Below, piece by piece: positions 1 to 64,000 of a DNA stretch of 64,000 nt. The number at the start of each line of letters is the position of its first letter. Position 1 is the stretch's first letter. This DNA is from an archaeon. Lineage in GTDB: Archaea; Thermoproteota; Nitrososphaeria; Nitrososphaerales; Gagatemarchaeaceae. The DNA lies in NCBI GenBank assembly GCA_021791695.1, contig JAJYWC010000002.1:1-64000 (forward strand), read 5' to 3'. The notes under the pieces were generated by a model. That model was not told where the DNA came from and ran no database searches. It was given only the letters and a program-made list of their open reading frames with translations. The position numbers and the translations under genes are program-made.

Positions 1-1717
1 CCGGTTCCTTCCCCTCTAGCTCCGCAGCGACCTGCTTCCTCAGCCTCCCGGTCTTCTGGGCGAGCGCGAACGGTATGGGGAGCATCTCACCATCCCAGCC
101 TGGCACAGCCGCGAGGGGGTCATCGACTGATGTCACGTAGATCTTCCTGTCATTGGCTATCTTCTCGATCTGCCAGATCCTCCCCTTCAGGATGAAGTGG
201 AGGCCCACCTTGGCCTGGAGAAGCACGAACTCCATCCCTAGTATCCCGACGGTCTGGTTGTTCGCAACGTCCACGACGAAGTATCTCGTCTCGTCCGGGA
301 TCGTCGAGAGGTTCTGGAAGTAGTAGTCACGCGTCCCGCGCGTCCTGACCAGTCTGGTGCCCTCGAGCCTCAGCTTCCTCAGCTGGTCCATGTACCCGAC
401 CACCCTGTCGAAGGCCTCTTCGGAGAGGTTCCTGAACGGATAGGTTCGCTTCACCCAGGAGAAGACTAGGCCCTTCTCGACTGACTCCAGGTCCATCAGG
501 TAACCCGCCATCTGGTGGGCCAGCACGTCGAGCGAGTTCTCGTAGGGTCTCGTCTCCTCAAGGTTTCCCTTCTTCGCCTCCTCAATCGACGCGGCCGACT
601 CGAGTATGTCGTCGGCAGAGACAGTCACGATGACCCCCTCAGACCTTCTGCTCAGGCTGTGCCCTGACCTCCCGACCCTCTGTATCAGTGAAGTCACCTG
701 GCGGGGTGACATGTACTGAAGCACAAGGTCGACCGAGCCGATGTCTATCCCGAGCTCGAGAGTGCTGGTGCAGACGAGCGCCCTGAGCGTGCCCGCCTTG
801 AACGCGTTCTCGACCCTCTCCCTCTCCTCGCGCGGCAGCGAACCGTGGTGGACGCCCACGTCTCCCCTCAGCCTGTTGAGCTTCTCTCCGAGCATCTCAG
901 CGAGGGTCCGACTGTTGACGAAGATGAGCGTCGAGCTGTGTGCCCCGATCTGTTCGTTCATCTCTGAGAGACGGGCCGCGAGGTCTATGGTGCTGAAGGT
1001 CTCCCTCGAGATCTCGCTGTCGTTAGAGTCGGGGGTCGGGTACTCCACCGTGTACCCGAACTCCTTGGGGACGTTGGCCTTTATCACCATATGCGTCCTT
1101 TCGCCGAAGAGGAACCTTGCCGTCTCCTGCGGGCTACCCACCGTTGCCGAGAGACCGACCAGCTGGAAGTTCCCCACCACCCTCCTGAGCCTTTCCAGCC
1201 CCACGGTCAGCTGGACGCCCCTCTTGCTCTCGACGAGGTTGTGGAGCTCGTCCACCACGACCGCTTTGATCGTCGACATGTTCCGGCGCATTCTCGTCCC
1301 CGGAAGCATTGCCTGGAGCGTCTCAGGTGTGGTCACCAGCACGTCCGGGGGATGCCTTGACTGCCGCTGCCGCTGCGCCTGCGGTGTGTCTCCATGTCTC
1401 ACCTCGATTGTAAGGGACAACCTCGAGCACCACAGCTCGAGCCTCCTCAGCATGTCCCTGTTCAGCGCGCGCAGGGGTGTGATGTAGACGATGGAGATCC
1501 CGTCGCCATGTCCCTCTCTGACGACCCTGCTCAGCAGCGGTAGCATGGCCGCCTCGGTCTTTCCCGAACCCGTCGGCGCGATGATGAGCACGTTCTCGCC
1601 CCTGGCGACCATGGGAGACGCCTCGGCCTGAGGAGGCGTGGGCCCGCGAATACCAAAATCTGAAAGTGCAGCCTTCACCGGGTCTGCAAGGAACTCGAAC
1701 CCGGTGACGTCGCTCAA
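1..1717 (-). CDS. lhr: Lhr-like large DEAD/DEAH superfamily 2 helicase (3' end outside window)
   Basis: Minus-strand translation from a TTG at 1717 gives LSDVTGFEFLADPVKAALSDFGIRGPTPPQAEASPMVARGENVLIIAPTGSGKTEAA...VVVDELHNL...FVNSRTLAEMLGEKL...VGRSGHS; SF2 motifs I, II and VI present. Open at window edge. Confidence 0.9.
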   Translation of the reverse strand, partial: MSDVTGFEFLADPVKAALSDFGIRGPTPPQAEASPMVARGENVLIIAPTGSGKTEAAMLPLLSRVVREGHGDGISIVYITPLRALNRDMLRRLELWCSRLSLTIEVRHGDTPQAQRQRQSRHPPDVLVTTPETLQAMLPGTRMRRNMSTIKAVVVDELHNLVESKRGVQLTVGLERLRRVVGNFQLVGLSATVGSPQETARFLFGERTHMVIKANVPKEFGYTVEYPTPDSNDSEISRETFSTIDLAARLSEMNEQIGAHSSTLIFVNSRTLAEMLGEKLNRLRGDVGVHHGSLPREERERVENAFKAGTLRALVCTSTLELGIDIGSVDLVLQYMSPRQVTSLIQRVGRSGHSLSRRSEGVIVTVSADDILESAASIEEAKKGNLEETRPYENSLDVLAHQMAGYLMDLESVEKGLVFSWVKRTYPFRNLSEEAFDRVVGYMDQLRKLRLEGTRLVRTRGTRDYYFQNLSTIPDETRYFVVDVANNQTVGILGMEFVLLQAKVGLHFILKGRIWQIEKIANDRKIYVTSVDDPLAAVPGWDGEMLPIPFALAQKTGRLRKQVAAELEGKEP

Positions 1718-1798
1718 GATGGACTATCAGGCAGCGGGGTTGTATTAAGCACTAACTCTCCGATAAGAGTTATCTCTGCGCCCGGGACCCCTTCGACC

Positions 1799-2194
1799 AT
1801 GGAGAAGCTTAGCTCGAAGGCGGTCGCCCTTCTCAAGGGCAAGAATTTCGTTTCGCTGGGAACCATCAATCGCGATGGAAGCCCGCACGTGACGACTCTC
1901 TGGGTGGACACGGATGGGAGGAACGTGCTCGTCAACACTGCGAAGAAGAGGGTCAAGGACCTAAACGTGGCCAGGGATCCGAGGGTCTCTTTGGCAGTCT
2001 TCGACCTCACGAACCCCTACTACCGCTTGCATCTCGACGGGAAGGTTGTCAAGCAGATAACGGGCAAGAAGGCCGACGACCACATCGACTCGCTCTCGGC
2101 AAAGTACACCGGGGTCAAGAAGTACAAGAAGAGCAGTCCCGCGGAGCAGCGTGTGATCTACGTCATCGAGCCTACCCATATCAGGGAGCAGTAG
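1799..2194 (+). CDS. PPOX-class (F420/FMN-dependent) pyridoxamine 5'-phosphate oxidase-like protein
   Basis: 131 aa; KNFVSLGTINRDGSPHVTTLWVDTDGRNVLVNTAKKRVKDLNVARDPRVSLAVFD typical of the family. Confidence 0.85.
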   Translation: MEKLSSKAVALLKGKNFVSLGTINRDGSPHVTTLWVDTDGRNVLVNTAKKRVKDLNVARDPRVSLAVFDLTNPYYRLHLDGKVVKQITGKKADDHIDSLSAKYTGVKKYKKSSPAEQRVIYVIEPTHIREQ

Positions 2195-2232
2195 CCGGCA
2201 AATCTTTATCCGAGCCCGCGGGGTTCTTCCAT

Positions 2233-3168
2233 GTGAAGCAGAGGGTCATTTATTTCGACGGTCGCTCCGTCGGGCCTCTTTCGGTCGACGCTCCGGGGCC
2301 TCTCCGCTGGGTGGCGCGTGATTCGAACGGCTATCTTCTGGTGGGTGACCGGGGCTCGGTCGTCCGATACGACGGCTCTGGTTTCGTGCCACTGAAGTCA
2401 CCGACCGCGCACAACCTGAGGTGCGCTGCTTTCTCCTCCAGGACTGGGATCGCGCACCTGTGCGGGAACGAGGGCATCATCCTCGAAGTGGAGGGCGACG
2501 TCGTGAGAGACTCCGGAGTTCGGGCCCGCGAGAATCTCCGGAGGCTCGCGTGGAGCAGTGCGGGGGACGAGCTGCTCCTGGTAGGCAACGACGGTGCTTG
2601 CTACGTCTTCGACGGGGAGAACCTCAGGAGGGTCACGGGCGCCGAAACGCACCTCCGCTCGATTGCCTGGAATCCCTTTAGGAAGATGGCTCTGGTCACG
2701 GGGAACTGCTTCACGGACGGCATCGGCGGCCTTTCTCCCGCCCCGAACCTCTTCGAGCTGCGCGGCCTGACCCTGAAGGAGCTGGCCACGCTGGAGGAGA
2801 GCAGGGCAGACCTCACTTCGTCGAGCTGGCACCCAGACGGCGAGCAGTGCCTGATTGCAGGCTTCGACCAGACATGGCATACGCCGACGCTCTTCGCGTA
2901 CTCCGGTGGGGAGGTGCAGGCGTTCGATTGGAACGAGAAGGAGCTCTTTCCCACAGCCTGCTCGTGGAGCCCCGACGGCTCGTTCGCGCTGATCGGGACG
3001 AGCGCTATGACGTCCGATGAGGGTCTCTCCTGTCTCTTCAGGTTGGAGGGCGGGCGTCTCACGAAGGTTGACGACCTCGACGGCTTCGGCGTCTCGTCAA
3101 TCGCGTGGGCGGACGACGGGACTGCGTTGCTCGCATGCTCCAGGTCCAACCGCGCCTTCACATCCTGA
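2233..3168 (+). CDS. WD40-like beta-propeller protein
   Basis: 311 aa with repeated blade-like segments (RRLAWSSAGDELLLVGNDG, TSSSWHPDGEQCLIAG, TACSWSPDGSFALIGT). Confidence 0.7.
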   Translation: MKQRVIYFDGRSVGPLSVDAPGPLRWVARDSNGYLLVGDRGSVVRYDGSGFVPLKSPTAHNLRCAAFSSRTGIAHLCGNEGIILEVEGDVVRDSGVRARENLRRLAWSSAGDELLLVGNDGACYVFDGENLRRVTGAETHLRSIAWNPFRKMALVTGNCFTDGIGGLSPAPNLFELRGLTLKELATLEESRADLTSSSWHPDGEQCLIAGFDQTWHTPTLFAYSGGEVQAFDWNEKELFPTACSWSPDGSFALIGTSAMTSDEGLSCLFRLEGGRLTKVDDLDGFGVSSIAWADDGTALLACSRSNRAFTS

Positions 3169-3178
3169 AAGGAAGCGC

Positions 3179-4309
3179 TCAGGCGAAGAACCGCTTCATG
3201 CCGTCCATCGCCCCGTCGATGGTCTCCTCGGAGCCTGCGAAGCAGAGCCTGAGGTGGCTCTCGCCTGAGGGCCCGAATGCCGTCCCGGGGAGCACGGCAA
3301 CATTCTGCTCCTTGAGGAGTCTGAGTGAGACCTCCCTGGATTTCATCTTGGTCGTGTATCCCGGGAATGAGTAGAACGAGCCCTGCACTTCGGTGGGCAC
3401 AATCGCGGGTATCTCCGCCATCCTTCTGTTCAGCAGCTCTCTCCTTTTCACGTACTCCCTCTTGAACCTCTCGATGAACCCGTCGCCGTTGTCCAGGGCG
3501 TATGCGGAGGCGTGCATGATGAACGGAGGATAGCACGTGACCGTATGCTCCAGCAGTTTGTTCATCCGGGCTACGCGGTCCTCCGGTCCCACCACGTAGC
3601 CAGCCCGCCATCCGGGCATTGAGTAGCTCTTCGACATGGTGTAAAGGGAGAGCACGAACTGGGGCTTGCGCTCGAACGAGCCGATCGAGACGTGCTCCTT
3701 CGTGTACACCAGGTCCTCGTAGGCCTCGTCGCTTACGATGTAGATGCCCCTGCTGCTGCAAAAGTCGTACAGCTCCTTCAGGTGCTTCCTTGCAAAGACC
3801 GCCCCGGTCGGGTTGGATGGGGTGTTGACCATTATCGCCTTGGTCTTGGGGGTCGTCTTCTTCTTCACCTCGTCCAGGTCCAGCTCGAAGTTGTCGGCGA
3901 GCTTGTACCTCACCGGCTTGCCTCCGCTCAGGATGATCGGCTCGCTGTAGAAGTATCCGGGGTCAGGGATGAGCGCCTCGAATCCCGGACTCGATACCGA
4001 GACGAAGGACGCGAAGACACCCGTCTTGGCGGTGATGAATATAGCGTTCTCTGGAGTGGCGCGGATCTTGTTCTTCCTCGCGACCTTCCTGACCGCTGCC
4101 TCCCTCACGTCCGTGGTACCGTAGGAGTGGACGTAGTGGGTTCCGCCTTCGAGCATCGACCTGTAGGCGACCTCCACTATCTCCTTCGGCGTGTCGAATG
4201 AAGGGTCGCCTGGTGCGAGGGACAGGACGGGCTTGCCCTGTGTCCTCAGCTTGAGGACGAGATTTACCATCTCCAGAGAAGCCGAGTCGGGTACCTTGTC
4301 CAGCAGCAC
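3179..4309 (-). CDS. Class I/II pyridoxal phosphate aminotransferase
   Basis: 376 aa; NTPSNPTGAVF, SDEAYEDLVY, SKSYSMPGWRAGYVVG (PLP lysine) motifs. Confidence 0.93.
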   Translation of the reverse strand: MLLDKVPDSASLEMVNLVLKLRTQGKPVLSLAPGDPSFDTPKEIVEVAYRSMLEGGTHYVHSYGTTDVREAAVRKVARKNKIRATPENAIFITAKTGVFASFVSVSSPGFEALIPDPGYFYSEPIILSGGKPVRYKLADNFELDLDEVKKKTTPKTKAIMVNTPSNPTGAVFARKHLKELYDFCSSRGIYIVSDEAYEDLVYTKEHVSIGSFERKPQFVLSLYTMSKSYSMPGWRAGYVVGPEDRVARMNKLLEHTVTCYPPFIMHASAYALDNGDGFIERFKREYVKRRELLNRRMAEIPAIVPTEVQGSFYSFPGYTTKMKSREVSLRLLKEQNVAVLPGTAFGPSGESHLRLCFAGSEETIDGAMDGMKRFFA

Positions 4310-4345
4310 GACGCCGACCTCTTCGGACGGAATCTTAAACCTTGG

Positions 4346-5857
4346 TCATCGACCAGCGGGCAGTCCTTCTCCCCTGATGTCGCAGACTCCCTTCAAGGCT
4401 TCCGGCATCACTTCGACCCCCTGCGCCACGCCCGTGGGTCCCGGATAGCGCAGCGGTCCGGTCGGTAGTTGCAGCTCCGACACGCCCCTGTATCCCTCCT
4501 CCACGTCCACCTTCTGCCCGTCCCAGAGGAACCTGGGGAAGTCTATCGCCTCGTCGACGCGCATCCCATAGTCGATGACGTTGGTGGTCAGTAGCGCGTG
4601 CTGCTGCGGCCTGTACTCCCCTCCGCTCGCTCCCATGGCCGCGAAGGGTCTCCCGCTCCTCGCGAGCATCAGCGCCGACAGTGTGTGCAGCGGTCTCTTG
4701 CGCGGCTCCAGCCTGTTCGGGCCTTCCGTCCCGAATCCAGACCCTCTGTTATTCAGGAAGAACCCTCCCTTCTCAACATAGACTCTGGAACCGAAGTTGT
4801 GAAAGATGCTCTGTATGCATGAGAGTAGGTTGCCGTCCCTGTCGGCGACCGCGAAGTACGTAGTATCGGCCTTGTCAATCCTCCTCTGGACGCCATCGGC
4901 GGGGGCAGACCGGAGGAACCTGTCCAGGTCGAACCCCGAGAACCTCGGGTCGCCCAGCTCCCTGTCCCTCGCTGCGTACGCGACCTTGGCCGCCTCGACC
5001 ATGACCTTTATGCGCTCAGCCGAATTGGGCTTCAGAGAAGCGAGGTCCTGGCTCTCAAGCAGCCTTAGCATGAGCAGCGTCGTAGCGCCCATGCTGTTCG
5101 GTGGGACCTCGAACACCGCTGTCCCCCTGTAGTCAATCACCAGCGGTTCACACCATTCCGGTGCGTAGGTCGAGAGGTCCTCCTCGCTCACCTCCAGCCC
5201 GGCGGCGGCCATCTCGGCCCTGATGGCCTCCCCGGCGGCTCCTCTGTAGAAACCTGCGGCCCCGGACTCGGAGATGTCGCGCATGGTGGATGCGAGCCTG
5301 CTCTGCTTGAGGAGGCTGCCGACCGGTGGTATCCTGTCCGACCTGAGGAAGGTGGACCTGGCAGCTGGTGAGAGGGAGGACTCGACGCGGGCGAGTGACC
5401 CAAGGAGACCGGGACCGGCGGGGAACCCGCCGTCGGCGAGCTCGATCGCCCTACTCAAGGAATCCGAAAATCCGAGTCTGCCGAACCTCTTGTGCATCTC
5501 GTAGACCCCGGCGACGTACCCAGGAACCACGACGCTCGCGTGCCCAAAGGCCGGAACGCCTCTGTCGAACTTCCCGCCCTGCAGCGCGAAGGACGAAGGC
5601 GCCCATCCGCTTGCGTTGAGACAACTCACCCTGCCTGTCGCGGCGTCGAAAAAGAGCCCGAAGAAGTCGCCGCCTAGGCCGCTGAGGTGGGGCTGCACGA
5701 CCGAAAGCACGAAGCTGGCGGAAGCCGCCGCGTCGAACGCGTTCCCGCCAGCTCGGAAGCTCTCGACTGCGGCCTGCGAGGCGAGCGGATGCTCCGTCGC
5801 TGCGACCTCGCCTCCCATGAAGATCTTTGCCGGCAAGCGCCCCTGTTTTCCGTTCAC
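4346..5857 (-). CDS. ggt: Gamma-glutamyltranspeptidase family protein
   Basis: 503 aa; N-term AATEHPLASQAAVESFRAGGNAFDAAASASFVLSVVQPHLSGLGGD; catalytic region KADTTYFAVADRDGNLLS. Confidence 0.92.
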   Translation of the reverse strand: MNGKQGRLPAKIFMGGEVAATEHPLASQAAVESFRAGGNAFDAAASASFVLSVVQPHLSGLGGDFFGLFFDAATGRVSCLNASGWAPSSFALQGGKFDRGVPAFGHASVVVPGYVAGVYEMHKRFGRLGFSDSLSRAIELADGGFPAGPGLLGSLARVESSLSPAARSTFLRSDRIPPVGSLLKQSRLASTMRDISESGAAGFYRGAAGEAIRAEMAAAGLEVSEEDLSTYAPEWCEPLVIDYRGTAVFEVPPNSMGATTLLMLRLLESQDLASLKPNSAERIKVMVEAAKVAYAARDRELGDPRFSGFDLDRFLRSAPADGVQRRIDKADTTYFAVADRDGNLLSCIQSIFHNFGSRVYVEKGGFFLNNRGSGFGTEGPNRLEPRKRPLHTLSALMLARSGRPFAAMGASGGEYRPQQHALLTTNVIDYGMRVDEAIDFPRFLWDGQKVDVEEGYRGVSELQLPTGPLRYPGPTGVAQGVEVMPEALKGVCDIRGEGLPAGR

Positions 5858-5883
5858 CGCCGATAAAAGCGTAGACCCGCCTA

Positions 5884-7095
5884 ATGCTTAAAGAAAATTT
5901 GCGACGACCCTTTCACGTGGGCGGAAGCGAGAGGTTCTCGTTCATTTCCTTCTACTGGGTCTTCTACGTGTCAAGGGGATTCGCGTCGCTGATCATCCCG
6001 CTCTACTTCGTGTCGGCTGGCGTGCCGATACTCGGAGTCGGCGTGGCGATAGGAGTCTGGGGCGTCAGCCTACTCTTCTTCGAAATTCTCTGGGGGGTGG
6101 TCCTCGACAGGATGGGCTCCGGCCGGCTGATCCTGACGGCCGTAGCGTTGACGGCGCTCACCTATTCGCTGGTACCATTCGTCAAGTCGTCAGAGGGTGC
6201 CGTGGTCACGGAGTTCGTCCTGGGCGCGTCTGGACCGATACTCTCCGTCGTCGCGCGGTCCGGAGTGGTCAGGGGACGCGAGTCGTTGGGATGGGTAAGC
6301 GGCTTCGGGCTCCTGGGAGCGGTCTACTCCATCGCCCAGGTCACTGGGTCCATCCTGGGTAGCCTGAGCAACGCCTCCTTCGGTTTCGTCTACAGCTTCT
6401 ACGTCGCAGCGGGGATTTCGGTCGTGTCCTACGCCGTATATCTCAGGCCCGGGGGCGGCGAGCCTCCCGCCGCCGACCAGGTCCTTCGTAGGAACCCCTC
6501 GGAGGACGAGCCCAGGCCCCCACTCGACTGGCGCGGACTCCCCATGATGTGTCTCGTCGCCGTCCCGACGTTCATCGGCTTCACCTTCTTCACCAACATA
6601 ATCCAGCTGGTCGTGACCCAGGCGCCATCCATCCACGGGACTGACTTCGACGCCGGCATCGTCGTGTCCTCCTTCTGGCTCTCCACGGCGATATTCCAGC
6701 TCCTCCTTTCGAGGATGGCCGTGTCCAACGTGCGCTGGTGGATCGGAGTCGCACTCGTCGCTAGCTTCGGGGTCTTCGCGCTTATGACACAGTTCGCCAG
6801 CGTATGGGAGATCGCCGCTGGTGCTTTCCTCGCAGGCGCCTGCTTCTCCGTGATAAGCCCGCTGTCGCTCTCCCTCCTCATGGTGGGCATCCCGAAGAGG
6901 TACACCGGCAGAGCCATGGGCATCTACGGCGCGGCCGAGGACATAGGAGTGATACTCGGACCCGTCGTTGGGAGCGCTGTGTGGGTGGAGTTCGGCCTGA
7001 CCCCTGCATACCTGACCCTCGGGGCTACCTATCTCGCAGTATTCGTCCCCTTCACACTCGCCGCTCGTCGCGCACCCGAAAATGTCAACAGATAA
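5884..7095 (+). CDS. MFS family transporter
   Basis: 403 aa, about 12 hydrophobic segments, MFS-like loop sequence. Confidence 0.85.
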   Translation: MLKENLRRPFHVGGSERFSFISFYWVFYVSRGFASLIIPLYFVSAGVPILGVGVAIGVWGVSLLFFEILWGVVLDRMGSGRLILTAVALTALTYSLVPFVKSSEGAVVTEFVLGASGPILSVVARSGVVRGRESLGWVSGFGLLGAVYSIAQVTGSILGSLSNASFGFVYSFYVAAGISVVSYAVYLRPGGGEPPAADQVLRRNPSEDEPRPPLDWRGLPMMCLVAVPTFIGFTFFTNIIQLVVTQAPSIHGTDFDAGIVVSSFWLSTAIFQLLLSRMAVSNVRWWIGVALVASFGVFALMTQFASVWEIAAGAFLAGACFSVISPLSLSLLMVGIPKRYTGRAMGIYGAAEDIGVILGPVVGSAVWVEFGLTPAYLTLGATYLAVFVPFTLAARRAPENVNR

Positions 7096-7121
7096 ATCAT
7101 CTCTCACGCGCTCCGGACGCA

Positions 7122-8000
7122 ATGAAGCGAATAGGGTTCATCGGACTCGGGATAATGGGGAAGCCCATGTCGCAGAACCTGCTGAAGGCAGGTTACCAGC
7201 TCACGGTCTACAACAGGAGCCGACCCGCGGTCGATTCACTCGTACAGGCTGGAGCCAAGGCAGCGTCCTCCCCCAAGGAAGTGGCACAGGACTCCGACGT
7301 AGTCATCACGATAGTGACGGACACCCCGGACGTCGAGCAGGTCATACTCGGGAAGAACGGCGTCCTGGAAGGGGCGCGCAAGGGGCTCGTCGTGATAGAC
7401 ATGAGCACCATCTCGCCGAAGGTCACGCGCAGGGTCTCCGCGGAGCTCGGCAAGGTGGGCGCGGCTATGCTTGACGCACCCGTGAGCGGAGGTGACAAGG
7501 GAGCGAGGGAAGCCACCCTGACGATAATGGTCGGCGGTCCCGAGGACGTCTTCAACGATTGCCTCCCGATCCTGCAGGCGATGGGCAAGACGGTCACTAG
7601 GATGGGCGATAGCGGTGCGGGCCAGCTCACGAAGCTGGCGAACCAGATCCTCGTCGTCGGCAATATGATAGGAGTCTGCGAGTGCCTCGTGTTCGCGAAG
7701 AAGGCGGGCCTAGACCAGAAGAAGGTGATCGAGTCGCTATCCGCTGGCGCAGCGTCGTCATGGAGTCTCATCAACTTGGGTCCACGGGCGGTCGACGGAG
7801 ACTACGCTCCGGGCTTCAAGGTCAAGCTGCTCCAGAAGGACCTGAAGCTCGTGCTGGCGAGCGCCAACGAGCTTGGCGTCGCGCTCCCGGGGTCAGGCAT
7901 GGGTCACCAACTCTACAACGCTCTCGAGGCAGCGGGACGGGGAGAGGATGGGACACAGGCCCTCATCACGATTTTCGAGGAGCTAGCCGGGCTCCGATAG
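7122..8000 (+). CDS. 3-hydroxyisobutyrate dehydrogenase / beta-hydroxyacid dehydrogenase family
   Basis: MKRIGFIGLGIMGKPMSQNLLKAGYQLTVYNRS; DAPVSGGDKGAREATLTIMVGG; TKLANQ. Start taken at internal ATG rather than the ORF-track start at 6804. Confidence 0.92.
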   Translation: MKRIGFIGLGIMGKPMSQNLLKAGYQLTVYNRSRPAVDSLVQAGAKAASSPKEVAQDSDVVITIVTDTPDVEQVILGKNGVLEGARKGLVVIDMSTISPKVTRRVSAELGKVGAAMLDAPVSGGDKGAREATLTIMVGGPEDVFNDCLPILQAMGKTVTRMGDSGAGQLTKLANQILVVGNMIGVCECLVFAKKAGLDQKKVIESLSAGAASSWSLINLGPRAVDGDYAPGFKVKLLQKDLKLVLASANELGVALPGSGMGHQLYNALEAAGRGEDGTQALITIFEELAGLR

Positions 8001-8015
8001 GGGAGAGGCTGGTCC

Positions 8016-8153
8016 GGCGGGAACGGTCCCGCCCTTCCTCCTTGAGCGCTGCGCGAGAAGAAGGTGGGGACAAGCAGAACGGCCGAGGAGGACCTCAGGT
8101 AAGACCTGAGATGGTCTACCGGAGTGGCGACCCAGAAAAACTGCTTGGTCGCC
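8016..8153. other. Cluster of three perfect-stem hairpins (candidate structured RNA)
   Basis: GGCGGGA-ACGG-TCCCGCC (8016-8033); CTCAGGT-AAG-ACCTGAG (8094-8110); GGCGACCCAG-AAAAA-CTG-CTT-GGTCGCC (8126-8153). Noncoding gap between 8000 and 8266. Confidence 0.5.
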
Positions 8154-8265
8154 CGCGCCTTCTACCACCGATATGAACGAAGGAATTCCAGTTTCAGAAC
8201 AACTTATATCATGTGAATAAGGCGCGCGCCACTGAGGACACAGGAGCCTCAAGGCGAGATACCCA

Positions 8266-9240
8266 TTGGTCGAGTTTACGCTTTCGATAACTGGTCTGCA
8301 CGCCAGAAATGAGTCCACCATCCAGGCCACCCAGGACTGGGAGAGGGGGAGGATTGGCTCAGCCGCGCTCAGCGCCGCCTTCCGGGCTGACTGCGACTCA
8401 CTGGTCGCGCTCCAGTCGGAGGTGGGTGCTGATTACATCTCGGACGGCCAGCTCGGCACCGGGTGGCAGGACTTCCTCAGACCCCTGACGAACGGGCTCC
8501 ACGGGGTCAAGAAGGGAGCCATGGTGAGATGGTACAACACCAACACCTTCTACTACGCGCCGGTCGTCTCGGGGCCGATAAGCAGCAAGGGGGGCGCCGT
8601 ATGGAGCAAGCTCGAGCGGAGGCACGTTAAGAAGGGGAGGTTCCGCGTCGCGATACCTGACCCGCTGACCTTCTCCGACCTGGCCGAGGACCATCACTAC
8701 GGCAGCAAAGAAAAGCTCATGTTCGCATACTCCGATGCTCTCCGCGACGAGCTCCTCACCCTCAGCGAGAACGGCGTCGCGTACGTCCAGTTCTCCTCTC
8801 CGGCGCTCGTCGCCCGTTTCAGGGACAAGGCGGTGAGCAGGGACCGTCTCGGGCAGCTCGGCGAGGCGATAAGGTCTGCGACCAGGGGCTCGTCCATGCG
8901 GACCGGATTTCACACGATATTTGGGGACGCGTCCCACCATATACCAGGCATCTTCGACGCAATACCCACCGACGACGTCGGTTTCGATTTCACGCAGACA
9001 GACCCAGCGTCACTGTCGGGCACCAAGAAGGGGATAATCGCTGGCGTCGCAGATGCGCGGTCCACGTACCTTGAGAGCATCGAGGAGCTCCACGAAACGG
9101 TCGAGCAGGTCATCGACACGACCGGGTCAAAGAGGGTCACTATAGCACCCTCGTCCGACCTCAGGTTCATCCCGCGAGTCTCGGCCGACGAGAAGCTGAG
9201 GAGGCTCGGCGCGCTGAAGAGAGAGCTAGGAGAGAGATGA
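8266..9240 (+). CDS. MetE-like (cobalamin-independent methionine synthase N-terminal-type) protein lacking Zn ligands
   Basis: 324 aa; N-term FTLSITGLHARNESTIQATQDWERGRIG; equivalents of the catalytic HxC and C motifs read FHTIFGD and APSSDLRFIPR. Confidence 0.75.
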   Translation: MVEFTLSITGLHARNESTIQATQDWERGRIGSAALSAAFRADCDSLVALQSEVGADYISDGQLGTGWQDFLRPLTNGLHGVKKGAMVRWYNTNTFYYAPVVSGPISSKGGAVWSKLERRHVKKGRFRVAIPDPLTFSDLAEDHHYGSKEKLMFAYSDALRDELLTLSENGVAYVQFSSPALVARFRDKAVSRDRLGQLGEAIRSATRGSSMRTGFHTIFGDASHHIPGIFDAIPTDDVGFDFTQTDPASLSGTKKGIIAGVADARSTYLESIEELHETVEQVIDTTGSKRVTIAPSSDLRFIPRVSADEKLRRLGALKRELGER

Positions 9241-9241
9241 G

Positions 9242-10441
9242 ATGAGCAAGGCATTCCCCACACAGGAGATCGGCAGCCTCCCCAAGTTCGGATGGAGGAC
9301 CAAGCCATTCAGGCAGATGGGCCTGGACGACGAGGACCTCCGTTCGGCCAAACTGTGGGGTGAGAGGATGTCCGTGCCGGGCACCTTGAGGCTACTGAAG
9401 CTCCTCTCGAAGAGGGCGGACTTCTCCGAGGAGGAGAAAAAGGAGATAGTCGACTTTTCTCTGCTGTACGCGATCCGGATGTGCGAGATGGCAGGCGCAG
9501 AATTGACGGAGCACCAGGGCCTCGACCTCGTCTGGAGCGGAGAGCAGGCCAGGACCGAGATGTACGAGACACCCGTCTCTAACATTGGCGGGTTCGAGTT
9601 CATCGGCAAGGTCAGGAGCTTCGACAACAAGTACTGGCGCATGGCCTCGATTCGGGGCTCGCCAAGCTACAAGAACAACTATCACATCGACGAGCTTCTC
9701 TTCACTCAGAAGCACGCGAAGCGGAAGGTCAAGGTTCCTGTCACGGACGCGATAACGATTATGGCGTGGTCGGACAACCACTACTACACGGCCAAGTGGG
9801 CTAGGGAGAAGGTTTCCCCGCTCAGGAAGTCCTTCAACGCCAGGAGGGAGTTCACGCTCGAGCTAGCGGGCATCATCAGGAAGGTCGTCCGCGAGCTGAT
9901 AGAGGGCGGAGTCGAGGAGGTCCAGATAGACATCCCCGCCGCGACCCAGTACCAGTCGGTGGATGACATCAAGCTGGTGGCGGAGTCGTTCAACGAGACG
10001 ACCAAGGGCCTCAGCGCGACGTTCAGCGTCCACAGCTGCTTCCCGCCAGCGGTTGGATATGAGATACTCTTCCCGCAGATCCTCGAGATGAAGAAGTGCG
10101 AGAGGTTCTCCTTCGAGTACGGAAACCGCGACGGCTACCGCAGGGGAGTGGACGACGATGCCAGGCCGGGGCTCACCGACCTGAAGCTCTTCAAGGAGTA
10201 CGGCTACAGGAAGGGTCTAGGCGTGGGCGTTATCCACATCCACACAGACAAGCTGCCGAGCGTCGGCGTGGTCAGGGACAGGATACTCTACGCTGCGAGG
10301 GCGACCGACCTCGACCCGAAGGAGCTCTATGTCAACCCCGACTGCGGCCTGAGGACGAGGAAGCCCGAGGTCGCCCAGAGGATGCTCGACCTGGTGGTCG
10401 CTGGGGCAGATAAGGCGAGGGGTGTGTCCTCCTCCGATTGA
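9242..10441 (+). CDS. MetE catalytic-domain-type methionine synthase
   Basis: 399 aa; QEIGSLPKFGWRTKPF, VEEVQIDIPA, FSVHSC (HxC) and YVNPDCGLRTR (Cys) Zn-ligand motifs. Confidence 0.88.
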   Translation: MSKAFPTQEIGSLPKFGWRTKPFRQMGLDDEDLRSAKLWGERMSVPGTLRLLKLLSKRADFSEEEKKEIVDFSLLYAIRMCEMAGAELTEHQGLDLVWSGEQARTEMYETPVSNIGGFEFIGKVRSFDNKYWRMASIRGSPSYKNNYHIDELLFTQKHAKRKVKVPVTDAITIMAWSDNHYYTAKWAREKVSPLRKSFNARREFTLELAGIIRKVVRELIEGGVEEVQIDIPAATQYQSVDDIKLVAESFNETTKGLSATFSVHSCFPPAVGYEILFPQILEMKKCERFSFEYGNRDGYRRGVDDDARPGLTDLKLFKEYGYRKGLGVGVIHIHTDKLPSVGVVRDRILYAARATDLDPKELYVNPDCGLRTRKPEVAQRMLDLVVAGADKARGVSSSD

Positions 10442-11685
10442 TGCCCAAGACGACAACCATAGGCAGCTACCCAACGTTCCCAAAACCGGAGGATGTCGAA
10501 TACTACCTGACGATATCCAGCCACGGGCTCGGCGACGAGGTGGTGGACCCATACCTGTGGTGCATCGACGAGGCACTCGAGGATTTCACCTCCGCGGGGA
10601 TAGAGGTGCCCTCGACGGGCCAGTCGAGGGGGGACCTCTACTCGCTCTTCCTCGACCCGAGGTTCGTAAAGGGCCTGCGTTGGAACGGCGCGGAGGTATT
10701 CGTGGAGGACAAGCTCTCGAGGGTCGCGTCGAACAGACTCTCCGACGTCCTGCACGCGCGCAGCGTTCTTCCCTCACACTATGAGATCAAGGAGCCGATT
10801 ACCGACGCGTACACTCTGGCGAAATTCGCCAAGATCAGCACCAGCTCGTACCGGGACACGCGCGAGCTCGCCAGGGACATCAACCGTAAGATAGTCATCC
10901 CCGAGATCGAGGACCTGCAGAAGAGCGGTGCCGTCTCCTGGATACAGCTGGACTCGCCCGCTCTGGCCGCTGAGTCCTTCACACCCGACTATTTCCTGGA
11001 GCTCTACGAGGAGGTCGCTTCGGTCACGAAGCTCCCCGTGGTCCTGCATGCGTGCGGTGACACTTCGAGGATATTCCCGGTCCTCACCAAGACAAGGGTC
11101 GACACCATCTCGCTCGACTTCTATCACTACCCGAGGCTCTTCGACGAGGCGAGCAGGCACAACTACGACCAGTTGATAGGTTTTGGGTGCACCGACAGCC
11201 AGAACCTCCGCGTCGAATCGGTAGACGAGACCGCCAAGATGGTCGAGTTCGGAAGGGGGAAGCTCGGCGAGGACCGCATCCAGTTCGTGCACCCGCACTG
11301 CGGGCAGAGGAACCTGAATCGGGAGGTCGCCTACGGCAAGAACGTCACGCTGACGCTAGCGAGGGACGACATCTACTTCGGGCGCCCGGAGGAGGCCTCG
11401 CCCTCTCGGCTCTCGAGCAAGGACTACGACCCCCGCGGGTACTTCCTGGTCTCGATCCTTAGGGACGCCAGAGAGATTCTCGTAACATACTACTCCTACC
11501 AGCACACGCCGATCAAGAGGTTCCGGTCGAGGTCGGCCGAGCGGATATTCCAGTCTCTCAACGAGGAGGCCGACAAGCTGGGCATCGGCCGGCGACACCT
11601 TGCATATCTCACTCTCGAGCTCGGGCGGGCGGAGGCGTCGCTGCAGTCGGGGCTCAACAATTACCGGCAGAAAGTGATAGAGTAG
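10438..11685 (+). CDS. MetE/UroD-superfamily methyltransferase
   Basis: 415 aa; TTIGSYPTFPKPEDVEYYL, WIQLDSPALA, VVLHACGDTS and FVHPHCGQRN motifs; overlaps previous gene by ATGA. Confidence 0.8.
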   Translation: MMPKTTTIGSYPTFPKPEDVEYYLTISSHGLGDEVVDPYLWCIDEALEDFTSAGIEVPSTGQSRGDLYSLFLDPRFVKGLRWNGAEVFVEDKLSRVASNRLSDVLHARSVLPSHYEIKEPITDAYTLAKFAKISTSSYRDTRELARDINRKIVIPEIEDLQKSGAVSWIQLDSPALAAESFTPDYFLELYEEVASVTKLPVVLHACGDTSRIFPVLTKTRVDTISLDFYHYPRLFDEASRHNYDQLIGFGCTDSQNLRVESVDETAKMVEFGRGKLGEDRIQFVHPHCGQRNLNREVAYGKNVTLTLARDDIYFGRPEEASPSRLSSKDYDPRGYFLVSILRDAREILVTYYSYQHTPIKRFRSRSAERIFQSLNEEADKLGIGRRHLAYLTLELGRAEASLQSGLNNYRQKVIE

Positions 11686-12558
11686 TTGAGGCTTAGAGAG
11701 AAGATGGAGAGGGGCGTCTTCGTCCGACTCATCGAGGTCTTCCCCCCTAACTTCAGTGCCGACGCTTCCAAGGAGCCTCTCATCGGGATCAAGCAGAAGC
11801 TTCGAGATATGGTCACACGCGTCCAGAAGATAGAGAGCCTTGCGGACGCGATCCTCGTGGCGGACATGAAGGACCCGGCGCGCCTCCAGCTCTCGAGCGT
11901 CTACACGGCGGCAGCCCTGAAGGACGAGCTCGGGGTTGAGGTGATCCCGGTCATCCCCATGCGCGACATGAACAGCAAGGCCATTCGCGCCGCCTTCCTA
12001 ACCTGTCTTTCGCTGGGCCTCGAATCGGTCTCTCTGGTGTGGGGCGACCGGTTCGGCGAACGGGACGGCGCTAAGAACGTCTACGACTACGGATCCCTCG
12101 CCGAGGCCGTGTCCGACGCGAGGTCACTCGCCGACAGGGCCGACGTCCCAGCGACGCTTCTCGCTCCTGTCGACATCTCAGCGCTCTCAACCCCCAGAGG
12201 GGCCCGACTCGCCGAGTCTCGGCTCGACAGCGGTGCCGACTGCCTCCTGGCCCAGCCGCCCACATCCGACAACTCAAGGACCCTTGACAGGCACGTCTCC
12301 CTCCTCAGGGAGAAGCGCCTCGAGAGGAAGGTCCTTCATAACATCTTCCCCTTCCGAAACAGGGAAGACATAGACGCGTGCCGAGCCAGGTTCGGCTGGG
12401 ACCTGCCGAAGGAGCTCGACCTTATCGCCGAGAGGGGGGAGTCCAGCCTGCTGAGGGAGGCCAGAGGCGTCGTCGACGCCCTCGAGCAGAGGAAACTTCC
12501 GGGCGTGTACGTCTCCACCCGGGGCAAGCCGGAGCTTGCACGCTTCATCCTCGACTAG
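11686..12558 (+). CDS. Methylenetetrahydrofolate reductase (MetF)-like protein
   Basis: 290 aa; FVRLIEVFPPNF start, TIM-barrel-like sequence, ILVADMKDPARLQLSSVYTAAALKDELGVEVIPVIPMRDMN; directly abuts the MetE-like genes. Confidence 0.7.
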   Translation: MRLREKMERGVFVRLIEVFPPNFSADASKEPLIGIKQKLRDMVTRVQKIESLADAILVADMKDPARLQLSSVYTAAALKDELGVEVIPVIPMRDMNSKAIRAAFLTCLSLGLESVSLVWGDRFGERDGAKNVYDYGSLAEAVSDARSLADRADVPATLLAPVDISALSTPRGARLAESRLDSGADCLLAQPPTSDNSRTLDRHVSLLREKRLERKVLHNIFPFRNREDIDACRARFGWDLPKELDLIAERGESSLLREARGVVDALEQRKLPGVYVSTRGKPELARFILD

Positions 12559-12681
12559 GGCGTCTGCGACAAAACCTAAATACGATATTCAAGCTTCGTG
12601 AGAACGAAGAGCGGCAATGACGTCCTCGAATTCTCTCTCGAGTTCTTCCATACTTCCCGTAGCCACGGCCGGAACCTGCTC

Positions 12682-13404
12682 ATGAAAGCCCTGATACTCG
12701 CGGGAGGGAAGGGTCTGCGCCTGAGACCTCTTACCGATGACAGGCCAAAGCCGCTGGTCAACCTTAACGAGCGCCCTATTGCCGAGTGGCAGATAGATTG
12801 GCTCAGGAAGGAGACCAGCCTCGAGAAGGTGGTATTCCTTTGCGGCTACAAATGGGAGAGGCTCAGGGAGCACTTCGGTTCCAGCTACAAGGGCGTAGCC
12901 GTCGACTACTGCGTCGAGGAGACCCCGCTGGGCACGGGCGGCGCCATAAAGGCGGGCCTCGCGTATCTGGGAAACCCCAACGAGAATGTCATCGTGACGA
13001 ACGGAGACGTTGTCACCGACATGCCCCTAAAGAGCATGATAGCCTCGCACGAATCCGCCGCGACCCAGCCGACCGTCACGATGCTCCTCGTCCCATACAA
13101 GTCCAGGTTTGGGATAGTGCACATCGACAAGCTGAAGGTGGTACGCAAGTTCGAGGAGAAGCCCGAGTTCCCCGACGTCTGGATCAACGGTGGCGTATAC
13201 GTCATCAACACCCAGAAGATACTGAAGCATCTGCCCGAGAAGGGCGACATCGAGAGGGAGACCTTCCCGAAGCTCGTCCAGTACGCCGAGATTGTCTCCT
13301 ATCCCTACTACGGCTTCTGGAACCTTATCGACTCGATAAAGGACCTAAAGGAAGTCGAGCAGGAGCTGAAGGAGATGCAGGCAGAGGCTTCAGAGCAGGT
13401 CTAG
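12682..13404 (+). CDS. Sugar-1-phosphate nucleotidyltransferase (NTP_transferase family)
   Basis: MKALILAGGKGLRLRPLTDDRPKPLVNLNERPIAEWQIDWL; ETPLGTGGAIKAG; VTNGDVVTD. Confidence 0.93.
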   Translation: MKALILAGGKGLRLRPLTDDRPKPLVNLNERPIAEWQIDWLRKETSLEKVVFLCGYKWERLREHFGSSYKGVAVDYCVEETPLGTGGAIKAGLAYLGNPNENVIVTNGDVVTDMPLKSMIASHESAATQPTVTMLLVPYKSRFGIVHIDKLKVVRKFEEKPEFPDVWINGGVYVINTQKILKHLPEKGDIERETFPKLVQYAEIVSYPYYGFWNLIDSIKDLKEVEQELKEMQAEASEQV

Positions 13405-13409
13405 CGAAC

Positions 13410-14021
13410 TTGGCTGGCGACCCGCTCCGGAGGGCAGGCGCTCTGATGTTCGCAGGCGCGGCCCAGTTCTTCGTATTCTTCGTAGTAGCCCAGTCCGTCT
13501 ATCCGGGATACAGCGTCTCGGCGCAGCCGATCAGCGACCTCGGAGCGACGTGTCGCTCGGGCTCATGCACTATCCCACCTTCCGCCGCCATATTCGACGG
13601 GACCGTCTTCGTGCTGGGCGCGCTGGTCTTCGTCGGGGCCTTCTATGTCTACATCAGCCGCTTCCGACTGATAGGTGGGCTCGCGGCGCTATCCGCGTGG
13701 GGAGTTATGGGGGTCGGGATATTCCCAGAGACGACCGGGGTACTGCACGTCATCGTGTCATTCATCGCCTTCTTCTTCGGCGGCCTAGCAGCGATAGCCT
13801 CCTACAGGATGCTAAGGCGGCCTCTTTCGTACTTCTCCGTCGTGCTAGGTGTCGTCGGGCTAGCCTCCCTCGTCCTATACGCCGCCGGGGTGTACCTCGG
13901 TATTGGACAGGGAGGGATGGAGCGGATGGTCGCCTATCCGGAGCTCATCTGGCTGCTGGGATTCGGGGCGTTCCTGATGGGCCGTCCCATCGAGAGGGAG
14001 CCGCTGCCGGTCCCCCTTTGA
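13410..14021 (+). CDS. DUF998-like integral membrane protein
   Basis: About 204 aa from a TTG start; AQPISDLGATCRSGSCTIPPSAAIFDGTVFVLGALVF... multi-TM. Confidence 0.75.
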   Translation: MAGDPLRRAGALMFAGAAQFFVFFVVAQSVYPGYSVSAQPISDLGATCRSGSCTIPPSAAIFDGTVFVLGALVFVGAFYVYISRFRLIGGLAALSAWGVMGVGIFPETTGVLHVIVSFIAFFFGGLAAIASYRMLRRPLSYFSVVLGVVGLASLVLYAAGVYLGIGQGGMERMVAYPELIWLLGFGAFLMGRPIEREPLPVPL

Positions 14022-14058
14022 GACCCATAAAGGAGAGTGCACGAACTTAATCCTCGAA

Positions 14059-14340
14059 GTGGCGGTCCTAGACGTGAAGCCGGACCGGACGTCCGAGTTC
14101 GAGTCTGTCTTCCGAGAAGCTGAGCCGATCATCAGCTCCGAGAGGGGACACGTCTCGCACGAGCTCAGGCGTTGCGTCGAGCGGCCAGGCAGGTACATCC
14201 TACTAGTGCGCTGGGAGCGGCTCGAGGACCACACCGAAGGGTTCAGAGGGTCGCCCGGATACCAGGAGTGGAAACGTCTTCTGCACCGTTTCTACGCCCC
14301 GTTCCCCGTCGTCGAGCACTACTCCGAGTTGTCGTCCTGA
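14059..14340 (+). CDS. Antibiotic biosynthesis monooxygenase (ABM) domain protein
   Basis: 93 aa; VLDVKPDRTSEFESVFREAEPIISSERGHVSHELRRCVERPGRYILLVRWERLEDHTEGFRGSPGYQEW. Confidence 0.85.
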   Translation: MAVLDVKPDRTSEFESVFREAEPIISSERGHVSHELRRCVERPGRYILLVRWERLEDHTEGFRGSPGYQEWKRLLHRFYAPFPVVEHYSELSS

Positions 14341-14633
14341 GAGGAGGGATACCAGGGACGCGAGAGTTTCTTCACGACTTCAGACTCGTCTTCGCGATCA
14401 GGCTGCTTCTTGGAGCAATCCTGGTCCTAGGAGCAGAGACTACTGCCCGCTCGTCCAACCCGGGAGCTCCTCGTGCGGCCAGTCGCTGCGCGAGAACGCC
14501 ATCGCCGGGACGGCGATCCTCGTCGCATCTGCCTCCGACGGCGCTATCGTTCCCGGGTTGGGGCTCCGCAGGCGGACCGGGGCTGTCGAGAGGCGAAGTG
14601 ACGGGTCTGACCGTCCCGAGAAATGCTTATTAT

Positions 14634-14680
14634 AGCACTTCGGAGTGCTTCTTTTGGCAAGAGCAAAAATAGCCCTTGCC
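14634..14680 (+). promoter_or_regulatory. Tandem inverted repeats upstream of and overlapping the guaB start
   Basis: AGCACT-TCGG-AGTGCT (14634-14649) and GGCAAG-N13-CTTGCC (14656-14680), the latter containing the TTG start at 14676. Confidence 0.45.
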
Positions 14681-15785
14681 ACTTAGTTTCGTATCAAAAC
14701 TGAAGAACGCTTCTGATGTCTTCACCTTCCGCGACTTCATCCTGCTTCCCGGCAGGAGCGAGGTGGAACCGCGGGACATCTCGCTAAACACGCATCTCAC
14801 TAAGAAGATCAAGCTGCACCTCCCCCTGGTCTCGTCGCCGATGGATACGGTTACTGAGTGGAGGATGGCGCTCGAGATGGCGAGGCTCGGTGGGGTCGGC
14901 GTGATACACAGGAACCTTGGCATCGAGGCGCAGGTCGAGCAGGTCAAGAAGGTGAAGGCATCGAAGGTAAAGGCGAAGAGCCTGGACGAGCGCGGCGCTC
15001 CGCTCGTGGGGGCTTCGATATCCCCGATGGACCCCAAGAGATGCGAGGCCCTCGACAAGGTGGCGGACTTTCTGGTCGCAGACGTGGCGCACTTCCACAA
15101 CTCCAACGTACTCTCGGCCGCCGCCAAGGTCATCCCCAACCTCAGCAGGGATTTCATCGCCGGCAACATCGGTACCAGGAGGGCCGTCCATGACATCGCC
15201 ATGGAGCTCCCAAGAGTGGACGGGTTCCGCGTCGGTATCGGCTCAGGTTCCGTCTGCATCACATCAGAAGTGACCAGAGTGGGCGCCCCTACCCTCTTCG
15301 CGGTAGCAGAGGTCTCGACCGCTGCGAACGAGCTCAATCTCGATGTCCCGATAATGGCGGACGGAGGGGTGCGCGGCGCCGGAGACGCCTCGCTCGCGTT
15401 CGCGGCGGGCGCGTCGACCGTGATGCTGGGTTCGGTCCTTGCGGGATGCGAAGAGTCTCCGAGCAAGGTCGTCATGAGGAACGGGAAGAAGATGAAGGTC
15501 CACAGGGGAATGGCCAGCTCCGCCGCTAGGAAGGCCCGGTACGCCCTCGACCGTTACAGCGTCCCCGCCAAGGGGCTCGACGAGGGGGTGGAGGCCTACG
15601 TCAACTACGCTGGCAACGTCGAGGAGGTCGTCGAGGGTTTCGCGAACGGTCTCAGGGCCTCCTTCGGCTATGCCGGGGCGAAGAGCATCACCGACCTCTG
15701 GGGCGTCGCCAACTTCGGACAGGTCTCGGCCGTCGGGTACACAGAGCTCGGAGTACACTCGCTCACCCTCAAGGGGGGCGGCTGA
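14676..15785 (+). CDS. guaB: IMP dehydrogenase, CBS-less form
   Basis: 369 aa; TFRDFILLPGRS, LVSSPMDTVTE, GIGSGSVCITSEVTRVGAPT (catalytic Cys loop), IMADGGVRGAGDASLAFAAGASTVMLGS; no CBS insertion. Confidence 0.92.
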   Translation: MPLSFVSKLKNASDVFTFRDFILLPGRSEVEPRDISLNTHLTKKIKLHLPLVSSPMDTVTEWRMALEMARLGGVGVIHRNLGIEAQVEQVKKVKASKVKAKSLDERGAPLVGASISPMDPKRCEALDKVADFLVADVAHFHNSNVLSAAAKVIPNLSRDFIAGNIGTRRAVHDIAMELPRVDGFRVGIGSGSVCITSEVTRVGAPTLFAVAEVSTAANELNLDVPIMADGGVRGAGDASLAFAAGASTVMLGSVLAGCEESPSKVVMRNGKKMKVHRGMASSAARKARYALDRYSVPAKGLDEGVEAYVNYAGNVEEVVEGFANGLRASFGYAGAKSITDLWGVANFGQVSAVGYTELGVHSLTLKGGG

Positions 15786-15792
15786 GCTGAGC

Positions 15793-17337
15793 ATGCACCA
15801 GACGGATGGCTCGATAGCGGTCCTGGATTTCGGCGGCCAGTACTCGCACCTAATATGCCGCAGAGTCCGCGGCCTGGGCGTCTACGCAGCACTCTTTCCG
15901 TTCGATACTCCTTACGAGACGCTCAAGACCATGGGGGTGGCGGGCGTCATCCTGTCAGGCGGTCCGGCGAGCGTCTACGATGAATCATCTCCCCACCCCG
16001 ATGGCGCGCTTTTGCGGGGGTCTCTGCCGCTGCTCGGCATCTGCTACGGCTACCAGCTGATAGTGCAGGCTCACGGCGGCGAGGTCCAGAGGGCGTCGAG
16101 GCGGGAGTACGGCAAGTCCAGCGTAAGGATACTCGACAGGTCGGGGTTGTTCGAGGGGCTCTCCCAGGAGAAGATATCCTGCTGGATGAGCCACAGCGAC
16201 TCTGCGACCAAACTCCCGGAGGGGATGTCCGTCCTCGGAGTCAGCGACAACTCTCCCTACGCCGCTGTCCAGTCGGCCGACGGAAGGCAGTTCGGCGTGC
16301 AGTTCCATCCTGAGGTCGCCCACACCGAAAGGGGGGACGCGATGCTCTCGAACTTCGTGTTCAACGTCTGCGGTGCCAAGAAGGGCTGGTCGATGTCGAA
16401 CTTCCTCGAAGAAACGGTCTCGGAACTGTCGTCCAGCATCGAGGGGAGGGTCCTCTGTGCGGTCTCGGGTGGCGTGGACTCCTCGGTGGCATCGGTCCTC
16501 CTGAACCGCGCGGTTGGTGACAGGCTGCAGTGTGTCTTCATCGACACGGGCCTCCTCCGCGAGGGAGAGGCCGCCGAGGTCTCCAAGTTCCTCAAGGAGG
16601 ACCTCGGGGTCCCGGTCGAGTTCGTAGATGCTGCAGACCTCTTCCTCAGATCACTGAAGGGGCTGTCGGACCCGGAAGAGAAGAGGAAGGTCGTGGGCCG
16701 GGTCTTCGCCGACGTCTTCGAACACTACGCGCGCACCAATGGCCCGTTCTCTTACCTCGCGCAGGGGACGCTCTATCCCGACGTGATCGAGAGCGGCCGC
16801 TCGTCGGCCCCCGCCTCCGTGATAAAGACCCACCACAACGTCGGCGGTCTGCCGAAGGACCTCTCGCTCAGAGTCGTGGAGCCGCTCAAGGCCCTTTACA
16901 AGGACGAGGTAAGGTCCCTCGGAGCCATACTCGGGCTCCCGGCGAGGGTGCTTCAGAGACATCCGTTCCCGGGTCCTGGCCTGGCCGTCAGGATAATCGG
17001 CGAGGTCACGCCGGACAAGCTGAGGATATGCCGGCAGGCGAACAAGGTCGTGGAAGATGTCCTCCTCGAGGACGGGGTCTACAACAAGGTCTGGCAGGCA
17101 TTCGCCTATCTCGGCGACGACAGGGTCACGGGAGTGCTGGGCGACGAGCGCAAGGTCGGCTACCAGGTGACGGTCAAGGTCGTCGAGTCCCAAGACGCAA
17201 TGACGGCTGACTGGTACCGCGCTTCGCACCAAATGCTCGAGAAGATATCGAACAGGATAACCAACGAGGTCGAGGGCGTGGTCAGCGTCGTCTACGCCAT
17301 CTCCTCAAAGCCGCCTGCGACGATAGAGCCACAGTGA
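15793..17337 (+). CDS. guaA: GMP synthase (glutamine-hydrolysing), GATase plus ATP-PPase
   Basis: IAVLDFGGQYSHLICRRVRGLGVY; GICYGYQL; VSGGVDSSVASVLL; LQRHPFPGPGLAVRI. Confidence 0.97.
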   Translation: MHQTDGSIAVLDFGGQYSHLICRRVRGLGVYAALFPFDTPYETLKTMGVAGVILSGGPASVYDESSPHPDGALLRGSLPLLGICYGYQLIVQAHGGEVQRASRREYGKSSVRILDRSGLFEGLSQEKISCWMSHSDSATKLPEGMSVLGVSDNSPYAAVQSADGRQFGVQFHPEVAHTERGDAMLSNFVFNVCGAKKGWSMSNFLEETVSELSSSIEGRVLCAVSGGVDSSVASVLLNRAVGDRLQCVFIDTGLLREGEAAEVSKFLKEDLGVPVEFVDAADLFLRSLKGLSDPEEKRKVVGRVFADVFEHYARTNGPFSYLAQGTLYPDVIESGRSSAPASVIKTHHNVGGLPKDLSLRVVEPLKALYKDEVRSLGAILGLPARVLQRHPFPGPGLAVRIIGEVTPDKLRICRQANKVVEDVLLEDGVYNKVWQAFAYLGDDRVTGVLGDERKVGYQVTVKVVESQDAMTADWYRASHQMLEKISNRITNEVEGVVSVVYAISSKPPATIEPQ

Positions 17338-18329
17338 CCCTCATGTCGCACTTCCTGGGGCCGCAGACCAAGCTCGCTGAGCTGCACGTGCACCTAGGCA
17401 GCTCTGTCGACCCCGCAGTCATGTGGGAGATAGCCCACGCTCAGGGGATCAGGCTCCCGACCAAAGACTACTGGCGCTTCGTGGACATGGTCACCGTGAA
17501 CCCGCGAAAGGTGAAGTCGTTCTCGGACTATCTCGAGATGTTCAAGTGGACCGAGCTCATCCAATCGAGTCCTCTCGCCATAGAGCAGTCAGTATACCAC
17601 ACCATCGCCGGGGCGTACCGCAAGAACAACATCACGCTGCTAGAGCTGCGATTCAACCCGATGAAGAGGAACAGGGGTGGCGAGCAGGACCTAGACCAGA
17701 TAATGATGGCCGCGGTCCGCGGGATCGACCGTTCGTCGCTCGAGTATCCGGTGAGGACCGGACTCATCATCTGCCTCGACCGCACGTTCGACGTAAAGAG
17801 GAATGAGATACTCCTGGAGAAGGCACTGCGGTTCCAGAACCGCGGAGTGGTCGGGATAGACATGGCCGGCCCCTCCAACCCGGACTTCCGCTATTCTGAC
17901 TACCGCGACATATACCAGCGAGCCAGGGAGAAGGGTCTGGGTCTCACGGTACACGCCGGTGAGGACGAGGGCCACGGATCGGTCAGGCAGGTCATCAAGC
18001 ACCTCTCACCCGACCGAATCGGCCACGGAGTACGCTCGATCGAGAACGACAAGACCATGGAGATGGTCCGCGAGAACGGGATCACGCTCGAAGTATGCCC
18101 CTCCTCGAACCTCAACACAAGGGTCATCAAGGGCGTGGGACACATGAAGCAGACGTTCCGCTCGCTCGAGAAGAATCACATCAAATACACGATTAACACG
18201 GACGGCCCCGAGATGCTAATGACGAACCTCAGGGGTGAGATCGACTTTCTCCTCAGGAACGGGATCCTCGACGAGGACGACGTCCTGAGGGCGAACAGGT
18301 ACGCCTTCGCGGCGTCGTTCATCAGGTAG
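17334..18329 (+). CDS. Adenosine deaminase-family protein
   Basis: AELHVHLGSSVDPAVMWEIA; GLTVHAGED; DRIGHGVRS; EVCPSSN; INTDGPEM. Confidence 0.92.
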   Translation: MTLMSHFLGPQTKLAELHVHLGSSVDPAVMWEIAHAQGIRLPTKDYWRFVDMVTVNPRKVKSFSDYLEMFKWTELIQSSPLAIEQSVYHTIAGAYRKNNITLLELRFNPMKRNRGGEQDLDQIMMAAVRGIDRSSLEYPVRTGLIICLDRTFDVKRNEILLEKALRFQNRGVVGIDMAGPSNPDFRYSDYRDIYQRAREKGLGLTVHAGEDEGHGSVRQVIKHLSPDRIGHGVRSIENDKTMEMVRENGITLEVCPSSNLNTRVIKGVGHMKQTFRSLEKNHIKYTINTDGPEMLMTNLRGEIDFLLRNGILDEDDVLRANRYAFAASFIR

Positions 18330-18385
18330 TCCTCTGCAGGATTAGCCAGCACGCGCCATGATTTATATCGACCTCACACTCTCGT

Positions 18386-18910
18386 ATGAGACTGTTGAGC
18401 TCCGAACCCGCGCCCCAGGGCCTCGGCCCAATCGACGACGACACCCTGGACGAGGGGTGCTATTATCTCTCAAAGCTCGGGCTCAGCAGCGTCGAGGTCG
18501 GAAAGCGCTTCGAGATACCTGCCTCCGAGGTGACCAGGCGAAGGGATCGCTTCCAGTCAGGGCTGAAGAATGGGCGGTTCGTCGAGGACCCGGCGTCGCT
18601 CGAGTTCTGGAGGAGTATACGGGAGGAGGCCGAGGGCAACGTCAAGGTGACCTTCGTCAGCGGCAAGGGGTTCCATCACGCCTGGAGGTCCGACATGGTC
18701 AAGTTCGACGGGCCCACTCTTCTGGGCATATACGAGTCGTGCAAGGAGTTCCTGAACCTCGACCCCAGCGCGCGTTTCCTCCAATATGAAGCACCTAAGA
18801 ACTACGACCCCCTGGCGATGCAGAGGGAGATAGCCAAGGCGGTCGTCGTGGTAGGGAACCTCCTCGAAGAGAAATGGAAAGAAGAGCAGAAGAAGCCTAG
18901 ACGACCCTGA
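18386..18910 (+). CDS. Conserved-looking protein of unknown function (HTH-like segment)
   Basis: 174 aa; TATA-like atttatatcg about 27 nt upstream of ATG suggests a leaderless transcript; GLSSVEVGKRFEIPASEVTRRRDRFQSG resembles an HTH. Confidence 0.65.
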   Translation: MRLLSSEPAPQGLGPIDDDTLDEGCYYLSKLGLSSVEVGKRFEIPASEVTRRRDRFQSGLKNGRFVEDPASLEFWRSIREEAEGNVKVTFVSGKGFHHAWRSDMVKFDGPTLLGIYESCKEFLNLDPSARFLQYEAPKNYDPLAMQREIAKAVVVVGNLLEEKWKEEQKKPRRP

Positions 18911-19955
18911 CGCGGACCTTGGCGACGGCGTTGTAGCCATACTGGAGCTTGTTCTCCCAGGGCTCGAGAGGCTGGACGTTCCCCTTTTCGTCGGTCGCCC
19001 TCGCCGCGATCGTCATCTCTCCCGTTCTTTTCGGCGTCCAGTCCTTCCGCCATTCGACCCATTCGAACCTCCCCACCCTTTTCGGGCTGAGCTCGGCGTT
19101 TCTCCATCCGCTCCCGAGGTCGACCTCGACGCGCGAGACCGCGGCCTGCCCGGACCACGCCCTTCCCGTCACCCTGACGGTCCTTCCCGCCTCGATGGAG
19201 CCACCATCCGCCGGGTTCGTGATGATCGAGTTCACCCTAAGTTCCCTCACCGGGGTGCGGGTCTCCTTCCCTTGCTCCGTTTCCACATAGACGTACTTGA
19301 CGGTGTTGAAAAACACCTGACGAGGACTACCCGATACAAGCCTTATCGTCCTCAGCCACTTCACCGAAGCCATCCCGTACCATCCAGGCACCACGAGTCG
19401 GGCGGGATAGCCGTGTTCCGGAGAGAGCCTCTGCCCGTTCATCCTGAGAGCTATGATCGTGTCGTCCTGCATGGCCTTCTCGAGTGGGAGACTCCGGGAG
19501 TAAGGAACCTCCCCGGGAAGACCCCTGACGGCCCCGGAGTCGGCGCCTTCGGCCACGACCTCGCTGGCTCCAGTCCTAACGCCAACGCTCTCCAGCACGG
19601 CCCTTAGAGGCACGCCCGTCCACCTTGCCGTGCCGACCGCGCCATGCCCCCACCTGAGCTCGTCCTTGGCCGCTGTCCTGAACCCGCTCCTGCCGTTCCC
19701 CGCGCACTCCAGGGTGACCGAGACCGTCCTTGTGGGCATCCTGAGCAGGTCGGCGTACCCGAAAACGCATTCCCTCTCGACATCGCCCTCTATACCCAGC
19801 CTCCAGTTAGAGAGCTTCACGCGGGGTATCGCAAAGTGAGACCTGATGAAGAACGATGACACCGGCGTGATCCGTGGCCGCAGCGAACTGAGCGGCGATT
19901 CGGCGTTAAGCGGCGAATCGGTCGCTATGATCAGGGACGTCTTGCCTTTCTTCAT
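18897..19955 (-). CDS. Sulfite oxidase-like molybdopterin-dependent oxidoreductase
   Basis: 352 aa; VSVTLECAGNGRSGF (Mo-ligand Cys), WGHGAVGTARWTGVPLRAVLE, LEKAMQDDTIIALRMNGQRLSPEHGYPARLVVPGWYGMASVKWL. Confidence 0.93.
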   Translation of the reverse strand: MKKGKTSLIIATDSPLNAESPLSSLRPRITPVSSFFIRSHFAIPRVKLSNWRLGIEGDVERECVFGYADLLRMPTRTVSVTLECAGNGRSGFRTAAKDELRWGHGAVGTARWTGVPLRAVLESVGVRTGASEVVAEGADSGAVRGLPGEVPYSRSLPLEKAMQDDTIIALRMNGQRLSPEHGYPARLVVPGWYGMASVKWLRTIRLVSGSPRQVFFNTVKYVYVETEQGKETRTPVRELRVNSIITNPADGGSIEAGRTVRVTGRAWSGQAAVSRVEVDLGSGWRNAELSPKRVGRFEWVEWRKDWTPKRTGEMTIAARATDEKGNVQPLEPWENKLQYGYNAVAKVRVRVV

Positions 19956-20065
19956 CGGCGCGGGGCTGACAAGAGCCTCCCCTTAACCCCATCGCGGCGC
20001 GTCGCCCACCAAACTCTTAAAATGAGGTCGGCACGGGGCAAAAATCAAGAGGGCCAGCGGGTCGC

Positions 20066-21100
20066 ATGGAAAATCTCTCCGTCGAACGACTTTCGTCTGT
20101 CCTCGCCAAATTCCAGGGCAGGCGGGTTCTCGTCGCGGGCGACCTCATCGTTAGCAGGTTCGTCGAGGTCTCCGCCCGCAAGCTCGCGCGAGAGGCACCG
20201 GTCCCTGCGGGTGACTACGTGGGCGAGACGCTCCTCGCGGGAGGCGCGGCAAACCTGGCACGCGAGCTTACATCACTGGGCGCCGCCGTCACGGTCCTCG
20301 GAGTCGTCGGGGATGATGGCCAGGGTTCCTGGCTTAGAGAGGACCTCGTCCGCAGCGGGGTGAACGCCTCTGGCATAGCGACTGACAAGAACAGGCCCAC
20401 CTCCCTCAGGACTTGGATCATGGTCAACCGGCTTCACTACCTAAGGATAGACCAGGAGACTCGTCGGGATATCCCGGTCGCCACCACCAGGGCCTTCGTG
20501 GAAGAGGCGGCTTCAGAAATACCGGAGGTGGACGTGGTTGTCCTCTCTGACTATGACAGGGGAGTGATAAGCCCGCCGCTGATCGACGGGATCGTCACGG
20601 CGGCCCAGAAGAGCAACAAGATCGTCGTCGCCCAGCCCAAGATGCGCCACTACCTCGACTTCGCGGGCGTGACCTACGTGAAGTCCAACCTCGAGGAGGC
20701 GACCCACGCGACGGGGATGAGCATGGTCAACGAGACTAGCCTGAGGAACATGGGCGTCAACCTCATGCAGCGCCTCGACTGCAAGGGCATCCTGATCACC
20801 AGGGGGGAGCAGGGCATGACAGTCTTCGAGAAGGACCAGATAACGAACTTCCCGCCGATATTCGGGCGCAGGAACTTCTTCAGTAAGATAGGCGTGAGGG
20901 ACACGATGACCGGTGTGTTCTCGCTCTCGGTGGCCTGCGGCGCGACGGTCGCGGAGGCGGCGTGTCTCTCGAACATCGCTGGACCAGCCAGGAGCGACAA
21001 GGCTCGCAACGTGACTCTCAACGTAGCTGACCTGCAGAACGCGTTCGGCAGCTTGGGTGACTTTTTACAGAGGATATCGCAGGCCCCGGTGAGGAGGTAG
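20066..21100 (+). CDS. PfkB/ribokinase family protein, HldE (RfaE1)-kinase-like with altered GAGD motif
   Basis: 344 aa; RRVLVAGDLIVSRFV, LLAGGAANLARELTSLGAAVTVLGVVGDD; C-terminal GAGD equivalent reads GVRDTMTG. Confidence 0.82.
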   Translation: MENLSVERLSSVLAKFQGRRVLVAGDLIVSRFVEVSARKLAREAPVPAGDYVGETLLAGGAANLARELTSLGAAVTVLGVVGDDGQGSWLREDLVRSGVNASGIATDKNRPTSLRTWIMVNRLHYLRIDQETRRDIPVATTRAFVEEAASEIPEVDVVVLSDYDRGVISPPLIDGIVTAAQKSNKIVVAQPKMRHYLDFAGVTYVKSNLEEATHATGMSMVNETSLRNMGVNLMQRLDCKGILITRGEQGMTVFEKDQITNFPPIFGRRNFFSKIGVRDTMTGVFSLSVACGATVAEAACLSNIAGPARSDKARNVTLNVADLQNAFGSLGDFLQRISQAPVRR

Positions 21101-21106
21101 AGAGAC

Positions 21107-21925
21107 CTGGAGAACGCGCGCGAAGCTGCGAGACTTCAGGACATCTCCAGGAGCACGAGGAAGCTCATACTCGGGACACTCGCCGAGGCAGGCTCGGGTC
21201 ATCCCGGAGGTTCGCTCTCGGCCGTGGAGCTCCTCGTCACGCTCTATTTTTACAAGATGAAGCACGACCCCAAGAACCCGACGTGGCCGGACAGGGACAG
21301 GTTCATCCTCAGCAAGGGGCACGCCGCGCCGCTTCTCTACTCCATCCTGGCCCAGGCCGGTTACTTCCCGGCGGAGGAGCTGCAGTCTCTTCGTAAGATG
21401 GGCGCGCTGCTTCAGGGTCACCCAGACCTCAGGATACCGGGAGTGGAGATGCCGGCGGGCTCCGAGGGGATAGGGCTCTCTGTCGGCGTGGGGGAAGCCC
21501 TCGCGGCCAAGGTCGACAAGAGGGGCTACAGGACCTACGTCCTAATGGGCGACGGAGAGCAGCAGGAGGGAGAGGTCTGGGAGGCGGCCATGTCGGCATC
21601 GAAGTTCAAGCTAGACAACCTAATCGCGATAATCGACAGAAACGGCATCCAGCAGGACGGGCTCACGGAACAGATAATGCCGCTCGAGCCTCTAGCCGCA
21701 AAGTGGAGGGCCTTCAACTGGAACGTCATAGAGGTCGACGGCTACGACTACCTCCAGCTGATCGATGCCTTCGATGCTGCAGAGATGACCAAGCACAGGC
21801 CCACTATGATAATCGCCCACACGGTCAAGGGCAAGGGAGTGTCGTTCATGGAGTGGTCGCCGACCTATCACGGAACGGCGCCCTCCAAGGACAAGATCAC
21901 CGACATCTACAAGGAGCTCAAGTGA
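21107..21925 (+). CDS. Transketolase, N-terminal (TPP-binding) subunit; probable CTG start
   Basis: In-frame translation LENAREAARLQDISRSTRKLILGTLAEAGSGHPGGSLSAVELLVTLYFY...LSKGHAAPLLYSILAQAG...VLMGDGEQQEGEVWEA. No ATG/GTG/TTG between the TAG at 21098 and the core domain; GGAGGT at 21093-21098. Confidence 0.9.
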   Translation: MENAREAARLQDISRSTRKLILGTLAEAGSGHPGGSLSAVELLVTLYFYKMKHDPKNPTWPDRDRFILSKGHAAPLLYSILAQAGYFPAEELQSLRKMGALLQGHPDLRIPGVEMPAGSEGIGLSVGVGEALAAKVDKRGYRTYVLMGDGEQQEGEVWEAAMSASKFKLDNLIAIIDRNGIQQDGLTEQIMPLEPLAAKWRAFNWNVIEVDGYDYLQLIDAFDAAEMTKHRPTMIIAHTVKGKGVSFMEWSPTYHGTAPSKDKITDIYKELK

Positions 21926-21926
21926 G

Positions 21927-22613
21927 TTGAGACCGGTGAAGATAGCACCTTCGGTCTTGGCATACGACCTTTCGGACCTCCGAGGCGCGGTCGGGATAGC
22001 CGACAGAGGAGGAGCCGACCTCGTCCATCTGGATGTCATCGATGGCCACTTCGCCCCGAACATCACGTTCGGAGCGGGGACAATCAGGGCCCTCCGGAAG
22101 AATTCCAAGCTAGTGTTCGAGGCCCATCTGATGATCAGCGAGCCCGCCCGCTACCTCCGCGACTTTCTTGACGCGGGTTCGGACATCGTGGTCGTCCACG
22201 CCGAGACCGTTGACGGTCCGGCATTCGACGCGCTTCATGCGATGGTTCACTCCTTCGGCAAGCAGATCGGTCTTGCACTGAAGCCGGGTACGGAGCTACC
22301 CGAATGGGCTGAAGAGAGGCTAGACAGGTTGAAGACCATCATCGTCCTGACGGTCAACCCCGGCTTCAGCGGCCAGAAGATGGATGTGGGTCAGTTCCCG
22401 AAGATAGAGAGGCTGGACCGGCTGATAAGCGGGAAGGGTCTTGATGTCGACATCGAGGTGGACGGAGGCATCGACTCGAGCAATGTGAGCGAGGTTGCCA
22501 AGGCAGGAGGCAACTCCTTCGTGGCCGGCGCAGGAGTTTACAACCAGCCAGACCCGGTTCTCGCGATATCGAAGATAAGACAGAACGCCATGGCTGCCAG
22601 GAGTGGTGCCTGA
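21927..22613 (+). CDS. rpe: Ribulose-phosphate 3-epimerase
   Basis: VKIAPSVLAYDLSDL, DLVHLDVIDGHFAPNITFG, VFEAHLMI, LTVNPGFSGQK, IEVDGGID. Confidence 0.95.
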   Translation: MRPVKIAPSVLAYDLSDLRGAVGIADRGGADLVHLDVIDGHFAPNITFGAGTIRALRKNSKLVFEAHLMISEPARYLRDFLDAGSDIVVVHAETVDGPAFDALHAMVHSFGKQIGLALKPGTELPEWAEERLDRLKTIIVLTVNPGFSGQKMDVGQFPKIERLDRLISGKGLDVDIEVDGGIDSSNVSEVAKAGGNSFVAGAGVYNQPDPVLAISKIRQNAMAARSGA

Positions 22614-23569
22614 TGCTCGAGAAACTCGGGTCGATGAGGAGCGCCTACGGAGAGGCACTCGTCGAGCTGGGCGGGTCGCGTTCCGACGTGGTCGTGCTCG
22701 GAGCGGACACCACCGAGTCGATAAAGTCTGGGATGTTCGGGGCCAAGTATCCCGAGCGGTTCTTCAACATGGGCATAGCCGAGCAGAACCTGGTCGGAGT
22801 CGCTGCGGGGCTGGCGCTAGCAGGCAAGATAGCCTACGCGGGGACCTACGCGATCTTCGTCCCCGGGAAGTGCGTGGACCAGATACGCAACATCATCGCG
22901 TACGCAGACCTCAACGTCAAGCTCGTCTGTTCGCACGGCGGCATCTCGGTCGGCCCCGACGGCGCGTCCCACCAGCAGCTGGAGGACATCGCTATAATGC
23001 GGGTAATCCCGAAGATGAGGGTGGTTGTCCCCTCCGACTCGGTCTCGGTCAAATCGATCGTGAAGTCGATAGCAGACATCCATGGCCCGTTCTACGTCAG
23101 GCTCACAAGGGGAGTGGTGAAGGGTTCGACCTCGCCCATCGTCTATGAGGACGGGTTCGAATACAAGCTCGGCAAGCTGAACCTGCTTAGAGACGGCTCG
23201 GACGTGGCGATATTCGCCTGCGGGCTCATGGTCCCCGAGGCGCTCCTGGCCGCTGAGTCCATGAAGGCGAAGGGCGTGAGCGCTGCGGTCGTCGATGCTC
23301 ACACGATAAAGCCGCTCGACGAGGAGCTCGTGGCCAAGCTGGCAAGGCAGTGCGGCTCCGTAGTGACCGCTGAGGAGCACAACATCATCGGAGGGATGGG
23401 TTCAGCCATAGCGGAGGCCGTCACGAAACACCATCCCGTGAAGGTCGAGCGCGTCGGGGTCGTCGACAGGTTCGGCGAGAGCGGCGAGGCGACGGAGCTC
23501 TTCCGCAAGTATGGCCTGACCGCCGCTAGGATAGAAGAAGCTGCGGCCGTCGCCCGGAAGTCCTCCTAG
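22613..23569 (+). CDS. Transketolase, C-terminal subunit
   Basis: GADTTESIKSGMFGAKYPERFFNMGIAEQNLVGVAAGLALAGK; SVVTAEEHNIIGGMGSAIAE. Confidence 0.95.
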   Translation: MLEKLGSMRSAYGEALVELGGSRSDVVVLGADTTESIKSGMFGAKYPERFFNMGIAEQNLVGVAAGLALAGKIAYAGTYAIFVPGKCVDQIRNIIAYADLNVKLVCSHGGISVGPDGASHQQLEDIAIMRVIPKMRVVVPSDSVSVKSIVKSIADIHGPFYVRLTRGVVKGSTSPIVYEDGFEYKLGKLNLLRDGSDVAIFACGLMVPEALLAAESMKAKGVSAAVVDAHTIKPLDEELVAKLARQCGSVVTAEEHNIIGGMGSAIAEAVTKHHPVKVERVGVVDRFGESGEATELFRKYGLTAARIEEAAAVARKSS

Positions 23570-23629
23570 CTTCGGATTCCCATCCCCTCCATCAAGATTT
23601 AAATCCGCTGAGGGGTCCGCCCAGTCCAT

Positions 23630-26600
23630 TTGCCGAGCTCGCGATTCGACATCCTCAGCTCGTTTCTGCGGAAGCGATACAAGCTGGTCCTGGTCGCATG
23701 GGTGATCGCGCTGGTCGCTTTCGGCTCACAGGTTCCTACATTCTTCGGCGCAGTCAACTACAACGTGGCAGGCTCGAACTTCGGGGGCCCCACGAACGCA
23801 GAGTCGCAGTTGGCCCAGAACATCCTGAACGTGCAGTTCCCATCTGCGAGCAACTCTAGCGGGAACGGGATCATCGTCGTCCTCCAGAACAGCCAGATGT
23901 ATTCCGACGGCGTCCAGTCTGCCCTGGTCAACCTCAACAGGACGCTCGCCGCCGACCCGACTCTCGCCGCCAGCTTCACCGGCATGGCGAGCCTCTACTC
24001 CACCGAGTACTCGTTCCTCACCGAGGTCGTACCGCCACTCCTCCCGCAGGTGGCGCAGCTAAACACCAGCGTGGCATCCGTTGACTCAGGAGCACACCAG
24101 CTCTACGGCACAAACCTGCTCTTGGTGGAAGAGGTCGCCGGGATCAACCAGAGCGCCCAGCTCGTCTACGGCGTTCCTTCGGGGTTCGTCCAGGCCTGGT
24201 CGTCCGCGCTTCCGTCGTGCGGCGGTTCTGCCTACTGCGCTGACTCGGCCGTGGGCCAGACGTACGCGTCTCGGCTGGCGAGCGGACCCAACCCTCAGGC
24301 CGTCGCCTACTTCCAGACGTTCCTCGGATACTGGAACTCGTCCTTTGCGAGTCAGCCTGACGTAGCCAATCCCTCGCCCGTCGTGCGCGAGCAGGCCGCC
24401 GTCAAGCAGGCCGTGGCCGACTTCGCGGCTCAGCCCCAGCTCCCCGCGCAGGAGTCCCAGACTCTCTCCCTCGTCGCCTCGGCGCTCAACGCAACAAGCT
24501 TTTTCAGGACAGACGCCATCGGGAACGCCACGGTCGCGGCGCTCTCGTCCCAGGTGCCTCCCGAGCTCACCGCCTCCCTCGGCATCAGTCTGAACGGGCT
24601 CGTGGCGGGCCTCATCTCACTGGGTCCATCGCCCTCAAACTCGAGCGTCCAGGCCTTCACACTGCAGCTCTTCACGAAGAGCGTCTCCGGGTCGTTCCCC
24701 GCCTCGGCCGGTCTCTCCGCCTCCCAGCTCGTCGAGCGGGCGTACGCGCTCGGCTCCTCCCCGGACTCCAACTCCACTTGGGACCTTGCATCCTCGCTGG
24801 TCGCCAACGGCACGGCTGCGTCGTTCGCAGCCTCTCCGCTGTTCACGGTCAGGGTCGCCCCTCTCGCGCAAGTCCTCGGCTCCTTCAGCAGGGGTTACGG
24901 TTCCTCGCAGATACGGTCCGTCTTGGAGGAGGTCATCACAGGCACGAACTACCTCCAGTACCCGCTGGTGCTCTCCAAGTCGCTGACGCGCAACTTCATC
25001 AGCCCGGACAACGGCACGATGATAGCGGTCTACAACTTCCTCGTCTCCCCATCCGACAAGATGATCGCCGCTTTCAGGAGCGACGTCTCGAGCTCGACGA
25101 TCCCGTCGCTTGGGACCTACTACGTGACGGGAGGACCCGTGCTCACCTCGGACATTTCGAAGATCTTTGGTCCAGTCGTCGGGGTCACGGTGGTCCCCGG
25201 GGTACTCGCCTCCCTGGCGATCGTCGGAGTGCTGCTCCTCGCACCGCTGGCAGCGATAGTCCCAGTGCTGGTAGGGGGTGTCGCGATAGCCATAGCGCTC
25301 CCGCTGATCTACTTCGGGGTCGTCGATGTCGGTCACGGGACGTTGACGTTCCTCACCCCGAGCCTCACCATCCTCCTCGTGCTGGGGCTAGCCGTGGACT
25401 ACTCGGTGCTGCAGCTCCGCAGGACCCGAGAGGAACGTGCCAAGGGCAGCTCCACCGGTGAAAGCGTCGCGATTTCCGTACGGTGGGCGGGGCAGGCCGT
25501 CCTCACGGCGGGCATCACGGTCGTGGTCGCGTACGTCGTCATGGCGGTAGCCAACGTGCCGCTCTTCAGCGGCGTAGGGACCGCCATCGCCATAGCAGTC
25601 TCGATCCTGATAGCCGCGGCCCTCACGCTCCTTCCCTCGCTCGAGCTGGCCCTCAAGGACAGGCTGTTCTGGCCGGGTCTTCGGTCGCGGAAGGAGGTCA
25701 GGGCTCGCAAGAAGAGCCGCGTCATGAGACTCTCCGAGCAGACCCTCAAGAGGAAGATGGTCATCGTGGCCGTCGTCGCCGCGCTTGCGATGGGCGCCTT
25801 CTACGTGACGTTAGAGACGCCGAGCGGTGCGAATATCCTGAAACTCTTCCCAGACTTTCCGAGCAACCACGGCCTGACGGTAATCACGGACAACCTAGGA
25901 AGCGCGACCATCACGCCCACGGTTATCGTTGTGACCACCGGCTCTCCAATCCTGTACGGAGACGACCAGTTCAACCAGACCCTGATGAACCGGCTCGAGG
26001 CAATAAGCTCGGCTGCGAGCTCGGTGCCCGGCGTCGTCTCCGTCTCGGGGCCGACCCGCCCGTACGGCTCGCCGTTCAACTACATCGGCGTGCAGGAGAT
26101 GCCACAGCCTGAGAAATCGCAGTACATAGGGGGCATGCTAGCCGACATAGGTAAGAACAATCAAACAGCCCAGATACTGGTCGGGCTTCAGAGCGATTCG
26201 CAGAGCCAGCAGGCGATAGACACCCTGCTCCAGGTGGAAGCGGCGGTAGGGAAGCTCGGTAGCGCAAGCGGCGTCTCGGTCTACTACGGAGGTACGACAC
26301 AGTCGACTTACGACAACCAGTCGTTCCTCAACGGTATCCTCCCGGAGGTCGTCGTGGTGCTGGCGGCGGCGATCTACGTCATCCTCCTGATCCAGTTGAG
26401 GTCCGTCTTCACCCCTATCCGCCTTGTCCTGACGATTCTCTGCAGCGTCGCCTTCTCGCTCGCGCTTCTGTCGATAATCTTCTTCTACACCCTGGACCTG
26501 CCGATCCTGGACTTTGCCCCGCTCTTCGTCGTGGTGACGATGCTCGGGGTGGGCATCGACTACGACATCTTCTTCGTGACCCGGATAAGGGAGGAGGCCC

Positions 26601-26890
26601 TCAAGGGAGAGCCCGACGACGTCGCCATCAAGACGGCGCTGGATAAGACGTGGGTCACGATATTCGGGCTGGGGCTCGTCCTGTCTACGGTCTTCGCCTC
26701 GCTCGTCGCTACAGACATCGCCCTGCTGCAGGAGATCGGGTTCGTGGTGGCAGCTGCCGTGGTGATCGACGTCGGGGCCGTGATCCTCTTCTTCGTTCCT
26801 TCGCTGATGGCCATCGCGGAGAGGTTCAACTGGTGGCCGTCGAAGCTAGCCGAGCGTGAGCTAAAGGCGCAGCCGGAGGAGCAAGAATAG
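23630..26890 (+). CDS. MMPL/RND-superfamily membrane transporter
   Basis: 1086 aa, N-terminal TM, large extracytoplasmic loops, two multi-TM blocks; LGLAVDYSVLQLRRTREE and LGVGIDYDIFFVTRIREEA. Confidence 0.92.
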   Translation: MPSSRFDILSSFLRKRYKLVLVAWVIALVAFGSQVPTFFGAVNYNVAGSNFGGPTNAESQLAQNILNVQFPSASNSSGNGIIVVLQNSQMYSDGVQSALVNLNRTLAADPTLAASFTGMASLYSTEYSFLTEVVPPLLPQVAQLNTSVASVDSGAHQLYGTNLLLVEEVAGINQSAQLVYGVPSGFVQAWSSALPSCGGSAYCADSAVGQTYASRLASGPNPQAVAYFQTFLGYWNSSFASQPDVANPSPVVREQAAVKQAVADFAAQPQLPAQESQTLSLVASALNATSFFRTDAIGNATVAALSSQVPPELTASLGISLNGLVAGLISLGPSPSNSSVQAFTLQLFTKSVSGSFPASAGLSASQLVERAYALGSSPDSNSTWDLASSLVANGTAASFAASPLFTVRVAPLAQVLGSFSRGYGSSQIRSVLEEVITGTNYLQYPLVLSKSLTRNFISPDNGTMIAVYNFLVSPSDKMIAAFRSDVSSSTIPSLGTYYVTGGPVLTSDISKIFGPVVGVTVVPGVLASLAIVGVLLLAPLAAIVPVLVGGVAIAIALPLIYFGVVDVGHGTLTFLTPSLTILLVLGLAVDYSVLQLRRTREERAKGSSTGESVAISVRWAGQAVLTAGITVVVAYVVMAVANVPLFSGVGTAIAIAVSILIAAALTLLPSLELALKDRLFWPGLRSRKEVRARKKSRVMRLSEQTLKRKMVIVAVVAALAMGAFYVTLETPSGANILKLFPDFPSNHGLTVITDNLGSATITPTVIVVTTGSPILYGDDQFNQTLMNRLEAISSAASSVPGVVSVSGPTRPYGSPFNYIGVQEMPQPEKSQYIGGMLADIGKNNQTAQILVGLQSDSQSQQAIDTLLQVEAAVGKLGSASGVSVYYGGTTQSTYDNQSFLNGILPEVVVVLAAAIYVILLIQLRSVFTPIRLVLTILCSVAFSLALLSIIFFYTLDLPILDFAPLFVVVTMLGVGIDYDIFFVTRIREEALKGEPDDVAIKTALDKTWVTIFGLGLVLSTVFASLVATDIALLQEIGFVVAAAVVIDVGAVILFFVPSLMAIAERFNWWPSKLAERELKAQPEEQE

Positions 26891-26897
26891 TGCGCAG

Positions 26898-27464
26898 CTA
26901 TCTCTCCAGCCAGATGGTCTTCTCGGCGGCTGCGGTGCGCTTGCCCGGCGCTACGGCTCCGTTCGCGTAGCCGACGTAGACTAGGGCGACAAGTGCCTCG
27001 TCCGGCCCCATACCGAAAAATCTCCTTATCGCTTCGGAGTAGGAATGCGCGCCCGTCCTGACCGCCGTGGCGAGCCCGAGCGAGTGGGCCGCGAGCAGCA
27101 AGTTCTGCATAGCTGCCCCGGCGGCGACCATCTCCTCCTGCGGCAAGATGCCCTCTCCCCTCTTGGGCGAGCCAATGACCGCCACGATGACCGGAGCAGA
27201 GAGCGGCTTATCCCTCTCCTTTGCGAGACGCTCCTGGGGTTGGGGGATCGGTCCAGCGTTCATGGCAGCGGCGAGAGCCTCGCCCAGCCTCCTTCTCGCC
27301 TCTTTCTCAAGCACGATGAACCGCCATGGCTCGGTCATGTGGTGGTTCGGAGCCCAGGAAGCCGCCTCGATGATTGTCCTGATGTCGGCGCGGGACGGAG
27401 TCCTGTCCGGGTCCATCTTCTTGACGGTCCTCCTCGACGCTATGGCGTCGGTAACCGGGTTCAT
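26898..27464 (-). CDS. Nitroreductase family protein
   Basis: 189 aa from internal ATG: MNPVTDAIASRRTVKKMDPDRTPSRADIRTIIEAASWAPNHHMTEPWRFIVLE. The longer ORF-track version (to 28136) is antisense to the transaldolase. Confidence 0.92.
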   Translation of the reverse strand: MNPVTDAIASRRTVKKMDPDRTPSRADIRTIIEAASWAPNHHMTEPWRFIVLEKEARRRLGEALAAAMNAGPIPQPQERLAKERDKPLSAPVIVAVIGSPKRGEGILPQEEMVAAGAAMQNLLLAAHSLGLATAVRTGAHSYSEAIRRFFGMGPDEALVALVYVGYANGAVAPGKRTAAAEKTIWLER

Positions 27465-27520
27465 CCCGCGCTCAGCCGCGACGACGGTAGATAAGCTCCC
27501 CAGCCGACCATGCACAGGAC

Positions 27521-27533
27521 TTAAATACAAAAA
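27521..27533 (+). promoter_or_regulatory. Archaeal TATA-like element upstream of transaldolase
   Basis: cttaaatacaaaa about 20-25 nt upstream of ATG 27552. Confidence 0.5.
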
Positions 27534-27551
27534 TCCGGCCTCGGAAGAACG

Positions 27552-28217
27552 ATGAAGTTCTACCTCGACAGCGCCAACCTGGCTGCCATCAAGAAGTACA
27601 ACCAGATGGGGGTCGTCGACGGCGTCACGACAAACCCCTCCCTCGTCTCCAAGGAGGCGGGGGAGTTCGAGGAGATAATCGTCTCGATCTGCAAGGAGGT
27701 CAACGGCCCCGTAAGCGCCGAGGTGGTCAGCACAGACCACGACGGCATGGTCAAGGAGGCCAAACATCTCTCCAAGCTCGCCCCCAACGTCGTGGTGAAG
27801 ATACCGATGATCCCGGAAGGACTGAAGGCGACCAAGACGGTCAGCGGGCTCGGGATACCCGTGAACATGACCCTCATATTCTCGGCGAACCAGGGGCTGC
27901 TCGCGGCAAAGGCTGGAGCCTCGTACCTCAGCCCGTTCATCGGCAGGCTCGACGACATCGGACAACGCGGGATGCAGGTGATCGAAGACCTGGTCGTAAT
28001 AAGACAGAACTACAAGCTCAAGGCAGAGATACTCGTCGCCAGCGTCAGGCACCCGCAGCACGTGCTCGAGGCGGCGAAGCTCGGAGCCGGAATAGCCACG
28101 ATGCCCCCCGACGTGCTCGAGAAGATGATGCAGCACCCGCTTACCGACATAGGGCTGAAGAAGTTCCTAGACGACTGGGGCAGGGCCAAGAAAGAGAAAC
28201 CCTCGCTGACGGTCTAA
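27552..28217 (+). CDS. Transaldolase / fructose-6-phosphate aldolase-like (TalC/MipB type)
   Basis: MKFYLDSANLAAIKKYNQMGVVDGVTTNPSLVSKEAG; VVKIPMIPEGLKA; ASYLSPFIGRLDDIG. Confidence 0.96.
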   Translation: MKFYLDSANLAAIKKYNQMGVVDGVTTNPSLVSKEAGEFEEIIVSICKEVNGPVSAEVVSTDHDGMVKEAKHLSKLAPNVVVKIPMIPEGLKATKTVSGLGIPVNMTLIFSANQGLLAAKAGASYLSPFIGRLDDIGQRGMQVIEDLVVIRQNYKLKAEILVASVRHPQHVLEAAKLGAGIATMPPDVLEKMMQHPLTDIGLKKFLDDWGRAKKEKPSLTV

Positions 28218-28275
28218 GCTACCATCGCAGCCGGTAAGGCAAAGGTTTTAACGAGTCGTGAGGGCCGAGGGAGTT

Positions 28276-28887
28276 ATGGCAAAGACATACGCACTTCCAC
28301 CTCTACCATACGCGTACAACGCACTGGAACCGTACATCTCGCAGCAGATAATGACGCTGCACCATGACAAGCATCACAACGCTTACGTCACGGGCGCAAA
28401 CGCAGCGCTCGACAAGCTCGAGAAGGCGCGCGCAGGCACTCTCCAGATAGATATCAAGGGGACCCTAAGAGACCTCAGCTTCAACGTCGGGGGTCACAAG
28501 CTCCACTCGATCTTCTGGAACAACATGGCGGCCGCAGGCAAGGGCGGGGGCGGCAATCCGAGCGGCAAGCTGGCCGATGCGATCACACAGGACTTCGGGT
28601 CCGTCGACAAGTTCAAGGCGCAGTTCAGCGACGCGGCCAAGACCGTCGAGGGTTCCGGCTGGGCGCTCCTGCTGCACGACCGTGAGCTGGGACAGCTGGT
28701 CCTGACGCAGGTCGAGAAGCAGAACTTCATGCACCTGCCTGAACTTCCGATACTGCTCGGGCTAGATGTTTGGGAGCACGCCTACTACCTGCAGTACTGG
28801 AACGACCGAGCCAAGTACGTAGAAGCCTGGTGGAACGTGGTAAACTGGGAAGACGTGGCAAAGCGCTACGCTGCGGCAATCAAGTAG
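28276..28887 (+). CDS. sod: Fe/Mn superoxide dismutase
   Basis: YALPPLPYAYNALEPYISQQIMTLHHDKHHNAYVTGAN; LDVWEHAYYLQYWNDRAKYVEAWWNVVNWEDV. Confidence 0.97.
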   Translation: MAKTYALPPLPYAYNALEPYISQQIMTLHHDKHHNAYVTGANAALDKLEKARAGTLQIDIKGTLRDLSFNVGGHKLHSIFWNNMAAAGKGGGGNPSGKLADAITQDFGSVDKFKAQFSDAAKTVEGSGWALLLHDRELGQLVLTQVEKQNFMHLPELPILLGLDVWEHAYYLQYWNDRAKYVEAWWNVVNWEDVAKRYAAAIK

Positions 28888-29294
28888 CGCCACACCCATC
28901 ATTTTTCTGAGGTTCTTTCTTCCTGGAGGCGACGCATCGATGACGCCGTACGCGACGCGATGATTGCACCCGAGACCACCATAATTGCCAGGTCGAGGGC
29001 CAGTGGGCGACGACCCTGCCCTGTGACGGCAGATAGAACAGGACGTAGCCCAGCAGCATAGTTCTCCGACTATCCTCCTCGCCCTGGCGAGCGACGACCG
29101 CGGCTCCACCCCACGGCCAGATCAGGCGCGTCAGGAAATATCGCCTCGGAGTTCGAGCCGGGAGGCGCTCGAAAAACCTCTCCCGCGCATACATAGACAG
29201 ACGCGCCCGGGCCATTGAAGCGGACCGGTTGGCAGATACACAGGTTCGCCGAGGGAACTACTTTTAAAGTCCGCGGGACGGGCGGTGCCAAGAC

Positions 29295-29714
29295 ATGAGC
29301 GAGAAGGCGGCAAAGAAGAAGGCTACGGCCAGGGCGCCCTCAAGGAAGAAGACAGAGAAGGTCGAGAGCGAGACCGGGGCAGTCAAGACCGAGGACAGCG
29401 CGGCCAAGACGGCGCCTGCTCCTGAGGCGTCCGTGCTGTCGCGGTACGAGGGGAAGATGCACGAGAGGCACGCAAAGGGGTTCTCCTTTGGAGAACTGGC
29501 CGCCGCAGGTCTCACGCTTACCGTTGCCAGAAGAAGCCAAGTCCCTGTCGACATCAGACGGAGGTCATCGCTCGACGGGAACGTCGCTGCGCTAAAGGAG
29601 TGGTACGTCCCGGCCCCCAAGAAGCCGAAGGAACCCAAGGAGCCGAAGGCGGAGAAGAAGGCCAAGCCGGCGAAGGCGAAAAAGAAGGCTCCCAAGAAAG
29701 CCAAGAAGGAATAG
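29295..29714 (+). CDS. rpl13e: Ribosomal protein eL13 (L13e) with Lys/Ala/Pro-rich N- and C-terminal tails
   Basis: Core RYEGKMHERHAKGFSFGELAAAGLTLTVARRSQVPVDIRRRSSLDGNVAALKEW matches the archaeal L13e pattern (GFSxGEL..AGL....AR...PVD.RRRS...NV..LK). Confidence 0.85.
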   Translation: MSEKAAKKKATARAPSRKKTEKVESETGAVKTEDSAAKTAPAPEASVLSRYEGKMHERHAKGFSFGELAAAGLTLTVARRSQVPVDIRRRSSLDGNVAALKEWYVPAPKKPKEPKEPKAEKKAKPAKAKKKAPKKAKKE

Positions 29715-29716
29715 GC

Positions 29717-30643
29717 TCAGCCCTCCTTCAGTCGCTCGCGATGAAACAGGTACTGCTGCGCATAGCCTGCGTAATCTCCGAAGTAACCCCTGGCGGCCGA
29801 AGCCAGCCGCTCGTAGGTAGCCTCCGAGAGGCTAGCCTGTCCCGAGGCCTTCGAAGCCAGCTTCGCGGTGAGCTCCGCGTCAAAGAGGCCGGGATAGTCT
29901 CTTGCGAGGACTCTCGCCATCCAGACGTCGATCGGGAAAGCCGACGTCTTGTCGCAGGAGAAGAGCAGGACGCAGTCCGCCACCTTCGGTCCAATCCCCA
30001 TGAACGTCTTCTTGCCTAGGATCTCCGCAGTGAGGATCTCCCTCGCCCTCGCATAGTCGTGGAGCCTGATTTCCTCGAGGCTCATCCAGCCGCTGTCTAC
30101 GGCCTCGCTGATGCTCTTTACGTACCTTGCGCGATAGCCCAGGCCGCACCCGGCGAGCTCGGTCACGGTCGCGCGTGCAAGCGCAGCAGCCCCCGGGAAG
30201 AGAGAGTAGGTTTCGCCCTCGAACTCCACCTTCTCACCATAGCGCTCACAGAGGTTCGATATCATGCCCTTGATCCGGGGGATGTTGGAGTTGGTCGCGA
30301 CGACGAACGACAGGAGGCACTCCCAGACATCCTGCTTCATTATCCGAAGGCCGTAGTACATCTGGACGGCCTCGGTGATGTGGCGGTCCTTCATGACAGA
30401 GGCGAGTATGCGCTCGAGGTCCTCGTCGAGGGCGAAATAGTGGAAGACCTTCTGGGTGTCGATGCCATCGGAGCTTGAGGAGCAGAGGAGCGCATGCTCC
30501 TCCTGCCTTATCTTGAGAATCCCGCCGTCGATGACCCCGTACCAGAAGTTCCCGCTCTCACGCCATCTGAATGCCTGGCCGCTATCGAGGGTGTAAGGAA
30601 GACTGAAGGGCAGACCCTCGGTGTTGATGGTAAACTGGCCCAT
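29717..30643 (-). CDS. ogg: 8-oxoguanine DNA glycosylase (Ogg1-like)
   Basis: LPFSLPYTLDSGQAFRWRE; SFVVATNSNIPRIKGMISNLCERYG; LGKKTFMGIGPKVADCVLLFSCDKTSAFPIDVWM (HhH-K and catalytic Asp). Confidence 0.94.
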   Translation of the reverse strand: MGQFTINTEGLPFSLPYTLDSGQAFRWRESGNFWYGVIDGGILKIRQEEHALLCSSSSDGIDTQKVFHYFALDEDLERILASVMKDRHITEAVQMYYGLRIMKQDVWECLLSFVVATNSNIPRIKGMISNLCERYGEKVEFEGETYSLFPGAAALARATVTELAGCGLGYRARYVKSISEAVDSGWMSLEEIRLHDYARAREILTAEILGKKTFMGIGPKVADCVLLFSCDKTSAFPIDVWMARVLARDYPGLFDAELTAKLASKASGQASLSEATYERLASAARGYFGDYAGYAQQYLFHRERLKEG

Positions 30644-30699
30644 CGAGATGAAGGAAGGAGATGCTCGCTATAAATAGCCTGAGACGCCTATCACACCTA

Positions 30700-31030
30700 G
30701 ATACGCTCTCCATGGATTATCCAAGCCGGGAGCGCCCTGAACTTCCTCCTCGACCCTCCAGCGCTGCTGCTGATAGGCTTCGTCGCCGGAAAGATCTACT
30801 TTCTCATCACGGTCTTCGGGGACCTTTCCGCGCTGCTCGCCGTCGGAGGTATACCCTGGTCGTTGGTGCGAGCCCGCTCGTCGACGGGTTTGGCAGGGCG
30901 CTTCAGCTCCAGGCATCGGTTTCGCTCGCCGCGCTGTCGCTCGCATCGATACGTTCCACCTTGTTGTCGCGGGCCTTTCCATCGGACGCGACCTCCCCGG
31001 TCTGCTGGCTCAAGGATGTTCATCATGAGC
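30700..31030 (+). pseudogene. Possible decayed/frameshifted small membrane-protein gene
   Basis: After a TATA-like tataaatag at about 30668, WIIQAGSALNFLLDPPALLLIGFVAGKIYFLITVFGDLSALLAVGGIPWSLV has no ATG and switches frame before a plausible C-terminal part. Confidence 0.3.
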
Positions 31031-31177
31031 CAAGCATTCGTCTCGAAGAGAGAACTCCGGAAGCAATCACAGAGAGGGTTGGGCGGCATACTGCCCAGTC
31101 CCGCTCAACCCGGAGATTTCGGAGAACCGGCCCCACCCTGGAAACGCTTAAGAAAGTCAGGACGAGCGAGCGTTCGT

Positions 31178-31334
31178 CCCGCGGTAGCTCAGCCTGGTAG
31201 ATCCATACCGGAACCAAAAGCTTCCGGCTGTAGCGGTCAGCTTTCGGCTGACGCATTCAGCCTATTAGGCCACAGAAACCGGAGCGTCGTCGGCTCAAAA
31301 GGACCTTCCGGTCCGGAGTCTCCGACCCGCGGGA
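31178..31334 (+). tRNA. tRNA-Tyr(GUA) with three predicted introns (31202-31219, 31234-31277, 31300-31320)
   Basis: Exons assemble to CCCGCGG-TA-GCTC-AGCCTGGTA-GAGC-T-TCCGG-CTGTAGA-CCGGA-GCGTC-GTCGG-CTCAAAT-CCGAC-CCGCGGG-A: 74 nt, all four stems perfectly paired, C1-G72 and A73 (archaeal Tyr identity), GUA anticodon, A14, G15, G18G19, A21, C48, C56, A58 present. Confidence 0.85.
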
Positions 31335-31512
31335 CACCTCTTCCAACTTTCTCCTTTGATATCCTAGTGTGGGCCGGCCGTCGAGACGCCCGTCTCTTGC
31401 GTCGGCTGCTCCGAAAAAACGACGCCGCGCCGAGCGACAGCACCCGAACACTGGTAATGGCCAGAAGATTTATCCCGACTCGGGGGACGATCTCGAAGAG
31501 CATCGCCCCGCA

Positions 31513-32433
31513 TTGATCGAAACCCAGGGACTCACCAAGAGGTTCGGCGACCTGACTGCGGTCAACTCGGTGACACTCGGCGTCGGCGAGGGCGAGGTCT
31601 TTGGGCTCCTCGGCCCGAATGGGGCTGGCAAGACGACGACCATGAGGATGCTCTCGTGTCTCGTCTCCAAGTCAGAAGGGATGGCCACGGTTGGTGGCTA
31701 TGACATCGGAAGGGCATCCGACGCCGAGAAGATAAGGGGACTGATCGGTGTGCTGCCGGAGAGCGCAGGCCTCTACGAGGACCTCAGCGCCCGCAAGAAC
31801 GTCGAGTACTACGGCAAGATACACGGGGTTGCCCAGAACAGGAGGGACGCGAATATCGAGCGGCTCCTGAAAAGACTCGGACTCTGGGACCAGAGGGACA
31901 CCGCCGTCGGATCGTTCTCCAAGGGGACAAAGCAGAAGGTAGCCATAGCGAGGGCGCTGGTGCATGACCCTAAGGTGGTCTTCCTCGACGAGCCTACGGC
32001 CAACCTTGACCCCGAATCCTCCAAGACCATCCGCGATGTCATTCTTGAACTCAAACGGGACGGCAGGACGGTCTTCTTCAACACTCACAATCTCGACGAG
32101 GCGCAGCGGGTCTGCGACAGGGTCGGCATCATAAAGGGACGTCTCCTCGCGGTCGATTCGCCGGCACGCCTCGGCAACTTGGAGCGGCACAGGAGGACGG
32201 CGTTCCAGCTCGAGAGGTTGGACGGAGACACCGTCGCCGCCGTGAAGCGCGCCCGTGGCGGGGGGGTGGAGGCCCGCGGCGACACGCTTTACGTTGACGT
32301 CGAGGACCCTTTGCGCGACAACCCGGAGATAGTGCAGGTCTTGACGAAGGCGGGAGGTCGCGTCGTCTACGTTACCGACCTCTCGTCAGGCCTCGAAGCT
32401 GCCTACCTGAGACTAGTGGGGGAGTCACGTTGA
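31513..32433 (+). CDS. ABC transporter ATP-binding protein (ABC-2/Nat-type)
   Basis: LIETQGLTKRFGDLTAVNSVTLGVGEGEVFGLLGPNGAGKTTTMRML; SFSKGTKQKVAIARALVHDPKVVFLDEPTANLDP. Confidence 0.95.
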   Translation: MIETQGLTKRFGDLTAVNSVTLGVGEGEVFGLLGPNGAGKTTTMRMLSCLVSKSEGMATVGGYDIGRASDAEKIRGLIGVLPESAGLYEDLSARKNVEYYGKIHGVAQNRRDANIERLLKRLGLWDQRDTAVGSFSKGTKQKVAIARALVHDPKVVFLDEPTANLDPESSKTIRDVILELKRDGRTVFFNTHNLDEAQRVCDRVGIIKGRLLAVDSPARLGNLERHRRTAFQLERLDGDTVAAVKRARGGGVEARGDTLYVDVEDPLRDNPEIVQVLTKAGGRVVYVTDLSSGLEAAYLRLVGESR

Positions 32434-33164
32434 AGCTGTGGCGTTCCTGGGTCGTCGCCCAGAACGACCTTGACGTCTTCGCGCACAAGAAGTACAGTCT
32501 GTACTCGCTGGTAGCGCTGCCGGCCGTCCTCTCGGTGGGCCTGCCCGTCATGCTCTGGCTCCTGATACAGAGAAACAACGCCTCTGCCCTCGAGGTTGAG
32601 GTGCTGCTCAACGCGTTCGCGTTCATCTTCATAGTCCTCCCGAGCCTGCTGCCCACCATCCTCGCTTCGTACAGCTTCGTAGGAGAGAAGCTCGACAGGA
32701 GCCTGGAACCCCTGCTCTCGACGCCGGCCACCGACGGCGAGCTGCTGCTCGGCAAGGGTCTCGCCGCCTTCCTGCCCTCGCTGCTTGCCACCTATCTCGG
32801 GGCCGGGGTCTTCGTCGTCCTGGCCGACCAGCTCACCGGCGCCAGGGTCGGTTTTGCTTACTTCCCAAACGCCGAGCTCGAGGCCATCCTTATGGTCGCG
32901 GCCCCGCTGGCTTGCATCTTCAGCGTCGAGGTAAACGTTATGATCTCGTCTCTCGTGAGCGACCTCCGAGCGGCGCAGCAGCTGGGCGTGCTGGTACTCG
33001 TACCGATAGGCGGTCTCTACGTGCTCGCCGAGACGAATTTCCTTTCCCTGAGCGGCGTGAGCCTATTAGTCGTCTCCGCCTTCCTGGCCGCCCTCGACCT
33101 GCTGCTCTTCTTCCTCGGGCGCGGCACCTTCCGACGCGAAAAAATACTCACCGAGTGGAAGTAG
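32430..33164 (+). CDS. ABC-2 type transporter permease
   Basis: 244 aa, about 6 TM segments, ATGA-type overlap with ATPase gene. Confidence 0.9.
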   Translation: MKLWRSWVVAQNDLDVFAHKKYSLYSLVALPAVLSVGLPVMLWLLIQRNNASALEVEVLLNAFAFIFIVLPSLLPTILASYSFVGEKLDRSLEPLLSTPATDGELLLGKGLAAFLPSLLATYLGAGVFVVLADQLTGARVGFAYFPNAELEAILMVAAPLACIFSVEVNVMISSLVSDLRAAQQLGVLVLVPIGGLYVLAETNFLSLSGVSLLVVSAFLAALDLLLFFLGRGTFRREKILTEWK

Positions 33165-33167
33165 TGC

Positions 33168-36100
33168 TCAGGCGAGCCTGTCGTGCGTGTCGGCCGTCAG
33201 CGCGTCGAGCAGCCCCTGCGAGGTCATCCCTGCGTCGAACGGCTCGAGCAGGGTCGCGCAGACCTCGCTCAGCAGCTCCACGTATCTCCTGGTGTCGTAG
33301 CATCTCCTCCCGTCGAGCGCTTCGGAGGGGATGGCCCTTGCGCCTCTCGAGTAAAAGTCTGTTATCACGTAGCTGACGCTCTCACCCTGGTGCAGCGCCG
33401 CACCCTCGCGCAGCAGCGCTTTCACTACCCCCGCCTCGAGAGTGTCGTTTCTGTAACCTTTGGGTTCCTTCGAGATGTTCTTCGTGAAGACCATCGCCTT
33501 GACAGGCACTTCCTTTCTCCGGATGGCTTCGGCGTACCGTCTGAACACGTCGACGCACGTAGGGATCGCTGCCCTTACCTCATCCACAGAGCCTGCATTC
33601 TTCATCACCTTTAGGATGTCGTCCTGACAGGCACGGAAGACCGCCGGGGTGTCGCGGCGCCTCGACTCTATTCCTCTTATCTTGGTCGTGCCGTCGCTGT
33701 ACACCCCGAAGTATCTATTCTGGACGGGCAGGCGCGGGTCGGTCCTAGAGTTGAGGAAGGCTATCCAGTTGTAGATGCCCTCGAACGAGAGGTCGAAACC
33801 TGTTTCCCTCTCTATCTCTTCCTTGAGCCTCTTGTAGTCGCCCCTCGTCGCGCCCGCTTTCTTCAACCAGAGCGAGTCGACTATCCCGTGTATGACGCGG
33901 AAGCCCTCCCTCTCCGCGATGCGCACCGACCGCAGCAGTATTTCCCTGTCCCAGGCGCAGACCGCGATGTGCGCGTCGATCCTCCCGAACTTTGCGTTGT
34001 TGAAGCCGAGGTAGCCGAAACAGTTGTGGGTGAAGACCAGTCCTTCGCCCGTGAAGAAGCCAGGGACCTCGTCGTCCGCCAGCTGGAAGCAGTAGACGTA
34101 TTCTGGACGGCAATCAATTCTCTCTATTTTGCGTATCCGAACGAAACCTAGGTCGCAGTCGAGGAGCCTATCAACCTTGGACATTTGCTCTCTCTGTACG
34201 CCGCTCAACCTCTTGGAGTACATCCGCCCTAGTTTCTTCTTCACCTGCACGGGGCATATGCGGGAGTGATCGTGCACGTGAGGTTCTGAAGGTGTCCGGG
34301 TGGCCTTGGTCAGGCTGAAGAGACCCGACTCTGAGGCCGGGATTCTCACATATCTCGGATGGTTACAGGTGTAAGGGGATTCTTTAGACCACGCCTGGAT
34401 TGTTGGTCCTCGGTTTTCTTTCGAGTATCCCCAGCTCGCGATGCTTCCCATCGTCTCAGGCCCGACAAAATTTATGGTGTGGAGCGTAGCGCCTCCCTCA
34501 CGGTTGATGGCGAGACGGAACGTCAGCCCTAGTCTTGCCGCCAAGAAAGCGACCTGATTTTGGAGATCTTTCGACGCTGTCGCGATGCCGACGAACTTGC
34601 GTATCCTGCTGACATGCCCGTCGCCAGCTACCAGCCCGGCGATGAACCTGTGAACGACGAGTTCTCTGCAATTGAACACTATGTCCGGGACCTTCATTTT
34701 TCCCTTTTCGGCAGAGCCAGGCAGATCGAAGACCTTCTCCAAGACTCTGACGAGACTGGCGCTGTTCACCTGGACGACGTTCATCCGAGCCTCCCTTTCT
34801 TTGTAGATACGTGGCGAGATCCCGAACAATGACTCCACGGCTTCTTTGGCAGTCTTCAGCAGTCCGGGCTCCAAGGTTGCTATATCCAGCCTGACGCACG
34901 CTCTGGTAGCGCTGCCGTCTGCCACAAACAATCCTAAGAAGAACCCGAGCTTTTCATCGATTTTGATTATGACAGGCAGCCACGCCATCCTTCCTCCGGG
35001 TCTTCTCCCAACACCTATTCTCAGTCCCTCATGGAGAGCCGGGGTGGCCTCAATCAATCGGAGAAACCTCAAAGGAATTATTCCGCTCTTGATCCATGCA
35101 ACGACGGCCTGGTAAGAATAACCCTCGGAGAGCGCCGCTTTGAGGAGCGTTTGTCTTCTTGACCGCATCTCTTCTTTGAGGTGTTCTCCTGAGACCCTCC
35201 AGAGCCGCTGCTCTTCCACGCTGATCGATTTTACGAGTTGCTCGATCAGGTCTATGCGGTCATGCGTGCCGGTCATCGACGGGATTTTCTTTGCTACAGG
35301 TATGACTTTGCCTACTTCCAGCTTATCAGCCAGAGTCACTCTCAATTCTCCTTCTCCAAGCGTGAAGAACGGATGGTCCGGAGTGGTGACGATTCTCCTG
35401 CCATCTTCCATCTCCACTGATAACAGGTTCTGATCGTTCGGTTTCCTGATCAGGTTAGCCACCCTGCTATATTTCGCTCTGAGGTCCTGACCTACCCCTG
35501 CTACGAATATACCGGGCGGGCACTCTATAACGCCCGTCCTTTCGCCCGACAGGCCGTCTATGAAATCTCCTATTCTGACAAGCTTGTCTTTGTCTCCGTG
35601 ATGGACAAGGACTGGCGACTCTCTAGGAACGCACGTAACGCCGAGCCACTTCAGCGCGTCCTGACACCCCTGATACCGCTCCTTCAGCTCGCCCTTCGCG
35701 CTGCCCTTCCTGCGCTTGTACTCGAGCCTCTTCTCGACGATCACCTCCATCGCCTCCGACGTTATCCCCTTCCTCTTCTCGCAGACGTTCCATCCGAGCT
35801 CCGGGACCACCTCGCCCGAGTCAGGGCAGCAACCGCACTTCACCGTCTCGGCCGATATGTTCTTCTTGCGCATTATGTTCGGGTACAGCGACGCAAAGTC
35901 GAACTCGGCCACGTCGTCGTAGACTCCCGAGAGCGGCTCGTAGATGAAGCCGCCCCTGTCGGCGACTAGGAGTTCCGACCTGCTCTTGAAGCGCTCCGCG
36001 AGTGTGGGCTTCCATGGGATGAGGATGCCCTGTTTCGTCGCATGATAGAACTGAAGGCTCGAGAGAGCCTTCCCTATACTCGCCCTGCTCGACGTGTGCA

Positions 36101-37037
36101 GCGGCTGCACGCAGACCCTGCTGATCTCGAAGAGCCCCGAGAGCCCGGAGTGGGAGTGCGAGAAGGAGACGGAGGTGTCGAGGTGCAGCCTCCCGTAGAT
36201 CCTCATCGAGGACGGCTTGAAGAGGACCTTCCCGTAGCTGAAGTACGAGGTCCCTGTCCTCTCGGGGGACTTGAGGGCGACCGGGTCCCTACCGAGGACG
36301 AGTCGCTCCGCCACGCGGTTCCTCTCCGCCCGCGCTATCAGGTACGGGAAGAGGAACCTGTCGCCGTCGCGCGTGAGCAGTATGTCGAGGTCGAGCTCGC
36401 GGACGCGCTCCACAAGCCCGAGTATCTTCTCCCTCTCGCTCGCGCCGCCGATGACCTCGCGCCTGGACCGGTCCTCCAGCCACACCTCCTCCACCGGGTC
36501 GTCCGCCTTGGTGATGAGCCCGGACCTGCTCCCCCTGACGCCGACGCTCATCGTCCGCAGGGGTGGCAGGGCATAGTCGTACTCCCGCACGTCGTCGTCG
36601 AGCGCCCACCTCAGGCCGTAGGGCCCCTCCCTGACGTCGCAAAGAGCCAGCGGGAAGATGTCTCGCTCGTACATGTAGCTCTGCCCAGGAGGGACGTCGC
36701 AGTTGTAGATGCGCGCGTCGCCGAACGCCGACTCCCGTTCTATGACCCGGGCCAGCTCGAGCATCTTCGCGGCGTCCCTCACCGTGACCTTCAGGACCGT
36801 GCTCTCGCAACCGTCCGTTATCCTCTCGCGTCTCTGGACGAACTCGGTCCGCGCCGCGTACCTCTGCACGTCCGGGCTGGCCGAGAGACCCACGAGCCTC
36901 TCCCGGCTGTCGCAGGCGACGTAGAACGACGGCGCCCAGCTATCGACAAGCCTGTGCGCCCGCCCGTCCGCGTCCTTCATCCAGACGACCATCTCGCCGG
37001 GCTGGCCGGGGTAGAGGTCGAATATCCAGCCCCTCAA
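33168..37037 (-). CDS. B-family DNA polymerase, PolB2-like with degraded catalytic motifs, interrupted by an intein
   Basis: 1289 aa. Motif A DFASLYPNIM; motif B KWLGVT/CFGYLGFNNAKFG split by intein; motif C HGIVDS instead of YGDTDS; 3'-5' exonuclease motifs not recognisable. Confidence 0.88.
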   Translation of the reverse strand: MRGWIFDLYPGQPGEMVVWMKDADGRAHRLVDSWAPSFYVACDSRERLVGLSASPDVQRYAARTEFVQRRERITDGCESTVLKVTVRDAAKMLELARVIERESAFGDARIYNCDVPPGQSYMYERDIFPLALCDVREGPYGLRWALDDDVREYDYALPPLRTMSVGVRGSRSGLITKADDPVEEVWLEDRSRREVIGGASEREKILGLVERVRELDLDILLTRDGDRFLFPYLIARAERNRVAERLVLGRDPVALKSPERTGTSYFSYGKVLFKPSSMRIYGRLHLDTSVSFSHSHSGLSGLFEISRVCVQPLHTSSRASIGKALSSLQFYHATKQGILIPWKPTLAERFKSRSELLVADRGGFIYEPLSGVYDDVAEFDFASLYPNIMRKKNISAETVKCGCCPDSGEVVPELGWNVCEKRKGITSEAMEVIVEKRLEYKRRKGSAKGELKERYQGCQDALKWLGVTCVPRESPVLVHHGDKDKLVRIGDFIDGLSGERTGVIECPPGIFVAGVGQDLRAKYSRVANLIRKPNDQNLLSVEMEDGRRIVTTPDHPFFTLGEGELRVTLADKLEVGKVIPVAKKIPSMTGTHDRIDLIEQLVKSISVEEQRLWRVSGEHLKEEMRSRRQTLLKAALSEGYSYQAVVAWIKSGIIPLRFLRLIEATPALHEGLRIGVGRRPGGRMAWLPVIIKIDEKLGFFLGLFVADGSATRACVRLDIATLEPGLLKTAKEAVESLFGISPRIYKEREARMNVVQVNSASLVRVLEKVFDLPGSAEKGKMKVPDIVFNCRELVVHRFIAGLVAGDGHVSRIRKFVGIATASKDLQNQVAFLAARLGLTFRLAINREGGATLHTINFVGPETMGSIASWGYSKENRGPTIQAWSKESPYTCNHPRYVRIPASESGLFSLTKATRTPSEPHVHDHSRICPVQVKKKLGRMYSKRLSGVQREQMSKVDRLLDCDLGFVRIRKIERIDCRPEYVYCFQLADDEVPGFFTGEGLVFTHNCFGYLGFNNAKFGRIDAHIAVCAWDREILLRSVRIAEREGFRVIHGIVDSLWLKKAGATRGDYKRLKEEIERETGFDLSFEGIYNWIAFLNSRTDPRLPVQNRYFGVYSDGTTKIRGIESRRRDTPAVFRACQDDILKVMKNAGSVDEVRAAIPTCVDVFRRYAEAIRRKEVPVKAMVFTKNISKEPKGYRNDTLEAGVVKALLREGAALHQGESVSYVITDFYSRGARAIPSEALDGRRCYDTRRYVELLSEVCATLLEPFDAGMTSQGLLDALTADTHDRLA
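34023..35633 (-). mobile_element. Intein with LAGLIDADG (DOD) homing endonuclease, 537 aa, inserted in polymerase motif B
   Basis: Starts Cys (CVPRESPVLVHH), block B IVTTPDHPFFT, DOD motifs FFLGLFVADGSATR and HRFIAGLVAGDGHVSR, ends YVYCFQLADDEVPGFFTGEGLVFTHN followed by +1 Cys. 1611 nt, a multiple of 3. Confidence 0.93.
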
Positions 37038-37285
37038 CCCTTCGCTCCCTTGAGCCGGGCGTTCTCGCGCTTCAGCCCCTCGATCAGCTTGTGCTGCGCG
37101 AAGAGTATCGCCATGAAGAGCGCCTCGACCGGGAACGCGGAGCCGCTCGCCTGCATCGCGGGCATCGCCTCGCGGGCGGCGGCCATCATCCTCTCGAAGA
37201 GGACCCTGTCCTCGCCCCTCAACGCCCTGGCGAAGCCCTCCCAGCTGCGCAGCTCCTCGTCGACCTCCGTCTGGCCGAGGCTCAC
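37034..37285 (-). CDS. Small helical protein B of PolB operon (paralog of the upstream small protein)
   Basis: 84 aa from GTG: VSLGQTEVDEELRSWEGFARALRGEDRVLFERMMAAAREAMPAMQASGSAFPVEALFMAILFAQHKLIEGLKRENARLKGAKG; overlaps both neighbours (GTGA, TTGA). Confidence 0.8.
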   Translation of the reverse strand: MSLGQTEVDEELRSWEGFARALRGEDRVLFERMMAAAREAMPAMQASGSAFPVEALFMAILFAQHKLIEGLKRENARLKGAKG

Positions 37286-37506
37286 CCTGCTCTCTCCCCG
37301 GCCGCGCGCAGCGCCTCGAGCTCCTGGTAGTGCCGGAAGAGCACCGCCATGAAGACTCCCTCGAAGACCGACGTCCTGACTGCCATCGACGACGCGGAGG
37401 TGTGGAACCTCGCCTCGTCGAGCATCTCCTCGAACGGCTCCCTCTCGCTCCTGGGCAGCGCCTGCCTGAAGCGGCGCCACCTCTGGAACTCCGCGAGCTG
37501 GGCCAT
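37282..37506 (-). CDS. Small helical protein A of PolB operon
   Basis: 75 aa: MAQLAEFQRWRRFRQALPRSEREPFEEMLDEARFHTSASSMAVRTSVFEGVFMAVLFRHYQELEALRAAGERAG; alignable along its length with protein B. Confidence 0.8.
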   Translation of the reverse strand: MAQLAEFQRWRRFRQALPRSEREPFEEMLDEARFHTSASSMAVRTSVFEGVFMAVLFRHYQELEALRAAGERAG

Positions 37507-37507
37507 C

Positions 37508-38494
37508 CTAAATGAAGGGACGGTCCTTCCCAAACCTGTGCGCCTCGTTCATGCCCATACCGAACGCCTCGCGGGGCGAGAAGCTGACCGTCGCATGCTT
37601 CCGCTTCGGATGCCTGAGCAGGCTCGCCCTGACCCTCTCGCCCTCCCGTCCGAACTCCAGCAGTATGTCTGCGTGCGAGGCGACGCGCCCGTCGTAGGGG
37701 GTCGGGGTCCCGAGCGTCGCGACGACAAGGGTATCGGGCCTCTTCAGAGCCTGCAGCCCCTGGCCTATCGCCGACGCGACCCTCCTCCCCTCGGCCTCGC
37801 TTATGCCCGGGTCTGCGAACATGGAGAGGACGTCCGAGACCGCCACCAGCCTGGCGCCGCAGTCCCCGACCGCCCCGGGGAGCACCCGGATTATCGTGTC
37901 GGCGAGCTGGTACACGGTGAACGCCCTGCTGGTGATGACCCTTCTCATCGCCTTCTTCGGAGAGACGCCTGCGCTCTTGGCGAACCTCGAGAATAGGTAG
38001 AGGTCAGAGCAGTTCCCTCCGTCAACGAAGACCGCTGTGGAGTCCAACCCGCCCGCTGCAGCGGGCAGCTGCGCCCTGAAGCAGAGGAGCTCGGCCAGCA
38101 TCCCTGCCGGCCACTCACGGAACACGGCCAGCTTGCCGGGTTCGAGCGGCTCCAGCAGGCTGTCAAGACGCGTTATGCCCGACCTGAAGCCCCGTAACGA
38201 ACTGGCGCTGCGGAAGTCGCCCCGGCGCACCCTCGGCCTGCTGGCGGAGAGCGCTATCCCGGCCCATCCCGGAGGCACGGGCATCACCCTCCCGGCGACC
38301 GAGCCTTCGAGTGAGGCTCCGCACCCCGGGCACCTGTTCAGGAGCGCCTCCACGACCCTCCCGGTGTCGACGAGCACCCTTGACACGCGCAGTACACAGG
38401 TGCAGTCCGAGCAGAAGACCACGAAGTTCTGCCTGGCTTGCCGGGGTTGTCCCTCGGACAGAAAATGCAAATCCTGGTTTTCCCTTGTTAGCAT
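37508..38494 (-). CDS. RadA/RecA-superfamily paralog with N-terminal zinc ribbon and degenerate Walker A/B
   Basis: 329 aa from ATG 38494. CSDC...CPGC ribbon; FRSGITRLDSLLEPLEPGKLAVFREWPAGMLAELLCF aligns with Rad[32 protein letters not shown] but lacks GKT. TATA-like ttataa just upstream on minus strand. Confidence 0.8.
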   Translation of the reverse strand: MLTRENQDLHFLSEGQPRQARQNFVVFCSDCTCVLRVSRVLVDTGRVVEALLNRCPGCGASLEGSVAGRVMPVPPGWAGIALSASRPRVRRGDFRSASSLRGFRSGITRLDSLLEPLEPGKLAVFREWPAGMLAELLCFRAQLPAAAGGLDSTAVFVDGGNCSDLYLFSRFAKSAGVSPKKAMRRVITSRAFTVYQLADTIIRVLPGAVGDCGARLVAVSDVLSMFADPGISEAEGRRVASAIGQGLQALKRPDTLVVATLGTPTPYDGRVASHADILLEFGREGERVRASLLRHPKRKHATVSFSPREAFGMGMNEAHRFGKDRPFI

Positions 38495-38811
38495 CGCAAG
38501 AGAATCGGGTTGGCGCTTATAATCGCCAATCAGAATTCGTACGACCGTGGCTCCCGGAACAATATAAGCGCCAACGACGCGACGACAAACGATCCTTGAA
38601 GCTCGGGCTGGGCGGCAGCCTGGCTCCACCTGGAGTTCCTCCGACTCCGGCCCTCTGACACGGCCAGTCGGCTCGGGAGCCGCTTCCACTGTTTCGCTCG
38701 ACCAACGGGCATTCTTCGGGCATGTTTCTTGGGCCCCGAAAGCAGCCCGAGCCGGCGATCGCGGAACGGATTTAAGACGAGCGTCCAGTCGGAGCGTTCG
38801 AAGGTGTAGCC

Positions 38812-39666
38812 GTGCCCCCCAGAAGCCTGCTGATAGCGGCGGTCTCCATCGTCGTAGGGGTATCCGTCGCGTTCTTCAACATGTTCCGGTGGGCTGGCGT
38901 GCAGTACGCGGTAGCGGCGGCGGGGAAGAGCGCGGTGCAGCTCGTCCTCGACTTTTATCTCGCGCAGGCGCTCTCCACGGTCCTTGTAATCATCGGGCTC
39001 TACGCGTTCTACCGTGCCATAATCTCGGCCGGGACCCGCGCATCTCCTTCGATCCTCTCCGTGATGAGGGACGCGTTCGCCACCAAGAATGCGGTGCGGG
39101 TCGGTGCAGCCGTCGCGGCGGCGTATGCGGTGGTCTACGCTTTCGTCTCCAGCCTCGTCGTCTACCAGCCGAACGTTGACTTCGCCTCCGTCTACGGCGT
39201 GACCGGGCTGAGCTGGGCTGCGTTCATCGAGGGAGCCACCGGCGCCACACCGGCGATCTACGTCTACCTTCCTTCCCAGCACCTGGGGATGCAGCTCCTT
39301 CCTCTCACCCTCCTCTTCATCTTCCTGGTCCCTATCCTCGTCGGCTTCAACGTCATCCTGAGCTTCTTCGCGCTCCGGATCTCCTCGTTCCCCCAGAGCG
39401 GCAGATGGCTGGCGACTTCTGGGGCGGTATTCGGCCTTTTCACCGCCTGTCCGACGTGCGCGGGTCTCTTCCTGGCCAGTTCGATAGGAGGCGTGGGGAC
39501 GACCCTGGCCCTGGCCCTCGCCCCCTTCCAGCTGCTCTTCGTTGCGGTGACGCTCCCGGTCCTTCTCTTGGGGCCGGTCCTCACGGCAGTTAGCGTCCAG
39601 AGGTCCTACAAGGCGAGCTGTAGGCTCCCCGAGACCGCTTCCTCTCCACGGATCAATGCCGGATAA
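38812..39666 (+). CDS. Multi-TM membrane protein with CPTC motif, next to heme A/O biosynthesis genes
   Basis: 284 aa; GAVFGLFTACPTCAGLFLASSIGG; repeated hydrophobic segments. Confidence 0.75.
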   Translation: MPPRSLLIAAVSIVVGVSVAFFNMFRWAGVQYAVAAAGKSAVQLVLDFYLAQALSTVLVIIGLYAFYRAIISAGTRASPSILSVMRDAFATKNAVRVGAAVAAAYAVVYAFVSSLVVYQPNVDFASVYGVTGLSWAAFIEGATGATPAIYVYLPSQHLGMQLLPLTLLFIFLVPILVGFNVILSFFALRISSFPQSGRWLATSGAVFGLFTACPTCAGLFLASSIGGVGTTLALALAPFQLLFVAVTLPVLLLGPVLTAVSVQRSYKASCRLPETASSPRINAG

Positions 39667-39722
39667 TTGTTTAAATCGCTATTGAAAGCGGCGCGTCCAT
39701 ATTCAACGGAGAACATCTAGGA

Positions 39723-40583
39723 TTGACACTTCGGGATTATGTGCGGCTCATAAAGCCGAGGATCATACCGCTTCTCGTGCTGGTGGCGCTAGCCTCGGCG
39801 ATAATGGCCGCCAGGTCGATCCCTTCCCCTCTGGTCCTCGTGGGCCTCTTCGCGGCGGGGACGCTCTCGTCGGCAGGGGCCCTCGCGATAAACAGCTACC
39901 TCGAGGTCGACATCGACTCAAAGATGAAGAGGACCAGGAGCCGACCACTGCCCTCGAACACCGTCCCCAGGACCAACGCGCTGGCTTTCGGCGTGTCCCT
40001 TCTCGTCCTCGGCGTGCTGGTCTCCTTCTTCACTCTGAACCTCTACGCCACTCTCTTCATCGCCCTGGGCGCCGTCGTCTACGTGCCGGTCTACACCATC
40101 GTGCTCAAGCCCCGTACGAGCTGGAACATCGTACTGGGGGGGTTCGCTGGTAGCTGCGCGGCGCTCGCCGGATGGTACGCCGTGACGCTCGCAGACCCGC
40201 TGATAGCCTGGATTCTCGCTGCGCTGGTTTTCGTTTGGACCCCCAGCCACTTTTGGAGCCTCGCGGTCATAACCGAGTCCGATTACTCTGCAGCGGGCAT
40301 CCCAATGCTTCCCTCCGTGGTGGGCAGCAAGAGAGCGGCCCAGTTCATCGTGGCCAACACGCTCCTGCTCATACCCATCAGTCTGCTCTTCTACCTCTAC
40401 CTGGCGGGGACTGGGGAACTGGTCTATCTCGTAGGGGCCTTCGCGTTCGACCTCGGGATACTTGCGACCAACATCAAACTCCTCCTGAAGCCCACCAAGG
40501 AGAACGCCTTCCTCGCGTTCAAGTTCTCCAGCCCGTACCTCGCAGTGATATTCATCCTGGGTTGCGTGGCGGTCCTCGTCTAG
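39723..40583 (+). CDS. ctaB: Protoheme IX farnesyltransferase (heme O synthase, UbiA superfamily)
   Basis: LRDYVRLIKPRIIPLLVLVALASAIMA; NSYLEVDIDSKMKRTRSRPLPS; VWTPSHFWSLAVITESDYSAAGIPMLPSVVG. Confidence 0.95.
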   Translation: MTLRDYVRLIKPRIIPLLVLVALASAIMAARSIPSPLVLVGLFAAGTLSSAGALAINSYLEVDIDSKMKRTRSRPLPSNTVPRTNALAFGVSLLVLGVLVSFFTLNLYATLFIALGAVVYVPVYTIVLKPRTSWNIVLGGFAGSCAALAGWYAVTLADPLIAWILAALVFVWTPSHFWSLAVITESDYSAAGIPMLPSVVGSKRAAQFIVANTLLLIPISLLFYLYLAGTGELVYLVGAFAFDLGILATNIKLLLKPTKENAFLAFKFSSPYLAVIFILGCVAVLV

Positions 40584-40628
40584 CTCGAAACTCTTAACTA
40601 ACGTTCTGGGTCCCGGTCGTCAAGAACG

Positions 40629-41102
40629 ATGAGTCTGTCAAAATACCTCGTCTACGCGACGATACTCTCAACCTTCGTCCTGATAGTTTGGGGCGCCTAC
40701 CTGACGGCAGGGAACTGGGGTGGCGACTGCGGAACGACCAACGGCGGGTCTCTGGTCAGCAGCGACTGGCCCTACTGCAACGGAAGCCTGGCGATCCCCA
40801 ACCCGGCGGTGAGCTACGGCTCCCTCGTCGAGTACATCCACAGGACGCTCAGCGTGGTCGTCTCGGTCTTCCTTCTGGCCGCGACCGTGGCGGTCTGGAG
40901 GATGAAGCCGCGCCCCGTCCCCGTCGCTAGGGCGATGCTCCTCACCCTGCTCATGCTTGTAGTCCAGATCGGGCTCGGCGATGTCGTCGTCAACTCCGAC
41001 CTCAACGCCATAGTCACGGCGGTCCATCTTGCGAACGCCACGGCCCTCTTCGCCGTGATGGTCATCGGCGGCGTCTACATGCACATACACGAGAAACGCT
41101 AG
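40629..41102 (+). CDS. ctaA: Heme A synthase (COX15/CtaA), half-length archaeal form
   Basis: 157 aa, 4 TM; WGAYLTAGNWGGDCG...WPYCNGS...YIHRTLSVVVS; HLANATALFAVMVIGG. Confidence 0.88.
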   Translation: MSLSKYLVYATILSTFVLIVWGAYLTAGNWGGDCGTTNGGSLVSSDWPYCNGSLAIPNPAVSYGSLVEYIHRTLSVVVSVFLLAATVAVWRMKPRPVPVARAMLLTLLMLVVQIGLGDVVVNSDLNAIVTAVHLANATALFAVMVIGGVYMHIHEKR

Positions 41103-41128
41103 AAAGACAGATAGCCCGTGTCTTCCCG

Positions 41129-41614
41129 ATGATTCTCATGGGGACGGAGAGGCTCGTCGTCGATGCGATGCTAGGCAGCCTCGCCAGGAAGCTCAGGATA
41201 TTCGGGTTCGACGCAGTGTACTTCAGGGAAGGTAGCGATTCCGAACTTCTCCGGATGGCGCTTAGCGAGCGGAGGGTGCTCTTGACGTCAGACCGCGCCC
41301 TCTCCGAACGAGCCCGTGCCAGGGGCGCGCCGTGCCTGCTCATCGAGGGTTCCAGCGACCGCGAACGACTCGAAGCGCTCTGGAGCTCCGCCAGGGCGAG
41401 CGGGGTCGAACTCTCGCCGGGACCGTCCAGATGCGCCGTCTGTGGGACCGTACTGGAACCGTTGAAACGGGCGGACGTCAGGGGCCTCGTCCCCGAGCGC
41501 GTGGCGGCGAGCCACAGAGTTTACTTCCGCTGCCCCGGATGCGACAAGCTCTACTGGAAGGGTGGCCACTGGACGAGGCTCAGGAAGCTCTCCTCCATAG
41601 TGGTACGTCGATAA
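41129..41614 (+). CDS. Mut7-C RNase (PIN-like) domain protein with zinc ribbon
   Basis: ERLVVDAMLGSLARKLRIFGFDAVYFREGSDSELLRMALSERRVLLTSDRAL; CAVCGT...CPGCDKLYWKGGHW. Confidence 0.93.
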   Translation: MILMGTERLVVDAMLGSLARKLRIFGFDAVYFREGSDSELLRMALSERRVLLTSDRALSERARARGAPCLLIEGSSDRERLEALWSSARASGVELSPGPSRCAVCGTVLEPLKRADVRGLVPERVAASHRVYFRCPGCDKLYWKGGHWTRLRKLSSIVVRR

Positions 41615-41645
41615 CAATTTAACCGCGCCGGAGTCCTCGCGACCT

Positions 41646-42248
41646 ATGACGCTTACCGACGAGCAGGGGGCGGAGCTCTTGGGGTTGGCCAGGACGACCG
41701 TAGACGGCTTCGTCAGGTCCGGCCAAGTTCCCAGCTTCGAGGCGAGGGGCGCGCCCTTCCTCAGAGAGGTCCGCGGGGCCTTTGTGACGCTCAAGACGAC
41801 CGACGACGAGCTCAGGGGTTGCATCGGCCTGCCCTATCCCGTGAAGGAGTTGGGCGAGGCTGTGGTCGAGGCAGCGGTCGGGGCTGCCGCCCACGACCCC
41901 CGCTTCCCGAGAGTAAGACCCGAGGAGCTGGACGGGCTGCTCGTGGAGGTGAGCGCGCTCACTAGACCGCGAAGGATCGAGTACTCGTCCCCTCTAGAGC
42001 TGCCACGACTCGTCCGGATAGGCGAGGACGGGCTGATAGTCTCCAACGGGCGCGCAAGCGGTCTCCTGCTACCACAGGTCGCGACCGAGCACGGCATGGC
42101 CGCGGAGGACTTTCTCTCGCACACATGCATGAAGGCGGGGCTCCCGGCGGACGCCTGGCTCACCGGAGGTGTCACGGTGCAGGCCTTTCAGGCCGAGGTC
42201 TTCTCCGAGGCGTCCCCGCGGGGGACGACCAGAAGAGAACTGGAATAG
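41646..42248 (+). CDS. AMMECR1-domain protein
   Basis: GAFVTLKTTDDELRGCIGLPYPVKELGEAVVEAAVGAAAHDPRFPRVRPEELDGLLVEVSALTRPRRI. Confidence 0.95.
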   Translation: MTLTDEQGAELLGLARTTVDGFVRSGQVPSFEARGAPFLREVRGAFVTLKTTDDELRGCIGLPYPVKELGEAVVEAAVGAAAHDPRFPRVRPEELDGLLVEVSALTRPRRIEYSSPLELPRLVRIGEDGLIVSNGRASGLLLPQVATEHGMAAEDFLSHTCMKAGLPADAWLTGGVTVQAFQAEVFSEASPRGTTRRELE

Positions 42249-42254
42249 AGCCAA

Positions 42255-43400
42255 TTGAAGAGGGTCTACGTCGGCATCTTCGGCTCCGGGCTCGGCCACG
42301 CGTCAAGGATGATGGCCGTCAGCCGGAGGCTCGTGCAGGAGGGCTGCGAGCTGCAGTTCTCCAGCTCGGGCGAGTCGACGCGCTACGTCAGGAGGCAGGG
42401 TTACAGGTGCAACGACATCCCTCTCGTCGACGTTGTCTTCACCGACAGCGGTTCCTTCTCCGCCAAGGAGACCATGAAGGTCGCCCCCTGGCTCTTCGTA
42501 AAGGTCTTCAAGCAGGCGGGCGTCGAGGCGAGGAACATGATGCGCTTCGGGCCTGAAGTGGTCCTGAGCGACTCCCTCCTCTCGACGGTCATGGCCTCCA
42601 GGCTCCTGGGCCTGAAGAGCGTAACTGTCGTCAACCAGCTGAAGCTCGTCTCGTCCCCGAAGACCCCTCACGTCGCAGCGGAGCTTCTAACCAACGGGAG
42701 CATCACGGTGGGGAACGAGTTCTGGGAGCTCAGCGACAGGATCCTCTTCCCTGACCTGCCCCCGCCTTTCACCATAAGCGAACGCAACCTCTGGGGCGCC
42801 GGGAGCGCTGGCAAGAGGGCGGAATACATCGGGTTTCTTACCCCGCCCAGGTCGGACTTCGTCGACCCGGAGACAGCCAAGCTGCTCCGGTCCCCGCGGA
42901 GGCTTATCTTCTGGCAGGTCTCCGGTCCGGCGAAGACCAGGGCGAGCCTTCTCCCGAAGGTAAAGAAGGTCGCGTCGGCGCTCAGGGACGACTACCTGTC
43001 GATAGTCTCGGCGGGGAACCCTACCGGTAGCAGCATTCCTCTCGCCTTTGAGGGTGGCTTCATCTACGACTGGTGCCCTGCCAAGGACGCGATGATAGAC
43101 CGCTGCGACTTTTTCGTCTCGCGCGCGGGACACGTCACGATATCTGACCTCATCCTTCGCGGCAAGGCCTCTGTGCTGATACCTATACAGGCCCAGATGG
43201 AGCAGATGGGCAACGCTGCCAAGGCTGAGAAGCTTGGCGTAGCGGTCGACATGTCCGAAGACCGGCTCACCGAGGCGTCCTTCAGGGACGCATTCGCCAG
43301 GCTGAGCACGGACGAGACTGCCCGAAGACTGCGGGAGCTGAGGATGTACGCTGGCGGTTTCGATGCCGTCGGTTCTATCGTCTCTGCGCTCCGCTTCTAG
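42255..43400 (+). CDS. MurG/GT28-like glycosyltransferase
   Basis: KRVYVGIFGSGLGHASRMMAVSRRLVQEGCELQFSSSGE; C-terminal RCDFFVSRAGHVTISDLILRGKASVLIPIQAQMEQMGNA. Confidence 0.85.
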   Translation: MKRVYVGIFGSGLGHASRMMAVSRRLVQEGCELQFSSSGESTRYVRRQGYRCNDIPLVDVVFTDSGSFSAKETMKVAPWLFVKVFKQAGVEARNMMRFGPEVVLSDSLLSTVMASRLLGLKSVTVVNQLKLVSSPKTPHVAAELLTNGSITVGNEFWELSDRILFPDLPPPFTISERNLWGAGSAGKRAEYIGFLTPPRSDFVDPETAKLLRSPRRLIFWQVSGPAKTRASLLPKVKKVASALRDDYLSIVSAGNPTGSSIPLAFEGGFIYDWCPAKDAMIDRCDFFVSRAGHVTISDLILRGKASVLIPIQAQMEQMGNAAKAEKLGVAVDMSEDRLTEASFRDAFARLSTDETARRLRELRMYAGGFDAVGSIVSALRF

Positions 43401-44392
43401 CGGAGTATCCCGTCGAGGACTCCGTTGATATCCGACTCCTTCCCGCCGTAGGTCTTGACGACGTAGGCCGGGCCCTTGGCGGTCAGCGAGAGGTCCGCTC
43501 TCGCGTCCAAGTCCTTCCTTCTCAATCCCAGACGGTCCAGCTTCGACCTCACCTCATCCTCCTGGAGCAACAGCAACGGCAGGCTCACGAGCGGATAGGC
43601 CCGGAACTTCTTGACGACTTCCAGGCCTCTGCACTCCGGATGGACTCCGACCAGCGTCGCGCCTTTTTTCCCCTCGAGCCAGGCGGCCACTCTCCCTCCG
43701 GGGCTGCCGTCTCCCTCGAGAACCTCGAGTGAAATGCTACCCGCGTCAGCCCGTCTTGACAGCTCGGCGTACAGCCTCGCCGCCTGTCTCAGCGACTCGT
43801 CGTCCGTCCTCGCATGCACTAGTGTCACCGAGTACCCCGAGAGGACGGCCATCCATGCCGCGACCGCGCTGTGGTATCCACCCGAGACGAGGCAGAAGAC
43901 CTTCGCCTTCCTCGAGGTCGGGACCCCTCCGGGACCCTTCTTCAGCTGGACGCCTGCTACCCCTCTGTCGGCGGTCATCACTATCCTGAACGTTACATCG
44001 GGCCGCCTCTCGTCGACCCGCGTCCCCTTCACCGCCTTGAGGATCGAGCCGTTCCCGTCGAGGAGGACGTCCCCCTCCTCCTGGCTGCTCCGCTCGACCT
44101 GCGCGTCGAGCCTGAACGCCGAGCCCTCTCTGAGGTATCTTCCTGCGAGAAACCGCAGGCGCGCGGTCAGCGCGTCTCTCCCCTCGAACGCGTAACCCAC
44201 CGCTATCCAGTCGACGCCGGGAAGGTACGCCAGTCTGCGTGCGACCGCTACGGGGTCGTCGTTCTCCACGATGAGGGACCTGCCAGACCTACCCACCGCC
44301 TGGCGCCTTAGCGCCAGCTTCGATGCGACGGTCCGGTGCAGGTCGTCCAGGTCGCCGTTCCCCGACCACCCCACGAGCGCTGCTGTACTCAC
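43397..44392 (-). CDS. ThiI-like THUMP/PP-loop protein with altered PP-loop motif
   Basis: 332 aa from GTG; PP-loop VFCLVSGGYHSAVAAWMAVLSGYSVTLVHA (canonical SGGxDS); GTRVDERRPDVTFRIVM THUMP-like. Confidence 0.8.
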   Translation of the reverse strand: MSTAALVGWSGNGDLDDLHRTVASKLALRRQAVGRSGRSLIVENDDPVAVARRLAYLPGVDWIAVGYAFEGRDALTARLRFLAGRYLREGSAFRLDAQVERSSQEEGDVLLDGNGSILKAVKGTRVDERRPDVTFRIVMTADRGVAGVQLKKGPGGVPTSRKAKVFCLVSGGYHSAVAAWMAVLSGYSVTLVHARTDDESLRQAARLYAELSRRADAGSISLEVLEGDGSPGGRVAAWLEGKKGATLVGVHPECRGLEVVKKFRAYPLVSLPLLLLQEDEVRSKLDRLGLRRKDLDARADLSLTAKGPAYVVKTYGGKESDINGVLDGILR

Positions 44393-44449
44393 AACTGGAG
44401 AGCAGATGCACGACGTTTTTAAGTCGACTAGAGGCCGAAACGCCCGGTC

Positions 44450-45751
44450 ATGGAGAGCCCTGCAAGGAGGCTTCGCGCCAGACAGGTCTTCAGCGCTGAA
44501 AGCGGGCAGAACGTGGAGCTGAAGGGATGGGTCGCGACCAAGAGCTCGATGGGCGGTCTCATATTCGCGGTCATCAGAGACGGGACCGGGTACGTCCAGG
44601 TATCGGCGAAGAAGGGCGTGACGCCTCCCGATTCGATGCTGGCGATACAGACGGCCACGAAAGAGTCGGCGGTGGTCGTAAGAGGAGTCGTCCGGGAGGA
44701 CGCGAGGGCTCCTGGTGGACGGGAGGTCTCGGTCAGAGACTTTCGCATCGTCTCGCTCGCTGAACCATGGCCGATCACCAAGACCGCTGCGGCGTCGCCG
44801 TCGTACCTCTATGACGTCCGCCACCTGAGCATAAGGAGCCGAAAGGTGGGAGCTGCAATGAAGGTCAGGTCCGAGGTAGTGGCAGCCTGCTTCGACTACT
44901 TCCGTGAGAGAGGGTTCACCCTGATCAGCGCCCCCACATTCGTACAGGCGGCCGTGGAGGGTGGCTCGACGCTTTTCGGCGTCGACTACTTCGGGAAGAA
45001 GGTGAACCTCAGCCAGAGCGCGCAGTTCTATGAGGAGGCAGCGCTGGCGTCCCTGGAGAAGGTGTGGGTCTATCAGCCTGCCTTCAGGGCCGAGAAGTCA
45101 AGGACGCCTAAGCACCTGACCGAGTTCTGGATGGTTGAGGCCGAGCAGGCCTTTGCCGGTCAACCCGACAACATGAAGCTCCAGGAGGAGCTCCTCGCCT
45201 TCATCGTGAAGCGGGTCGTGGAGAACCGGGGGGAGGAGCTGAAGATTCTGGACAGGGCCATCGCCGTCCCTTCCGTACCATTCGACCGGGTCTCCTACGA
45301 TGAGGTGCGCGACATCGCTGCGAAGGAGGGCATGGCCTTCGAGTGGGGTGAGGACGTCACGACGGAAGCCGAGCGCCTCGTCTCCCTTGCCCATCAGGGC
45401 CCCTTCTTCATCACCGACTATCCGCTCTCGGCGCGCTCGTTCTACCACATGACATACCCGGACAGGCCGAAGGTAACGATGTCGGCGGACCTGATAGCCC
45501 CCGGGGGGTTCGGGGAGCTGGCCACAGGAGGTCAGAGGATCGCCGACCTGGCCCTGCTCATAGAGAGGATCAAGAGTCAGGACCTCCCCGCCGAGGCCTT
45601 CGGGTGGTACCTGGACCTTAGGAAGTATGGCATGCCCGAGCACTCCGGGTTCGGCATGGGCGTCGAGAGGGTGACGCGCTGGCTTGCGGGGCTGAAGCAC
45701 ATCAGAGGCGCCAGCCTCTTCCCGAGGACGATGACACGCGTCTCGCCTTAG
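44450..45751 (+). CDS. asnS: Asparaginyl-tRNA synthetase-type class IIb aaRS
   Basis: NVELKGWVATKSSMGGLIFAVIRDGTGYVQV (OB-fold); AQFYEEAALASLEKVWVYQPAFRAEKSRTPKHLTEFWMVEAE; HSGFGMGVERVTRWL. Confidence 0.92.
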   Translation: MESPARRLRARQVFSAESGQNVELKGWVATKSSMGGLIFAVIRDGTGYVQVSAKKGVTPPDSMLAIQTATKESAVVVRGVVREDARAPGGREVSVRDFRIVSLAEPWPITKTAAASPSYLYDVRHLSIRSRKVGAAMKVRSEVVAACFDYFRERGFTLISAPTFVQAAVEGGSTLFGVDYFGKKVNLSQSAQFYEEAALASLEKVWVYQPAFRAEKSRTPKHLTEFWMVEAEQAFAGQPDNMKLQEELLAFIVKRVVENRGEELKILDRAIAVPSVPFDRVSYDEVRDIAAKEGMAFEWGEDVTTEAERLVSLAHQGPFFITDYPLSARSFYHMTYPDRPKVTMSADLIAPGGFGELATGGQRIADLALLIERIKSQDLPAEAFGWYLDLRKYGMPEHSGFGMGVERVTRWLAGLKHIRGASLFPRTMTRVSP

Positions 45752-45814
45752 CCGGTCCTATGTTCTTCGTTGGTGGTTATAGGAGCCCTCGAGGTCCGCT
45801 AACGCTTATTTAGC

Positions 45815-46846
45815 GTGGGACGAACAGCCAACGACAGTTTGCCAGAGGAAGAGAGAGAAGAGATAGACGAGGAACTCGACGTCACGAGCATCGCAGGTGT
45901 CGGTGCAGTTACGAAGCAGAAGCTCAACGACGCGGGAATATTCACAATTCTGGACCTCGCAACGGCCGGTCCTTCGGAAATAGCGGAGGCCACGGACTGG
46001 GACATCAGCAAGTCGGTCGACGTAAACAACAAGGCGCGGAAAAAGCTGGTCGAGATGGGCAGGCTCGAACCCGACTTTGTCAGCGCCTCCGACCTGCTCA
46101 CGCGCCGCAAGAACATCACGAGGATAAGCACCGGGTCGAAGAACATCGACGAGCTGCTCGGCGGCGGTATAGAGACCTGGGCGATAACGGAGTTCTACGG
46201 CGAGTTTGGCGCAGGCAAGAGCCAGATCTGTCACACTCTCAGCTGCATGGTACAGCAGCCGATAGAGGCGGGCGGCCTCGACGGAGGCGTGGTCTACATC
46301 GACACCGAGGGGACGTTCAGGCCGGAGAGAATCTCCGAGATAGCCTCCGCAAGGGGCTTCGACCCCGATGCTGTACTCTCCAGGATAATGGTCGCCAGGG
46401 CCTACAACAGCGCTCACCAGGAGCTCATCGTCAAGGACCTCGGAAGGGTGATCGAGAAGAACAACGTAAAGCTCGTGCTCGTCGACAGCGCGGTGGCTCA
46501 CTACAGGGCGGAGTTCCTCGGGCGGGGGACGCTCGCAGAGCGCCAGCAGCGCCTCAACCGCTTCATGCACGCGCTTCTCAGGACGGCCGAAGTCTACAAC
46601 ATCGCGGTCGTGATGACCAACCAGGTCCAGTCCGCGCCCGACAGTTTCTTCGGAGACCCCACAAGGGCGACGGGCGGACACGTCGTGGCTCACACCAGCA
46701 CCTACAGGATATACCTCCGGAAGGCCGGCAAGAACAGGATAGCCAGGATGATGGATAGCCCCTACCACCCCGAGAGAGACGCGGTCTTCATGCTGGACGA
46801 GAAGGGCATCGACGACCCGCCGGAAGAGTCTTCAAAGAGAAGATAG
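45815..46846 (+). CDS. radA: DNA repair and recombination protein RadA
   Basis: HhH N-domain [102 protein letters not shown]. Confidence 0.98.
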
Positions 46847-46899
46847 ATTCTTTCGGTTGGCAACGGTTTAATATCGTACCTTCGCCGGCGAGAACCTTC

Positions 46900-49593
46900 A
46901 TGAAAGCGAGAGCGACCCTTCTCTTCGTCCTCGTCATCTCTCTCGCGCTGGCTCCCGTGCTGGCTGCCGTACCTGTGCACGCGACCGGGCAGTACAGCGA
47001 AAGGCTGGATGTCTACACGGCCGGTGGCAGCGCCTTCTGGTCGATAACGCTGGACAGGTTGGGTGCCAGCCTTCCCTCGATTACGTCCGTAGACTCGACG
47101 TCAGGGCTCACCGCGTATCGGCTGGTGGCGATGAGCACGCAGAGCGCGACCTCCGACTTCCAGGTCTTCGGGGTCGACGGATACAACTTGCTCAGGCTCC
47201 CCGCTGCACCGTCCCAGGGTCTCTTCCTGATGGTCAACGCGAGCAGCACATCGGCGGCCTCCTCCGTCGCATCGACGCTCGACAGCCAGTTCGGGACTAG
47301 CTTCATGCTAGTCTCTTCCTCGGGCGACTCTTACACCTATTTTGCCCCTGTCGACTTTGTAAACGTGGCTCTGCCCGTGATGTACAGGCTCGTGCCGTCC
47401 TCGCTGGGCGGGTTCGCATCACTTGTTACCCAGTCGACGCTGGGAGGCCTGGCAATGCCGTTCATGGAGCTCACGGGGGTCTACAACGGCTCGGGCTTCA
47501 CGCACTCGCTCTCCCTGGGCGCCGAGACTTCCAGCCTGATCGCACCAACGACAGGCGTCGTCGACCTCTCTGAAGTGATAGGGAGCAAGAACGCGACCAT
47601 AAGCACCTCGGCGGCTTCGGCCTCGAGCCTCGTCGTTATACACTCCCTCGACGGCATCATCACCTCTTCAGACCATGCGACCCTGGTTGACCATTCGTCG
47701 AACGTCAGCAGCTCGTACTCCCTCTCGGTGGGCCCTGGGAAGGTAGTCCGGGTGAACGCCACCATAAGCTCGCAGGTGCCCACGTTGGTCGCGTACAGGC
47801 TCCTGGACCACGGCACGCTTTCACAGAACGGGACTCTGGGCGTTACCATAGAGGTGACAAACTCTGCCAAAGTAGGGAGCGCCGACAACGTCACGCTGAA
47901 CGACAACTGGTGGCAGAACTATCCGGGTGACTTCCAGATGGTCAGCGGGAACGACAGCGCCACTATTCCGACGATAGCCGCAGGCTCGACGGTCACGGAG
48001 TCGTACGTCCTGAGGGTGATTTCCTCCTCCGCTCTGCAGGTCGTGATCCCGTCGTCGACGCTGAGCTACAGCTTCAAGGGCTCGACAGGTACACTGACGG
48101 GGCACGCCACCCTCGGACAGAACGTCATACAGCTGAACCAGGTCGGTCCAGCTCTCAGTCTGACCGCCACGGCTAGCATCCAGTCCGGCACGCCGCTGGG
48201 TACTTCTGGGAATTATTCGGTCGCGATAACGAACAACGGCAACTCTCCGGCCCTCGACATTAGGGTGGACAACTACACCGTGAGCAACATCGCCCAGAAC
48301 GGGGGCACCTCGACCATCACCATCCCGCTCCGGCTCTCCGGCCTGGCCCAGCGAAACTTCACCAAGACCTTCTCTGTCGAGTACTCAGACACGGCGGGAG
48401 CCTCCCAGAACCTCACGACCAACTCGGTCCAGCTGGTTCTTTCGCACACATCGATGGTCATACCGTTCATAGAGGTGGCTACGAACGACTCGATGACGGC
48501 TGCCGCGCTAGCGAGCAGGAACCTCGCGGTGACGTACACCTTCACGAACGACGGGAAGGGAAGCCCCGCGAGCGTCAGCGCGAGCGAGACGTTCCCGCAG
48601 GGCATCCAGTGCTCCCGTCAGTCGGGCATCGGGACCTGCTCCGGCAGCATCTATTCGATGACCACTTCGAGCCTCACGACACAGAGGAACACCCTGAGCC
48701 TAAACTTCAGCGGCGATAACTATATCGTACCTCCAAGCACCATAGTCGCGAGCTACGAGGGCATGCAGCTTCACACCTTCGGAGCGGCCTACGAGATTCC
48801 AGCCGGGATAACCGTCACAAAGTCTTTCTCCCCGGACAGCGGGTTCCCGGGCATGAGCTCGGTAGTGACCGTCAGCATAAGCAACGCGGGCTCCTCTCCG
48901 GTCTACAACGTGACACTGGCCTCGGGTTTCGACTCCTTCGATAAGGCCGCGAACTCCACTGAGAGCACGCAGGCCACCTACCCTGAGCTTGGCGCCGGAG
49001 CCTCCCAGAGCTATACCTATCCCGTCGCGCTAACAGCGGCCGCCTACGGGAACGTCACGGGGGCGGTCGTGGCGACCGACTTTCTCCTCGGAGGGGCGGT
49101 CCAGGGGCTCTCGCTCTCCAAAAGCAGTGTGGTGGTCTACGCACCTGTTACGGCGACGGTCGCCTCCAGCCCGACATCCCCTGAGGAGAACCACAACTTC
49201 AGGCTCGTGATCACATTCTCGAACACGGCCGCTGTCAGCGTTTCGAACGTGGTCTACACCCTCCAGCTCCCGTCCGGTGTCAGTGTCGTCTCGGGGGCGA
49301 CCGTCTCAGGCCACCAGGTGACCGTCACGCTACCGAGCATGCAGCCGAACTCGAACCAGAACGTCACTCTCACCTTGAGCACCAACACCGGGCTCACCAT
49401 CGACACCGCCGGCTCTCACCTCGCGTTCCAGTATCTTGGCGCGGCCCTTACGGGTGTCGCACCGGCCAAGAGTATAGTGGTTAGCATCGACGTCACGACT
49501 AGGTACACCATCCCGATTGCCGTCGCAGTGTTAGTAGGGATCCTGGCTGTCGTCTTCGCAAGACGAAGGGTGGGCTCGGTTGCCAAGTCCTGA
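46900..49593 (+). CDS. Secreted, membrane-anchored S-layer/CARDB-like surface protein
   Basis: 897 aa; signal peptide KARATLLFVLVISLALAPVLAAVPVHA, Ser/Thr/Asn-rich body, repeated COG1361/DUF11-like blocks, C-terminal TM IPIAVAVLVGILAVVFARRR. Confidence 0.85.
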   Translation: MKARATLLFVLVISLALAPVLAAVPVHATGQYSERLDVYTAGGSAFWSITLDRLGASLPSITSVDSTSGLTAYRLVAMSTQSATSDFQVFGVDGYNLLRLPAAPSQGLFLMVNASSTSAASSVASTLDSQFGTSFMLVSSSGDSYTYFAPVDFVNVALPVMYRLVPSSLGGFASLVTQSTLGGLAMPFMELTGVYNGSGFTHSLSLGAETSSLIAPTTGVVDLSEVIGSKNATISTSAASASSLVVIHSLDGIITSSDHATLVDHSSNVSSSYSLSVGPGKVVRVNATISSQVPTLVAYRLLDHGTLSQNGTLGVTIEVTNSAKVGSADNVTLNDNWWQNYPGDFQMVSGNDSATIPTIAAGSTVTESYVLRVISSSALQVVIPSSTLSYSFKGSTGTLTGHATLGQNVIQLNQVGPALSLTATASIQSGTPLGTSGNYSVAITNNGNSPALDIRVDNYTVSNIAQNGGTSTITIPLRLSGLAQRNFTKTFSVEYSDTAGASQNLTTNSVQLVLSHTSMVIPFIEVATNDSMTAAALASRNLAVTYTFTNDGKGSPASVSASETFPQGIQCSRQSGIGTCSGSIYSMTTSSLTTQRNTLSLNFSGDNYIVPPSTIVASYEGMQLHTFGAAYEIPAGITVTKSFSPDSGFPGMSSVVTVSISNAGSSPVYNVTLASGFDSFDKAANSTESTQATYPELGAGASQSYTYPVALTAAAYGNVTGAVVATDFLLGGAVQGLSLSKSSVVVYAPVTATVASSPTSPEENHNFRLVITFSNTAAVSVSNVVYTLQLPSGVSVVSGATVSGHQVTVTLPSMQPNSNQNVTLTLSTNTGLTIDTAGSHLAFQYLGAALTGVAPAKSIVVSIDVTTRYTIPIAVAVLVGILAVVFARRRVGSVAKS

Positions 49594-50068
49594 CCCCGGC
49601 GGGGCCCGAACGCAGAGAACCCACCTCTCACAGGACGGGAGGCTGGAAGAGCGTTCGGCCGGGGCTCTGGTGTTCAGGATGACAAAGTCGGGCCCTGTCT
49701 ATCTCCTGTTGAGATATCCCGCCGGTCACTGGGACTTCCCCAAGGGGAACATCGAGGAGGGCGAGACTCCCATCGAGACCATGCACCGCGAGGTCAGGGA
49801 AGAGACAGGTCTGACGAAGGTCAGACCAGTCGAAGGCTTCGAGCACTCGGTCGAGTACTTCTACAAGCGCGACGGCAAGAGGATACACAAGCAGGTGACC
49901 TTCTTCCTGGCGGAGTCTCTCGAAGACAGAGTGACCCTCTCGTTCGAGCATCAAGACTACACCTGGAAGCCGTTCGACGAAGCGATGAACGTGGTGACCT
50001 ACGCCAACTCGAGAAAGCTGCTGCGCGCCGCCAACGAGGTCTTCAGGGCGCTGGCATCGAAGCGTTGA
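49580..50068 (+). CDS. NUDIX hydrolase
   Basis: GHWDFPKGNIEEGETPIETMHREVREETGLTKV is a complete Nudix box. Confidence 0.95.
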   Translation: MPSPDPGGARTQRTHLSQDGRLEERSAGALVFRMTKSGPVYLLLRYPAGHWDFPKGNIEEGETPIETMHREVREETGLTKVRPVEGFEHSVEYFYKRDGKRIHKQVTFFLAESLEDRVTLSFEHQDYTWKPFDEAMNVVTYANSRKLLRAANEVFRALASKR

Positions 50069-50780
50069 AGGCCCTAAGGGTAGCCCTCGGGTCTACCGCA
50101 TCGACCACGGACCTGCCTATTATGACAAAGTCCGCCCCGGCTTCTATCACGTCCCTGTCCGCCTTGCCTCCCTGCACGCCCACACCAGGGCACAGGATGA
50201 ACTGGTCCCTCTTCAGGAGCGACCTTACCTCCCTGATCACCTGGTGAGACTTGGCCGAGACGATTGCGCCGTCGGCGTCCCAGTCCCTAGTCCTCCTCGC
50301 GAATTCGCGATACAGGGGCTCCCCGGCCACGGTCAGCCCGTAGCCCTCCCCGGCGCCTGCGTGGCTCATGTACACCAGCAGGACGACCCCTCTGCCCAGC
50401 TCCTTAGCCCTGGCGATAACACCTGAGAGACCTTCCTCCGCACCCACGAACGGGTTCGCGATTATAGCGTCGACTCCGGCATCGTAGAGGAGCCCGACTG
50501 CCTCAAGGTTGGTTGACTCGATGTCGTTGAGCTTGATGTCCGCGAGGACGGGAATCTTCCTGTCGTTGCAGAACCCAATCAGTGGTTTAAGCCCCTTGAG
50601 GCCGCCGGGGAGGAGCAGATGCCAGTGGAACTTCACCCCCGCGAGCTCGCCATCGATGCTCCTGACGAGACCCAGCGCCCGGTCCACCCGCATCTCCGGA
50701 GGTCCGGTGATGTCGAGAGACACGATTATGCGGCTGGAGCGTTCCTTCGAGGATTGGACGAGGTCATCCCTGAACCCCAT
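50043..50780 (-). CDS. pyrF: Orotidine 5'-phosphate decarboxylase
   Basis: IIVSLDITGPPEM; VLADIKLNDIESTN (DxKxxD); ILCPGVGVQGGKADRDVIEAGADFVIIGRSVVDA. Confidence 0.95.
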   Translation of the reverse strand: MGFRDDLVQSSKERSSRIIVSLDITGPPEMRVDRALGLVRSIDGELAGVKFHWHLLLPGGLKGLKPLIGFCNDRKIPVLADIKLNDIESTNLEAVGLLYDAGVDAIIANPFVGAEEGLSGVIARAKELGRGVVLLVYMSHAGAGEGYGLTVAGEPLYREFARRTRDWDADGAIVSAKSHQVIREVRSLLKRDQFILCPGVGVQGGKADRDVIEAGADFVIIGRSVVDAVDPRATLRAFNASMPAP

Positions 50781-51463
50781 CAGAACTCCACCAGCGGGTG
50801 CTTTTCCGCCAGCTTGATGACCTTGACGTAGTGGAACCCGTGCTCGTCCGCGCGCTTGCTGAAGCTCGTCTCGCCCAGGTTAGATGGCGAGTACTTGATG
50901 AAGCCCGTCGACGGTTCCTCCTTTATCCTCGTGTAGAAGAAGAGGGACGCCTCCTCATAGTCGTCCAGCCGGGCAAACGCGCCGACTATCCAGCTGGTGC
51001 CGTTCTTGAAACAGTACACCGGTAGAGGAGGCTCCTCGTACAGCATCTTGTAGGTCGCCAACTTCACCAGGGAGGAAAGGTCCGCTACCTGCGCGGCGAG
51101 GAACTTCTGGCTGAACTCCTTCTTGTGCTCGAGGATGCTCGGGAGTTTCAGCACATGGATTATCGGCGAGTAGATGTATGAAGGTGTGGTCGCCGAGTCG
51201 AGGAGGAGCACCTCTTCGTTCTCGCCGTTGTTCTTGTAGGCCAGGAACTCCCCTCCAGAGTCGCTCTCCCAGTAGTAGAAGATCGGGACCCCCATGAAGA
51301 GGTCGTTCTGGACCGAGAGCCTGACCTTGTCACCGTGCTTCGACATGAATATCGGGAGCTGAGCCCTCTCGAGGGCGCACGCCAGCCTTCCGAGGTCCAC
51401 AAGATTGCTCAGCTTGACGAAGCACCCACCGATTATCCTCCTCTGAGCTTTCTTGCCGGGCAA
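50780..51463 (-). CDS. Protein of unknown function
   Basis: 227 aa, no family recognised; in operon position with pyrF. Confidence 0.7.
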   Translation of the reverse strand: MPGKKAQRRIIGGCFVKLSNLVDLGRLACALERAQLPIFMSKHGDKVRLSVQNDLFMGVPIFYYWESDSGGEFLAYKNNGENEEVLLLDSATTPSYIYSPIIHVLKLPSILEHKKEFSQKFLAAQVADLSSLVKLATYKMLYEEPPLPVYCFKNGTSWIVGAFARLDDYEEASLFFYTRIKEEPSTGFIKYSPSNLGETSFSKRADEHGFHYVKVIKLAEKHPLVEF

Positions 51464-51494
51464 CTCTGGCCGGCGTCACTTCTGGGAGTTAATA

Positions 51495-51962
51495 ATGTTC
51501 CCGCCTGAAAAACCCAAAAGCATGTCGCCGGGCAGGCGCTCTGGCGAGATACTTTTGCCATCTCACACTGAAGAGGCTCTGGCGGAAGCTCGGGATGTCC
51601 GCGCCTCTCTCTCGGCGCTGCTCGGCGGCGGTACTGAGAAGCCTCGCAGGGAGGACGAGGTGTGGCGCCTATACGCCAAGTGCGAGAGGCTCGCTGCAAC
51701 GCTCAAGTTCAGGCTCAGGGTCGAGAGGCCAGGGGTCTTCCTGAAACTGCCGCGCTCCGACGAGCCCGAGGCGTTCCTCCCCCTGGCGCTCTCGGGCCTC
51801 GACGACGCTCTCCTGAAATTCGAGGCCGGCGACGAGCTGGGTGCCCTCGATTCCATAAGGCAGGCCAGGACCTACCTCAGGGCATATCTCTCCTCGAGGC
51901 AGCGCCTCAGGATGAGGGCGAAGCGGAGGGCTTCTTCTGCGAAGGCTTCCTCGCCTTCTTAG
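51495..51962 (+). CDS. Small charged protein of unknown function
   Basis: 156 aa; DEVWRLYAKCERLAATLKFRLRVERPGVFLKLPRSDEPEAFLPLALSGLDDALLKFEAGDELGALDSIRQARTYLRAYLSSRQRLRMRAKRR. Confidence 0.65.
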   Translation: MFPPEKPKSMSPGRRSGEILLPSHTEEALAEARDVRASLSALLGGGTEKPRREDEVWRLYAKCERLAATLKFRLRVERPGVFLKLPRSDEPEAFLPLALSGLDDALLKFEAGDELGALDSIRQARTYLRAYLSSRQRLRMRAKRRASSAKASSPS

Positions 51963-52371
51963 GCTTGGCAGGCTCCTCCACCTCGGCCGCCGGAGCCTCT
52001 TCCTTCTTCTCCGTCTCGGCCTCTTCCTTGGCTTCTAGCGCCGGCTGTGTCGCTATTGCTTCTTCCGCCTTCTCCTCGGGCTGTGTCGGCGCCTTCTTCT
52101 TCTCTTCCTTCTCCTCCTCGTCGTGCTCTATCTCTATCAGGCGCAGCTCCTTCCCTTCGACGAGGATCTGATAGTTCGCCCGTTCCCCCTTCCTGTTCAG
52201 GTATCTCTTGATGTACGTCTTGACGTGCTTCGACTTTATCGTCTTCTTCACATCCTCGTCGTTCCAGTTGATCTCCCCGCCGCTCACGGACGGCTTGTCG
52301 CCAACTCTCGGCCCGAGGAACTCGGCAAGTTCGTCGCCATTATCCTTGAACGTGCCCAGGATTATCTTCAT
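51907..52371 (-). CDS. Predicted ribosomal protein eL22 (L22e) homolog with Lys/Glu/Ala-rich C-terminal tail
   Basis: MKIILGTFKDNGDELAEFLGPRVGDKPSVSGGEINWNDEDVKKTIKSKHVKTYIKRYLNRKGERANYQILVEGKELRLIEIEHDEEEKEE aligns by eye with eukaryotic RPL22 ([24 protein letters not shown]...[27 protein letters not shown]...YELRYFQINQDEEEEE). Confidence 0.7.
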   Translation of the reverse strand: MKIILGTFKDNGDELAEFLGPRVGDKPSVSGGEINWNDEDVKKTIKSKHVKTYIKRYLNRKGERANYQILVEGKELRLIEIEHDEEEKEEKKKAPTQPEEKAEEAIATQPALEAKEEAETEKKEEAPAAEVEEPAKPKKARKPSQKKPSASPSS

Positions 52372-52420
52372 TTCCTCGGGCTCTTCGACGGTGACATTAT
52401 AATGGTTTAGGTCGTGGCGG

Positions 52421-53185
52421 TCAGTGCCTGGGAGACGGCCTCTTCTTGTCGAGCGCGAGCATCTTGCTGACCATCTTCCCGTGCTTCGCCTCATCCATGT
52501 CGATCCAGGTCAGTAGTAGGCGCGCTATGGGATGGTCGACCGTCACCCCCTCCTGGAGGCTCTCCTCTTTGGCGGAGTCCTCCATCGAGAGCATGCTCCC
52601 GAGCAGCTCCTTGCTGGGAAGCTCGAACCTCCTACCGGTCCCCGCTTCCAGCCATGATATCACCTGAGACACGACGTCGGCGTGCTTTATGCTGTCGGAG
52701 GCTATCATCCGCAGCAGGAGCTTGATGTGGTCGTCTCCCGTCTTGTTCGCGAGCTCAAGGTACCTCTCCGCCGCAGAGAGCTCCAGCTTCAGCCTCTCCC
52801 TGAGCAAGACAAGCGAGGCGTCCCTGTCGGGCTCGCTCTCGCCCCGCTCTAAGACTGTCCTCCCCGCATCGACGGCCATGAGCTGCCTCGCGGCGTCCAG
52901 CAACTCGACCGTCTCTATCGGACCTAGTCTTGAGCGGACTCTCTTCACGAGCTTCTCTGCCACTGGGTCTATGAGCCCGTCCAGCCCCGGGACGCTCTCC
53001 CTTCCTGCCCCTCGCTTCCTCTTCAGGTATTGGGTCACGGCGGCCTGGGTGACGTTGAGCGCCGTCGCTATCTCGTGGACCCGGAAGCCCTCGGCCGCCA
53101 GCTTCTCTGCCAGCCTCGCCCGTATCATTGGGATGAGCCTCTCCTCGCTCCTCATCCCGGGTATGCCCTTGGGCATACCGTCCAC
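52421..53185 (-). CDS. HTH regulator fused to a ferritin-like domain
   Basis: HTH FRVHEIATALNVTQAAVTQYLKRKRG; C-terminal four-helix-like ERLKLELSAAERYLELANKTGDDHIKLLLRMIASDSIKHADVVSQVISWLE...TWIDMDEAKHGKMVSKML with E/DxxxH patterns. Confidence 0.75.
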   Translation of the reverse strand: MDGMPKGIPGMRSEERLIPMIRARLAEKLAAEGFRVHEIATALNVTQAAVTQYLKRKRGAGRESVPGLDGLIDPVAEKLVKRVRSRLGPIETVELLDAARQLMAVDAGRTVLERGESEPDRDASLVLLRERLKLELSAAERYLELANKTGDDHIKLLLRMIASDSIKHADVVSQVISWLEAGTGRRFELPSKELLGSMLSMEDSAKEESLQEGVTVDHPIARLLLTWIDMDEAKHGKMVSKMLALDKKRPSPRH

Positions 53186-53213
53186 GACACTGGGTCATTC
53201 TTTTCTCCTTTTC

Positions 53214-53245
53214 CGTTAATAACGGCGTTAACTACTATTGTTAAC
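53214..53245. promoter_or_regulatory. Candidate operator: CGTTA-A-TAACG followed by two GTTAAC palindromes
   Basis: CGTTAATAACG (53214-53224), GTTAAC (53227-53232), GTTAAC (53240-53245) in the divergent intergenic region. Confidence 0.5.
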
Positions 53246-53287
53246 ATCGTTTGAATTAAATATAACACCACTTATGGCCGGCGCTGC

Positions 53288-54037
53288 ATGCTTGGCTTCG
53301 GCCTCACCGTGGCGTTCGCCGCTGTGATGGGCTTCTCAATCTTCCTCTCTCTCCCTGTCGTCATGAGCAAGAGGACCGGCGAAATGAGGACCAAGCTCTT
53401 CAACGCGGTAGCCATAGGCATACTTGTCTTCCTCGTCGCGGACGTCTTCGCCAACGCTACGGGCGTGATCTACAACGGGTCGTTCTACAGCTACGGGTCG
53501 TCCCCGTACTACGACCTGGTCTTCGCCGTCTCCCTCACGCTGGGCTTCGCGGTGCTCTACCTGGCCGAGAACCGGTCCAGGAAAGGGCTCTCGCCGACCC
53601 AGCTGGCGACCTTCATCGCTCTGGGTATAGGCTTCCAAAACCTGACCGAGGGCCTCCTGTTCGGCTCGCTAGGCGCGCTCATAGGGCTCACGGGAGCCGC
53701 ACTCGTCGTCCTTGTCGGGTTCGTCTTCCAGAACGTCACCGAAGGATTCCCCATCGCCTCTCCGTTCTTCGGTCAGGTCGAGAAGAAGGCCGGCGTGCTG
53801 TTCGCGCTCTTTCTGCTCGGGGGCGTGCCCACGGTCATAGGGGGCGCGGTAGGTTTCTACTACAGCTCGGACGCCTTCGCGATGGTCTTCGACGGCCTCG
53901 CAATCGGGACGATGCTCTACGTGATACTGCCCATGCTCAAGAACGCGTTCAAGGACATGGACTATGCCAAGCAGAGGATGGTCTACGCAGGGGTCTTCAT
54001 AGGCTTCGTTCTGGGCTTCCTCGTCAACCTCGTCTGA
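53288..54037 (+). CDS. Divergent ZIP-family metal transporter-like membrane protein
   Basis: 249 aa multi-TM; FQNLTEGLLFGS and FQNVTEGFPIASPF sit where ZIP HN.PEG and HE.PHE motifs occur. Confidence 0.75.
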   Translation: MLGFGLTVAFAAVMGFSIFLSLPVVMSKRTGEMRTKLFNAVAIGILVFLVADVFANATGVIYNGSFYSYGSSPYYDLVFAVSLTLGFAVLYLAENRSRKGLSPTQLATFIALGIGFQNLTEGLLFGSLGALIGLTGAALVVLVGFVFQNVTEGFPIASPFFGQVEKKAGVLFALFLLGGVPTVIGGAVGFYYSSDAFAMVFDGLAIGTMLYVILPMLKNAFKDMDYAKQRMVYAGVFIGFVLGFLVNLV

Positions 54038-54040
54038 GCG

Positions 54041-54832
54041 CTACTTCCCCATTCTTCGCTGTCGCTTTTGGTAAGTGCGTATTGCGCGCAGCAGGTCAAT
54101 CTTTCTAAACGCGGGCCAGTAGACGTCCATGAAGATGAGCTCGCTGTACGCTCCCTGCCACAGCAGGAACCCACTCATCCTCTCCTCCCCTGAGGTGCGG
54201 ATGATGAGGTCGGGCTCGGGATTGGGCAGGTACGAAGTGTACAGTCTTCCGGATATCGTCTCCTCGGTGATTGAGGACGGCTGCAGCGTGCCCTTCTTCA
54301 CGTCCTCTGCGATCGACCTCATGACGTCCGTGATCTCCGTCCTTCCGCCGTAGGCTATCGCGATATTGAGGAAGTGTCCATCGTAGTCCGCCGTCTTCTC
54401 TTCCACTTCCCTGAGTATCTTGAGCAGCGGTTCGGGGAGGAGCTCGAACTTACCGATCCCCTTCACGTGGACCCTGTACTTGTAGATGCGCTCGTCCTTG
54501 AGCAGCTTGGTGAGCCGCTCCTGAATGAGCCTGACGATCTCCTGGACCTCCTCCGAGCTCCGCTGAAAGTTCTCCGTCGAGAGGACGTAGAGTGTTATCG
54601 ACCTGATCTTGAGCTCGTGGCACCAGTCGAGCAGCTTCTCGACGACGTCCGCCCCATAGGCATGGCCCAGCTCGACAGAGTAGCTCCTGTTCTGGGCCCA
54701 CCTGCGGTTTCCATCGAGGATTATCCCGATGTGCCCGGGGATAGGTCCGCGCTCGACCTCGGAGTTGAGCCTGCTCTCGTAGAACTTGTATGCTCCCGTC
54801 GCCTTGAGCACGCTGTCAAGCACGCCCGTCAC
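54041..54832 (-). CDS. uppS: cis-Polyprenyl diphosphate synthase (UppS family)
   Basis: HIGIILDGNRRWAQNRSYSVELGHAYGADVVEKLLDWCHELKIRSITLYVLSTENFQR; PEPDLIIRTSGEERMSGFLLWQGAYSELIF. Confidence 0.96.
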   Translation of the reverse strand: MTGVLDSVLKATGAYKFYESRLNSEVERGPIPGHIGIILDGNRRWAQNRSYSVELGHAYGADVVEKLLDWCHELKIRSITLYVLSTENFQRSSEEVQEIVRLIQERLTKLLKDERIYKYRVHVKGIGKFELLPEPLLKILREVEEKTADYDGHFLNIAIAYGGRTEITDVMRSIAEDVKKGTLQPSSITEETISGRLYTSYLPNPEPDLIIRTSGEERMSGFLLWQGAYSELIFMDVYWPAFRKIDLLRAIRTYQKRQRRMGK

Positions 54833-55950
54833 TCCTTCAGGAGCGGACCTCTGCTCCGAACCCTGTTGTAGACGAAGGTGACCGCCGCAAACGTGAAGGC
54901 CAGGCCTACGAGTACGTACGAGATCAGGAGGACCTCGCTGTTCACCCCTCCCGTAAGGAATATCGCAAATTCGTTCATCGGCAGATAGAGCAGTCCCAGG
55001 AGAACTATGAGCACGCCGTCTCTCCATACCCTGTTGCTCCCCCTAGCCAGGTGCGCCAGGAGAGAGCCTATCAGATACACGGCGAGCGCCGTCCAGAGGA
55101 TCGGCAGCGAACCTTCGATGTAGTATCCTATGATGTCGGGTCCGTATACGAGGAACTGGCTGGGGTTGTTCGTGACGATCTCGATAATCGTCGGTATCTT
55201 CGAGTCAGCATACGTGAAACCGCTGGAGAGACCCACGAGGAAGATGAGAGAACCTGCTACGATGGAGAATATCCTCAGATAGCCGTAGGGCCGCTGGCTA
55301 AGCATCGCCGCCACTGACCTGTCGATTCCGAACCCTCTGACGAAAAATGTCGTACCCACGATGAGCAGGATTGCTATGCCGGCCTCGTACGCCCTCCCCA
55401 AGAGGACTAGCACGCCGGCAAAGAGGAATATAACACCCGGGACACCGATGACCCATTTCGAGTACCTCGGGTCGAATACGAGCATCCTCAGATACCTGCC
55501 CAGCACCATGTACGTCTCCTCCACCGTCCTGCTGTGCTTTACAGCTATCCTCACGACAGACACGATCGGCTTCATCGACTGGAGGACCGGCAGCACCTGC
55601 TCGTCGTCAGCGCCGTCGCTCACCAGAACGATACCTGTGAAATCGGCCCGCGAGAGTATCTTCTCCACCTCTCTCCTGATCTTGCGGTCGGCGTCGAGTC
55701 CGCTCTCGCTGACGCCACATACCACAGCCACCTCCACGTCCACCTCCTCCTCCCTAAGCTCCTCGTATTCCCTCACTGCGGCGAAGATGGAGTTTGCGTC
55801 CGCCTCCTCAGGGTCTGCTATGGCGAGGCCGGTGGCCGCCTCCACGACGTCATCCCTCCCGTAGACGGGAGACCGGACTCGGGTCTTGTTCTCTAGGTCT
55901 CCGTCTCTGTCGACCGCAAGTACGAGGATCCTCTCCTTCTGTCCGGACAC
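54829..55950 (-). CDS. DUF373 family membrane protein
   Basis: ILVLAVDRDGDLENKTRVRSPVYGRDDVVEAATGLAIADPEEADANSIFAAV followed by TM region; typical archaeal DUF373. Confidence 0.92.
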   Translation of the reverse strand: MSGQKERILVLAVDRDGDLENKTRVRSPVYGRDDVVEAATGLAIADPEEADANSIFAAVREYEELREEEVDVEVAVVCGVSESGLDADRKIRREVEKILSRADFTGIVLVSDGADDEQVLPVLQSMKPIVSVVRIAVKHSRTVEETYMVLGRYLRMLVFDPRYSKWVIGVPGVIFLFAGVLVLLGRAYEAGIAILLIVGTTFFVRGFGIDRSVAAMLSQRPYGYLRIFSIVAGSLIFLVGLSSGFTYADSKIPTIIEIVTNNPSQFLVYGPDIIGYYIEGSLPILWTALAVYLIGSLLAHLARGSNRVWRDGVLIVLLGLLYLPMNEFAIFLTGGVNSEVLLISYVLVGLAFTFAAVTFVYNRVRSRGPLLKE

Positions 55951-56059
55951 GTTTCGGTTCGACAGGAGCTCGATACTTAAGCGCTATCCTGCATTATGAC
56001 GGTGCCGAAGTCCGCGCAAGACACATAAGAAGGTCCGGCCCCTATTACAGCCGACCTGC

Positions 56060-57769
56060 ATGGAGCTGCAGAGGCCTTGGATGGATTCTTCACAGGGCGG
56101 CGCCTCCCGCACCCTGGCAGTGCCAGCAAAGCCCCTGCAGTCTTTGATCGAGGACGTCGCTTCGCGTTCTCCCGGTAACATCTGCCTCTCCTATCAGGGC
56201 GCTTCCTTCACCTACTCAGAGGTCGAGCAGCTCTCATCCCGCTTCGCGACCGGTCTCGCCTCGCTCGGCCTGAAGCGCGGAGACAGGGTAGCCATCTTCA
56301 TGCCCAACATGCCCCAGTTCGTGCTATCGTACTTCGGGACCCTAAAGGCTGGAGGAATCGCCGTCCCGTGCAGCCCTCTCTACAAGGAGAAGGAGCTGGA
56401 GTACCAGATCAAGGATTCGGGAGCGTCCTTCATAGTTGCCGCCAACGACGTCGTAGGACCCAACGACCTGTTCGCTCCACTCGAGGCTTGCAGGGGGCGG
56501 CTCGACGTCAAGGCCACGATAGCCGCCAGCGTCACCGATTATCTCCCGGGGATAAAGCGGACCTTCGCTGGGCTCGCCGGCGTGAAGAACGTCGGCAGGG
56601 CGAACACGGTCCGGTTCAGGCAGCTCTGCGACGCGAACGAGCCCATGACCGACCACGCGCCGATTGACCCCGTAAAGGACGTGGCGGTCCTGCAGTACAC
56701 CGGCGGCACGACCGGCGTCTCGAAGGGCGCTATGCTCTCGCACGCCAACCTGTATCTGAACGCCGTCGCGGCCGCCATGTCGCTCCCATTGGGACACGAC
56801 GACGTCGCCCTCGCCGCTCTCCCGCTCTTCCACATCTACGGCATGACCACGGCGATGAACGCCCCGTTCTACGCCGGGGCGCGCGTCGTCCTACTCCCGC
56901 GCTTCAACGTTGAAGAGGTGATGAAGACGATAGAGAAGGAGAAGGCCACGAGTTTCTGCGGCGTCCCGACCATGTACATCGCCGTCATCAACCACCCCAA
57001 CGTCTCCAAGTTCAACCTGCACTCGATCAGGTCGTGCATCTCGGGCGGGGCCCCCTTGCCAGTCGCCGTGAGGAAGCGCTTCATCGAGATCACCGGGAGT
57101 CATCTAGTCGAAGGTTACGGCCTGACCGAGGCGAGTCCCGTCACCCACTGCAACCCAATAGGGGAAGGTGCTGTAGTGAAGGACGGCTCGATAGGGGTCC
57201 CCGTCCCGGGGACCGACGCGGCGATAGTTGACATGGAAGACCCCTCGAGGTTCCTGCCGGTCGGGGAGGAGGGAGAGCTCGCTGTGATGGGGCCTCAGGT
57301 GATGCTGGGTTACTGGAACAGGAAAGACGAGACGGACATGGTACTACGGAACGGATGGCTCCTCACCGGAGACATCGCCAAGATGGACGAACAGGGCTAC
57401 TTCTTCATAGTCGACCGTAAGAAGGACCTGATTGACGTCGGGGGATTCAAGGTCTGGCCAAGGGAGGTCGAGGAGGTCCTCTTCACGCATCCCGGAGTGA
57501 GGGAAGCGGCTGTGGTGGGGGTCCAGGACGATTACCGCGGAGAGTCCGTGAAGGCGTTCGTGATACTCAAGCCCGAGGCTAGGGGAAGGGTGACCGAGCA
57601 GGAGCTGGTCGATTTCTGCAGGGCCCATATCGCAAAATACAAGGCCCCGCGGAGCGTCGTCTTCGTCGACGAACTTCCGAAGACTCTGGTCGGGAAGGTG
57701 CTCCGCAGGAAGCTCCGCGACAGGTCCGATTGGGAGAAGGACACGGCTAACATGCCTCAACGATCATAG
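56060..57769 (+). CDS. Long-chain acyl-CoA synthetase / AMP-dependent CoA ligase
   Basis: 569 aa; LQYTGGTTGVSKGAMLSHANL, GYGLTEASPVTH, GWLLTGDIAKMDEQGYFFIVDRKKDLI. Confidence 0.95.
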   Translation: MELQRPWMDSSQGGASRTLAVPAKPLQSLIEDVASRSPGNICLSYQGASFTYSEVEQLSSRFATGLASLGLKRGDRVAIFMPNMPQFVLSYFGTLKAGGIAVPCSPLYKEKELEYQIKDSGASFIVAANDVVGPNDLFAPLEACRGRLDVKATIAASVTDYLPGIKRTFAGLAGVKNVGRANTVRFRQLCDANEPMTDHAPIDPVKDVAVLQYTGGTTGVSKGAMLSHANLYLNAVAAAMSLPLGHDDVALAALPLFHIYGMTTAMNAPFYAGARVVLLPRFNVEEVMKTIEKEKATSFCGVPTMYIAVINHPNVSKFNLHSIRSCISGGAPLPVAVRKRFIEITGSHLVEGYGLTEASPVTHCNPIGEGAVVKDGSIGVPVPGTDAAIVDMEDPSRFLPVGEEGELAVMGPQVMLGYWNRKDETDMVLRNGWLLTGDIAKMDEQGYFFIVDRKKDLIDVGGFKVWPREVEEVLFTHPGVREAAVVGVQDDYRGESVKAFVILKPEARGRVTEQELVDFCRAHIAKYKAPRSVVFVDELPKTLVGKVLRRKLRDRSDWEKDTANMPQRS

Positions 57770-58928
57770 CGACGCCATTCCCGCCGCCAAGGCAGAGTGT
57801 TGCGAGGCCCGTCTTCTTCCTTCGTTTCCTTAGTGCGTAGACCAGTGTCGTCAGGACCCTCGCGCCGGAGCACCCGATGGGATGGCCGAGCGCGACCGCG
57901 CCGCCGTTGACGTTGAACTTCTCCTCTGGTATGCCGAGCTCGTCCCTCACGACGATTGAGGCGGTCGAGTATGCCTCGTTGTGCTCGAACAAGTCAATGT
58001 CCTCCACGGTCATGCCCGCCTTCTTCAAGAGTCCCCTCACCGTCGGGATCGGCGACTCCATCACGTCCTCAGGCTTGACGCCTCCCGTGTGATACGCTAC
58101 AACCCTCGCCAGCGGCTTCGCACCCACGGCCTCCGCCCGCTCCTCAGATGCGACCACCAGCGCCGACGCGCCGTCGCTCAGCTGGGACGAGTTCCCTGCC
58201 GTCAGCACGCCGCCGGGCTTGAAGACCGGTTTGAGCCTGGCAAGCTTCTCGACCGTCGTGTCGGGACGCACGCATTCGTCGAAGTCGAACTTCACCATCT
58301 CGCCCGACGTAGTCTCGATCTCCACATCGACCGTCTCGTCGGCAAAGCGGCCTTCCTTCTCTGCCCTTGCCGCCTTCAGGTGGCTCTCATAGGAGTACTC
58401 GTCGGCCTGCTTCCGTGAGACCCCGAACTTCTCGGCTATCCTCTCGCCGGTCACACCCATGTGGTAGTGGTTGTAGACATCCCATAGCCCGTCGTTGATC
58501 ATGGCGTCGAGAAGGCGCGCGTCCCCGTACCTGAGCCCCCACCTCAGTTCCTTCACGAGATAGGGCGCGCTGCTCATGCTCTCCATCCCGCCCGCAACGA
58601 CGAATTCCGCGTCGCCGGCCTTGACCGCTTGGGCCGCGAGCATCACCGCCTTCATGCCCGATCCGCAGACCTTGTTGAGAGTGAAAGAGCCTACGGAAAC
58701 CGGTATTCCCGCATAGATGGCCGACTGTCTAGCAGGGTTCTGTCCCAGCCCCGCCGAGATGACATTCCCCATAATGACCTCGTCCACCTGCCTGGGCTTG
58801 ATACCCGAGCGGATGATGGCCTCCCTGACCGCCGCCTCTCCGAGACGGACCGCCGGGACCCCGACGAGGCTCTTTCCGAACTTGCCGATGCCGGTCCTGC
58901 AGGCCGAAAGAATCACGGGTTGCGGCAT
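57747..58928 (-). CDS. Acetyl-CoA C-acetyltransferase (thiolase)
   Basis: MPQPVILSACRTGIGKFGKSL; NKVCGSGMKAVMLAAQ; NVNGGAVALGHPIGCSGARVLTTL; CLGGGNGVAMIVE (all catalytic motifs intact). Confidence 0.96.
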   Translation of the reverse strand: MPQPVILSACRTGIGKFGKSLVGVPAVRLGEAAVREAIIRSGIKPRQVDEVIMGNVISAGLGQNPARQSAIYAGIPVSVGSFTLNKVCGSGMKAVMLAAQAVKAGDAEFVVAGGMESMSSAPYLVKELRWGLRYGDARLLDAMINDGLWDVYNHYHMGVTGERIAEKFGVSRKQADEYSYESHLKAARAEKEGRFADETVDVEIETTSGEMVKFDFDECVRPDTTVEKLARLKPVFKPGGVLTAGNSSQLSDGASALVVASEERAEAVGAKPLARVVAYHTGGVKPEDVMESPIPTVRGLLKKAGMTVEDIDLFEHNEAYSTASIVVRDELGIPEEKFNVNGGAVALGHPIGCSGARVLTTLVYALRKRRKKTGLATLCLGGGNGVAMIVEAC

Positions 58929-59036
58929 TCCTTTTGTCCGGCGTCTCTCGGAGGTTAATAACGCAATCTCCCTTCCGCCGCTGCGAGCTTTCACCGGGTG
59001 GCTCGCTTATTAACATGGCTGGATGAGCCATCCATA

Positions 59037-59645
59037 ATGGACGGCATCAACCTCACCGGCACTCGCAGGGTGGCCGCCGTCTCGATGTTCACCGCTCTGG
59101 CTGTGGCCACCGACTACGCCATGTTCCCCCTGGCAGACGTCAAGCTCATGGATTGCATCGTCTTCGTCGCGGCCCTCACGTTCGGGGTCGGTGTGGGCGC
59201 CTCCGTCGGTGCTCTCACGTGGCTCATCTACGGGACGGTCAATCCTCTCGGCGCTGACACGGGACCCCTCCTGCTCCTGCTCATCCTCTCCGAGATGGTC
59301 TACGTCGCGTTCGGATATGTGGCAAGGAGGCTCCTCTCCGCGGGAGAGAGCATCCCGGCCAGGAGTCTGCTCTGGGGTTCGTTCGGCCTCGTGGGAGCCT
59401 TCGCCTACGACTTCAACACGATATTTACCCCCTATCTCCTGACGGGGCAATCGGTCAGCGTCAGCCTCGCAGAGATGCTGCCCGCGGCACCGTTCATGCT
59501 GGCCCACGAGGTGAGCGACTTCGTCTTCTTTGCGACCGTGGCGCCGCTGCTCTACGTAGCGGTGAGAAAAGCCGCCTCGGGACGAGCCCTGAGGGTCGAG
59601 GGTGCGCCCTCAACCGGAACGCTCGAAGCCGAGAACGTCCGATAG
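59037..59645 (+). CDS. ECF-transporter S-component-like membrane protein
   Basis: 203 aa; TRRVAAVSMFTALAVATDYAMFPLADVKLMDCIVFVAALTFGVGVGASVGALTWLIYGTVNPLG. Confidence 0.8.
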   Translation: MDGINLTGTRRVAAVSMFTALAVATDYAMFPLADVKLMDCIVFVAALTFGVGVGASVGALTWLIYGTVNPLGADTGPLLLLLILSEMVYVAFGYVARRLLSAGESIPARSLLWGSFGLVGAFAYDFNTIFTPYLLTGQSVSVSLAEMLPAAPFMLAHEVSDFVFFATVAPLLYVAVRKAASGRALRVEGAPSTGTLEAENVR

Positions 59646-60044
59646 CGCGCCGACCCTCTGTCTCTTCGGCCGGAACCTTACCACCACCCTGCTCCCTACC
59701 CTCGCGCTGCCGATGAGCGTGTGCACCAGTCCGCCCTTCACGCCGTCGAACTCGACGTAAGCGAACGTACGGGCCCCCCTCGCAAGGGCCCTGACGACGC
59801 CCGCGGGTCTCACTCTTACCGATTTCGTGACCTCTGCGTAGCAGTCGACGCAGTACATCCTGAGCGGGAGCGAGGTCAGCCCGCAGCTCGGGCAGAGCCC
59901 AGCCAGTATCTCTCCGTCCCTGAGGCCGCGAAGGAACTTCTCTCCTGCCACCCCTGCGGTGTACTCGTAGCGGAACGGTATCGTGTCCTCCCAGGCCCGG
60001 ACCTCCGAACCGGCTGCGAGCCTTTCCGTGATGGGCACGTTCAT
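59610..60044 (-). CDS. DUF35 (rubredoxin-like zinc ribbon plus OB-fold), acyl-CoA-associated
   Basis: KFLRGLRDGEILAGLCPSCGLTSLPLRMYCVDCYAE; FAYVEFDGVKGGLVHTLI. Confidence 0.92.
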   Translation of the reverse strand: MNVPITERLAAGSEVRAWEDTIPFRYEYTAGVAGEKFLRGLRDGEILAGLCPSCGLTSLPLRMYCVDCYAEVTKSVRVRPAGVVRALARGARTFAYVEFDGVKGGLVHTLIGSARVGSRVVVRFRPKRQRVGALSDVLGFERSG

Positions 60045-60556
60045 CTGCCTCCGAGCGGCCTGAAATGTACGATGTCCGTGATGGCGCCGGAGCGGTCCTC
60101 CACCTTCTTCCATACCGCCTGCACCCTCATCCCTATCTTCACGTCCTCCGGGTCAACCTCACCGAGCAGATGGAGTATCCCCATCATGGGTGAGGCACCG
60201 TCGACCTCAACCACTGCCACGATGATCGGGTCTTGCCTGCGACTGGCGTCGAAGTTGACATAGGCGATGGAGTAGGTCACGACCCTCCCGGTGTCGCGGA
60301 GCTTCACCCAGCCGTCGGTCGGCCTGAAGCACAGCTCGCAGTACATTCGAGGCGGTACCATCACCCGCCCGCATCCGTCGCACCTCCTCCCCCAGATCTC
60401 TCCCTCCTTGAGACCCTTCAGGTAGCGGCCCGTCGCGACACCCGAGGTCCAGGCGTACTTCAGCTCGGCCTGGTAGTGCGTCATCAGGTAGCTGTTCGCT
60501 TCGATGTCATCGTGCGTCACTTCGGTCCCCGGATATCTGGAGACCTTGGAGCTCAA
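60041..60556 (-). CDS. DUF35 (zinc ribbon plus OB-fold), second tandem copy
   Basis: RYLKGLKEGEIWGRRCDGCGRVMVPPRMYCELCFRPTDGWVKL; ATGA overlap with the next gene. Confidence 0.92.
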   Translation of the reverse strand: MSSKVSRYPGTEVTHDDIEANSYLMTHYQAELKYAWTSGVATGRYLKGLKEGEIWGRRCDGCGRVMVPPRMYCELCFRPTDGWVKLRDTGRVVTYSIAYVNFDASRRQDPIIVAVVEVDGASPMMGILHLLGEVDPEDVKIGMRVQAVWKKVEDRSGAITDIVHFRPLGGR

Positions 60557-60590
60557 GTCAATGCACCCTTGGCGGCGAGACGAGCCGGCG

Positions 60591-62543
60591 TCATTTTTTA
60601 ATCTTCCTCGAGAACTCGATGAAGTAGTCCATCGAGTCGGGGTTCTTGAGCGAGCCCGGGTTGTAGACCTTCGACGGCTCGGCGCCGAGGAATATCCTCC
60701 TCACAGGGACCTCGAGCTTCTTCCCGTTGATGGTCCTTGGTATGTCGGGCACTGAGAATATATCGTCGGGGACGAGCTTCGGGGAGAGCTCCGTCCTTAT
60801 CTTCCGTCTGACCTCGTCCCTCAAGCGGTCGTCGAGCTCAGCCCCGCCTCTCAGGACCAGGAACAGCGGCATGTAGGACCGCCCCCCGAGGAACTCCATG
60901 TCGACGACGAGGCTGTCTGACACCTGCGGAATCGATTCCACGACCCGGTACATCTCGCTCGTCCCCATCCGGACCCCCATCCTCTTGATCGTGGCGTCCG
61001 ACCTGCCGTAGATGACGCAGGACCCGTCCGCGTTTATCCTGATCCAGTCGCCGTGTCTCCAGACGCCAGGGTACACGCCGAAGTAGCTCTCCCTGTACCT
61101 CGCGCCCGTCTCGTCGCCCCAGAAGAAGACCGGCATCGACGGCATAGGCTGCCTTATGACGAGCTCTCCCATCTCGTCTATGACGGAATGTCCTTCCTCG
61201 TCGAACGCAGCCACGTCGGCGCCAAGGTTCCTGCACTGGATCTCCCCCGCCCTGACGGGAAGGACCGGACATCCTCCGACGAAAGCCGTGCAGAGGTCCG
61301 TTCCTCCGCTTATCGACGCCAGCCACACGTCACTCTTCACTCGAGAATACACCCACTCGAAGGCGTCAGGCGTTAGCGCAGAACCCGTTGAGCCGAACCC
61401 CCTGAGCCTGCTCAGGTCGTGGTTCTCGCACGGCTCATACCCGCTCTTCATCATGGCGCCGACATACGCCGCGCTCGCGCCCATGAAGGTAATCCCGGAC
61501 TCCTCAGCGAGCGACCAGAGGGCTTCGGGACCCGGATGGAACGGGTCCCCCTCGTACAGCACTATGGTTGAGTCGAGTAACAGGGCACTGACGAGGTAAT
61601 TCCACATCATCCATCCCGTGGTAGTGTACCAGAACATCCTGTCCTCGGGACCCAGGTCGTTGTGGAACGACAGAGTCTTCAGGTGTTCCAGGAGCATTCC
61701 GCCGTGCCCATGGACGATGGGTTTCGGAAGGCCCGTGGTGCCGGATGAATAGACGACGTACAGCGGGTCCCCAAAGCCAAGCGACTCGAAACCCAGGGCT
61801 CCCGTCCGGCCGCTCGAAAGGTCGCCCCAGTGGAGGGCTCCGCGCGCCGGGCCCTCACCGCCCGCAGTGATGATGTGCTCGATGCTTGGGATGGCGTCCC
61901 TGATCTGTGCAACCGCATCCGTCTTGCTGACAAGCTTGCCCTTGTAGGTGTAGCCCTCTGTGGCTATGAGTATCTTCGGGGCTATCTGCTTGAATCGGTC
62001 GACCGCGCTGACGCTCCCGAAGTCGGGAGCACAACTCGACCATACGGCACCGATGCTGGCGCAGGCGAGCATCGAGATGACCGTCTCCGGGACGTTCGGA
62101 AGATAGGCGGCGACCCTGTCACCCTTCCCCACCCCGAGTCCGCGAAGGGACTCGGCGAATGCGGCCGTCTTCTTTCCCACTTCGTCCCAGCTGAGCGCCC
62201 CGAGCTCATCGCCCTCGGTCTTGGCGAGGATGGCCGTCTTGCCAGGATCCCTCCCCGAGAGTACGTGCTCTGCGTAGTTTAGCTTAGCACCGGGGAACCA
62301 GCGCGCACCGGGCATGACCCTCCGCTCCAAGACTGCTGAATACGGCTCAGCTGATTTGACCTCGAAGTACCTCCAGACAGAGTCCCAGAACTCCTCCAGC
62401 TCCTCGACTGACCACCGCCATAGCTCAGGGTAAGGAGCCGGCTCGATGTCAAGCTCGGCCTCGAGCCATCTCGCGTAGCGGGTTATGTTTGCCCTGTCGA
62501 TGCCATCGGAGGTCGGCTCCCAGAGTACCTTCGCGGTCGTCAC
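60591..62543 (-). CDS. Acetoacetyl-CoA synthetase-type CoA ligase
   Basis: 650 aa; WFPGAKLNYAEHVLSG; YSSGTTGLPKPIVHGHGGMLLEHLKTLSFHNDLGPEDRMFWYTTTGWMMWN; RTINGKKLEVPVRRI. Confidence 0.93.
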   Translation of the reverse strand: MTTAKVLWEPTSDGIDRANITRYARWLEAELDIEPAPYPELWRWSVEELEEFWDSVWRYFEVKSAEPYSAVLERRVMPGARWFPGAKLNYAEHVLSGRDPGKTAILAKTEGDELGALSWDEVGKKTAAFAESLRGLGVGKGDRVAAYLPNVPETVISMLACASIGAVWSSCAPDFGSVSAVDRFKQIAPKILIATEGYTYKGKLVSKTDAVAQIRDAIPSIEHIITAGGEGPARGALHWGDLSSGRTGALGFESLGFGDPLYVVYSSGTTGLPKPIVHGHGGMLLEHLKTLSFHNDLGPEDRMFWYTTTGWMMWNYLVSALLLDSTIVLYEGDPFHPGPEALWSLAEESGITFMGASAAYVGAMMKSGYEPCENHDLSRLRGFGSTGSALTPDAFEWVYSRVKSDVWLASISGGTDLCTAFVGGCPVLPVRAGEIQCRNLGADVAAFDEEGHSVIDEMGELVIRQPMPSMPVFFWGDETGARYRESYFGVYPGVWRHGDWIRINADGSCVIYGRSDATIKRMGVRMGTSEMYRVVESIPQVSDSLVVDMEFLGGRSYMPLFLVLRGGAELDDRLRDEVRRKIRTELSPKLVPDDIFSVPDIPRTINGKKLEVPVRRIFLGAEPSKVYNPGSLKNPDSMDYFIEFSRKIKK

Positions 62544-62699
62544 ACGAAAACTCCGCTGCGCCGTAGAACGACCCGATATTTGAGTATCCGATCGACCTCT
62601 TGAAACGCGAAGGGTCTACGGAATCCGACGACCTGCATTCCCCGATTCGATGAAGCGGAACGGGCCAAGATGGGATAGGACGAATGGCTTCCGTGACGG

Positions 62700-63866
62700 C
62701 TAGCCCTTCATTGTTATGACGGTTCCGCACTGCAGAAGGTCACCCCAGGCCTGCGCCAGGCCCCTTTCGGCGCGCTTGCCCCTGACCTGCCGCCTCCCCG
62801 CCTCCCCCCTGAGCTGCCAGAAGACCTCGCACACCTTCATCATGCCCGCCGCGGCGATCGGGTTGCCGACCCCCAGGAGCCCTCCCGAGGGGTTGACCGG
62901 GAACTCCCCGTTGCGCTGCGTCACTCCCTCTCTCGTCAGCCTCGGCGCCTCGCCCTTCTTCGCAAGGAGCAGCCCCTCCATGTGGTGGAGTTCCTTGTAG
63001 TCGAACGGGTCGTACACTTCGGCGAAGTCCAGCTGCCTGCGGGGGTCCTCTATCTTGGCCATCTTGTACGCCATCCTGGCCGCTCGCTCGACGTATGCGG
63101 GGTAGCAGAGTTCCCTGTTGGTCCAGTACTGGGTGTCCACGTTCCACCCCACGCCGTCTATCCAGACGGGGTCCTTGGTGAACTTGCGAGCGACGTCCTC
63201 GGAGACGAGCACCGCCGCCGCCGCCCCGTCTGATGGCGGAGAGACGTCGTACCGCTTCACGGGCCACACTATCTTCTCGCTGTTCATCACGTCGTCCACG
63301 GTGATCTTGGAGGCGATCTGCGCGCAAGGGTGGTCGAGCGCGTTCATCTTGTTCTTGACAGCGACGAGCGCGATATCCTCCTCGGTCACGTTGTGAGCGT
63401 GCATGTACCTCCTCATCTCGAGCGCGAAGATCCAGAGCAGGGTGACACCCAGCGGCCTCTCGGTCGTATGGTCGAATATGCTCCAGAATGCAGACTGCGG
63501 ATGAGGACGGAGGGGCGACATCTTCTCTTCCCCTACGACGAGACACGTGTCGAAGAGCCCCGAGGCCACGTGCCACCATCCGCCGACCGGCGTGAATACT
63601 CCGGTGCCGCCTCCCACGTAGACGCGCGTGTTCGCCCTCCCTACGCCGCCCGCGCCTTCGATCAGGTACTCTCCCTTCATGTGGACTCCGTCGAAGGCGT
63701 CCGGGGCGGTCCCGATCACGACCGATTCGACGTCCTTCATGCTCATCCCGGCTGCCTCCAGGGCCATCCGCGAAGCCTCGTACGAGAGTTCTCGTCCTGT
63801 CTCCAGCATGCGCCTCCTGAACAACGTCATCCCGGCTCCGATGACCGCCACTCTTCTCTTGATCAT
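62700..63866 (-). CDS. Thiolase-superfamily (SCP-x-like) protein lacking canonical nucleophilic Cys
   Basis: 389 aa; IKRRVAVIGAGMTLFRRRMLETGRELSYEASRMALEAAGMSMKDVESVVIGT; expected CxS/G site reads YVGGGTGVF and GHPxG reads GNPIAA. Confidence 0.85.
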   Translation of the reverse strand: MIKRRVAVIGAGMTLFRRRMLETGRELSYEASRMALEAAGMSMKDVESVVIGTAPDAFDGVHMKGEYLIEGAGGVGRANTRVYVGGGTGVFTPVGGWWHVASGLFDTCLVVGEEKMSPLRPHPQSAFWSIFDHTTERPLGVTLLWIFALEMRRYMHAHNVTEEDIALVAVKNKMNALDHPCAQIASKITVDDVMNSEKIVWPVKRYDVSPPSDGAAAAVLVSEDVARKFTKDPVWIDGVGWNVDTQYWTNRELCYPAYVERAARMAYKMAKIEDPRRQLDFAEVYDPFDYKELHHMEGLLLAKKGEAPRLTREGVTQRNGEFPVNPSGGLLGVGNPIAAAGMMKVCEVFWQLRGEAGRRQVRGKRAERGLAQAWGDLLQCGTVITMKG

Positions 63867-63870
63867 CTCA

Positions 63871-64000
63871 TCATCTCGATAGCAGGGCGACGCCGCCGGT
63901 CGCCGTCGGAATTCCCCTCCAAGACTGGACGAGCGCGGTTCTGGCATCCTTCACCTGGACCGGCCCCGCCTGGCCCTTCAGCTGAAGATAGCACTCGAGA
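63871..64000 (-). CDS. C-terminal end of a second thiolase-like protein (truncated by window edge)
   Basis: Minus-strand translation ...LECYLQLKGQAGPVQVKDARTALVQSWRGIPTATGGVALLSR* resembles SCP-x thiolase C-termini. Confidence 0.7.
   Translation of the reverse strand, partial: LECYLQLKGQAGPVQVKDARTALVQSWRGIPTATGGVALLSR

What the first reader, a model, noticed from the sequence alone, without database searches (positions are those of the whole stretch)
8266..12558. Four-gene MetE/MetE/UroD-MetE/MetF-like cassette: possible uncharacterised methyl-transfer pathway
Seen: three consecutive, non-identical MetE/UroD-superfamily proteins and a MetF-like protein, abutting or overlapping (10438 ATGA overlap; 11685/11686). 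Only the second (HSC...NPDCG) and third (HACGD...HPHCGQ) keep Zn-ligand-like motifs; the first has lost them. Established: archaea have folate-independent 'core' MetE proteins that use methyl donors other than methyl-THF-glutamate, and split MetE halves exist. Inference: the Zn-less subunit may bind the methyl carrier, the second make methionine and the third act on a different methyl substrate or acceptor, with the MetF-like protein supplying reduced C1 units.
Basis: partly seen in the sequence, partly recalled or inferred. Interest (0 to 1): 0.72.

Follow-up and report, generated by a model that had tools for sequence, protein, structure and literature searches.

The report
Archaeal methionine cassette with pterin-domain synthase
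In a group of non-ammonia-oxidising soil archaea, the known two-part methionine synthase and a folate-reductase relative sit beside a second, previously undescribed methionine-synthase-like enzyme with a tail domain also found on enzymes that handle one-carbon pterins; this suggests a way of making methionine with neither vitamin B12 nor the usual second barrel.

Summary
The four genes are real. They lie on one strand, abut or overlap, and stand in the order g1-g2-g3-g4 wherever the contig is long enough (one family excepted), down to about 30-45% identity, in Gagatemarchaeaceae and other Nitrososphaeria. g1+g2 (8266-10441) is the known archaeal split MetE: g1 is the zinc-less N-barrel and g2 the catalytic half with all zinc and homocysteine residues. 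g4 is a divergent MetF/MTHFR relative that keeps Glu28, Asp120 and mostly Gln183. The new part is g3 (10438-11685). It is not a split-MetE paralogue (AU test p=9e-5). It groups with standalone archaeal "core" methionine synthases and carries a C-terminal PterinBD-DUF4346 domain, which elsewhere in the phylum sits on DHPS-like, MtrA and MtrA-thymidylate-synthase proteins. All seven zinc and homocysteine positions are kept. Its closest standalone relatives lie in corrinoid protein-core-MtrH operons. MtrH is absent from all 16 g3 genomes tested, and a corrinoid methyl-carrier domain from 16 of 17. In one family the cassette is just g4-g3. Best reading: g4 makes methyl-pterin, and g3 transfers the methyl to homocysteine with DUF4346 holding the pterin. 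Against this, g3 lacks the MetE "DIHSP" histidine, so the donor is inferred, not shown.

The parts
8266..9240 (+). g1: N-barrel (zinc-less) subunit of split MetE, 324 aa
   Evidence: PF08267 Meth_synt_1 1.3e-12, its best Pfam hit; groups with splitN proteins of other Thermoproteota; Cys643 position is Y/F in 18 of 24 and Glu665 position is Asp in 24 of 24, the changes described for the T. maritima MetE N-barrel (PMC539065)
9242..10441 (+). g2: catalytic subunit of split MetE, 399 aa
   Evidence: PF01717 9e-23; PRK04326 189 bits and PRK01207 199 bits; zinc ligands H264, C266, E292, C368 and homocysteine residues S12, E101, D230 conserved in the whole set; clade 100/100
10438..11685 (+). g3: core methionine synthase fused to PterinBD-DUF4346, 415 aa; start TTG 10438 or ATG 10441
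   Evidence: PF01717 3.8e-15 plus PF14251 1.5e-11; invariant S10, Q62, D172 (homocysteine) and H204, C206, D227, C288 (zinc); AlphaFold2 model pLDDT 88, best PDB matches all MetE, 2.2e-18
11428..11670 (+). PterinBD-DUF4346 domain of g3 (residues 331-411)
   Evidence: signature D..GyF...hxxYxxxELgxAExxL...YxQ shared with DHPS-like, MtrA and MtrA-ThyA proteins
11686..12558 (+). g4: divergent MetF/MTHFR-family protein, 290 aa; start TTG
   Evidence: PF02219 8.8e-7, 29.0 bits, cut-off 24; hhalign of its alignment against E. coli MetF 97.6%, 3.3e-12; positions of E. coli E28 26/26, D120 26/26, Q183 21/26

Best explanation
The cassette is a B12-independent methionine-forming module of aerobic, folate-using Nitrososphaeria. 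g4, a MetF-type reductase, reduces methylene-tetrahydropterin (probably THF) to the methyl form. Two homocysteine methyltransferases draw on it: the conventional split MetE (g1 N-barrel + g2 zinc barrel), and g3, a core synthase of the MesA-like lineage that acquired a C-terminal DUF4346 domain. In g3 the zinc site (H204, C206, D227, C288) binds and activates homocysteine, and DUF4346 presents the methyl-pterin, doing the job that MtrH plus a corrinoid protein do for its standalone relatives and that the second barrel does for MetE. Shown: gene order, family membership, residues, phylogeny, domain fusion, absence of MtrH, and absence of MetH/corrinoid carrier domains in nearly all genomes tested. 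Inferred: pterin binding by DUF4346, methyl-pterin as donor, homocysteine as acceptor, and reduction by g4.
For: All 22 g3 carriers among 400 genomes of the class also have a strong g4; 12 of the other 378 do (Fisher 6e-28, not corrected for relatedness). g3 and g4 are neighbours in every carrier locus examined. In G326 (another family) the cassette is g4-g3 alone, the order is reversed, g4 is a clear MTHFR (7.3e-27) and g3 is the only PF01717 gene found. Homocysteine and zinc residues of g3 are invariant. DUF4346 elsewhere in the phylum is fused to DHPS-like proteins, MtrA and MtrA-ThyA, all tied to one-carbon pterins. The nearest standalone cores lie in corrinoid protein-core-MtrH operons. 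MtrH is absent from all 16 g3 genomes searched; PF00809 gives at most one hit per g3 genome, at DHPS size and score, so no MetH was seen; B12-binding_2 is absent from 16 of 17. The mesophilic thaumarchaeotal ancestor gained FolD and Fhs, and Gagatemarchaeaceae are predicted aerobes (PMC10640624).
Against: g3 lacks the conserved DIHSP histidine that is a candidate proton donor for methyl-folate in MetE (0 of 23), whereas g2 has it in 19 of 23; in this respect g3 resembles the corrinoid-using cores. DUF4346 has no solved relative by sequence and no PDB fold match at E <= 0.001, and its pterin-binding name is not backed by an assay I could find. Split MetE next door makes a second methionine synthase seem redundant. 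g4-like paralogues also stand alone in genomes without any PF01717 gene, so g4 is not bound to methionine synthesis. MtrA and CoFeSP were not searched for in the g3 genomes.
Confidence: 0.5

Rival explanations
1. g3 is a conventional corrinoid-dependent core synthase: it takes the methyl group from a corrinoid protein or free methylcobalamin encoded elsewhere, and DUF4346 is a docking or regulatory domain.
For: g3 is sister to cores that sit beside a corrinoid protein and MtrH; it lacks the MetE DIHSP histidine as they do; characterised core synthases use methylcobalamin in vitro (PMC7005905, PMC7857596). The window's own genome holds one B12-binding protein on another contig (L225).
Against: No MtrH in 16 of 16 g3 genomes, no B12-binding_2 domain in 16 of 17, no MetH seen; the constant partner is a MetF relative. 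The organisms are predicted aerobes (PMC10640624), while MesA-C were found solely in strict anaerobes (PMC7857596).
Confidence: 0.2
2. g1, g2 and g3 form one complex or serve one split MetE: g3 is an accessory subunit that feeds methyl-pterin (through DUF4346) to g1-g2 or stabilises it.
For: Constant gene order g1-g2-g3-g4 with overlaps.
Against: g3 keeps a complete catalytic set in all members, which an accessory subunit would not need; in G326 g3-g4 occurs without g1-g2; g1-g2 occur without g3 in other families.
Confidence: 0.12
3. g3 methylates another thiol or another acceptor, with split MetE as the only methionine synthase.
For: Split MetE is adjacent and complete, so a second homocysteine methyltransferase looks redundant; the Zn/TIM-barrel superfamily includes CoM methyltransferases, and weak MtaA/MtbA matches are seen.
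Against: Ser, Gln and Asp that bind homocysteine in MesA/MetE are invariant in g3, and Gln instead of Glu484 is the MesA/MesC state (PMC7857596); in G326 g3 is the only PF01717 gene.
Confidence: 0.13
4. The cassette is nothing more than split MetE plus MetF with an inactive, drifting third paralogue.
For: g1, g2 and a MetF relative form the known or simplest set.
Against: g3 is the best conserved of the divergent members: 415 aa alignable over the full length, about 60 invariant columns including all catalytic ones, across families 40-60% identical; the DUF4346 signature is kept too.
Confidence: 0.05

Closest known systems
Split MetE of archaea (Pyrococcus PF1268/PF1269 type; PMC7857596)
   Same: g1+g2: separate adjacent N-barrel and catalytic barrel; the zinc-less N half; all zinc and homocysteine residues in the catalytic half
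   Different: here followed by g3 and g4; g2 of the g3 carriers has extra segments (near residues 30-80 and 185-205) compared with g2 of relatives that lack g3
MesA / core-MetE (PRK00957; M. thermautotrophicus MTH775 type, and D. mccartyi core-MetE)
   Same: single catalytic barrel, S/Q/D homocysteine set of MesA and MesC; H-C-D-C zinc set as in MesB; sister group in the tree
   Different: 138 bits against the PRK00957 cut-off of 258; C-terminal DUF4346; a MetF relative as neighbour; no MtrH; aerobic THF-using hosts
Corrinoid protein-core synthase-MtrH operons of another Thermoproteota family (L189, L194)
   Same: closest standalone cores; same overall task predicted (methyl-pterin to homocysteine)
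   Different: there the methyl group passes through MtrH and a corrinoid protein; g3 genomes lack MtrH
MetF/MTHFR (PF02219)
   Same: g4 keeps the E28, D120 and mostly the Q183 positions of E. coli MetF
   Different: very divergent; below all NCBIfam MTHFR cut-offs; cofactor and pterin unknown
DUF4346 proteins: DHPS-like (TIGR00284), MtrA-DUF4346, MtrA-ThyA-DUF4346
   Same: same C-terminal domain and signature
   Different: none of those examined carries a methionine-synthase barrel

Membership tests
Split MetE (g1+g2) | adjacent separate N and C halves, each under about 400 aa, N half best matching Meth_synt_1 | tested here: met
   g1 324 aa, g2 399 aa, adjacent; g1 PF08267 48.4 bits against PF01717 39.4 bits
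Split MetE (g1+g2) | zinc (H, C, E, C) and homocysteine (S, E, D) residues in the C half only | tested here: met
   23 of 23 g2 for all but S433 (21 S, 2 gaps); set absent from g1
Split MetE (g1+g2) | at least 200 bits to PF1269 (Price et al. criterion) | not testable with these tools
   PF1269 sequence not held; proxy PRK04326 gives 189 bits for g2, below its cut-off of 406, and 329 bits for the g2 of the relative L124
MesA (g3) | reaches the PRK00957 equivalog cut-off | tested here: not met
   138 bits against 258; one control genome passes, which was not named
Core methionine synthase, general (g3) | single barrel with zinc and homocysteine residues; groups apart from split MetE | tested here: met
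   (99/92.9; grouping with g2 rejected, p-AU 8.6e-5)
Core methionine synthase, general (g3) | no folate- or pterin-binding domain | tested here: not met
   carries PF14251, named PterinBD-DUF4346; pterin binding itself is not shown
MesB, MesC, MesD (g3) | family-specific similarity thresholds; for MesD a MesX (DUF1852) partner | not tested
   reference sequences not held; no MesX next to g3 (and Pfam of neighbours)
MTHFR/MetF (g4) | PF02219 above gathering score and catalytic Glu28/Asp120 | tested here: met
   29.0 bits against 24; E and D 26 of 26
MTHFR/MetF (g4) | flavin-dependent reduction of methylene-pterin | not testable with these tools
   needs an enzyme assay

The most novel reading that the evidence does not exclude
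g3 is a new kind of core methionine synthase that takes the methyl group directly from a methyl-tetrahydropterin held by a C-terminal DUF4346 domain, a module shared with MtrA, DHPS-like and thymidylate-synthase fusions, so that neither cobalamin and MtrH nor the second MetE barrel is needed; with g4 it makes a two-gene methylene-pterin-to-methionine route.
Probability: 0.42. Interest if true: 0.66.

Novelty: new variant of a known kind. Interest (0 to 1): 0.52.

Why it matters
Core methionine synthases were described from strict anaerobes that pass methyl groups through corrinoid proteins, and from MesD bacteria with an unknown donor (PMC7857596). Here a core synthase occurs in predicted aerobic archaea without a detectable MtrH or MetH, fused to a domain that recurs on one-carbon-pterin enzymes. 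If it works as proposed it is a third solution to methyl transfer from pterin to homocysteine, it gives the function-unknown DUF4346 a testable role, and it bears on how the MetE double barrel arose.

Tried and rejected
Rejected: g3 as a paralogue of the split-MetE catalytic half (AU p 8.6e-5); g3 as a UROD protein; g1 as a degenerate enzyme that lost zinc recently (it shows the general N-barrel changes). The first tree held one misframed row (f27core_L196), and the second tree, built without it and three other rows, is the one used. Search outside the phylum was not possible: the single genome-contig scan with the one g3 sequence found only Nitrososphaeria. The NTP transferase after g4 is conserved only in the close genus and is left out of the cassette.
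Full report
WHAT IS THERE. The finding holds up. Four + strand ORFs, 8266-9240, 9242-10441, 10438-11685 and 11686-12558 (324, 399, 415 and 290 aa), abut or overlap. The window belongs to a 72% complete genome of 1.8 Mb whose close relatives include Candidatus Gagatemarchaeum stordalenia (83% identity over g3), of the family Gagatemarchaeaceae. That family, formerly Group I.1c, is predicted to respire aerobically and to use organic carbon (PMC10640624).

GENE BY GENE. g1 is a MetE N-barrel: Meth_synt_1 is its best Pfam hit, it groups with the N halves of other Thermoproteota, and it has lost the zinc and homocysteine residues in the manner described for the T. maritima N-barrel, with Tyr/Phe for the first Cys in 18 of 24 and Asp for Glu in 24 of 24. 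g2 is the catalytic half, with zinc H264, C266, E292, C368 and homocysteine S12, E101, D230 kept throughout the set apart from two rows with a gap at S. Together they are the split MetE that Price et al. described in archaea (PMC7857596). g4 is a MTHFR relative: above the Pfam cut-off, 97.6% hhalign probability against E. coli MetF, and the positions of E28, D120 and Q183 are kept in 26, 26 and 21 of 26.

g3 IS THE NEW PART. Its first 310 residues form a MetE-type barrel. The AlphaFold2 model has pLDDT 88 and its best PDB matches are all MetE. S10, Q62, D172, H204, C206, D227 and C288 are invariant. The tree places it with standalone archaeal core synthases (99/92.9) and rejects a common clade with g2 (p-AU 8.6e-5). 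Residues 331-411 are PterinBD-DUF4346. In Thermoproteota the same domain ends DHPS-like proteins (DUF6513-Pterin_bind-DUF4346), an MtrA protein, and an MtrA-thymidylate-synthase fusion, with a shared signature. All those partners make or use one-carbon pterins, which is the ground for reading DUF4346 as a pterin module; no assay was found.

DISTRIBUTION. Full-length g3 occurs in 22 of 400 Nitrososphaeria genomes, in four families. All 22 have a strong g4, against 12 of the other 378 (Fisher 6e-28 without correction for relatedness). Where the contig allows, the order is g1-g2-g3-g4 down to about 38% (g2), 43% (g3) and 30% (g4) identity. In family f16 (G326) only g4-g3 is present, in reversed order, with no other PF01717 gene. 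Other families have a MetF relative plus g1-g2 without g3 (L124, L125, L136). No core-DUF4346 fusion was found outside Nitrososphaeria among 398 genomes of the phylum.

WHAT REPLACES THE CORRINOID ROUTE. The nearest standalone cores sit in a three-gene operon: a corrinoid protein (B12-binding_2 + B12-binding), the core synthase, and MtrH. MtrH was found in none of 16 g3 genomes but in all three core-only genomes tested. B12-binding_2 was found in one of 17 g3 genomes, the window's own, in a 296-aa protein far from the cassette. PF00809 hits in g3 genomes are single and of DHPS size, so no MetH was seen. The published gain of FolD and Fhs in the mesophilic thaumarchaeotal ancestor (PMC10640624) fits THF as the pterin.

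MECHANISM. Proposed: g4 reduces methylene-THF; g3 binds homocysteine at zinc and takes the methyl group from methyl-pterin held by DUF4346; split MetE does the same in the classical way. Shown: sequence, gene order, residues, phylogeny, presence and absence. Inferred: ligands, donor, acceptor, reductant. The main counter-evidence is that g3 has no DIHSP histidine (0 of 23; g2 19 of 23), so any protonation of the pterin must use another residue. The presence of two synthases side by side is also unexplained; different pterin forms, polyglutamation or growth conditions are possible.

VERDICT. Three of the four genes are a known kind. g3 is a new variant of core methionine synthase, well supported as a family and plausible but unproven as a methyl-pterin enzyme. 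Interest 0.52.

Noticed in passing
L189:4710-7109, L194:4896-7317: Three-gene operon corrinoid protein-core methionine synthase-MtrH in another Thermoproteota family: apparently a split corrinoid methionine synthase; the core scores 243-256 bits, just under the PRK00957 cut-off of 258.
   Followed up: partly
L094:247-1743, L097:250-1740: L094 encodes a triple fusion MtrA-thymidylate synthase-DUF4346 in one chain (Pfam); L097 looks alike by its C-terminal sequence but was not scanned.
   Followed up: partly
L209-L216, L218: Lone g4 paralogues, several beside an elongation factor gene, in genomes of the same family; at least three of these genomes (G096 on one contig, G175, G253) have no PF01717 match at all. 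What a MetF relative does there is unknown.
   Followed up: partly
L037:9928-12398, L046:5520-7909, L047:3597-5923: In three genomes the split-MetE pair lies on very long branches (1.4-1.8 changes per site) while g3 beside it is ordinary; the catalytic residues of g2 are still there.
   Followed up: no
L133:6958-7929, L134:2925-3854, L142:6334-7272, L189:5551-6441: Standalone cores have Ala or Ser at the Glu665 zinc-ligand position, unlike g3 (Asp) and g2 (Glu).
   Followed up: no
L225:1045-1932: B12-binding protein (B12-binding_2 + B12-binding, 296 aa) in the window's own genome; the other 16 g3 genomes searched have no such match. Possibly a B12-based sensor.
   Followed up: partly
window 17334-18329: Adenosine deaminase family protein about 5 kb downstream; a link to the methyl cycle (adenosylhomocysteine recycling) is conceivable but untested.
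   Followed up: no
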